A stretch of DNA of 31,328 nucleotides from a virus: positions 1 to 31,328 of the IMG/VR virus record IMGVR_UViG_3300032356_000009. One strand, given 5' to 3'. A program made the translations under genes and the position numbers. Numbering within the stretch: the stretch's first letter is position 1; each line of letters begins with the position of its first letter. Shown in pieces: positions 1 through 31,328 of the stretch. Under the pieces are notes generated by a model. The model was given only the letters and a program-made list of their open reading frames with translations, did no database searches and was not told where the DNA came from.

Positions 1-1
1 T

Positions 2-322
2 TTCGAGTTCGAGATTGTGGATGCCGATCTCGACCTGCCGGTTCGGGTGTCGAAGTGGGTACGAAAACCGAAGCGGTTGGCGCATCCGAGTAAGAGTGGA
101 AAGGTCACAAACCTTTACCGCGTTCTGGCTGCGCTCTACGGCGTCGCACAGATGACGGAAGAACAACTCCACGGCGCCGAGGAGTACGTGCAGACCGTCG
201 CCGTCGGGCGCGAGTACCAGTTGACGTTGGAGACCAAACCCTCCGGGTGGGTTGAGATCGTGCACATTGCGCCCGTTCGCGCGCGCCGGAAGGAGAAGCA
301 GATTGACGACGTTCCGTTCTAA
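2..322 (+). CDS. Probable single-stranded DNA-binding protein (5' end cut by window)
   Basis: The frame is open from the first bases of the window, so the true start lies upstream; a GTG at 17 is the first internal candidate. The visible 106 residues end in an acidic, aromatic tip, IDDVPF, which matches the DDIPF-type tail that bacterial and phage SSBs use to recruit partner proteins. The preceding part has alternating beta-like stretches and basic patches (KWVRKPKRL, RARRKEK). The tail plus the replication and nuclease neighbours suggest an SSB-like or DUF669-like phage protein; the OB fold itself cannot be confirmed by eye. The end overlaps the next gene by 20 bases, pointing to translational coupling. 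Confidence 0.5.
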   Translation, partial: FEFEIVDADLDLPVRVSKWVRKPKRLAHPSKSGKVTNLYRVLAALYGVAQMTEEQLHGAEEYVQTVAVGREYQLTLETKPSGWVEIVHIAPVRARRKEKQIDDVPF

Positions 323-728
323 AAGCGAACCTCGCTGGAAACGAAAGGAGAGGAGCGTACTGAAGGCTTTACAAGCCACGTTCGGGCGGGTGGGCGATCC
401 GTCGCTTGCCCGCCTTTTGACATCAACCGGGCGCGTGGGGCACTTGACGCGCTTCGGCGTTGATGGGTTTGTCGGTAACAATCCGGGTTTCGCGGTAGAA
501 GTGAAAGCGAGGAAACATATGCTGACCAAACCGACACTCGACGCGCTGCTTCAGACAATCGACCGCGCCGCGCGCTTTGAGTGTATTCCGCTGTTTGTGT
601 TGGTCTTCGGCGACGACGTACCGACCAGAACCGAGAACGGTGCGCGGGTGGATCGGGAGTGGGTAATGATGCCGCGCCGCGTGCTTGATGAACTCGTCGG
701 TAAGCACAAAGGGGACGGCGATGCGTGA
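303..728 (+). CDS. PD-(D/E)XK nuclease, possible Holliday-junction resolvase
   Basis: A 141-residue protein. I chose the TTG at 303 because AGGAG (291-295) lies seven bases upstream and the start overlaps the end of the SSB-like gene; an upstream GTG would only add residues read out of frame from that gene. The core shows the PD-(D/E)XK signature: FGVDGF (Asp about 54) followed by AVEVKAR (Glu 66, Lys 68), after a helix rich in Lys and Arg. Size and motif spacing fit Hjc-, RecU- or VRR-type resolvases, which act on branched recombination or packaging intermediates. The exact family is not certain. It overlaps the next gene at ATGCGTGATGA. Confidence 0.6.
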   Translation: MTTFRSKSEPRWKRKERSVLKALQATFGRVGDPSLARLLTSTGRVGHLTRFGVDGFVGNNPGFAVEVKARKHMLTKPTLDALLQTIDRAARFECIPLFVLVFGDDVPTRTENGARVDREWVMMPRRVLDELVGKHKGDGDA

Positions 729-1089
729 TGACGATCTGCGCGCCGCGATGTCGTTCTTCGCCGAACGTCTACGCGACGCAGATATAGACGAGACGCGACT
801 GCTGCGCTGGACGCGCCACAAACTGCGCAACGACGCGCAAGCGGTTGCGGAACTGATGCTGACGGTCGGGTACCTACCGACGTTCATTCGTTATTTTCTG
901 CGCTACCACATCACGCACGTCGATCCGGAGACCGACGGTGAGGATGTGACGCTCGCCGTCGCCGATCTGCGCGCGGCGGCGAAGCGATTGCGACAACCCT
1001 ACCGCGACCTCGCGGCGGTGTGCTTACGGTGGGGGTACGTCCACGAGACGGTGGTGCAGATGCTGGCGCGAGCACTGGAGCGGAAATGA
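721..1089 (+). CDS. Hypothetical helical protein
   Basis: A 122-residue protein that I do not recognise. The ATG at 721 overlaps the previous stop and has AAGGGG upstream; longer readings to 685 would lie inside the nuclease gene. The sequence is charged and mostly helical (for example RDDDLRAAMSFFAERL and RLLRWTRHKL), with a central PETDGED loop and no membrane segment or metal motif. It is translationally coupled on both sides (ATGA overlap at 1086), so it is probably made together with the nuclease and the small proteins after it. Confidence 0.55.
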   Translation: MRDDDLRAAMSFFAERLRDADIDETRLLRWTRHKLRNDAQAVAELMLTVGYLPTFIRYFLRYHITHVDPETDGEDVTLAVADLRAAAKRLRQPYRDLAAVCLRWGYVHETVVQMLARALERK

Positions 1090-1286
1090 ACAAGAGTACG
1101 TATAGGTTGTACCGCCGCTTCACCGCCTTCCGCCACCTGCAGGCGGTGAGGGTTGCAGTGCTGCTGGCACGCGCAGGCGCGAGACGGAAACGCCCGCGTT
1201 GGGCGATGCCGGCGCTGGAAGCGGAGCGCTTGAGGAAGACGCTGCGAAAGATGAGAAAGGAAGGCGAAAATGTGGTGGAAGATTGA
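1086..1286 (+). CDS. Small basic hypothetical protein
   Basis: A 66-residue, very basic protein (RRFTAFRHLQ, ARRKRPRW, RLRKTLRKMRKEG). The ATG at 1086 shares bases with the stop of the preceding gene (ATGA). Its composition would suit nucleic-acid binding, but no family is recognisable. It overlaps the next gene by 17 bases, in line with the coupled arrangement of this block. Confidence 0.5.
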   Translation: MNKSTYRLYRRFTAFRHLQAVRVAVLLARAGARRKRPRWAMPALEAERLRKTLRKMRKEGENVVED

Positions 1287-1503
1287 GCCTATTCCACATC
1301 AAGAACTGGAGGAGTGGACGCGCGCGGTCGGTCGGTTTGAGCGCGCCGCGAAGCGCGACGTTGCGGTGCGCGCGGCGGGGGCGTTCGTCATCTACGACGT
1401 AGACGGGAAATTAGGCTACGTCGCCGGTCGTGAAGCGCCGGAGGGGGCGTATCTTGTGGAGCGTTGGGTTCGCGGCAAGAGGGGGTGGATGTGGTATGAC
1501 TGA
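1270..1503 (+). CDS. Small hypothetical protein, Trp-rich ends
   Basis: A 77-residue protein starting MWWKIEPIP and ending GWMWYD. The ATG at 1270 follows a GGAAGG Shine-Dalgarno-like stretch. Its centre reads as short beta strands (AFVIYDVDGKLGYVAG, YLVERWVRGK), a pattern also seen in the small accessory proteins of the 6.2-8.9 kb region. No function can be assigned. The end overlaps the start of the membrane protein gene at 1496. Confidence 0.5.
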   Translation: MWWKIEPIPHQELEEWTRAVGRFERAAKRDVAVRAAGAFVIYDVDGKLGYVAGREAPEGAYLVERWVRGKRGWMWYD

Positions 1504-2131
1504 TCTTATCGCCTGGATCATCGCCGGAGGCGTCATCTTCGCCCTCGTCAACAGCAACGTCGCCGATGGACTGTTGAGCGCGCTCGACCTCAGCGACAAC
1601 CTCAAGCGCGCGGCGGATTGGGCAAGCGGGGTGCGCGGGGTTCCGGCGGGCGTCGCAGCGGTGTGTTTCTTCGCTATGGCGTATGTCTTCGGCGCGCTGG
1701 CGTATCGCTACGATCTCGTCCCGACGTGGCGGTTTATGCAGCCGATTGCTAACGATGTGCTGGCGACGGGTGCAGAGTGGTTGACGTTGTTCGTGGTGTT
1801 CTTGACGTTACTCCCTACGCTGATTGAAATCGCGGCGGCGAAGTTGGCTCAACGCGATGTTCAGATGTTGAAGTGGATGGTCTACTTCTTCATTTTCTTC
1901 GACATCGTAACCGACTACGGCGAAGCCGCCGCGCTCGTTGAGGTTTGGCAGCGCGACGGGTTGTTCGCGCCGCTGCCGGGAGCGCTGCAAGGCGCGGCGG
2001 TGGTGATGGCAAAAATCGGCTGGACGTTTGCGGCGTCATTCGCGTTTGAGTTCCTTGCGGTTCTGCTCGCATTGACGGCGCTGCTGCTTGCAGGGAACAT
2101 CAAAGCGCCAAGCGGAGGAGGCGGGCGGTGA
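1496..2131 (+). CDS. Four-helix integral membrane protein
   Basis: A 211-residue protein with about four hydrophobic segments: residues 5-18 (WIIAGGVIFALV), about 50-70 (VAAVCFFAMAYVFGALAY), about 90-115 (TLFVVFLTLLPTLIEIAA) plus YFFIFFDIV, and the C-terminal FEFLAVLLALTALLLAG. The ATG at 1496 overlaps the previous gene by eight bases and is preferred over an in-frame start at 1430, which lies wholly inside that gene. It ends in SGGGGR and overlaps the GTG of the FtsK-like gene (GTGA), so the two proteins are probably co-translated and may form one membrane complex. Function unknown. Confidence 0.6.
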   Translation: MTDLIAWIIAGGVIFALVNSNVADGLLSALDLSDNLKRAADWASGVRGVPAGVAAVCFFAMAYVFGALAYRYDLVPTWRFMQPIANDVLATGAEWLTLFVVFLTLLPTLIEIAAAKLAQRDVQMLKWMVYFFIFFDIVTDYGEAAALVEVWQRDGLFAPLPGALQGAAVVMAKIGWTFAASFAFEFLAVLLALTALLLAGNIKAPSGGGGR

Positions 2132-3672
2132 ACGTCAGCGGCAAAACGGTGTTTCTAATGCTATTCGGCGTCGCGCTGGCGTTCGGCGTTGATCCGGTCG
2201 CCGGGGTGTTTGCGTTCTTTGCGATGTTCGCTGCAACCAACCGCGACGCAGTGGTGCGCGCGTATCGCGCGCTGAACGACGCCGCGTATCAGGTCGAGCG
2301 CCAACTTGAACAGCGTGGCTTGCTGCCGACGGCGCTGCGTACTGTCACAACACCGTATAGAAATAAAAGAGAAGAGGATGTTGTGACGGTTGACGAGACC
2401 GCCGACGCGCCGACCGGCGCCGCCGCAGCCCCCGCTGCTGTCACAACACCGTATAGAAATAAAAGAGAAGATACTGTTGTGACGCTTCCTTCTCCCTCTG
2501 TGTTCAACCCCACCGACCCGCGTCCGGCGCGGTTCGCGGTTCCGCTGGGTGTTGACCAGACCGGCGCGTTTCGTTGGTTGGACTTCGGGAGCGACGCGCT
2601 GCATATTGGGCTGTACGGAACCAGCGGCTGCGGGAAGGATCACCTGCTGCGGCTGTGGTTCGCCGCGCTGCTGAACGAGATGGCGGTGCGGTGGGCGATA
2701 CTGGACGGTAAGGGCGACTGGTTGACGCCAAACCTCGCCCGACTGCCGCAGATGCTTTTCCCACCGGCGGGCGGTTACGGCGACGAGGGACAACGGCGGA
2801 TACTGAACGCGATCGGCGCAATCAACGAGGAAGCAAAGCGTCGGTTCGGGTTACTGCTCGGCGCGGGCGTGCGCAGCGTTGAGGAGTATAACCAGACCGC
2901 GCCCGATCCGCTACCGCTGCTGGTGGTGTTGGCGACGGATATTATTGATGCCGTTGACGAGACGGAACGTTTACTGATCGCGCTGGTCAGCAAAGCGCGG
3001 GCGTTGGGCATTCGGGTTATCGTCTCGATGCAGACGCCCACCGGCAAGCGGCTGGAGTGGCGGATGAACTTGTCAACGCTCATTTCCGGCGCGCTGGTGG
3101 ACGGAAGCCAGGACGCCCCGGCGTTGGGGGTGCGCGATCCGAAGGCGCTGGTGTACCGCCCGTCGCAACTACCGCCGCCGCCCGGTGAGCGCGGGCTGTT
3201 CGTGGTGCGTCACAACAACGAACAGTTCCTTATCCGAACACCGGCGTTGGTCGGGGATTTCGACGGGTTGATCAACGCGCGCAACGACGCGGCGCTGCTG
3301 GAGACGTTATTGTTCAGCGCCGTCACAACACCTCATATAAATAAAAGAGAAGCGGATGATGTGACGCTTGATAAGACCGTCCCCGCGCTTGCCGATGCGT
3401 CGGGACGGCGGGGACGGTCGGATACGGCATCAGAAGGCGCGGGGACGGCTTCCGTCCCGTCCCCTTCCCCAAGCGTCCCCGTCCCCGACCGTCCCGAACC
3501 CGCAAAAATCGCCCAAATCGGGGGTTTTCGCGGGGACGGGGACGGCGGGGACGATGCGTTGCTGGCAGCGCTTGCAGCGCTCCAGCGCGCGGGCGTCAGT
3601 CGAGAGCAGGCGCGGACGCTGGGCGCGCGGTTCCGTAACTCAGACTGGGCGCGCGCGGCGCGGCTGAATTGA
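2128..3672 (+). CDS. FtsK/HerA-like membrane-anchored ATPase with non-canonical Walker motifs
   Basis: A 514-residue protein. Residues 7-35 are one or two membrane segments. After a linker comes a RecA-fold region that lines up with FtsK/SpoIIIE motors: HIGLYGTSGCGKDHLLR (Walker A, 164-171), RWAILDGKGDW, LPLLVVLATDIIDAV (Walker B position, 264-271), then ALGIRVIVSMQTPTG and a C-terminal GLFVVR strand. Walker A has Asp where Ser or Thr is normal, and the Walker B Asp-Glu is replaced by Ala-Thr-Asp, so ATPase activity is uncertain. Three 45-bp palindromes are read in frame (residues 73-87, 105-119, 399-413). A Pro/Gly/Asp-rich tail contains GC-rich palindromes and ends in a basic helix. An FtsK-type pump is unusual in a siphovirus; its role is unknown. 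Confidence 0.7.
   Translation: MNVSGKTVFLMLFGVALAFGVDPVAGVFAFFAMFAATNRDAVVRAYRALNDAAYQVERQLEQRGLLPTALRTVTTPYRNKREEDVVTVDETADAPTGAAAAPAAVTTPYRNKREDTVVTLPSPSVFNPTDPRPARFAVPLGVDQTGAFRWLDFGSDALHIGLYGTSGCGKDHLLRLWFAALLNEMAVRWAILDGKGDWLTPNLARLPQMLFPPAGGYGDEGQRRILNAIGAINEEAKRRFGLLLGAGVRSVEEYNQTAPDPLPLLVVLATDIIDAVDETERLLIALVSKARALGIRVIVSMQTPTGKRLEWRMNLSTLISGALVDGSQDAPALGVRDPKALVYRPSQLPPPPGERGLFVVRHNNEQFLIRTPALVGDFDGLINARNDAALLETLLFSAVTTPHINKREADDVTLDKTVPALADASGRRGRSDTASEGAGTASVPSPSPSVPVPDRPEPAKIAQIGGFRGDGDGGDDALLAALAALQRAGVSREQARTLGARFRNSDWARAARLN
2344..2388 (+). repeat. 45-bp palindromic element, copy 1 (coding)
   Basis: The arms GTCACAACA and TGTTGTGAC (9 bp) surround the core TATAGAAATAAAAGA. It is read in frame in the FtsK-like gene as 15 codons beginning VTTPYRNKRE. 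It is identical to copy 2 over its first 31 bases, which points to recent duplication or gene conversion. Confidence 0.9.
2440..2484 (+). repeat. 45-bp palindromic element, copy 2 (coding)
   Basis: Same arms and core as copy 1, with a start-to-start distance of 96 bp. It is in the same reading phase of the FtsK-like gene and encodes VTTPYRNKREDTVVT. The stem is 9 bp; positions 10 and 35 no longer pair. Confidence 0.9.
3322..3366 (+). repeat. 45-bp palindromic element, copy 3 (coding, diverged)
   Basis: The third in-frame copy in the FtsK-like gene, encoding VTTPHINKREADDVT. The core reads ATATAAATAAAAGA. The right arm has a mismatch (GATGTGAC), so the stem is only six plus two base pairs. 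This is the most degraded copy of the family. Confidence 0.85.
3375..3419 (+). repeat. GC-rich palindrome, 10-bp perfect arms, 45 bp total
   Basis: GACCGTCCCC (3375-3384) is perfectly inverted as GGGGACGGTC (3410-3419). It begins eight bases after copy 3 of the A-rich element and has the same total length, yet its sequence is unrelated. It is read in frame within the FtsK-like gene. Confidence 0.75.
3442..3458 (+). repeat. Short GC-rich hairpin
   Basis: GGGACGG, a three-base loop CTT, then CCGTCCC: a perfect 7-bp stem inside the low-complexity tail of the FtsK-like gene. It is built from the same GGGACGG word as the palindromes on either side. Confidence 0.7.
3489..3539 (+). repeat. Imperfect GC-rich palindrome, 51 bp
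   Basis: CCGTCCC (3489) ... CCCGCAAAAA on the left pairs imperfectly with TTTTCGCGGGGACGG (3525-3539) on the right. The inner CCC and GGG of the centre can also pair. The length is a multiple of three and the gene's frame stays open through it. Confidence 0.65.
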
Positions 3673-3690
3673 CGATAGAAAGGAGTGGGT

Positions 3691-4416
3691 ATGGTTACCG
3701 TCATCTCATACGGCGGCGGGGTGCAGAGTACCGCACTGGTCGTACTCGCAATGCAGCGCGGGTGGCAGATTGACGAGATCGTACACGTCGATCTGCTGGA
3801 CGCAGAGTCGCCTGCAACGCGCGAGTACGTCAAATACTTCGCGGGTTGGTTGCGAGAGGTGCATCAACGCGACATCACAATCCTACAGCGCGATCTGTAC
3901 GGGGATATGCTGGCTAATCCGGCGTTTACGCCCGCGCCGTGGCGTGCACGAGACGGCTCGTTTATGCTCAAGCGCCAATGCACACGGCAGTACAAGGTGG
4001 AACCGATCCGACGCTATCTGTACGACAAGTACCGACGCGAGCGGATCGGATTGATGCTGGGAATCAGCGTAGACGAGTTCCACCGGATGCGCGATTCCGG
4101 CTTCAAACGTATTGAGAACGTCTACCCGCTGGTAGACGAGCGCCTTACCCGCAACGATTGCCGCGCGATCCTCGAACGCGCCGGGCTTGCAACGCCGCCG
4201 AAATCGTCGTGCTGGTTCTGTCCGTATCGATCCGTCCGCAGTCAGTCTGAGTTGCTCAAGCAGTACCCGACGCTGCGCGAGATGGGTGAGGAACTAGAGC
4301 GGCGCATCAACGAGGAGCGGCGGAAGCGGGGGAAAGACGAGATCGCGGTGTTGCGTGCGGACGCTGCGCTTGACGACCAAAGCGACTTCTGTGAGGAAGG
4401 CTTCTGCGGCGCTTAG
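3691..4416 (+). CDS. PAPS-reductase-like PP-loop protein
   Basis: A 241-residue protein of the phosphoadenosine phosphosulfate reductase / adenine nucleotide alpha-hydrolase family. The PP-loop is SYGGGVQS (residues 6-13). Later it has a Cys-containing QCTRQYKVEP stretch (about 97), a CWFCPYRS cysteine pair (174-177) and a Cys-rich end (CEEGFC). I preferred the ATG at 3691 over the GTG at 3685 because AAAGGAG lies at good distance from the ATG but abuts the GTG. Family members activate a substrate with ATP for sulfur or amide chemistry; phage homologues are common but their substrates are mostly unknown. A link to DNA or tRNA modification is only a guess. Confidence 0.75.
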   Translation: MVTVISYGGGVQSTALVVLAMQRGWQIDEIVHVDLLDAESPATREYVKYFAGWLREVHQRDITILQRDLYGDMLANPAFTPAPWRARDGSFMLKRQCTRQYKVEPIRRYLYDKYRRERIGLMLGISVDEFHRMRDSGFKRIENVYPLVDERLTRNDCRAILERAGLATPPKSSCWFCPYRSVRSQSELLKQYPTLREMGEELERRINEERRKRGKDEIAVLRADAALDDQSDFCEEGFCGA

Positions 4417-4436
4417 CGGGTTCTGGAGTGGTGTCT

Positions 4437-4481
4437 GTCACAACACACTATAGAAATAAAAGAAGAATGCGTGTTGTGACG
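4437..4481 (+). repeat. 45-bp palindromic element, copy 4 (intergenic)
   Basis: Lies between the PP-loop gene stop and the Shine-Dalgarno of the next gene. It has a 10-bp stem (GTCACAACAC / GTGTTGTGAC) and the core TATAGAAATAAAAGA. It occupies over half of this 82-base gap. Confidence 0.9.
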
Positions 4482-4498
4482 GGGAAGGAGCGCATCAC

Positions 4499-5218
4499 GT
4501 GAAGTTCCGCATTCTCGCAGCACTGGCGGTTCTGTTGCTGAGCGCCCCAAGCGCGCTGGGCGTCCAGCGCGCGCTTGCGCCGACGCGCGGCGACCTCGCG
4601 GGCTGGCTTGCGGCGGTCGGAATAGAGTTGGCGTATCTGTCGCTGGCGTTCGCGGTGTTTGAAGACCGGCAGCGCCAGCGCCTGGCGGCGCGCGTGGCGC
4701 GGGCGGCGGTGCTGACTGCGATTGTGTTGAACGTTCTGGCAGACTACGCCGCGCGCGTTCCGGCGGGGTTGAGCAGTGCTGCGCAGTTTCTCACAACGTT
4801 CGACTGGCTGCTGCTGATGCTGTCGGTGTTGGAAAGCGCGCCGCTGGCGACGCTGGCGTATACGCTTGCGACGTTGCTGCATACGCACGGCGGTTCGCAT
4901 CCGCATCCGCAACCGGATGCGTCGTATACGGCGCATACGGCGCATACGGATACGCATACGGATACGCATACGGCGCATACGGATACGCATACGGCGCATA
5001 CGGATACGCATACGGCGCATACGGATACGCATACGGCGCATACGGATACGCATACGGCGCATACGGATACGCATACGGCGCATACGGCGCATACGCAGCG
5101 CACTGCGTCGTACCGGTGCCCGCACTGCGGTGCGGTGCTGGCGAAGCAGCAGCAGTACGCGGCTGCGCTGCGGTACGGGTATTGTGGGAAGTGCCGTAGT
5201 CAGAAGAAGGTGACGTAG
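4499..5218 (+). CDS. Membrane protein with His-rich tandem repeat and C-terminal zinc ribbon
   Basis: A 239-residue protein starting at GTG 4499, with AAGGAG eight bases upstream. The N terminus has a signal-like hydrophobic stretch (ILAALAVLLLSAPSALG), then further hydrophobic segments (about residues 35-55, 70-85 and 100-125). From about residue 140 the chain becomes Thr/His/Asp repeats (TDTHTAH, six exact copies plus partial ones). It ends with a zinc ribbon: CPHC (207-210) and CGKC (229-232). The His-rich stretch could bind metal, and the ribbon suggests binding of nucleic acid or protein at the membrane. No family name is recognisable. It ends two bases before the methylase gene. Confidence 0.6.
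   Translation: MKFRILAALAVLLLSAPSALGVQRALAPTRGDLAGWLAAVGIELAYLSLAFAVFEDRQRQRLAARVARAAVLTAIVLNVLADYAARVPAGLSSAAQFLTTFDWLLLMLSVLESAPLATLAYTLATLLHTHGGSHPHPQPDASYTAHTAHTDTHTDTHTAHTDTHTAHTDTHTAHTDTHTAHTDTHTAHTDTHTAHTAHTQRTASYRCPHCGAVLAKQQQYAAALRYGYCGKCRSQKKVT
4921..5098 (+). repeat. 21-bp tandem repeat region (six exact copies plus flanking partial units)
   Basis: Units begin with GGATAC at 4960, 4981, 5002, 5023, 5044 and 5065; each is 21 bp and encodes TDTHTAH. Within each unit a six-base word (CATACG or GATACG) recurs, so the array probably grew by replication slippage. Partial units lie on both sides. The frame is kept because 21 is a multiple of three. Confidence 0.95.
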
Positions 5219-5219
5219 T

Positions 5220-6149
5220 ATGAGGAAGATACGCGCCCCGTTCCCGTATTACGGCGGGAAGTACACCATCGTTGACGAACTGAACCGGCGTTTCGGTGAT
5301 GTGGATGTACGGATCGATCCGTTCTGCGGATCGGCGGCGTGGATACTCACATCGCCGCCGGTGAAGACGGAGATCATCAACGATCTTTACGCCGATGTGG
5401 TCAACGCCTACCGCGCCATTCGCGCCGACCCGGACGCCGTTGCGCACTATTGCGATTATCCGGTGTCGGAATTGGATAGGCTTGCGCGCATCTGGACGTT
5501 GCGCGAAACGTTACCGGAGCGCGCTGCGCGCTGCGCTGCCGATCCGAACTGGTACGACGCACGGGCGGCAGGGTATTATCTCTATACCGTCTCAACCGAC
5601 ATAAAGGCGCAACCGTACAAGCGCGGCCCTTGGGTGGTTGAGAATGGGAAACTGGTCAAGCGCAGTGGGGTGAATGGGATGACGAAATCAGTACCTAAAC
5701 AAGTAAAGCCCTTTGGAACTTCCAAAGTGCGCTACGCCGCGTTGGTCGTCTGGTTCCGTCAGATTGCCGAGCGGTTGCGTGGTGTGGTAATTCTCTGCGG
5801 CGACTGGCTGCGCGCGGTTAGTACGTTCCCGTCGGGGAAATACGGCGCAACCGCGATCCTTATCGACCCGCCGTATCCAGAATACGGTCAACGTCTCTAC
5901 GCAACCGACGCGCAATCTTCCGTCTGGTTCGACGCCGCGCGTTGGGCGGTTGCGAATGGAGACAACCCGCTTGTGCGGATCGCGGTGTGCGGCTATTGGT
6001 CGCCCGAAACCGACGCGGTGTTTCCGTCCGACTGGGCGAGGTTTCGTTGGACGACACAAGGCGGGTTTGGTAATCTTCGGAAGCGCGGCGCGAACGAGAA
6101 CCGATTCCGGGAGTGCGTCTGGTTTAGCCCGCATTGCAGGCGGGGGTAA
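5220..6149 (+). CDS. D12-class adenine-specific DNA methyltransferase (first of two)
   Basis: A 309-residue protein of the Dam/D12 N6-adenine methylase type. The N terminus has PFPYYGGKY (residues 7-15, the conserved start of D12 enzymes). The SAM-binding loop is IDPFCGSAAW (32-41), with IINDLYADVVNAY following. The catalytic motif IV is DPPY (216-219). It methylates adenine in DNA, probably to protect phage DNA from host restriction; the site is unknown. The ATG at 5220 lies just after the previous stop. It shares fold and many blocks (HWAVANGDNP-like, CVWFS.HC) with the methylase at 22473. Confidence 0.85.
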   Translation: MRKIRAPFPYYGGKYTIVDELNRRFGDVDVRIDPFCGSAAWILTSPPVKTEIINDLYADVVNAYRAIRADPDAVAHYCDYPVSELDRLARIWTLRETLPERAARCAADPNWYDARAAGYYLYTVSTDIKAQPYKRGPWVVENGKLVKRSGVNGMTKSVPKQVKPFGTSKVRYAALVVWFRQIAERLRGVVILCGDWLRAVSTFPSGKYGATAILIDPPYPEYGQRLYATDAQSSVWFDAARWAVANGDNPLVRIAVCGYWSPETDAVFPSDWARFRWTTQGGFGNLRKRGANENRFRECVWFSPHCRRG

Positions 6150-6207
6150 AACAAAAGCCCCATCCGTCGAACCGGAACGCCCCTTCGTTGTTTTGAGGAG
6201 ACAAGCG

Positions 6208-6534
6208 ATGAAACTTCAACTTGAACGCACCCCAACCGCGATCTGCGCCGTCCTCACCGAGCAGAGCGCGTGCGACCGCATCATCACCGTCGCCCGCGCA
6301 AGCGACGCCATCGACGCGCTCGCGCTTGACATCCACACCGCCGCACTCAAGCCGCTCGACGCGCTGTTCTCGTTGCCGCGCGTCGTCTGCGTCGAGATCG
6401 AGCAGCGCAGCGGCGGTTGGCGCGTCGAGGTCGCGTACTGGAACAAAGGGCTGGGCACGTTGGCGCAGTATGAGGAAGATGCGGCGACGCTCTCAGAGGC
6501 GTTAGCGCGTTGTGTGTGGGCGCTGGCGAGGTAG
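6208..6534 (+). CDS. Small accessory hypothetical protein
   Basis: A 108-residue protein beginning MKLQLERTPTAI, with GAGGAG nine bases before the ATG at 6208. The sequence reads as beta strands (VVCVEIEQRSGGWRVEVAYW) followed by a helix (TLSEALARCVWALA). The strand-strand-helix ending resembles that of the minus-strand protein at 24343-24705, but the similarity is weak by eye. A strong terminator follows at 6556, so it closes the transcription unit begun upstream. Function unknown. Confidence 0.6.
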   Translation: MKLQLERTPTAICAVLTEQSACDRIITVARASDAIDALALDIHTAALKPLDALFSLPRVVCVEIEQRSGGWRVEVAYWNKGLGTLAQYEEDAATLSEALARCVWALAR

Positions 6535-6555
6535 CGGTGCGGGTTGACGTTGTGG

Positions 6556-6586
6556 AGCGCCGGGCGAACGTTCGGCGCTTTTTTTT
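6556..6586 (+). terminator. Rho-independent terminator
   Basis: The stem AGCGCCG (6556-6562) pairs with CGGCGCT (6573-6579) across a ten-base loop and runs into eight T residues. It ends the operon that includes the methylase and the small gene at 6208. Confidence 0.85.
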
Positions 6587-6607
6587 GTTTTAACAGAGGA
6601 GGTGGAA

Positions 6608-6958
6608 ATGATAACTATCTGGGGCGGCTACGTGACGGTGGGCGACGCGCGGGTTTATCTGATTACGTTCGACGGCGAGCAGATCGGCGGGGTGGACGAA
6701 CGCAACGCCCAGAGGACGTTCTACGCGACCGCAGACGGGCGCGTTGTGGTGCACGAGGTACGGTCTGGCAGGCGGCGCTGCGGGCGCGCATACGATCAGG
6801 CGCTGGTGTATGTGTTCGGCGATCTCGCCCAGGCGTGTATACACCTCGCCGTCAACCCGCAGCACATCGCCCAGACGCGCGGCGACGCGGCGTTGCCGCC
6901 CGTCGAAGCGCCGACGCTCACGCCGGACGAGTGGGCGCGTGGAGTGGGAACGTACTGA
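6608..6958 (+). CDS. Small accessory protein, paralogue family member A
   Basis: A 116-residue protein. I preferred the ATG at 6608 because AGAGGAGG lies just upstream. It aligns with the protein at 7039: both start with a short strand (ITIWGGYVTVGDARV / TVRVWSGYVSTIDARV), then EFDGKFLGG-type text, a FYAT.DGRVVVHEV strand, YDQALVYVF and a helix (LAQACIHL). The C terminus differs. No known domain is recognised. It sits between a terminator and the next promoter. No promoter of its own is convincing, so it may rely on read-through. Confidence 0.6.
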   Translation: MITIWGGYVTVGDARVYLITFDGEQIGGVDERNAQRTFYATADGRVVVHEVRSGRRRCGRAYDQALVYVFGDLAQACIHLAVNPQHIAQTRGDAALPPVEAPTLTPDEWARGVGTY

Positions 6959-6967
6959 AATTGGGGC

Positions 6968-6996
6968 TTGACAACGCGCGCGGGTTGTGATATAGT
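6968..6996 (+). promoter_or_regulatory. Sigma-70-type promoter
   Basis: TTGACA (6968-6973), a 17-base spacer, then TATAGT (6991-6996). It lies 42 bases upstream of the gene at 7039 and just after the preceding stop codon. This is the best promoter in the window. Confidence 0.9.
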
Positions 6997-7038
6997 GTAA
7001 CTGTAATCGATATTCACTCACTTATGAGGAGGCTCAAG

Positions 7039-7446
7039 ATGGCAACTGTACGTGTATGGAGCGGTTACGTTTCGACCATTGACGCTCGTGTTCGGTGGGT
7101 CGAGTTCGACGGAAAGTTTCTCGGCGGAATGATATACACGGCGAACGGGCGCGCTTGCGAGCGCGCGTTCTACGAAGCAGACAACGGTATGGTTGTGGTT
7201 CACGATGTCCAGCGTGGGACGTGGAGCGAAGGCGGTTATACATACGACCAAAGCATTATTTACCTCTACACGAACGTTGAAGATGCGTGCGTGAACTTCA
7301 ACGTAAAACTGAATAACCTCGACGCAACAAGCCGAAGTTTCGGCGAGCCGCATCACATCGACCCCGAAACCGCGCGTATATACTCATACACTTTGGAAGA
7401 GTACATCACCGAGTTTGAGATTTGCACCACACATCCCTTTGCGTAA
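7039..7446 (+). CDS. Small accessory protein, paralogue family member B
   Basis: A 135-residue protein. The ATG at 7039 has GAGGAGG seven bases upstream; the ATG at 7024 overlaps that Shine-Dalgarno and is less likely. It is clearly similar to the protein at 6608 (shared WSGYV/WGGYV, DAR, FYEADNGMVVVHDV, YDQSIIYLY) and more loosely to the one at 8611. Its base composition is lower in GC than that of its neighbours, which suggests a different origin. It has its own promoter and a terminator-like hairpin after it, so it behaves as a self-contained cargo gene. Function unknown. Confidence 0.65.
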   Translation: MATVRVWSGYVSTIDARVRWVEFDGKFLGGMIYTANGRACERAFYEADNGMVVVHDVQRGTWSEGGYTYDQSIIYLYTNVEDACVNFNVKLNNLDATSRSFGEPHHIDPETARIYSYTLEEYITEFEICTTHPFA

Positions 7447-7454
7447 CGAGCGCC

Positions 7455-7490
7455 AGGCGCGGCTGCGAACCCCTCGCACGCTGCGCCTCT
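7455..7490 (+). terminator. Probable terminator hairpin
   Basis: AGGCGC (7455-7460) pairs with GCGCCT (7483-7488), with an inner TGCGA / TCGCA stem. The T tract is weak (CTTGTTGT), so termination may be partial. Confidence 0.55.
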
Positions 7491-7513
7491 TGTTGTAGAA
7501 AGGAAGAGACACT

Positions 7514-8197
7514 ATGTCGAGCACGGAACTTGCGCGCTTCTTGGATGTGGCGCTTGACGTTCAAGCGCCGCCGTATCCGGGCATTCACGTTGACTTTGGA
7601 TTGATGGTGGCTAGCAACGGTGTAATGCTGGTCGCCAAGAAGTATAATAACCCGGCGTACCTTCGCGGTCGCGGTTCCTTATCGCCGAAGGTGGTGAAGG
7701 TGCTCGTTGCGCTTGCGGAGGCGACGTACATCGGAAGTATTGAAGTGAACGGCAACCGGATGACCGTAACCGCCCAGAGTACGTGGTATGATGAGAAAGC
7801 CGGGGCGGAAGTGGCGGGCGAGTACCGAGAAGTGACGCTGCCGGAACTCTACTGCCGTCAAATCCCGATCAAGCGAATGGTCGAGGTGCTAGACGACAAG
7901 GCGTTAGGATGGGAAGTTCTTCCTCTTTCAAGCAATCCGAAACTGAAAACGCTGAAAGAAGCCAACGCGAAAGACTACGTTGCGTTGGTAGATAGCCCGC
8001 ACGGCGGGTATGAACTCTTTCGCTTGAGGAACATCGACGACGCACACTGGTACAGCGTCGCCCAGTTGCGGTGTGGGCTTCGGCTGTTCGGGAAGCACTC
8101 ATCCTTGATCGTGCGGCGAAGCAAAGACGGGTGGTTGGCGTTCAGCGATCAGTTGGGCTATACGTTCGCAATCACTCCGTTCGTCAAGCGCGACTAG
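7514..8197 (+). CDS. Hypothetical protein, possible sliding-clamp-like fold
   Basis: A 227-residue protein starting MSSTELARFLDVALD, with AGGAAGAG before the ATG. It appears to hold repeated strand-rich units: IHVDFGLMVASNGVML, SIEVNGNRMTVTAQ, then a C-terminal part with a helix (SVAQLRCGLRLFGKHSS) and strands ending LGYTFAITPFV. The arrangement of a helix, paired strands and a final strand near the C terminus is reminiscent of DnaN-type clamps, but no diagnostic motif is present and this is a weak guess. It is followed by a strong terminator. Confidence 0.5.
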   Translation: MSSTELARFLDVALDVQAPPYPGIHVDFGLMVASNGVMLVAKKYNNPAYLRGRGSLSPKVVKVLVALAEATYIGSIEVNGNRMTVTAQSTWYDEKAGAEVAGEYREVTLPELYCRQIPIKRMVEVLDDKALGWEVLPLSSNPKLKTLKEANAKDYVALVDSPHGGYELFRLRNIDDAHWYSVAQLRCGLRLFGKHSSLIVRRSKDGWLAFSDQLGYTFAITPFVKRD

Positions 8198-8216
8198 TCT
8201 CCAACGCAAGAGCCAG

Positions 8217-8248
8217 AACCGCCGGACGCGCGTCCGGCGGTTTCTGTT
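8217..8248 (+). terminator. Strong rho-independent terminator
   Basis: AACCGCCGGACGC (8217-8229) is perfectly inverted in the next 13 bases and is followed by TTCTGTTTGTT. It closes the transcription unit of the gene at 7514. Confidence 0.9.
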
Positions 8249-8259
8249 TGTTCAGCAGT

Positions 8260-8304
8260 GTCACAACACCGTATAGAAAGAAAAGAAGATGATGTGTTGT
8301 GACG
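8260..8304 (+). repeat. 45-bp palindromic element, copy 5 (intergenic)
   Basis: Lies between the terminator at 8217 and the -35 box at 8318, so transcripts from that promoter would not include it. It has a 10-bp stem and the core TATAGAAAGAAAAGA, with G in place of T as in copy 6. Confidence 0.9.
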
Positions 8305-8317
8305 ACGGCGCGCGGGT

Positions 8318-8346
8318 TTGACGATTCGGCGCGCGTGTGGTATACT
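8318..8346 (+). promoter_or_regulatory. Sigma-70-type promoter
   Basis: TTGACG (8318-8323), a 17-base spacer, then TATACT (8341-8346). It drives the small genes at 8382 and 8611. Its -35 box begins 13 bases after palindromic element copy 5. Confidence 0.85.
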
Positions 8347-8381
8347 GGCGGCGTAGTCGATAATCAGAAAGGAGTACACCG

Positions 8382-8588
8382 ATGTCGAAACGACGATCTC
8401 AACCAAAGCCCCAACCGGCGCGTGAAATCGTTATCGCCTCCGGTCAAGACTACCGCATTTTGTTCGACCGCGAGACGCGCGACTACGCGGTCGAGTACCG
8501 CGGCGAGCCGGTCGGCTGGCGACCGACCGAGGCGGAAGCGCGCAGACTGGTTGAGGCGCTGCGCTACGAGGACGCGAAGCGCGCGTAA
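8382..8588 (+). CDS. Small hypothetical protein
   Basis: A 68-residue protein (MSKRRSQPKPQPAREIV...) with AAAGGAG eight bases before the ATG. A basic, Pro-rich start is followed by strands (EIVIASGQDYRILFD, DYAVEYRGEPVGW) and a helix (TEAEARRLVEALRYEDA). The strand-strand-helix layout is like that of other small accessory proteins here. First gene of a two-gene unit. Confidence 0.6.
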   Translation: MSKRRSQPKPQPAREIVIASGQDYRILFDRETRDYAVEYRGEPVGWRPTEAEARRLVEALRYEDAKRA

Positions 8589-8610
8589 CAGACGATAGAG
8601 GAGACTCGAA

Positions 8611-8898
8611 ATGCGACGCAAACTACCGAGGTACGAAATCTGGATCGGGGAAGAGCATAAGGAACACGAGATACTCGAAATCCGCGCCGAGAGGCTCGGA
8701 GAGTACGTGGACAGAGGCGAACGGCGCAGTCTCATCTACCGCGTATACCGGAAGGCGAACGGCAACATACTCGTCCACGTCTACGACCGGGCGGACGTTC
8801 CCGGAGAGATCGACCGCGCGTCGTTGTTCTGGTACGAAGATCTGGAAAATGCGGCGCGGGATTTCCGACCGGCGCTTCATAGGATGAACCTCATCTGA
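8611..8898 (+). CDS. Small accessory protein, paralogue family member C
   Basis: A 95-residue protein with GAGGAG before the ATG. The segment RVYRKANGNILVHVYDR followed by LFWYEDLENAARDF matches the layout in members A and B (FY.ADNGMVVVHDV followed by IIYLY.NVEDACVNF). The N terminus differs: charged and helical (EEHKEHEILEIRAERL) rather than strand-rich. No family is known to me. A terminator hairpin follows. Confidence 0.6.
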   Translation: MRRKLPRYEIWIGEEHKEHEILEIRAERLGEYVDRGERRSLIYRVYRKANGNILVHVYDRADVPGEIDRASLFWYEDLENAARDFRPALHRMNLI

Positions 8899-8912
8899 CC
8901 AACACAACCCTC

Positions 8913-8947
8913 AAACCCCGCGCCCGCGAAGCGCTGGGTTTTTGTTT
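8913..8947 (+). terminator. Rho-independent terminator
   Basis: AAACCC with GCGC (8913-8923) pairs with GCGC and GGGTTT (8931-8941), then TTTGTTT. It ends the unit of genes 8382-8898. Confidence 0.75.
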
Positions 8948-8965
8948 CCTTCGCCGCCGCGTCGC

Positions 8966-9010
8966 TGTCACAACACCTCGTCTTCTTTTCTTTCTATACG
9001 GTATTGTGAC
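8966..9010 (-). repeat. 45-bp palindromic element, copy 6 (reverse orientation)
   Basis: The only copy whose A-rich core lies on the minus strand. Read on that strand it begins GTCACAATACCGTATAG. It sits between the terminator at 8913 and the start region of the late gene block. A C-to-T change in the arm leaves a wobble pair, so folding is kept. Confidence 0.9.
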
Positions 9011-9057
9011 ACCCGCGCCGCCGCGATCTGGTGTACGAAAACGCGGCGCGTTACCGG

Positions 9058-9063
9058 TATAAT
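9058..9063 (+). promoter_or_regulatory. Candidate -10 box (TATAAT) ahead of the packaging genes
   Basis: A perfect TATAAT lies 53 bases before the ATG at 9116, just after a terminator, where a late promoter is expected. No good -35 box lies 17 bases upstream. If real, it may need an activator or another sigma factor. Confidence 0.4.
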
Positions 9064-9115
9064 TAGAATGAGCGAGTACACATTGCTCGCAGAAAAAGAG
9101 GAGTAGGAGGAGGAG

Positions 9116-9340
9116 ATGAACCTTCCCTTTTCGCAACCGCTGGATAAGATCACCTACGGCGCGTTGGCCGCCGCAACCGTCATCATTCTCACGTGGGCGC
9201 TGCGTGAGTTCGTAGGGATCGACTTGCCGTCAGAGGTACAGGCGGTGCTGGCGGTCATCTTCGGGTACGTCGTCTCGTATCACATCCCGCTAAGTGAGGT
9301 TGAGGCTAAAGCAATCGCTCAGACGTTCTACCGCAAATGA
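9116..9340 (+). CDS. Small holin-like membrane protein
   Basis: A 74-residue protein with two hydrophobic stretches, ITYGALAAATVIILTWALR and VQAVLAVIFGYVVSY, separated by a short loop (FVGIDLPSEV). This layout is common in small phage membrane proteins annotated as holins, which release endolysin through the inner membrane, but its place just before the terminase rather than beside the endolysin makes that uncertain. The ATG at 9116 follows an AGGAGGAGG stretch. It overlaps the next gene (ATGA). Confidence 0.5.
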   Translation: MNLPFSQPLDKITYGALAAATVIILTWALREFVGIDLPSEVQAVLAVIFGYVVSYHIPLSEVEAKAIAQTFYRK

Positions 9341-9540
9341 CTGTTGACGAACTGCTGACAGACGAAGCCCGCGCTGCGGTGTTGCGTGCGCTGTTTATGA
9401 TCGTTGTCAACGACAACGAGCCGGCAAGCGCGCGCGTCGCTGCGGCGCGGCTGTTTCTGTCGCAGTTCGAGGAACACCCGAACGCCGATCAGAGCGTACT
9501 GGTGATCGTTGATGAGGCGGCGTTCGTCAAAACGGTATGA
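9337..9540 (+). CDS. Small protein preceding terminase, candidate small terminase subunit
   Basis: A 67-residue acidic helical protein (VDELLTDEARAAVLRALFMIV, ARVAAARLFLSQF). It overlaps both neighbours: ATGA with the holin-like gene and about 29 bases with the large terminase. Its position is where a small terminase subunit normally lies, and residues in the middle could form a helix-turn-helix, but it is shorter than typical small subunits and no diagnostic motif is visible. The assignment rests on context. Confidence 0.4.
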   Translation: MTVDELLTDEARAAVLRALFMIVVNDNEPASARVAAARLFLSQFEEHPNADQSVLVIVDEAAFVKTV

Positions 9541-10723
9541 GATACGCTTGCCCCAATTGCACGCCGACCAGCGCGCCGTTGTGGAACAGACCCGTGACGC
9601 GCGGTTCGTGCATCTTCGTGCGGGGCGGCGATGGGGGAAATCGCACTTATTGGCGCGAATGTTGGTCGAGGCGGCGTTGGTGCAGCGGCAGACGGTCGGG
9701 TATTTCGCGCCGACGTACAAGTTGATGCTGCCGGTGTGGGAGCAGACGCGCCGCGTACTGCGCGTGCCGGTTGCGGAAGAGCACAAGGCGGAACGGCGGA
9801 TTGACACAACGACCGGCGGGCGCGTCGAGTTCTGGTCGCTCGACAACGAGAACGCGGGAAGGTCGCGCGGGTACGATCTGATTGTGGTGGACGAGGCGGG
9901 GTTGGTGCGCAATCTCGAAACAATCTGGCGCGAAAATCTGATCCCCGCACTACTTGACCGGCGCGGGCGCGCGATCCTCGCCGGGACGCCGAAAGGGCGA
10001 GGGGATTTCTGGCGTATCCACCAGAGCGCGCTTGACGACCCGCGCTGGGCGACGGTTCGGCGTTCGACCAACGACAACCCGCGTCTCGATCCGGCAGATA
10101 TTGCGCTGCTGCGATCTGCAATGACCGAACGCGCCGCGCGTCAAGAATTAGACGCCGAGTTCCTCGACGACGGCGGCGCGGTGTTCCGCAACGTTCGCGC
10201 GTGCGTCGGAACAATCGAGCGCAGCAACGAAGCAGCGGTGATCGGCGTGGACTGGGGGCGCTATGAGGACGCAACCGTATTCGCCGCGCTCGATCCGCAG
10301 ACGCGCTGCGTTGTTGACGTTGAGCGTCTGGTTGATGTGGATTTCGCAGCGCAGCGCCGCGCTCTGGTCGCATTCTGGAAGCGCAACGGCGGTGGCGCGG
10401 TGATCGCCGAAGCGAACAGTATCGGCGCGCCGAACATCGAAGAGTTGCAGCGCGCCGGGCTGCCCGTCCAGACGTTTACGACGACCGCAGCGACAAAACC
10501 GCTGCTGATTGACACCCTCGCGCTGGCGCTGGAGCAGCGAACGGTTGTGCTGCCGGAATTGGACTGGCTGCTCAACGAGTTAGAGATGTTCAGCGTCGAT
10601 ATTTCCGCGTCCGGTCGCGCCCGCTATAGTGCGCCGGAAGGCTGTCACGACGACGGCGTGATCGCGCTGGCGCTGGCGGTCTGGGGCGCGGCGCGCGGCG
10701 CCGAGGTGTTGTTTGATGTCTAA
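9512..10723 (+). CDS. terL: Terminase large subunit (packaging ATPase-nuclease)
   Basis: A 403-residue packaging motor that pumps DNA into the prohead and cuts concatemers. Motifs: Walker A AGRRWGKS (37-44), Walker B YDLIVVDEA (121-129), coupling motif AGTPKG (157-162). The C-terminal RNase H-like nuclease has VIGVDWGRYEDAT (Asp 246), IAEAN (Glu 300) and a final Asp pair in CHDDG (380-381). The start is uncertain: ATG 9512 (a TTG at 9509 is also in frame) lies within the preceding small gene and lacks a strong Shine-Dalgarno, so translation may depend on coupling. The stop overlaps the portal start. Confidence 0.9.
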   Translation: MRRRSSKRYEIRLPQLHADQRAVVEQTRDARFVHLRAGRRWGKSHLLARMLVEAALVQRQTVGYFAPTYKLMLPVWEQTRRVLRVPVAEEHKAERRIDTTTGGRVEFWSLDNENAGRSRGYDLIVVDEAGLVRNLETIWRENLIPALLDRRGRAILAGTPKGRGDFWRIHQSALDDPRWATVRRSTNDNPRLDPADIALLRSAMTERAARQELDAEFLDDGGAVFRNVRACVGTIERSNEAAVIGVDWGRYEDATVFAALDPQTRCVVDVERLVDVDFAAQRRALVAFWKRNGGGAVIAEANSIGAPNIEELQRAGLPVQTFTTTAATKPLLIDTLALALEQRTVVLPELDWLLNELEMFSVDISASGRARYSAPEGCHDDGVIALALAVWGAARGAEVLFDV

Positions 10724-12629
10724 AGCGGTTGCACAACTGGTGCTGTCGCAGAGCGAGCGCTACGACATCAAAGCGCTCAATCTTGAGGATTTTCTTCCGA
10801 CCGCGTGGACGGGCGTGTTTACCGGCGACGGTGATGCGGTCGATGTGGAGACGGCGTATGAGCGCGTCGCGGTGGTGCGGACGGCGGTGACGTTGCGCGC
10901 CAACGCGCTGGCGTCGCTGCCGTGGGAGATTACGACGCGACGCGGTACGCTGGTCGCATTCGACGCCGAGCGACTGGCTGCGCTTATTCGCGGGATTGAG
11001 ATTGATTTGTGTCTCTACGGCGCAGCGTATCTGCTGCGCGATCCGGCAGCGCCGCTTGGTCTCCGCCGTCTGCACCCGCGCACCATCTCGCCCATCACCG
11101 ACGCGAAGCGCGGGCTGGTCGGGTTCACCCGCCGCGTGAACAACACAGAAGTGCGGCTTGAACCGGAAACAGAACTACTGCACATCTGGGAACCGTCTGT
11201 AAGAAGTGAAGTTGAACCCGGCGTCGGGCTGGTGACGACCGCGCTGACGCAAGCCCGCGCACTGCTGGCTGCCGAGCGCTACCAGACGGCGTACTTCGAG
11301 CGCGGCGCTGTGCGCCCGACGGTGTGGATGTTCGCCCAGCGCCCGACCGACGCCGAGCGGTCGCGGTTCGAGCAGTGGTTGAGACAGTTGGTGAGCGGTA
11401 TTCGTAATGCGTTCCGACACCTCGCACTGTCGAGCGAGATAAAAACCGTCACGTTGGGAGATACGCTATCCGACGCAGTGCAGCCGGAATTGCTGCAACG
11501 CGCGGCGGAACTGATGCTCACCGCGTTCCAAGTCCCGATGTCGGTTGTCTTCAGCAGCGCGAGCAACTACGCGACCGCGCGGCGCGATTACCAGACGTTC
11601 ATTCTTCTGACAATCCTCGCCCGCGCGCGCGAGATCGCGGCGATGCTGCAACTGCACTTCGCCGCGTACAACCAGACGCTGCGCTGCAACGAAGCGCGCA
11701 TCGATGCGGTGCAGAATGAGGAGTTGGAGAAGGCGGAAGCGATCCAGCGCCTCACCGGGCAACCGGTTCTGACCCTCAACGAAGCCCGGGCGCGGCTTGA
11801 CCTCCCGCAGTTCGTTGAGGACGCGGCAGACCAAGAACTACTGCGTCTGCGTAACCGGTTGGCGATTGCGCAGGAAGCAGTTGCTGCCGGTCTCGATGTG
11901 AGAACAGCGCTGCGGCTGGCGGGCGTCAACGGCGCGGTAAGTGAGGAGCCGGCGGACGTTGAAGCGAAGTCGCTGAAGAAAGACGAAGCCGAACCGGAAC
12001 TGATGCCGCACGAGGTACAACTGTACCGCGACCTCAAGCGCGCGTTTCAGCAACTACGCCAGGTGATGCTCGACGGCGCAGACGAGATTACGGCGCAGAT
12101 GTTCAACGAAGCGCTGTATCCGGCGATGCGCCGCAATATCGAGACGATTGCGCGGCTGTTTGCAGACGAGATGCGGGTTGAGGTCGGTGTTGCGGTCAAC
12201 GTCGATGCACTGCTTGCGGACTGGGCGGAGGAAGCGACGCGCCGCCAGGTGGAAGAGTTGCTCTATCCGTACACGCGCGACTATATCGCCCGCGCGGTTG
12301 CTGCTTGGCGACGGATGCCGGGGGCGGATCGCGCCGAACTCATCCAGATGATAGAACCGGTCGTTGGATCGAAGCGTGCCGAGACCGTCGCCATCACCGC
12401 CGCGACCGAGGCGGCGACCGCGGGCGTGCGGGCGTATCGTGAAGGGATGCGCGCAGAGCATAATCTGGAGTATGTGATGATTTGGGAGACCGCCAACGAC
12501 GAGCGTGTGTGCCCGATCTGCGGCGCGCTCCACGGCAAGCGCGAGGACGAGTGGGGCGGGCGGAGCGGGCCCCCGGCGCACCCGCGTTGTCGGTGCGGCG
12601 TCAGACTGGAGCGGGTAAATGCGGGTTAG
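10716..12629 (+). CDS. Portal protein fused to a MuF-type head morphogenesis domain
   Basis: A 637-residue protein. The first two thirds match HK97/SPP1-type portals: TAVTLRANALASLPWEI, then LYGAAYLLRD, HPRTISPI, ELLHIWEPS, and QVPMSVVFSSASNYATARR near the region where portals have their GNN-type loop. The C-terminal third has the layout of the Mu F / SPP1 gp7 family: AVTAATEAATAGVRAYREG, then WETANDERVCPICGALHGK (CPIC 599-602) and PPAHPRCRCG (622-628). The two are usually separate adjacent genes; here one reading frame holds both. The portal forms the dodecameric DNA entry ring. ATG 10716 overlaps the terminase end. Confidence 0.85.
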   Translation: MSKAVAQLVLSQSERYDIKALNLEDFLPTAWTGVFTGDGDAVDVETAYERVAVVRTAVTLRANALASLPWEITTRRGTLVAFDAERLAALIRGIEIDLCLYGAAYLLRDPAAPLGLRRLHPRTISPITDAKRGLVGFTRRVNNTEVRLEPETELLHIWEPSVRSEVEPGVGLVTTALTQARALLAAERYQTAYFERGAVRPTVWMFAQRPTDAERSRFEQWLRQLVSGIRNAFRHLALSSEIKTVTLGDTLSDAVQPELLQRAAELMLTAFQVPMSVVFSSASNYATARRDYQTFILLTILARAREIAAMLQLHFAAYNQTLRCNEARIDAVQNEELEKAEAIQRLTGQPVLTLNEARARLDLPQFVEDAADQELLRLRNRLAIAQEAVAAGLDVRTALRLAGVNGAVSEEPADVEAKSLKKDEAEPELMPHEVQLYRDLKRAFQQLRQVMLDGADEITAQMFNEALYPAMRRNIETIARLFADEMRVEVGVAVNVDALLADWAEEATRRQVEELLYPYTRDYIARAVAAWRRMPGADRAELIQMIEPVVGSKRAETVAITAATEAATAGVRAYREGMRAEHNLEYVMIWETANDERVCPICGALHGKREDEWGGRSGPPAHPRCRCGVRLERVNAG

Positions 12630-12975
12630 CGTCTCTGTCGATCTCGACAACGCATTGCGCAAACTGCTGCCTCGTTTGGCGCAGATTGAGGCGGCGCTTG
12701 ACGCGGGTGCGGCTGCGGCGCACGGTGTGATGCAGGTCTACCCGCCCCCGCCCGCCGGATCGCGGTATCGAAGGACGGGCAATCTGCGGCAGAAGTTGCG
12801 GATCAAGAAACTGTCGAAAACGTCGAGGATCGTCGAGAACACCGCATCCTACGCGCGGTTTGTGTACGGAATGCCGCAAGCGCGCGTCCATCGCGGGCGC
12901 TGGGCGTCGGTGCGGGACGCGGCGGAAGCGGCGAAGAAGGAAGCGCTTGCGGTGCTGAAGGAGAGGGGGAGGTGA
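12619..12975 (+). CDS. HK97 gp10-like neck/tail-completion protein
   Basis: A 118-residue basic protein starting within the end of the portal gene. The segment PPPAGSRYRRTGNLRQKL is typical of the HK97 gp10-like family, which joins head and tail, as is the later ENTASYARFVYGMPQARVH. The family normally sits downstream of the capsid gene among the connector genes; here it lies between portal and protease, an unusual position. Confidence 0.65.
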   Translation: MRVSVSVDLDNALRKLLPRLAQIEAALDAGAAAAHGVMQVYPPPPAGSRYRRTGNLRQKLRIKKLSKTSRIVENTASYARFVYGMPQARVHRGRWASVRDAAEAAKKEALAVLKERGR

Positions 12976-12978
12976 GAG

Positions 12979-13458
12979 ATGGAGTGGCAGACCGCGCCCG
13001 GCGCGGCGTTGAAAGCGGTCGAGACGGGCGACGTTGAGGGGTTGCTGGTGGTATTCGGTAATCCAGACGCCGTTGACCTCGAAAACGAGTTTTTCACGAG
13101 AGATACCGACTTCGGGCGACTGCGCGAAACCCCGATCTGGCTCAACCACACGCAACCCGTCAAAACCGCGTCGGGGGTGATTCTCGTTGAAGAGCCAATC
13201 GGCTACGGCGCGCTGGAGATCACCGACGAGGGCGTTATCATTCGCGGTTTACTCGACGCGAAATATCGCTACCTCGCCCAGATCGCGCCGGAGATGGGCT
13301 GGTCGAGCGGGACGGCGGCGCATCTGGTAATGCGTGAAGCGGTCGGAAAAGCGACATTCATCAAACGCTGGTTGCTGGGGTTGGACGCGAGTATTACGCC
13401 GACGCCCGCAGAGCCACGCACAATGCTGAGGAATACGTATCGGTTAGTCATCAAGTAG
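12979..13458 (+). CDS. Prohead maturation protease (HK97 type, U35 fold)
   Basis: A 159-residue serine protease that cleaves the capsid protein during head maturation. It has the usual start VEGLLVVFGNPDAVDLENE, the presumed catalytic His in WLNHTQP (57), the Ser in GWSSGTAAH (109-110), and the family's closing segment FIKRWLLGLDASITPTPAEP. Located directly before the major capsid gene as expected. GGGGGAGG lies before the ATG. Confidence 0.85.
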   Translation: MEWQTAPGAALKAVETGDVEGLLVVFGNPDAVDLENEFFTRDTDFGRLRETPIWLNHTQPVKTASGVILVEEPIGYGALEITDEGVIIRGLLDAKYRYLAQIAPEMGWSSGTAAHLVMREAVGKATFIKRWLLGLDASITPTPAEPRTMLRNTYRLVIK

Positions 13459-13473
13459 GAGGAGACGAAGGAG

Positions 13474-14637
13474 ATGACGGAAATCGTAATGAACCAGTCG
13501 GAACTCGCTGCCGAGATCGCCGCGCGACTGCGTGAGGAAGTGGCTGCTGCGGTCAAGGCGCAGAACGTCGGGGTGGCAACAAGCGCACCCGCAGCGGAAG
13601 ACGACGCATCGTTCGGCGATTTCTTGAAGTGTGTTGCAACCAACGACGTTCGGCGATTGCGTGCGGTCTACAAAAGCAGCAAGGCGCTTGACGAGACCTC
13701 CGGCGCAAGCGGTGGGTTTCTGGTGCCCACTCAGTTCGAGGAGCGTATCCGCGCCGTCGGCGCGCCGATGCTGTTCGACCAGTTGGTCGCCGCCGGGCGC
13801 GGTCCGCTGGTGCTGCGCACCAATGCCGCCGAATTAGCGCTGCCGGTGTTGGAGCAAGACCAAGCGCCGAACGTCGAGAGCAGCGCGCTGGTGGGCGGCG
13901 TGCGGCTGGTCTGGCGCGAACAGAGCGCTAATGTTCAGGAGAGCGAGCCGAAGTTTGAGCAAAGGATTTTCCGCCCGCACGCGGCAGACGCCTACGTTGC
14001 CGCAGCGACGGAACTCATCACCGACGCGCCGCAAGCGCTTGAGGATACGCTGGTGTCGCTGTTCGGGCGCGCCTACGCGGTGCTGAAAGCGCGCGTGATG
14101 CTGCGCGGCACCGGCGTCGGGCAACCGCGCGGGATCGTTGGGCACCCGGCGGCGATCAGTGTGACGCGAGCAACGGGCGGTACGCAAGTCGAGAACGACA
14201 CAAACACTATTCTGCAAATGATCCAGCGCCTGCTGCCCGGCAGCGCAACCGCCGTCTGGATCGCCCATCCGTTCTGGAGGGCGCGGTTGATGGCGACGCG
14301 GCTTGCGGAAACGCTGCTCTATACGGTCAACGGACAGTCGCTGGTGTACGGCGATACGCTTGCCGGTATCCCGATTGCCTACAGCGAGCATCTGCCGAAG
14401 GTGACCAGCGCCGGATCGCTCATCCTCGCCGATCTGTCGTACTACGCAATGGTGGAACGCGCATCGTTCAGCGTCGCGTTCAGCGAACACGCGCGCTTCC
14501 TCAAGCGACAATCGGTGTGGCTGTTCGGGGTGCGGATCGACGGCGCGCCGCTCGTCAACGCGCCGCTGATTTTGGCGGACGGCGAGGGGAACAACACTGT
14601 TAGTCCGTTCGTCGAGATTGCTGCCGGGTCGCAGTAA
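13474..14637 (+). CDS. Major capsid protein (HK97 fold)
   Basis: A 387-residue capsid protein. The first about 70 residues are charged and helical (SELAAEIAARLREEVAAAV), fitting a delta/scaffold region removed by the protease. Then comes the family signature SGASGGFLVPTQFEERI, followed by strands and the E-loop area, ELITDAPQALEDTL, LRGTGVGQPRGIVGH and the C-terminal FSEHARFLKRQSVWLFGVRIDG. A strong Shine-Dalgarno (GAAGGAG) precedes the ATG. Three palindromic elements follow the stop. Confidence 0.92.
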   Translation: MTEIVMNQSELAAEIAARLREEVAAAVKAQNVGVATSAPAAEDDASFGDFLKCVATNDVRRLRAVYKSSKALDETSGASGGFLVPTQFEERIRAVGAPMLFDQLVAAGRGPLVLRTNAAELALPVLEQDQAPNVESSALVGGVRLVWREQSANVQESEPKFEQRIFRPHAADAYVAAATELITDAPQALEDTLVSLFGRAYAVLKARVMLRGTGVGQPRGIVGHPAAISVTRATGGTQVENDTNTILQMIQRLLPGSATAVWIAHPFWRARLMATRLAETLLYTVNGQSLVYGDTLAGIPIAYSEHLPKVTSAGSLILADLSYYAMVERASFSVAFSEHARFLKRQSVWLFGVRIDGAPLVNAPLILADGEGNNTVSPFVEIAAGSQ

Positions 14638-14645
14638 GCGGGGCT

Positions 14646-14690
14646 GTCACAACACAGTATAGAAATAAAAGAAGATGCTGTGTTGTGACA
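14646..14690 (+). repeat. 45-bp palindromic element, copy 7 (longest stem)
   Basis: Begins eight bases after the capsid stop codon. Positions 1-14 pair with 31-44 (14 bp with one wobble) around a 16-base loop beginning TAGAAATAAAAG. First of three closely spaced copies. Confidence 0.92.
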
Positions 14691-14843
14691 CTGCTGAAAG
14701 ACACCGGCGGCGGGGAGTACTACGTTTGGGTGAGGCGGACTGTCACAACACTGCATAGAGATAAAAGAAGATGCGGTGTTGTGACGGTGGTTACGGATCA
14801 ACGGTTGAACACACAACGGGCGCTGTCACAACACGCTCTATAA
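14685..14843 (+). other. Short open frame across palindromic copies 7-9, possible gene fragment
   Basis: From a GTG in the right arm of copy 7, a frame of 52 codons stays open through copy 8 to a TAA in copy 9. Between the repeats it reads LLKDTGGGEYYVWVRR, which looks like real protein. There is no Shine-Dalgarno. It may be the remnant of a small gene into which the elements were inserted. Confidence 0.25.
14742..14786 (+). repeat. 45-bp palindromic element, copy 8
   Basis: A 14-bp stem (one wobble) with changes at position 13 (C-G instead of T-G) and position 11 (T-G instead of A-T) relative to copy 7 that keep pairing. The core is CATAGAGATAAAAGA. Starts 96 bp after copy 7. Confidence 0.92.
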
Positions 14844-14869
14844 ATAAAAGAGATGCAGGTGTTGTGACG
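14825..14869 (+). repeat. 45-bp palindromic element, copy 9
   Basis: Third copy in the capsid-to-14893 gap, 83 bp after copy 8. A 10-bp stem; the core is shifted (CTATAAATAAAAGAG). It lies just upstream of the Shine-Dalgarno of the next gene. Confidence 0.9.
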
Positions 14870-14892
14870 GCGCACGAGAGGAGGAGCATACG

Positions 14893-15297
14893 ATGCTTGT
14901 TCAGGAGACCATCCAACCGCTGCTGCGTTACTTCAACGCAGCGGCTTCCGGGGCGGATACGCCGGTTGTCAGCATCGCGAATGCGCAGGCGGTGCGTATC
15001 GTTGCACACACCGGGACGGTGACCGACACCGCGTCGTTGCAAGTGCACGTCAACGACACAAACAACACAAACAACTCGACGCAGTTGACGGATAAGGAGA
15101 TTGCAACGCTGGCGTCTAACCGCACCTACGAGATTTTCGTTACCGGTGCGGAGGCATACGCAGCGAAAACGCACGCATCGCATATGTTTGTACGCATCGC
15201 CGGAACGGGTACGGCGCAGATTGCGATTGAGATTTCGGCGTTCCCGGCGCGTGACGTTCCCGCGACGCTGCCGACCGGCTGGACGCGCGTGCTGTGA
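14893..15297 (+). CDS. Hypothetical virion protein after capsid
   Basis: A 134-residue protein with GAGGAG before the ATG. It is strand-rich, with a Thr/Asn stretch (NDTNNTNNSTQ) and a closing VPATLPTGWTRVL. Its position after the major capsid gene and its composition suggest a capsid decoration or head-associated protein, but no family is recognised. Confidence 0.5.
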   Translation: MLVQETIQPLLRYFNAAASGADTPVVSIANAQAVRIVAHTGTVTDTASLQVHVNDTNNTNNSTQLTDKEIATLASNRTYEIFVTGAEAYAAKTHASHMFVRIAGTGTAQIAIEISAFPARDVPATLPTGWTRVL

Positions 15298-15305
15298 GGT
15301 AAACG

Positions 15306-15878
15306 GTGTACGCAACGCCGGCGCAACTCAAGACGTATCTCGCCGTCACATCAACCGCAGACGATGCGCTGCTGACCGATCTACTCACTCGCGCAACTGC
15401 GACTATTGAGCAGATGACGCGCAAAACCTTCGCTGCGCCGGTAGCGACATCTCGAACGTTCGGGCGCGAACTGATGCTGTGGGACGCGCAGTTGAAGCGG
15501 GATTACTTACTGTTGCCGTCGGGCGTCTACATCGCGCAACTCGTCGGCGCGGCAGACGGTGACAGTGTAGCGATCCCGCTTACCGAAATCGACACGCACC
15601 CGCCCGACGCGCCGTACACCGTCCTCGCGCGGCGCGATAAGCGCTGGTGCAGCGCATCACAACAAGCGTCGATCACCGCGCGCTGGGGCTACAGCATCAC
15701 CCCGCCCGCCGATATTGTTCACGCGACGATACGTCTGGCGGCGTGGATGTACCGACAGCGGGGGACGGCGAACGACCCGGATCGCCCGACGGTCGCCGAC
15801 GGCGGATTGGTGCTGCTGCCGTCGGCGCTGCCGGACGACGTACGCGCGATACTGGAGCGCTACCGCGATGTCGTATAG
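15306..15878 (+). CDS. Head-tail connector (gp6-like adaptor)
   Basis: A 190-residue protein starting at GTG. The opening ATPAQLKTYLAVTSTADDALLTDLL..ATATIEQMTRKTF is the typical start of phage adaptor proteins that bind the portal and extend the connector. Later APYTVLARRDKRWCS and a helix (IVHATIRLAAWMYRQRG) fit the same family. Order capsid - (14893) - adaptor - completion protein matches siphoviruses. Overlaps the next start. Confidence 0.7.
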   Translation: MYATPAQLKTYLAVTSTADDALLTDLLTRATATIEQMTRKTFAAPVATSRTFGRELMLWDAQLKRDYLLLPSGVYIAQLVGAADGDSVAIPLTEIDTHPPDAPYTVLARRDKRWCSASQQASITARWGYSITPPADIVHATIRLAAWMYRQRGTANDPDRPTVADGGLVLLPSALPDDVRAILERYRDVV

Positions 15879-16329
15879 TACGGTTGTTGACGTTATCGAA
15901 TTGCTGGCGGGGCTGGCGGTACAGTACAACAACGCCGTCGTTCCCGTTCGGCGGTTATCAACGCAACCGAATTGGTCAGACGCCGCGCAGTTGCCGGTGC
16001 GGATTATTCCGACGCTCGGCGGTCTGCGGTTGGTGGAAGGCGGGGTGTACACCCCCACGCGCGCGACGCGGGCGGTGTGGGAGATTGACGATCTTTTACT
16101 CGTGCGCGACGTTGGAATGGGGCGCGGCGTTGCGGATACGGCAACGGCGCTGGTTGACTATATCGAAGACTACGTTGCGCGGCTGCGCTTCGCGTGGTTG
16201 ACGCGCGGCGATGTGCAATTACTCAACGTGAGCGGAATAATCGACGTTATTCGGTACGGCGAGCGGGCGTATGAGGGCGTTGCGATGACGACGAGGTTCG
16301 CACATCTCGTACGCGCGCCGTCGAGTTAG
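15868..16329 (+). CDS. Probable head closure / tail completion protein
   Basis: A 153-residue protein. The ATG at 15868 overlaps the end of the adaptor gene; longer frames start inside that gene. It begins VVDVIELLAGLAVQYNNAV and has strand-rich text (RIIPTLGGLRLVEGGVYTP, RAVWEIDDLLLVRDVG), then FAHLVRAPSS. It lies just before the major tail protein, where minor neck proteins are encoded. Family not certain. Confidence 0.55.
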   Translation: MSYSTVVDVIELLAGLAVQYNNAVVPVRRLSTQPNWSDAAQLPVRIIPTLGGLRLVEGGVYTPTRATRAVWEIDDLLLVRDVGMGRGVADTATALVDYIEDYVARLRFAWLTRGDVQLLNVSGIIDVIRYGERAYEGVAMTTRFAHLVRAPSS

Positions 16330-16340
16330 GAGGGTAGGAG

Positions 16341-16853
16341 ATGTCGCACTCTGGAGTTCTTGCTGGGCTGTACGCCGGTAATTTCGCGGTCGAGATTTCG
16401 ACCGATGCTACGACCTGGACGGCAGTATCTAATGCAACGGTGAAGGTAGACGACGTTGAACTGAACCGACCTTCCGGTGAGGCGTATGTCGGCGGTTCGA
16501 GCGACTACGCGACGGTGACCGTCGGTAAACGCGAACCGGTCGAACTCACATTGACGTTTTTGTACAACGAGGATACGAACTCTGCGGCGAATACGATCTT
16601 TGATCAGTTCCAAAGCGCCTCGCCGCGCCTCGGCGTGCGCTGGTCGCCGCGCGGTCTTGTCGGTTCGGCGCGGGCATACGGAACGAGCAACGACGGCGGA
16701 ACGTCGTTTGGCTTGGGGGTGATTACCAACGTCACACTAAGCGCTCTTGACCCAAGCGACGCCGAACCCTACGTCGCTATGGTGACGGTGCGAACACCGT
16801 CGCTGCGCCGGTACACGCTTGGATCAAGCCCGACCAACCTCAACCCGGCGTAA
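16341..16853 (+). CDS. Major tail (tube) protein
   Basis: A 170-residue protein with GTAGGAG before the ATG. It is strand-rich, starting SGVLAGLYAGNFAVEISTD, with VTVGKREPVELTLTFLYNED and VTVRTPSLRRYTLG. Location before the frameshifting chaperone and tape measure, and its size, fit the tube-forming tail protein. Confidence 0.75.
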   Translation: MSHSGVLAGLYAGNFAVEISTDATTWTAVSNATVKVDDVELNRPSGEAYVGGSSDYATVTVGKREPVELTLTFLYNEDTNSAANTIFDQFQSASPRLGVRWSPRGLVGSARAYGTSNDGGTSFGLGVITNVTLSALDPSDAEPYVAMVTVRTPSLRRYTLGSSPTNLNPA

Positions 16854-16866
16854 GTAGGAGGATATT

Positions 16867-17316
16867 ATGGACAAACCGGCAGAGATTTACGACATCGACA
16901 CAATCCGCGTTGACCGCAACGCGCTGACGATCCGCGACGCCGCGAGCGTGCTCAACAACGAATTGACCGCACCGGTGGTGGCGCGTTTGGTGAGGAAAGC
17001 AATCGGGGATCAAGCGGATCGGTTCCCTTTGCGGTCGCTGAAGGCGGTGTACGAGCGGGTGTTGCCGAAGATTTTCGAGCCGGACGAGGCGGTGCGGTCG
17101 CGGGTGGCGGGGCTGGTTCCCGCAGTCGGCGAGATCACCCTCGGCGAGTATCACGAGTTTCTCGACGCGAGTGAGCGCAAAATTGCGTTCCCGCCGGTCG
17201 CCGCGACGCTGCTGATCAAAGCATACGGCGAGGACATCCTCAACGAACCGTATGCCGCCGCCGCGCTGCTGCTGAAGAAAATCTTCGACAGTATCGGCGA
17301 TGAGGGAAACGAGTAG
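16867..17316 (+). CDS. Tail assembly chaperone, short form (gpG-like)
   Basis: A 149-residue helical, acidic protein (TIRDAASVLNNELTAPVVARLVRKA; YAAAALLLKKIFDSIGDEGNE). It lies between major tail protein and tape measure, the position of lambda gpG. It ends just after a slippery heptamer, so a fraction of ribosomes should make the longer form. It chaperones the tape measure during tail assembly. Confidence 0.8.
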   Translation: MDKPAEIYDIDTIRVDRNALTIRDAASVLNNELTAPVVARLVRKAIGDQADRFPLRSLKAVYERVLPKIFEPDEAVRSRVAGLVPAVGEITLGEYHEFLDASERKIAFPPVAATLLIKAYGEDILNEPYAAAALLLKKIFDSIGDEGNE

Positions 17317-17519
17317 CGCGGGCGACGGCGTTAGGTCTGCTCGACCTCGCGCCGCTGCCCGCCGCGTACACCGAATTGGTGTTGTGCAGAGACATCTACC
17401 ACTGCCCGCCCGACGCGCTTGACCGTCAACCGCTCCGGCGCGTCGCGCAGCATCTTGCGGCGCTGCGCGCAGAGCGGCGGTATCAGGCGCTGGTCGCGGC
17501 GCATCGGCGGAAACGTTGA
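16867..17519 (+). CDS. Tail assembly chaperone, -1 frameshift form (gpGT-like)
   Basis: If ribosomes slip by -1 at 17304-17310, translation passes the TAG at 17314 and continues in the other frame (R V A R A T A L G L L D ...) to TGA 17517-17519, giving about 217 residues. The extension is charged and helical (RRVAQHLAALRAERRYQALV) with a Cys/His stretch (CRDIYHC). Its stop overlaps the tape measure ATG by one base, as in many siphoviruses. Coordinates span the join; the extension alone has no start codon or Shine-Dalgarno. Confidence 0.8.
17304..17310 (+). promoter_or_regulatory. -1 ribosomal frameshift slippery site G GGA AAC
   Basis: In the zero frame the codons are GAG GGA AAC GAG TAG; slipping by -1 gives GGG AAA. 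The heptamer matches the X XXY YYZ rule in exact register, four codons before the stop (two after it). The only stop in the -1 frame near here (TGA 17301) lies just upstream. Confidence 0.85.
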
Positions 17520-19786
17520 TGAGTGATGTCGTCATCAAACTGAGCGCAGTTGACGCCGCAAGCGGTATTTTGGAGCGCGTCGCCCAGAACGTGCGCGGCG
17601 TCGGGCAAGCCGCAAGCGCGCAGCACGGCGCGTTCGGCGCGCTGGAGCAGGTGGCGGTCGGCGCGCTGCGGCAGATCGGCGCGGCGGCGGTCAATCTCGC
17701 CACAACGGGGATCGCCGCGCTTGGCGATCAACTACGTTCAAGCATTGACGTTGCGGCGACATTCGAGAGTGCGCTCTATAAGTTCCAGGCGGTCGCAGGC
17801 GATTCGTTGACGAAGGTGGGGCTGTCGTTTGATGACGTGAAGGCGAAGGCGCTTGCGTTGGGTTCGTCAACGCAGTTCAGCGCACAACAGGCGCTGGACG
17901 CAATGACGGAACTGATAAAAGGCGGCGTCAACGTTAAAGACGTAATGGGCGGCGCGACGGATGCGACGCTCGCACTCGCTGCCGCTGCGCAACTCAACCT
18001 CGCGAACGCCGCGACGATTGTGGCAAAACAACTCGGCGTCTGGGGCGAAACCGGCGTAACCGCCGCGAACGTCGCCGACCTTCTCGCGTCTGCGGCAAAC
18101 GCGAGTACGGTTGACGTTGAGGAACTTGCGCTCGGTCTGGCGAACGTCGGCGGAAGCGCAAAAGTCGCCGGATTGTCATTTCAAGAAACCGTTCAGACGA
18201 TGGCGCTGATCGCGCCCTCATTCAGCAGCGCTGCCGACGGCGGCACGTCGCTCAAAACCTTCCTTCAACGCTTGATCCCAACGACCAAAGACGCGACGGA
18301 AATGATGATCAAGTTGGGCTTGGCAACGAAGGACGGGAAGTCGAAGTTTTTCGACGCCAAAGGTGCGTTTATCGGAATGGAGAAGGCGGCGAAACTGCTG
18401 CACGACGCAACAAAAAATCTAAGCGACGAGCAGAAGTTTTTGGCGTTGAACACCATCTTTGGGACAGACGCGATCCGCGCAGCGGCGGCGATTGCGAACG
18501 CGGGCGCGGAAGGCTACAACGAGATGGGACAGGCGATGAAGGACGCGGGCGGCGCGGCGGCTGCTGCGGCGATAATGCAACAAGGCTACGGTTACACACT
18601 CGACCAGTTCAACGCCGCCGTTGAAACGCTGCAAATCACCGTCGGCAGCGCGCTGTTGCCGCATCTCACGCAGTTAGTCGCGGCTGCGGCGGAAGGCGTC
18701 AACACCTTCACCGCCTGGGCTTCCGGCATTCTGAACGCCGCCGATCCCGTCGCGGCGTTGGCGGCGCAGATCGGGCTGGTCGGGGTGACTACCAGCAGCG
18801 TGCAGCAGACGGTCGCCGTTGCTGCGGCCGCGATCTTCGCAGCGTGGGACACACTGAGCGCCGCACTTGCGCCGTCTACGCAGGAGGCGTGGAGCGCGAT
18901 TCAGTCTACCGCCCAGACCGCGCTTGCAGCGGTGCAGCAAGCGGTGAAGGCTGCAACTTCGTTTGTGGTGAAGATTTGGAATGCGCACGGTGCGGATATT
19001 CTTGCGTTTGCGAAACGAACGTGGGAAGGGATTATGGGTGTCGTCACCGCAGCGGCGCGGTTCGTTCAAGCCGCAATCGAAGCGCTGGTCGCGGCGGCGC
19101 AGTGGATTTGGGCGAATTTCGGAAACGAAATTACCACCATCGCGCAGTTCGCGTGGAACCAGATCAAGATACTGACAGATACCGCGCTTACTGTGCTGCG
19201 TGGACTGTTTGAAGCGGGAACCGCACTGTTACGCGGCGACTGGAACGCAGCGTGGGTGGCAATCAAGGATATTGCAGAAACACTATGGAACGGGATAAAA
19301 GCGTCGGCGGAAAATCTGATGAATACACTCTCGTCTCTGTTCCAGACGCTCTACCCGCGACTCGAAGCAGCGTTTAATGAAGCGATTGCAAGCGCGCCTT
19401 CGCTCGGCGAAGCACTGATCGACGGAATACGAAGTGGGGTGGAGAGAGCGGCGCGCAGTTTGGCGGAAGCGGCGGCGCAGGCGGCGAAGGCGGCGCTTGA
19501 CGCAGCAAAGGCGGCGCTCGGCATCAGCTCGCCGTCGCGCGTTGCGGCGAAGGAAGTTGGCGTACCGCTCGCCGAGGGTATTCTGCGGGGATTGACCAAG
19601 GGGTTAGCGCCGCTGCCGTTGCTGACGCGCGACGCGGTGACGCAACCGCCTCCGGCGTCGGCAACGGTCAACGTCGGCGGCATCACCGTCAACGCCGCGC
19701 CGGGAATGGACGAGCGGCGGGTTGCGACGTTGGTACGCAGCGAAATCGATAACCTCACGCGGTTAGCGAGGTTCGGGAGGGTATAA
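17519..19786 (+). CDS. Tail tape measure protein
   Basis: A 755-residue protein that sets tail length and may be ejected with DNA. The start holds the TP901-type core: GSSTQFSAQQALDAMTELIK, then NVKDVMGGATDATLALAAA and TIVAKQLGVWG. Long Ala-rich helices follow, with hydrophobic stretches around residues 400-450, and a C terminus with ALGISSPSRVA, common in tape measures. ATG 17519 shares a base with the frameshift product stop. Predicted tail length is about 110 nm using the usual 0.15 nm per residue. Confidence 0.85.
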   Translation: MSDVVIKLSAVDAASGILERVAQNVRGVGQAASAQHGAFGALEQVAVGALRQIGAAAVNLATTGIAALGDQLRSSIDVAATFESALYKFQAVAGDSLTKVGLSFDDVKAKALALGSSTQFSAQQALDAMTELIKGGVNVKDVMGGATDATLALAAAAQLNLANAATIVAKQLGVWGETGVTAANVADLLASAANASTVDVEELALGLANVGGSAKVAGLSFQETVQTMALIAPSFSSAADGGTSLKTFLQRLIPTTKDATEMMIKLGLATKDGKSKFFDAKGAFIGMEKAAKLLHDATKNLSDEQKFLALNTIFGTDAIRAAAAIANAGAEGYNEMGQAMKDAGGAAAAAAIMQQGYGYTLDQFNAAVETLQITVGSALLPHLTQLVAAAAEGVNTFTAWASGILNAADPVAALAAQIGLVGVTTSSVQQTVAVAAAAIFAAWDTLSAALAPSTQEAWSAIQSTAQTALAAVQQAVKAATSFVVKIWNAHGADILAFAKRTWEGIMGVVTAAARFVQAAIEALVAAAQWIWANFGNEITTIAQFAWNQIKILTDTALTVLRGLFEAGTALLRGDWNAAWVAIKDIAETLWNGIKASAENLMNTLSSLFQTLYPRLEAAFNEAIASAPSLGEALIDGIRSGVERAARSLAEAAAQAAKAALDAAKAALGISSPSRVAAKEVGVPLAEGILRGLTKGLAPLPLLTRDAVTQPPPASATVNVGGITVNAAPGMDERRVATLVRSEIDNLTRLARFGRV

Positions 19787-21009
19787 TGCGCATACGGCAG
19801 ATCGGGTCGTTCGATTTTAATGCGGATACGAATATCATTGTGGACGCAACCAATCAAGACGCGCCGGGTATCGGGTTTCGCGTTAGCAAACTCTGCGACC
19901 CGCAACCGTTTTCGGTCGAGATCGCGTTCCGCCGCACAACGCGCCAGCAGGCGCTGGACGCGGTAAGCAAACTCGCGCGTGAACTGTACAGTTATGCGCA
20001 GCGGCGGCAGGGGTTTCCCGCAATTGCGGGCGGCGCGGTTGTGTTCGCGGAGGACGCAACCGGAGGCAGGTCAATGTACGCGTGGCTGCACGACGGCGGT
20101 GTGACGATGCTGGGCGTCGAGGCGACCGCAACCGGTGTGATTGCGCGGGTGCGGGTAACGGGGATATTGGACAATCCGTTTCTCAGTTTTCCGGCTGTAT
20201 CTACTACACTACTTTCAATGCGCCCGTATGAGCGCCGCATCATCACGCTGATGGGATCGAACGATGCGTATCTCTACAAGAGCGGTCTGCTCTATAATGA
20301 GGTCGCAAATATGACGGGACTTTACAACGCGTTGATCGCGGTTGAGGCGCTGGAGAGCGCGACGGCGTCAAGTCGCATTCGAGCAATTAGCCCGGCATCC
20401 GCCACCAGTGGAATTGAGCTGCAGAATTGGACCGTGGGCGGGGAGATGTTGACGCGCGCGAAGTTCACGTCTGCAATAGGCGGAACAATTACGTACACGA
20501 TCCCAGATTCCGTAACTTCGGCTCCTTACGACGTATACCGCTTGTTCATCGAGATTTTCTGCCCCACGACACCATCGGCAAACGCACGTTATACCATAAG
20601 TTGGGACGGACAACCGCAGATCGCCGAAACAATCAGCGGGGATCGCACGTGGTATACGCCTGCGCTGTTTGTACGCAATACCATAGTGGCTACGCAACTA
20701 ACCCTCAACATCCAAAACGTACCGACCGACACGTTGGTGATGCCGCTCGTTTTGATTCCAACCGACGGCGCTGCGGTCTGGAACGTTATTACGCAGCCGA
20801 CGCTGCAGAGTTTTTCAGTGTCAGACCCAAACCGCTCCCCTTGGAGTCCGTTCAACACAACCCCACCCGGAACCATCTACGGCCCGCCGTGGTTTGTTTC
20901 AAGTCGCTACGTCGCGGTGTTCAACGGTGTTATGGCACCGACAATCACAAGCGCGTCTGCAGCGTTGGGCCTCCTTTCGAGACAGATCGAACCGGCATCT
21001 TTCGCGTAA
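19786..21009 (+). CDS. Distal tail protein with inserted beta-sandwich domain
   Basis: A 407-residue protein starting in the tape measure stop (TAATG). The N-terminal about 130 residues are strand-rich, with FSVEIAFRRTTRQQALDAVSKLARELYSY, like distal tail (Dit) proteins that form the baseplate hub. Residues about 200-330 look like a separate beta-sandwich, possibly carbohydrate-binding (NWTVGGEMLTRAKF, YRLFIEIFCPTTP, ARYTISWDG). The base composition drops in GC over this part. It may contribute to host binding. Family by position and layout. Confidence 0.6.
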   Translation: MRIRQIGSFDFNADTNIIVDATNQDAPGIGFRVSKLCDPQPFSVEIAFRRTTRQQALDAVSKLARELYSYAQRRQGFPAIAGGAVVFAEDATGGRSMYAWLHDGGVTMLGVEATATGVIARVRVTGILDNPFLSFPAVSTTLLSMRPYERRIITLMGSNDAYLYKSGLLYNEVANMTGLYNALIAVEALESATASSRIRAISPASATSGIELQNWTVGGEMLTRAKFTSAIGGTITYTIPDSVTSAPYDVYRLFIEIFCPTTPSANARYTISWDGQPQIAETISGDRTWYTPALFVRNTIVATQLTLNIQNVPTDTLVMPLVLIPTDGAAVWNVITQPTLQSFSVSDPNRSPWSPFNTTPPGTIYGPPWFVSSRYVAVFNGVMAPTITSASAALGLLSRQIEPASFA

Positions 21010-21019
21010 GGAGATAGCG

Positions 21020-22459
21020 ATGCTCATTGCCATCACCAAACCGCATCAGCAATTCCCCGTCTCGCTCACCGTCGCCGACTACGAGTTCTCAACAAGCGAC
21101 GACGGCGACGAGCGCGGGCGCGTCACGCTGCCGCCGACCTTCGCACGCTCCGGCGTGATGACGCAAATCGGCGACGAACTAATCGTCTACTGTACGCAAC
21201 TCTCGAAAACGATTTGGCGCGGGCAGATCGAGCGGATCGAGGAAGCGCGCGACGGTAGCATCACCTGGCACGCGCTGGGGTTCGGCGCGCTACAGAGAGA
21301 CGCGCGGATTTCGGTGGTGCGGAATATGGACGATATGAGACGCTGGCAACCGGTCGGCGCAGGGTTTATGTCGAGCAGCGGGTACGATTCGCGCGGGGAT
21401 TTGTGGGAGTACGAGATTATCGAAGCGGGGGGATTTCAGAACATACAAATACGCACAAAGCGTGACTTTGTAATTTCCAACACCACACTCTTCTTTCTCG
21501 CGTATCTGTACGACCAACCGGAACGCTACGCGCCGATCTCGACAACCGAGCAGATTTCGGTGTTTTTTGTTTCTATGACCGGCTTGGCGACCGGCGTGTG
21601 GGTTGCGCCGGTTACGGCAATTCCTACCCCAAACGCATATACGCTAACACTCGGCACGTTTACCGGTCTTAGTGCGAACGGAGGGAGTACCGCAACGTTC
21701 TGTTTTGGTTGGATAATCGGCGTGCAAGCGTCGGGAAACGAAACGACGGCGGGCGATACGTCGGTTACGTTCCGCGCGACGATCAACACGCCCATTATCG
21801 ACACCACACTGCTCGACTCGGCGCTGATCCTGAACGGCGGGTGTTGTAATATACGCCTACCGTCCATATACCACACAAAAATCACAAAACCTAACGCAAA
21901 CGTGCGCGACATCATCGAGCAGAGTCTGACTGCTTCTGTTAGATACCATCTCAAGCGCTTCTTGCGCGACCGCCCACTTCCGGTAATCGATTTTCGTACA
22001 GACAGTACGTTAGTCTGGCGCTTTCCAGAAATAGTGCAGACTGTAGACATCTCCAAAGCGCCAAACCACATTTACGGGCAGTATCGCGGCTACTGGACGG
22101 ATCATCTGACCGCAATGACTACGATCCAATCGCTTGAAACACGCCGACAACTCGCCTCGCGCGTCGCAGGCGTCGGCGAGTACTACAGTAAAGCGCTTGC
22201 GGAAGATCGCCGCAACGAGGCTGCGGTTGCGCTGGATCGCCAGATCGCGCCGCTGACAGTCGTGTTGGATAATTCGCGCTACGAATTGATGTTGCATAGC
22301 GGCGAGACCGTACCGAACTGGGCGGCGGATGTCAGCGACTACGCGATTGTGCCGGGCTACTACCGCAACGCGAAAATCACATCACGCACAATCACACGCG
22401 AGCGAACGACGTATACCGTCTCGTTCAACCCGGATGATTTTGTGACTGCGCTGCGGTGA
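21020..22459 (+). CDS. Tail tip / tail-associated protein
   Basis: A 479-residue protein. ATG 21020 has AAGGAG at good distance; an upstream start at 20894 lies in the previous gene. N terminus: strands (FPVSLTVADYEFSTSDD, RGQIERIEEARDGSITWHA), a layout of siphovirus tail-tip (Tal/gp28-like) proteins. The middle (about 140-330) is lower in GC and less charged, the C-terminal part returns to the phage's usual base composition with ASRVAGVGEYYSKAL. No long tail fibre gene is visible downstream, so this and the Dit-like protein may hold the receptor-binding parts. Confidence 0.6.
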   Translation: MLIAITKPHQQFPVSLTVADYEFSTSDDGDERGRVTLPPTFARSGVMTQIGDELIVYCTQLSKTIWRGQIERIEEARDGSITWHALGFGALQRDARISVVRNMDDMRRWQPVGAGFMSSSGYDSRGDLWEYEIIEAGGFQNIQIRTKRDFVISNTTLFFLAYLYDQPERYAPISTTEQISVFFVSMTGLATGVWVAPVTAIPTPNAYTLTLGTFTGLSANGGSTATFCFGWIIGVQASGNETTAGDTSVTFRATINTPIIDTTLLDSALILNGGCCNIRLPSIYHTKITKPNANVRDIIEQSLTASVRYHLKRFLRDRPLPVIDFRTDSTLVWRFPEIVQTVDISKAPNHIYGQYRGYWTDHLTAMTTIQSLETRRQLASRVAGVGEYYSKALAEDRRNEAAVALDRQIAPLTVVLDNSRYELMLHSGETVPNWAADVSDYAIVPGYYRNAKITSRTITRERTTYTVSFNPDDFVTALR

Positions 22460-22472
22460 AGGAGAACGTCGT

Positions 22473-23375
22473 ATGCCTCGTCAACTATTTCCATACGTCG
22501 GCGGAAAATACCTTGTTGCGCCGGAAATCAACCGGCGGTTCGGCGAGATCGATACACGCATCGACGCCTTTACCGGATCGTCGAGTTGGATACTTGCGTC
22601 GCCGCCGGTGAAGTACGAGATCGTCAACGATCTGGACGGCTACGTTGTCAACTATCTGCGCGCGGTCAAGTACGCGCCGGATGAGATTGCGCGTCATCTG
22701 GACTTCCCACGCGCCGAACTGGAGTTGATTGCGTATCACCACTACACCAGAGATAAGTTCACAGAACTCGTCGCGCGGCTTGGCGGCGATCCTGAGTATT
22801 ACGATCCGGTTATCGCCGCGCGCTGGGCGTATGTGATGGCGTATAGTCTAGTACAAGAGCATAAGCGCGCCGGTGGATGGTTGGTACGCGATGGACGACT
22901 GGTTTACGAACGCGGCGCGGGACGAAGTCGGGCAAGTATGACAGCAGTACCTCTCTTACTTCCCCGACTCGTTAGAGAGCGCCGCGTTTCCGAATACGTC
23001 GCCGCGCTTTCTGAGCGACTGCGCAACGTTTGGGTGATGTGGAATGATTTTGAAGTCGTTGTCGGAAAGGCGAACCGCCACGACCTCGGCGTTGTCGGTA
23101 TTCTGCTCGACCCGCCGTACCCGCGCCATCTACGCGACTTCGACTACAACACCGACAGCGAAGACATCTGGCATCGCGCCGCGCACTGGGCGGTCGCCAA
23201 CGGCGACAACCCCAAATACCGCATCGCGGTCTGCGGCTACAACGACGCCGAGAGCGATGCACTGTTCCCGCCTTCTTGGTCGCGGTTTTTCTGGCGGCGT
23301 TTTGGTTTGGGACGAAATAAGGATAAGGAATGCGTCTGGTTCAGTCAGCACTGCGGGGGAGGTAGAGATGATTGA
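22473..23375 (+). CDS. D12-class adenine-specific DNA methyltransferase (second of two)
   Basis: A 300-residue protein with LFPYVGGKY (5-13), IDAFTGSSSWI (30-40) and catalytic DPPY (213-216). It shares segments across its length with the methylase at 5220: RFGE.D.RID, ILASPPVK.EI.NDL, HWAVANGDNP..RIAVCGY, CVWFSQHC. The middle is diverged, which may mean another target sequence. AAGGAG lies before the ATG. Located between tail and lysis genes, away from the first copy. Confidence 0.85.
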   Translation: MPRQLFPYVGGKYLVAPEINRRFGEIDTRIDAFTGSSSWILASPPVKYEIVNDLDGYVVNYLRAVKYAPDEIARHLDFPRAELELIAYHHYTRDKFTELVARLGGDPEYYDPVIAARWAYVMAYSLVQEHKRAGGWLVRDGRLVYERGAGRSRASMTAVPLLLPRLVRERRVSEYVAALSERLRNVWVMWNDFEVVVGKANRHDLGVVGILLDPPYPRHLRDFDYNTDSEDIWHRAAHWAVANGDNPKYRIAVCGYNDAESDALFPPSWSRFFWRRFGLGRNKDKECVWFSQHCGGGRDD

Positions 23376-23847
23376 CGATAATCCGCTTTTCTTCGCACCG
23401 CACAGCATCGACGCAGCAACGTTCCGCCGCGTGCTGCGCGCAGCGCGCAGTCCGGCGTTTGTCGAAACCGACACGCTGTTGAAGGCGCTGGACGACTGGG
23501 GCGCGGATCGCGGCATCGCGCTAGCGTTCTTTGCAAAAGAGAGCAGTTACGGCTTGCGCGGCGTCGCTACCCGCACGCGCAACTGGGGCAATCTGCGGCG
23601 CGGCAGGCGAATGGTCACACAGACGCCGCACCCGTTCGCAGTTTACGCGCGTTGGACAGACGGGTTGAACGACTGGTGCGAATTGCTCAAAGAGCAGTAC
23701 TGCACGCGGCGCGGGTTGTGCCGGTTGCGGCAAGTGCTGCCGCGCTACGCACCGTCAAGCGACGGAAACAACCCGGAACGCTACGCAGATTTCGTTGTGG
23801 CGCTCGTTCGGCGTTGGCAAAGGGAGGAACAGAATGGACATCGTTGA
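23368..23847 (+). CDS. Endolysin (lysozyme/glucosaminidase-like)
   Basis: A 159-residue protein. ATG 23368 overlaps the methylase end. The segment IALAFFAKESSYGLRGVATRTRNWGN has the catalytic Glu (about 58) followed by a GN motif, as in bacterial glucosaminidase and lysozyme-like cell-wall hydrolases; FAVYARWTDGLNDWCELL and NPERYADFVVALVRRW match the end of this fold. No signal peptide, so release would need a holin. Followed by small membrane proteins. Confidence 0.75.
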   Translation: MIDDNPLFFAPHSIDAATFRRVLRAARSPAFVETDTLLKALDDWGADRGIALAFFAKESSYGLRGVATRTRNWGNLRRGRRMVTQTPHPFAVYARWTDGLNDWCELLKEQYCTRRGLCRLRQVLPRYAPSSDGNNPERYADFVVALVRRWQREEQNGHR

Positions 23848-24163
23848 AATCTTCCAACTACTCGCCGTCGGTCACACCGGTCTAACCGCACTCGATTACG
23901 TTTGGAACGCAGTGTTCGGCGCGATCGGTGCGGCGACGGCGTACCTCGCAGACAGTGAGGGCGAGGTGATTTTGCCTCACTATGACGCAGAGCATTACAG
24001 CGTCGAACTGGGCGCGCTGGGGCGCGTGCTGGTCGGCGCGGGAGCGGGGGTGCTGGTCGGTTATTCCGGCTACGTTCCGTTCGTTGCGGGCGTCGTTGCG
24101 CCGACGCTGCTGCCGATATTGATCGATAAGGTCACTGCGTTTGTGGGGCGAGGGCGGAAATGA
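23834..24163 (+). CDS. Membrane protein, holin candidate
   Basis: A 109-residue protein whose ATG (23834) lies within the end of the endolysin gene, with GGGAGGAA upstream. Hydrophobic stretches: VFGAIGAATAYLA, LGRVLVGAGAGVLVGYSGYVPFVAGVVAPTLL and a short basic end (VGRGRK). Position right after the endolysin supports a lysis role. It overlaps the next small membrane gene (ATGA). Confidence 0.6.
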   Translation: MDIVEIFQLLAVGHTGLTALDYVWNAVFGAIGAATAYLADSEGEVILPHYDAEHYSVELGALGRVLVGAGAGVLVGYSGYVPFVAGVVAPTLLPILIDKVTAFVGRGRK

Positions 24164-24321
24164 AACTTGATATTCTGCTACCGGTCAGCGCGTTCGTACT
24201 CGCGTTCGTTCACCCCGACGCGGCGCAAGTCGCAGCGACGGCGGTGTTGGTGCTGCTGATGGTGCGGATCGAGCGGGGGCGACGGGCGAGGAAAAAGAAA
24301 AGCGCCCCGGCTGTTCGCTGA
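24160..24321 (+). CDS. Small membrane protein (53 residues)
   Basis: Too short for many gene callers, but ATG 24160 overlaps the previous stop (ATGA). It is MKLDILLPVSAFVLAFVH..., with a signal-like first segment and a second helix (AATAVLVLLMVRI), then a very basic tail (RGRRARKKKSAPAVR). Third gene of the lysis cassette by position; could be a holin partner. Its last codons lie inside the terminator of the opposing gene. Confidence 0.55.
   Translation: MKLDILLPVSAFVLAFVHPDAAQVAATAVLVLLMVRIERGRRARKKKSAPAVR
24288..24309. repeat. 22-bp direct repeat, copy 1
   Basis: GAGGAAAAAGAAAAGCGCCC plus CG is identical at 24773-24794. In this copy it forms the right arm and T tract of the minus-strand terminator. 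Confidence 0.9.
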
Positions 24322-24326
24322 GGCGC
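24289..24326 (-). terminator. Terminator of the minus-strand gene
   Basis: On the minus strand GCGCCTC pairs with GGGGCGC (one wobble), then TTTTCTTTTT. It begins 17 bases after the stop of the gene at 24343-24705 and lies over the end of the opposing small membrane gene. Confidence 0.8.
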
Positions 24327-24342
24327 GAAGAAGGCGGGGCGT

Positions 24343-24705
24343 CTAGTACTGCTGGATGTCGATTGCGAGAGACGCCAGCGCCTCAACCGGATTTGCGGCG
24401 ACGCCCCGGCAGACCACCTCTTGATCGCCGTCGTCAACGAGCGCGTCGGCGACCCAGAGAGAGCCGTTGCGGAACGCCCGGAGTTCGATAAGCCGCACAT
24501 CTCGTTTCGGATAGTGCATCATTAGCGTCACCAACGCACCCGCGCGAAGTTGGTAGTCGGCGGGAAGGTAAGTGCCCTCGAATACGTTGTAGTCAATTGC
24601 GCGAATAACGTCTTTGTCCGCCTCCGGCGCGTCGGAAGCGCGCGAGCGGACAAACGCCATACCGGTGTCGTTCCGGCGTTCGACGTTGACAATGATGGAT
24701 GCCAT
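24343..24705 (-). CDS. Only intact minus-strand gene: small hypothetical protein
   Basis: A 120-residue protein starting MASIIVNVERRND. It has AAAGGAA before the ATG, a good promoter upstream and a terminator after it, so it is a self-contained unit transcribed against the rest of the phage. The end reads as strands then helix (FRNGSLWVADALVDDGDQEV; PVEALASLAIDI), loosely like the protein at 6208. In temperate phages a lone opposed gene often acts in lysogeny or as a cargo gene; no helix-turn-helix is visible here. Function unknown. Confidence 0.65.
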   Translation of the reverse strand: MASIIVNVERRNDTGMAFVRSRASDAPEADKDVIRAIDYNVFEGTYLPADYQLRAGALVTLMMHYPKRDVRLIELRAFRNGSLWVADALVDDGDQEVVCRGVAANPVEALASLAIDIQQY

Positions 24706-24743
24706 AAGAGTGGTTCCTTTCTGAATAGAATTGTCGCACGCAC

Positions 24744-24772
24744 AACATACCGCATTATCGCGCGGTTGTCAA
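24744..24772 (-). promoter_or_regulatory. Minus-strand promoter for gene 24343-24705
   Basis: On the minus strand TTGACA (24772-24767), a 17-base spacer, TATGTT (24749-24744). The gene's start codon lies about 40 bases downstream. Confidence 0.8.
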
Positions 24773-24838
24773 GAGGAAAAAGAAAAGCGCCCCGCATTCG
24801 GAATCCTTGAACCGTTCGACTTTGATCGACTTGACCAT
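24755..24838 (-). pseudogene. Stump of a minus-strand gene (27 codons)
   Basis: The frame MVKSIKVERFKDSECGALFF runs to TAA at 24755. It has AAGGGGG before its ATG and a promoter upstream, but stops almost at once, and its last codons are the 22-bp repeat that forms a terminator tail at 24288. Its first residues resemble those of the intact neighbour (SIIVNVERRND / SIKVERFKDSE). It looks like a once longer paralogue whose body was deleted, leaving start and terminator end joined. A real short peptide cannot be excluded. Confidence 0.45.
24773..24794. repeat. 22-bp direct repeat, copy 2
   Basis: Identical to 24288-24309. Here the left half of the terminator stem is missing, so only the terminator tail remains, joined to the gene stump. 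Confidence 0.9.
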
Positions 24839-24878
24839 TTTGCTTACCCCCTTGTAGATAGATAACTGTCGTACCTAC

Positions 24879-24907
24879 GGCATACCACACACCGCACCGT
24901 TTGTCAA
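24879..24907 (-). promoter_or_regulatory. Second minus-strand promoter
   Basis: On the minus strand TTGACA (24907-24902), a 17-base spacer, TATGCC (24884-24879). It lies 41 bases ahead of the stump ATG at 24838. Confidence 0.7.
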
Positions 24908-24943
24908 TAACCGAATCTCCACCAAAATCCTCACCGAAAGCCC

Positions 24944-24972
24944 TTGACAAAAAGGAACTTGTGTGCTAGGCT
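24944..24972 (+). promoter_or_regulatory. Promoter of the replication genes
   Basis: TTGACA (24944-24949), a 17-base spacer, TAGGCT (24967-24972). It lies 48 bases before the primase-helicase ATG. Perfect -35 with a weaker -10. Confidence 0.75.
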
Positions 24973-25019
24973 AACGACCGGCGTAGTAGACGCCGACTTA
25001 GACGAGGAGAAAGGAGCCT

Positions 25020-27923
25020 ATGTCCATCTCATTTACAGATTACCTCGACTTGCTCTACGGCGACGACGCTGCTGCCTATACAACCGTCAGCGTCAAGTTA
25101 ACCGACGGTCGCTTCAAATGTCAGACGTTCTCGCTGTCGCAACGCGCCGAAATCGTCAAACACATTGAGCGTCACCTTGCATACGACATCTACATCAAGC
25201 GCGCGTCGCAGAATAAGATTCCAGACCCCGGATCGTCCGGCAGCGCTAAACTTGCACACCTCCAGCGCGTCATCACCGCCGACATCGATATCCAATCCGC
25301 TGCACACAAAGCGCAGACGCTTCCGGCGTCGAAAGACGACGCGCTAAAACTGTTGGCGGAAAGCGGCTTGCCGGAACCTACGCTGATCGTCCACACCGGC
25401 AACGGTCTGATGCCGATGTGGGTTCTGCGCGAGCCGCAGTGGGTCAACTACGTCGCCCCGATCCAGGCGGGCGTCGAAGCGCAACTGCGCATCGCGGCGG
25501 CGCGCTACGGCTGGACACTCGACAACACGAGCGACGCGGCGCGGTCGATTCGCGTGATCGGATCGTACAACTGGAAGCAGCGCCCGCAGAAGAAGCCCGT
25601 CACTATTATCAGAAACAGCGACCGCTACTACGATCTGAGCGACTTCGCTACGTTCGCGCGCAAGCCGCTTCTCACACCGAAGCGCGTCGGCGGCGCGGCA
25701 ACGCGGGAAACGATTGAGACGCTGCTGAAGCACATTCCGGGCGACGGGTTGGAGTACAATATGTGGCTTGCAGCGGTGTGGGCGATCCAGTCCGCGCTGC
25801 CGGAAGACATTGCAGCCGAGGTGCTCGACGGTTGGACGTATGATTGGGAAAAGCACCGGAAGCCCGATCACGTCGAGAGTGGGATCGGCGTTCTCGTCAA
25901 CCTCGCCAGACAGTACGGGTTTGAAGGGACGATCCCCGGCTTGCGCGGCGGGTACGTTACGTCGCCGGAAATGCCCGACGCGATGCGCATCAATCAGCGC
26001 TACCTCGACATCGAGATTGACCCCGACGATCAGTACCCCAACATCGTTGTAATTCGTTCCGCAAAAGGAACTGGGAAAACACAGTGGTTGGCGGAGGCGG
26101 CGAAGTGCTACCCGCGCGTGTTGTCTGTGGGGCACCGCGTCTCGCTGGTGCGCCAGAGCGCGGCACGGCTGAACCTCACACCGTACTACGAAGACGGAAA
26201 GTGGATCACCAACGCCCCGCGCGTCGCAACGACCATCCACAGTCTCGACAAGATCGAGACAGACGCGCCGTATGATCTCGTGATCGTTGACGAGATCGAA
26301 CAAGTGTTGAAAGCGATTGTCAACGACCGCAATCTGAAAAGCCGCAAAGTCTCTGCGGTCGGCGCGCTGATGGAGCACCTGCGCAAGGCGCGTTTGATTA
26401 TTCTCACCGACGCCGACGTGGGCGAGGCGACGTTGACGTTCATCAACGCTGCGTTTCCCGACCAACCTATTGCTTACGTCGAGAACGAATACGCACACCG
26501 CGCAATCGACCATCTCGTACTGCTGTCGTCTGATATGGACGTACTCCAGAAGTCGCTGGAGTGGTACGAAACCAATGCGTGGAAAATCGCGCTCGCGTGC
26601 AACACACGCGCAGACGCCGACCGCGCCGAACTGTTTTACCGCCAGTACGCGCCGGACGCGCGAATACTGAAGATTACGTCGGAAACAAGCGAAAATAACA
26701 ACGAAACGCTTGAGCGCATCAACGATATTCTGAGAGACGTTGATGTGTTCATCTACTCGCCGTCGGTCGGCACCGGCGTCTCGATTGACGTTGGGGGGTT
26801 CGCGTTGTTCGGCATCGCCCGCAACGGCGTCGGCGTCGGCGACGTTGACGACTTCCGCCAGCAGTTGGGGCGTATTCGCAACCCGCTTGAGCGCGAGATC
26901 AACGTGTACGTTGAGACCAAGCGAATGAACGAACCGACCTCGCCCGAAGCGTACCGCGATCTCGCCAAACTGCGCGAACTGGAAGATGACTTCCGCATTT
27001 CGCGCGCGAACGGCGCGCCGGAACCGGCGACGGAGTGGGATCGCGTCTATCTCGATCTGTACTGCGTTGTCAAAGCAAAAACTGCGGCGCAGAAGAACAA
27101 CTTTTTTGAGAACTTTACCGGCGCATACGCGGCTGAAGGCGTTGAGGTCTGGGACGACCGCGACAAACCGAATCTACCGACCGACCACCGCCGCGAACTG
27201 GCGAAGTCGTTGCGCGAACAGCGCGAAGCGCAAGAGCGCGCCCGCGCCGAACGGATCGCCAACGCGCCCGCGCCGGACGACGCGAAGACAGATGAGGAAA
27301 AGCGCGACGCAGAGCGCAAGGTGGAACTGGAAGAGCGCTACGGCATCGACGTTGACGCCGATCTGGTGTTGGACGACGAACGCGGCGCATACGGCGCGGC
27401 GCAGCGCTTCGCGGCGGTTGAAGACGCAGAGATAGCAAAGGCGCTGGACGAGATAGAGACAACGCGGCGGTTCAGCGCAGACCGCAACCGGTTCGCGTTG
27501 TTCGCAATTTGGTTCAATGCGCTTATCACCGCGCTGCGGTTGCGGATCGAAGAGGGTGCGGAGATTGCAATCACCGAAGAGTTCGTCGATCTCGTCGAGC
27601 GCAACCGGCTGCTGATCCACGCCGCGCTGGGGGTCAAGGTGCGCGAAGACTTCCGGCAGAAGCCGATGTCGTTTGTGGGCGCGCTCTTCCGGCGGATCGG
27701 CATCGACATCGAAGGGAAGCAGCAGCGGGTAGACGGCGGGAAGCGCGTGCGCGTCTACCGGCTGGTCAACGTTGACCGGGCGCGACTGCGAACGACCGGC
27801 ATCCGCAAGCGGCACGCAGACCGCGCCGCGCCGGTGTATGAGTTTTTGGGAACTGCTGTCACAACACATCATAGAAATAAAAGAAAAGCCGGTGTTGTGA
27901 CGGCTGCTACTGTTGTGCACTAG
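25020..27923 (+). CDS. Primase-helicase fusion: AEP-like primase plus SF2/OBP-like helicase
   Basis: A 967-residue replication protein with AAAGGAG before the ATG. Residues 80-185 resemble archaeo-eukaryotic primases: ITADIDIQS (Asp 88, 90), TLIVHTGNGLMPMW and DAARSIRVIGSYNWK. Residues about 237-300 look like a PriCT-2 type domain (EYNMWLAAVWAIQSALPED). Then a helicase: Walker A SAKGTGKT (347-354), LVIVDEIEQ (Walker B 423-428), LIILTDADVG, SVGTGVSID and QQLGRIRNP (motif VI), most like origin-binding-protein helicases. A charged coiled region follows. Palindromic copy 10 encodes part of its last 22 residues. It probably starts and unwinds at the phage origin. Confidence 0.75.
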   Translation: MSISFTDYLDLLYGDDAAAYTTVSVKLTDGRFKCQTFSLSQRAEIVKHIERHLAYDIYIKRASQNKIPDPGSSGSAKLAHLQRVITADIDIQSAAHKAQTLPASKDDALKLLAESGLPEPTLIVHTGNGLMPMWVLREPQWVNYVAPIQAGVEAQLRIAAARYGWTLDNTSDAARSIRVIGSYNWKQRPQKKPVTIIRNSDRYYDLSDFATFARKPLLTPKRVGGAATRETIETLLKHIPGDGLEYNMWLAAVWAIQSALPEDIAAEVLDGWTYDWEKHRKPDHVESGIGVLVNLARQYGFEGTIPGLRGGYVTSPEMPDAMRINQRYLDIEIDPDDQYPNIVVIRSAKGTGKTQWLAEAAKCYPRVLSVGHRVSLVRQSAARLNLTPYYEDGKWITNAPRVATTIHSLDKIETDAPYDLVIVDEIEQVLKAIVNDRNLKSRKVSAVGALMEHLRKARLIILTDADVGEATLTFINAAFPDQPIAYVENEYAHRAIDHLVLLSSDMDVLQKSLEWYETNAWKIALACNTRADADRAELFYRQYAPDARILKITSETSENNNETLERINDILRDVDVFIYSPSVGTGVSIDVGGFALFGIARNGVGVGDVDDFRQQLGRIRNPLEREINVYVETKRMNEPTSPEAYRDLAKLRELEDDFRISRANGAPEPATEWDRVYLDLYCVVKAKTAAQKNNFFENFTGAYAAEGVEVWDDRDKPNLPTDHRRELAKSLREQREAQERARAERIANAPAPDDAKTDEEKRDAERKVELEERYGIDVDADLVLDDERGAYGAAQRFAAVEDAEIAKALDEIETTRRFSADRNRFALFAIWFNALITALRLRIEEGAEIAITEEFVDLVERNRLLIHAALGVKVREDFRQKPMSFVGALFRRIGIDIEGKQQRVDGGKRVRVYRLVNVDRARLRTTGIRKRHADRAAPVYEFLGTAVTTHHRNKRKAGVVTAATVVH
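27858..27902 (+). repeat. 45-bp palindromic element, copy 10 (coding)
   Basis: In-frame at the end of the primase-helicase gene as VTTHHRNKRKAGVVT, only seven codons before the stop. A 10-bp stem; the core is CATAGAAATAAAAGA. Confidence 0.9.
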
Positions 27924-27932
27924 GGGGCGCGT

Positions 27933-28226
27933 ATGGCGACGTATCGCGACGTGATATTTTGGAACGGCGCGACCGGCGGCGATTGTGAGGCGACGGTGAT
28001 CCAGGCGCGGCTGTTGGGGATGGTTATTGAATTGGGAGATGATGACAAGCGTCCAGACAAAATGACCGCATTTTACGAAGTAGATGGCGGTGGGATAATT
28101 GTGTATGAAGTAGACTGTTTTGAAGCGGACGGACGAATGACCGCCCGTTGGCAGCGCGTTGCGTCGCTTGAGGAAGTGCGGCACAATCGCGCTTATGCTG
28201 CGTATCTGAAGCGGCTTGAGTTGTAG
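27933..28226 (+). CDS. Small accessory-type protein, possible paralogue family member D
   Basis: A 97-residue protein with AGGGGG before the ATG. The segment MTAFYEVDGGGIIVYEVDCFEADG followed by a helix-like SLEEVRHNRAYAAYL is laid out like the proteins at 6608, 7039 and 8611 (FY.ADNG..VVH.V). Similarity is weaker. It sits in the replication operon rather than in the accessory region. Confidence 0.5.
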   Translation: MATYRDVIFWNGATGGDCEATVIQARLLGMVIELGDDDKRPDKMTAFYEVDGGGIIVYEVDCFEADGRMTARWQRVASLEEVRHNRAYAAYLKRLEL

Positions 28227-28232
28227 CGTTCA

Positions 28233-28679
28233 ATGAAATCCTTTGACGAACAAGCCGCGTTCGGTCTGCCCTACGAACGCTTGATCGCGCAGACGGCGGC
28301 GCTGCTGCTCTACCCACATCGTCTCGATCTGGCGCTCGTGCGACTGGACGCCTACGCGCCGCTGGATTTTCTGATCGTTGACGGCGAGCGACCGGTCGCC
28401 GCGCTTGAGGTCAAGCGCCGGTCGGTGCGCTCTGATACGTATCCGACAACGATTATTCCACAAACCGTCGTTGACGCGGCGAAGCGCTTGACAATTCCCG
28501 TCTTTGCTGCTATCCTCTTCCTCGACGGACTGACAGTATTCGATGTGCTGCGCACGCCCTCAACCGCACGCTGGCTGCGCACGCGGCGCGGGGTGTTGCG
28601 GAAACATCGAGAATACGACATCTCAGAAAGGATGGTACGAATTGAGGAAGTACATCAACCACCGCGACGAAGCGCTTGA
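28233..28679 (+). CDS. PD-(D/E)XK nuclease-like protein
   Basis: A 148-residue protein with the fold's motif APLDFLIVDGERPVAALEVKRRS (Asp 45, Glu 59, Lys 61), the arrangement of type IIS/Holliday or DUF2726-like nucleases. A helix, then a strand (IPVFAAILFLDGLTVFDVL), follow. Shine-Dalgarno is weak; coupling is likely as it starts six bases after the previous stop. The end overlaps the polymerase start. Second of three such nucleases here; it probably processes branched or packaged DNA. Confidence 0.6.
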   Translation: MKSFDEQAAFGLPYERLIAQTAALLLYPHRLDLALVRLDAYAPLDFLIVDGERPVAALEVKRRSVRSDTYPTTIIPQTVVDAAKRLTIPVFAAILFLDGLTVFDVLRTPSTARWLRTRRGVLRKHREYDISERMVRIEEVHQPPRRSA

Positions 28680-30936
28680 CGCGGTGCAAGCGCTGCTCGA
28701 CTACGAAACACTTGCGTTCGACATCGAGACGCAACCGCTGTTTCGGTATCCGAAAGAGCGAACAAAGACGGCGTACAAGGCGTACTTCGCGTATCTCAAG
28801 CGCAACCGGTGGGGTCTGACGTTTGACCCCGATCCAGACGATCTGCCCGACCCGCTGCCGCCGCCGGTTGACTTCGTTGCCGAGCATCAGCGTCTGCAAC
28901 GCCTCCTCAACGACGTGCCGCGTGGCGGGAAGACCTCGGCGCGGCGCATCAACGATCTTGAGTGCGCACTGGAAGCGCTCAATAGTCCGGTTGTTCCGGT
29001 TTGGGTGATGCGCCACGTCGCCCGTCTGCTCCAAACCGGCGACTACAACAACGACCCGGTGCGCCCCGGATTAGACCCGCGTACTTCCCGTATTTTTCTC
29101 GTCCAGTTCGCAACGCCGTCCGGCGACGCTTACTGCTTCAATGCGCTGCGCGTCGGTCTTGACGTTTTCATTCCGATCTTTGAGCGTGTGCCGTTGGTCG
29201 GTGCAAATCTTACGTTTGATGTGCAGTTCATACTCCACAACGTCGGTATTTTCCCACGCGTTGTGTGGGACGTAGTTGTAGCCGATCGCGTCATCACGCT
29301 TGGTCTCGATCTCCAGCACTCGCTTGCCGCCGTTGCCGAGCGTTGGGTTTGTGAGACGCTTGACAAGGGCGTGCGGGAAACGTTTGACGACCCCCACGCG
29401 CGTGAACCGACACCCGAACAAGTTGAGTATGCACTCAAAGACGTTGAGGTTCTTTTCCCGATCCAACGCCGCCAGCAGCATCGCGCCGAAGCGACGGACG
29501 TGCTGGACGCGGTGCGGGTGTTCACCGCCTTAACCGTTCCGACCGCCGCCGTCGAGTATTGCGGGTTGTGTATTGATTCTGCGCGCTGGGGCGAGTTGGC
29601 GGAAGAGGCGGAGCGGCGGCTGCGCGTTGCTTCTGAGCAGTTCGCCGAGTATCTAGGGATCGAACCAAACGAGTTGACGAAGCGCGAACTGGTCAAGGCG
29701 GCGGCGAAAATGCGCGGGGTTGATATCGGATCGCTTGACAGACAAGAATTAGGTGAAGCGGAGCGGGAATACGCAGACGACCCGGATCGGCGTCGGTTTT
29801 TCGATCTCTATCGCGTCTGGTCGCATTGGCAGAAGCGTGTTTCGACCTACGGACGCGGGTTTCTGTCGCACATCCACCCGTTGACCGGTCGGATACATCC
29901 GAACCTAAAGATAGCCGGGACGGACACCGGCAGGTTCGCGTGCGGCGAACCCAATCTCTTGAATATCCCGCGCGGCGAAGGAGATGATTTGGACTACCGA
30001 AGCGCGTTTCTCGCGCCGGAGGGGTATGTGTTCGTCAACGCCGATTACGCCGCGATGGAACAGCGCATCGCCGCCGATCTCTCGGAAGACCCCGCGCTAC
30101 TTGCGTTGTTCCGTTCCGGCGGTGACAACCACAGCGTTACCGCGGCGTTGATGTTCCACATCCGGCGCGGGGACGTTGACGAACCGACACCGACAACGCT
30201 GACGTTCCAGAACCAACCGGTTGAGGGGTACGTTCTTCCGTCGGGGTGGGATGCGCAGCGAACGGTGCAGTTTGTGTTGGAGAGTGGGCTGGCCGACCTT
30301 ATCGGCAAGAAGTATAAGAAGTCAACGCGCCAAGTCGCAAAGACGGTCGCCTTCCTCTACTTCTACGGCGGCACGCCGGTCGGGTTGGCAAGGAAGTTGC
30401 ACATAACGGCAGACGAGGCGGGGCAATTTTTCAGAGACTTTAGGGCGGTGTATCCGGTGTTGTCGAACTGGTTTGCGGACACCGCCCGCGCGCCGTTTGA
30501 GCAAACCGCGAAGCGTCTCGACGGATCGAACATCGGATACGTCTCGACATATGCCGGTCTGCGCCGCTGGTTTACGTTGCCGAAGCCTGCCGCGTCGAAT
30601 AATGAGCAGTGGCGGCAGCGCGGTGCGATCCAGCGCCAGGCAATGAACCATCCTTGTCAAGGCGGCAATGCGGTGATTATGGCGCAAGCGATGTCAGACG
30701 CCTTCCGTCTCTGCGCGCCGCGCGAGGGCGAGGTTGAGGCGACGTTGGGGATCGAGCGGATGATCGTCGCGCCGATTTACGACGAGGCGCTGGCGATTGT
30801 GCCCGCGTCGCTGCCGGAAGACGAAGCGCAGCGCTGGCTGGAGCAAGTGATGATGAACGCTGCGCAGCGGTATATGACGCGGTGCCCGCCCGCAGTCGAA
30901 GCGAACCCTATTTCTAAGAATTGGAGGAAGTACTGA
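28642..30936 (+). CDS. polA: Family A DNA polymerase with 3'-5' exonuclease and a large insert
   Basis: A 764-residue replicative polymerase. TTG 28642 is chosen: AAAGGATGG precedes it, and upstream codons belong to the nuclease gene. Exonuclease: LAFDIET (Asp 27, Glu 29), NLTFD (189-193), YALKD (263-267). Polymerase: motif A FVNADYAAMEQR, motif B RQVAKTVAFLYFYGG (a Phe at the dNTP-selecting position), motif C IYDEALAI. In motif C, Tyr replaces the usual His of HDE. Between DIETQP and GLDPRTSRIFLVQ, normally adjacent, lies an insert of about 110 residues. Next to nuclease and primase-helicase genes. Confidence 0.88.
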   Translation: MRKYINHRDEALDAVQALLDYETLAFDIETQPLFRYPKERTKTAYKAYFAYLKRNRWGLTFDPDPDDLPDPLPPPVDFVAEHQRLQRLLNDVPRGGKTSARRINDLECALEALNSPVVPVWVMRHVARLLQTGDYNNDPVRPGLDPRTSRIFLVQFATPSGDAYCFNALRVGLDVFIPIFERVPLVGANLTFDVQFILHNVGIFPRVVWDVVVADRVITLGLDLQHSLAAVAERWVCETLDKGVRETFDDPHAREPTPEQVEYALKDVEVLFPIQRRQQHRAEATDVLDAVRVFTALTVPTAAVEYCGLCIDSARWGELAEEAERRLRVASEQFAEYLGIEPNELTKRELVKAAAKMRGVDIGSLDRQELGEAEREYADDPDRRRFFDLYRVWSHWQKRVSTYGRGFLSHIHPLTGRIHPNLKIAGTDTGRFACGEPNLLNIPRGEGDDLDYRSAFLAPEGYVFVNADYAAMEQRIAADLSEDPALLALFRSGGDNHSVTAALMFHIRRGDVDEPTPTTLTFQNQPVEGYVLPSGWDAQRTVQFVLESGLADLIGKKYKKSTRQVAKTVAFLYFYGGTPVGLARKLHITADEAGQFFRDFRAVYPVLSNWFADTARAPFEQTAKRLDGSNIGYVSTYAGLRRWFTLPKPAASNNEQWRQRGAIQRQAMNHPCQGGNAVIMAQAMSDAFRLCAPREGEVEATLGIERMIVAPIYDEALAIVPASLPEDEAQRWLEQVMMNAAQRYMTRCPPAVEANPISKNWRKY

Positions 30937-31328
30937 TGAGTGCGTTTTTCGGAGTGAAGATACAACGACAACAACCACTCGTTGACGCGATCCGCGCCGC
31001 CGTCGCCGCGAAGCGCAGACCGGTCGCGGCGCGGGATCGGGTGTACGCGAGCGAGATTTCCAACTGCGACCGGCGCATCACCTTTGCGTTGCTCGGCTGC
31101 GAGCCGGATGCGCCGCGCGGCGATAGTCCGTCGGCGCTGCTGGGCGACGCGATCCACGCGCATTTAGAAGCACTGTTGAAGGAAGCGTTTCCGGGGTGTG
31201 TGGAAACAGAGGTTCGAGTGATGAGCGGCGCGGTGTCGGGGCGGATCGACGCACTGCTAACTGACGAAAATGACGCGCTGACGGTCGTTGACATCAAAAC
31301 CGTCAGCGCAAAGGAGTGGGCGTCGCGG
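30936..31328 (+). CDS. Cas4/RecB-like PD-(D/E)XK nuclease (3' end cut by window)
   Basis: 131 residues are visible. ATG 30936 overlaps the polymerase stop (TGATG) and has TTGGAGG upstream. After a helical start comes YASEISNCDRRITFALLG (a Cys at 44, as in Cas4-like iron-sulfur nucleases), then LLGDAIHAHLEALL (His 74), SGRIDALLTD (Asp 105) and VVDIKTVS (Asp 119, Lys 121). The C-terminal cysteines that would prove an iron-sulfur cluster lie beyond the window. Phage Cas4-like nucleases act in recombination or DNA processing. There is no CRISPR context here. Confidence 0.75.
   Translation, partial: MSAFFGVKIQRQQPLVDAIRAAVAAKRRPVAARDRVYASEISNCDRRITFALLGCEPDAPRGDSPSALLGDAIHAHLEALLKEAFPGCVETEVRVMSGAVSGRIDALLTDENDALTVVDIKTVSAKEWASR

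Follow-up and report, generated by a model that had tools for sequence, protein, structure and literature searches.

Rickettsia palindromic elements occur between genes and also in frame inside genes, where they form a conserved translated segment (PMC10969869, PMC1950309). In Cluster A mycobacteriophages (L5), the stoperators are many genome-wide copies of a phage-specific site, found mostly in one orientation relative to transcription (PMC6550527), while the genome of phage N15 has, in its IR centromere sites, a palindromic site for protein binding that is present in a few copies (PMC7205306). Palindromic elements lying in frame have been interpreted as selfish insertions from which new segments of protein arise. 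The element described here shares traits with each of these systems. As with the Rickettsia elements, it is a palindromic repeat located both in intergenic sequence and in frame within genes; as with stoperators, one phage-specific site is present in many copies across the genome, mostly oriented the same way relative to transcription; and as with the N15 IR sites, a palindromic site is found in a few copies in a phage genome, although binding is only putative for the present element. REP and MITE sequences are similar in being short palindromes with terminal inverted repeats and partly decayed copies.

The 31.3-kb window, i.e. the whole stretch of viral DNA that was analysed, encodes terminase, portal, capsid, tape-measure (assigned from length and position), DNA polymerase, primase-helicase and FtsK-like proteins. 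It contains 10 copies of a 44-bp palindrome, GTCACAACAC-N24-GTGTTGTGAC, with two 10-bp inverted arms on either side of a 24-bp core that is asymmetric and rich in A. Searching the pattern with two or fewer mismatches returned these 10 matches in the window and none in 100 dinucleotide shuffles (chance expectation 0). The copies were assigned to sites S1 to S8, with three copies forming an array at S7, and are given below with the two genes that carry coding copies.

2128..3672, + strand: FtsK/SpoIIIE-like gene with S1-S3 (PHROG 1358, E=1e-17; Pfam FtsK_SpoIIIE 22.6 bits, below the 24-bit cut-off)
2344..2387, + strand: element at S1, VTTPYRNKREEDVVT, frame 0 in the FtsK-like gene; site filled in 16 sequences including the window
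2440..2483, + strand: element at S2, VTTPYRNKREDTVVT, frame 0 in the FtsK-like gene just 5' of the ATPase domain; filled in 17 sequences including the window, 1 partly covered
3322..3365, + strand: element at S3, VTTPHINKREADDVT, frame 0 in the FtsK-like gene, 3' of the ATPase domain; filled in 17 sequences including the window
4437..4480, + strand: element at S4, intergenic, 19 bp upstream of the next gene's start in 9/9 contigs having S4
8260..8303, + strand: element at S5, intergenic, preceded by a terminator-like hairpin (8216-8243) and followed by a promoter-like site (8318-8346)
8967..9010, - strand: element at S6, intergenic, core reversed, ~50 bp upstream of a TATAAT-type -10 preceding gene 9116-9340
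14646..14689, + strand: element 1 of the S7 array, which lies between the major capsid gene and gene 14893
14742..14785, + strand: element 2 of the S7 array, between the major capsid gene and gene 14893
14825..14868, + strand: element 3 of the S7 array, 25 bp upstream of the start of gene 14893
25020..27923, + strand: primase-helicase/replication protein gene with S8 (PHROG 4913, E=2.8e-45; Herpes_ori_bp 37.9 bits)
27858..27901, + strand: element at S8, VTTHHRNKRKAGVVT, frame 0 near the primase-helicase C-terminus, in a predicted disordered tail; filled in 15 sequences including the window

The exact core was found in at least 80 stretches of viral contigs, and a scan with the arms only returned 82, some of which belong to a second subgroup whose core differs. 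The S3 copy of the window carries the core subtype CATATAAATAAAAG. Across 269 copies the arms are close to invariant. Noncoding copies were exactly 44 bp long in 248 of 270 cases despite interiors that differ by compensated shifts, and other lengths were confined to the remaining 22, as opposed to none of 64 coding copies. The terminal inverted repeats typical of MITEs are present in the form of the 10-bp arms, which are extended by partly paired flanks.

Outside viral contigs, the exact core pattern was absent from the genomes of 84,980 prokaryote species and a host origin of the element was rejected on this basis. The arms-only scan of genomes gave 5 matches; the one that was read, in Chloroflexi, is a different hairpin of another length. 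No genuine copy was present in 400 Chloroflexota genomes, where two 1-mismatch matches lacked the core, and BLAST of the element against phage and plasmid collections produced partial, chance-level matches only. Among the collections searched, genuine copies were thus seen in phage contigs only. A match on a 75.9-kb contig (L057) was discarded as chance, its right arm being missing. Only one copy, 44 bp long and with the divergent core TATAGTTAATAGATAACG, is present on a 52.7-kb contig (L122), where it precedes a gene that looks by eye like window gene 7514-8197.

An earlier note on this DNA held that the four coding copies lie in the only forward frame free of stops, and this was confirmed, none of 44 unique coding sequences being open in frame +1 or +2. 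The +1 frame always meets TGA in the right arm as claimed, while the TAG expected in the core of the +2 frame occurs in three window copies and is replaced by TAA in the different core of the copy at 3322. Similarly, the peptide VTT...VVT attributed to all four copies is correct for S1, S2 and S8; the third FtsK copy reads VTT...DVT. The unit of 45 nucleotides, a multiple of three, was found to consist of the 44-bp element proper and its first flanking base, which is always A or G. Of the 44 unique coding sequences, 41 have an open frame -2 on the reverse strand and 29 an open frame -0. Since a long ORF can run across the element only in an open frame, the frame is nearly tautological when taken alone and carries little information; homologue comparison and the contrast between coding and noncoding copies were chosen as the informative tests. 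All 65 coding copies detected, which come from 17 FtsK and 15 primase sequences with those of the window counted, are 44 bp long, in frame 0 and in + orientation. Stops in frame 0 were present in 35/132 unique noncoding sequences versus 0/44 unique coding sequences (Fisher P=1.6e-5, the copies being not fully independent). The reading frame is an additional constraint on the coding copies.

These observations raise the possibility that the 15-residue segment itself is selected, as a linker, localisation or cleavage motif, with the DNA repeat being incidental. The frame and stop-free reading held in 65/65 coding copies, and the lack in coding interiors of the frame-0 stops seen in 35/132 noncoding ones, would agree with such a role. 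The codons point the other way. Codons 1-3 are GTC ACA ACA in 65/65 coding copies, codon 13 is GTT in 62/65 and codon 14 is GTG in 64/65, whereas invariant Val/Thr residues elsewhere in these genes are encoded by a codon other than the main one in 20-26% of sequences. In the coding cores, wobble bases vary by 1.4% as against 10.8% for first and 18.8% for second positions. Residues 4-6 and 9-12 of the segment change among coding copies, and codon 5 encodes H, R, Y, S or P while its wobble base is T in 65/65. The element also retains Arg AGA, Asn AAT and Thr ACA, codons seldom used elsewhere in these genes (1-2%, 10-19% and 11-16%, respectively), and the same arms recur in noncoding copies. Near-invariant wobble bases and retained rare codons indicate that selection acts on nucleotides, so the description of the copies as protein-coding repeats is not upheld, and a function at the peptide level is disfavoured as very improbable. 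With nucleotides rather than peptide held constant, the element probably serves as a signal for binding or hairpin formation, and some genes translate through it.

The elements occupy fixed places. Synteny is kept across 14 contigs that are partly or nearly complete, and these have S1-S8 in common wherever the sites are covered. Among detectable close homologues (17 FtsK, 15 primase) no orthologue lacks the element and the places are the same in all, from which it follows that the in-gene sites are old and fixed. The alignment proposed earlier as a means of showing that the segments are extra relative to homologues therefore does not demonstrate insertion, because all 17 FtsK and 15 primase sequences carry them. 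Profile searches with the FtsK and primase alignments gave no further relatives. The nearest relatives of the FtsK-like protein in the phage collection, FtsK-like proteins of Bacillus phages, align to residues 133-320 only, between S2 and S3; the primase-helicase shares 23-29% identity with replication proteins from phages of Vibrio and Halomonas, among them VP585, VHML and phiHAP-1. Structure prediction places the primase copy (residues 947-961) in a disordered tail past the last helix (918-935), with pLDDT ~25. The FtsK copies lie on either side of the ATPase domain in predicted coil, in a model (mean pLDDT 36) that is too poor to place the segments. The suggestion that the segments are tolerated at linkers and termini is accordingly borne out insofar as they are read in frame outside conserved domains.

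A selfish palindromic element of the MITE or RPE type could have spread in an ancestor and then become fixed, with in-frame copies tolerated. Its terminal inverted repeats, dispersal in genes as well as spacers, the presence in certain spacers of copies that are degenerate or reduced to the arms, and in-frame insertion as in Rickettsia RPEs (PMC10969869) are all compatible with this origin. Against it, 10,742 pairwise alignments contained no clean empty site or target duplication, the search for empty sites (insertion length, target duplication) having yielded only inter-arm deletions or messy spacers, and no Y1 transposase was found in the window. The sites are syntenic in relatives, and copies are not clearly homogenised within genomes, concerted evolution between sites of one genome being not significant (P=0.05). 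Lasting conservation at wobble positions would also be unexpected of dead insertions. We consider a fixed selfish element unlikely.

At the noncoding sites, S4 precedes gene 4499, S5 and S6 flank a set of small genes (8382-8898) that varies, and most contigs have 23-25 bp between the last S7 copy and the start that follows it. S5 is located 3' of the terminator-like hairpin, and 5' of the promoter-like site in the window and one relative. Relatives have near-identical left flanks at S5 with the core in either orientation, which suggests that orientation is not essential there; at S6, core orientation also differs among relatives. A search with the capsid protein, in which the repeat was not used, identified 47 distinct loci in which sufficient sequence follows the gene; each of the 47 has 2-5 copies, 10-26 bp after the capsid match.

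Several further features were observed around these sites. Within ~130 bp of the window (8216-8346), a terminator-like hairpin is succeeded by the palindromic element and then by a promoter-like site with an extended -10. A second conserved motif, GGAGTACTACGTTTGGGTGAGGCG, is situated between elements of the capsid array (window 14690-14741; also L016 and L052) and is inverted near S6 in relatives. Capsid-array spacers of L035, L070 and L052 contain degenerate copies, namely arm-only palindromes such as GTCACAACAGAAGTGTTGTGAC and lone left arms, i.e. core deletions. The PAPS-reductase-like gene beside FtsK was not detected in L084, L091 and G007, where FtsK is directly next to the following conserved gene; in L084 and L091 the spacer between the two contains elements.

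The elements could alternatively serve as short-homology linkers for the exchange of phage modules, a reading encouraged by gene content that varies among relatives both in the S5-S6 interval and in the surroundings of the PAPS-reductase-like gene, and by interiors that vary at a given site. Breakpoints marked by shifts in identity are, however, not enriched near elements (9.3% within 100 bp versus 7.2% expected, n=108). The idea of recombination hotspots was hence rejected and recombination linkers are disfavoured as highly improbable.

A further explanation places the signal in the mRNA as a hairpin with a stem of 10-15 bp and an A-rich loop of 14-24 nt, acting in 3' end protection, processing or 5' UTR structure, with the in-gene copies translated through. 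Noncoding copies are predicted to fold into 15-bp hairpins (-20.8 to -22.2 kcal/mol, z about -6.5), and their five inner pairs, 11-34 to 15-30, covary (Watson-Crick 283 vs 235 shuffled, z 5.4, in a shuffle test that ignores relatedness), as does the outer pair -2/+2 (z 4.6). The arrays found 10-26 nt past the capsid gene, with 2-5 copies each, would also suit an RNA hairpin. Conversely, the outer 10 bp are invariant in sequence and show no compensatory change, covariation is missing in coding copies, and a search of Rfam gave 0 matches at gathering score. Covariation could itself arise from quasi-palindrome correction during replication. As G-U is not in excess over C-A relative to shuffles, there is no RNA-specific signature and covariation does not distinguish DNA from RNA. 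An RNA hairpin is regarded as doubtful, ranking after a DNA recognition site and ahead of a fixed selfish element.

The preferred explanation, which we hold at somewhat less than even confidence, is that the element is a cis-acting nucleotide signal specific to this phage lineage, most likely a dispersed DNA site bound by a phage-encoded protein. Such a protein would recognise both arms on the DNA, making the element a dispersed operator or nucleoprotein site. The signal is repeated at ~8 syntenic sites with its two invariant arms kept 24 bp apart; the S5 and S6 copies are located at transcription-unit boundaries, beside terminator- and promoter-like sequences, and the S4 and S7 copies at a fixed 19-25 bp ahead of start codons. 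In FtsK and primase the signal would sit in linkers or a tail and be read through as 15 residues, so that these copies also hold the frame and avoid stops. We infer binding by a protein and a regulatory role; codon-level conservation, rare codons, fixed 44-bp length, near-invariant arms, proximity to promoter- and terminator-like sequences and to starts, and phage-only copies argue for a recognition site. Arguing against it, the FtsK copies are not close to obvious promoters, and Watson-Crick covariation of the inner stem is not predicted by simple dimer-site recognition. A search of the window for the cognate DNA-binding protein gave only a weak HTH_18 match below cut-off, in gene 685-1089. 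Our verdict is that the element is a phage-specific palindromic cis-signal tolerated in linkers. Near-identical dimer or hairpin sites across the genome, several of them translated as linkers in replication and translocase genes and read by a putative phage factor, may together constitute a dispersed regulatory or genome-organising system, a proposal that we make tentatively.

The likeness to Rickettsia palindromic elements drawn in the earlier note stands for in-frame palindromes (65/65 coding copies in frame 0) and fails for length, host and demonstrated insertion. Those elements are ~150 bp long and reside in bacterial chromosomes, whereas the phage element is 44 bp and seen in phage contigs only, has no demonstrable insertion among these homologues, and shows nucleotide rather than peptide conservation; membership in the Rickettsia family is not supported. 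A stoperator is a 13-bp asymmetric site whose repressor is known, in contrast to a 44-bp palindrome that has several copies within genes, flips its orientation at two sites (S5, S6) and is accompanied by no repressor family match in the window. Compared with the N15 IR sites, the present element has a different sequence, larger arm spacing and copies inside coding sequence, and no ParB domain was detected in the window (no ParB_N match for a ParB/SopB partner, in a contig that may be incomplete). Unlike REP and MITE sequences, it was not found in host genomes and has syntenic sites, with no Y1 transposase in the window and no target duplication in the pairwise alignments. As the element lacks at least one tested defining feature of each of the Rickettsia elements, stoperators and N15 IR sites, it was filed under none of them. 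Conserved wobble bases, the fixity of the sites and the lack of copies in host genomes together suggest that a nucleotide signal is conserved and the peptide is the price paid. The comparative test used here separates selfish in-frame insertion from a nucleotide signal that is translated through, and the finding points to a putative phage factor reading a 44-bp palindrome at ~10 places, some within genes.

Two other features were noted in the window. A 21-bp tandem repeat, CGCATACGGATACGCATACGG, at 4920-5100 inside gene 4499-5218 encodes a His/Thr-rich HTDTHTAHT... sequence, and two D12-class adenine methyltransferase genes (5220-6149 and 22473-23375) share a 129-nt stretch that is 74% identical between them.
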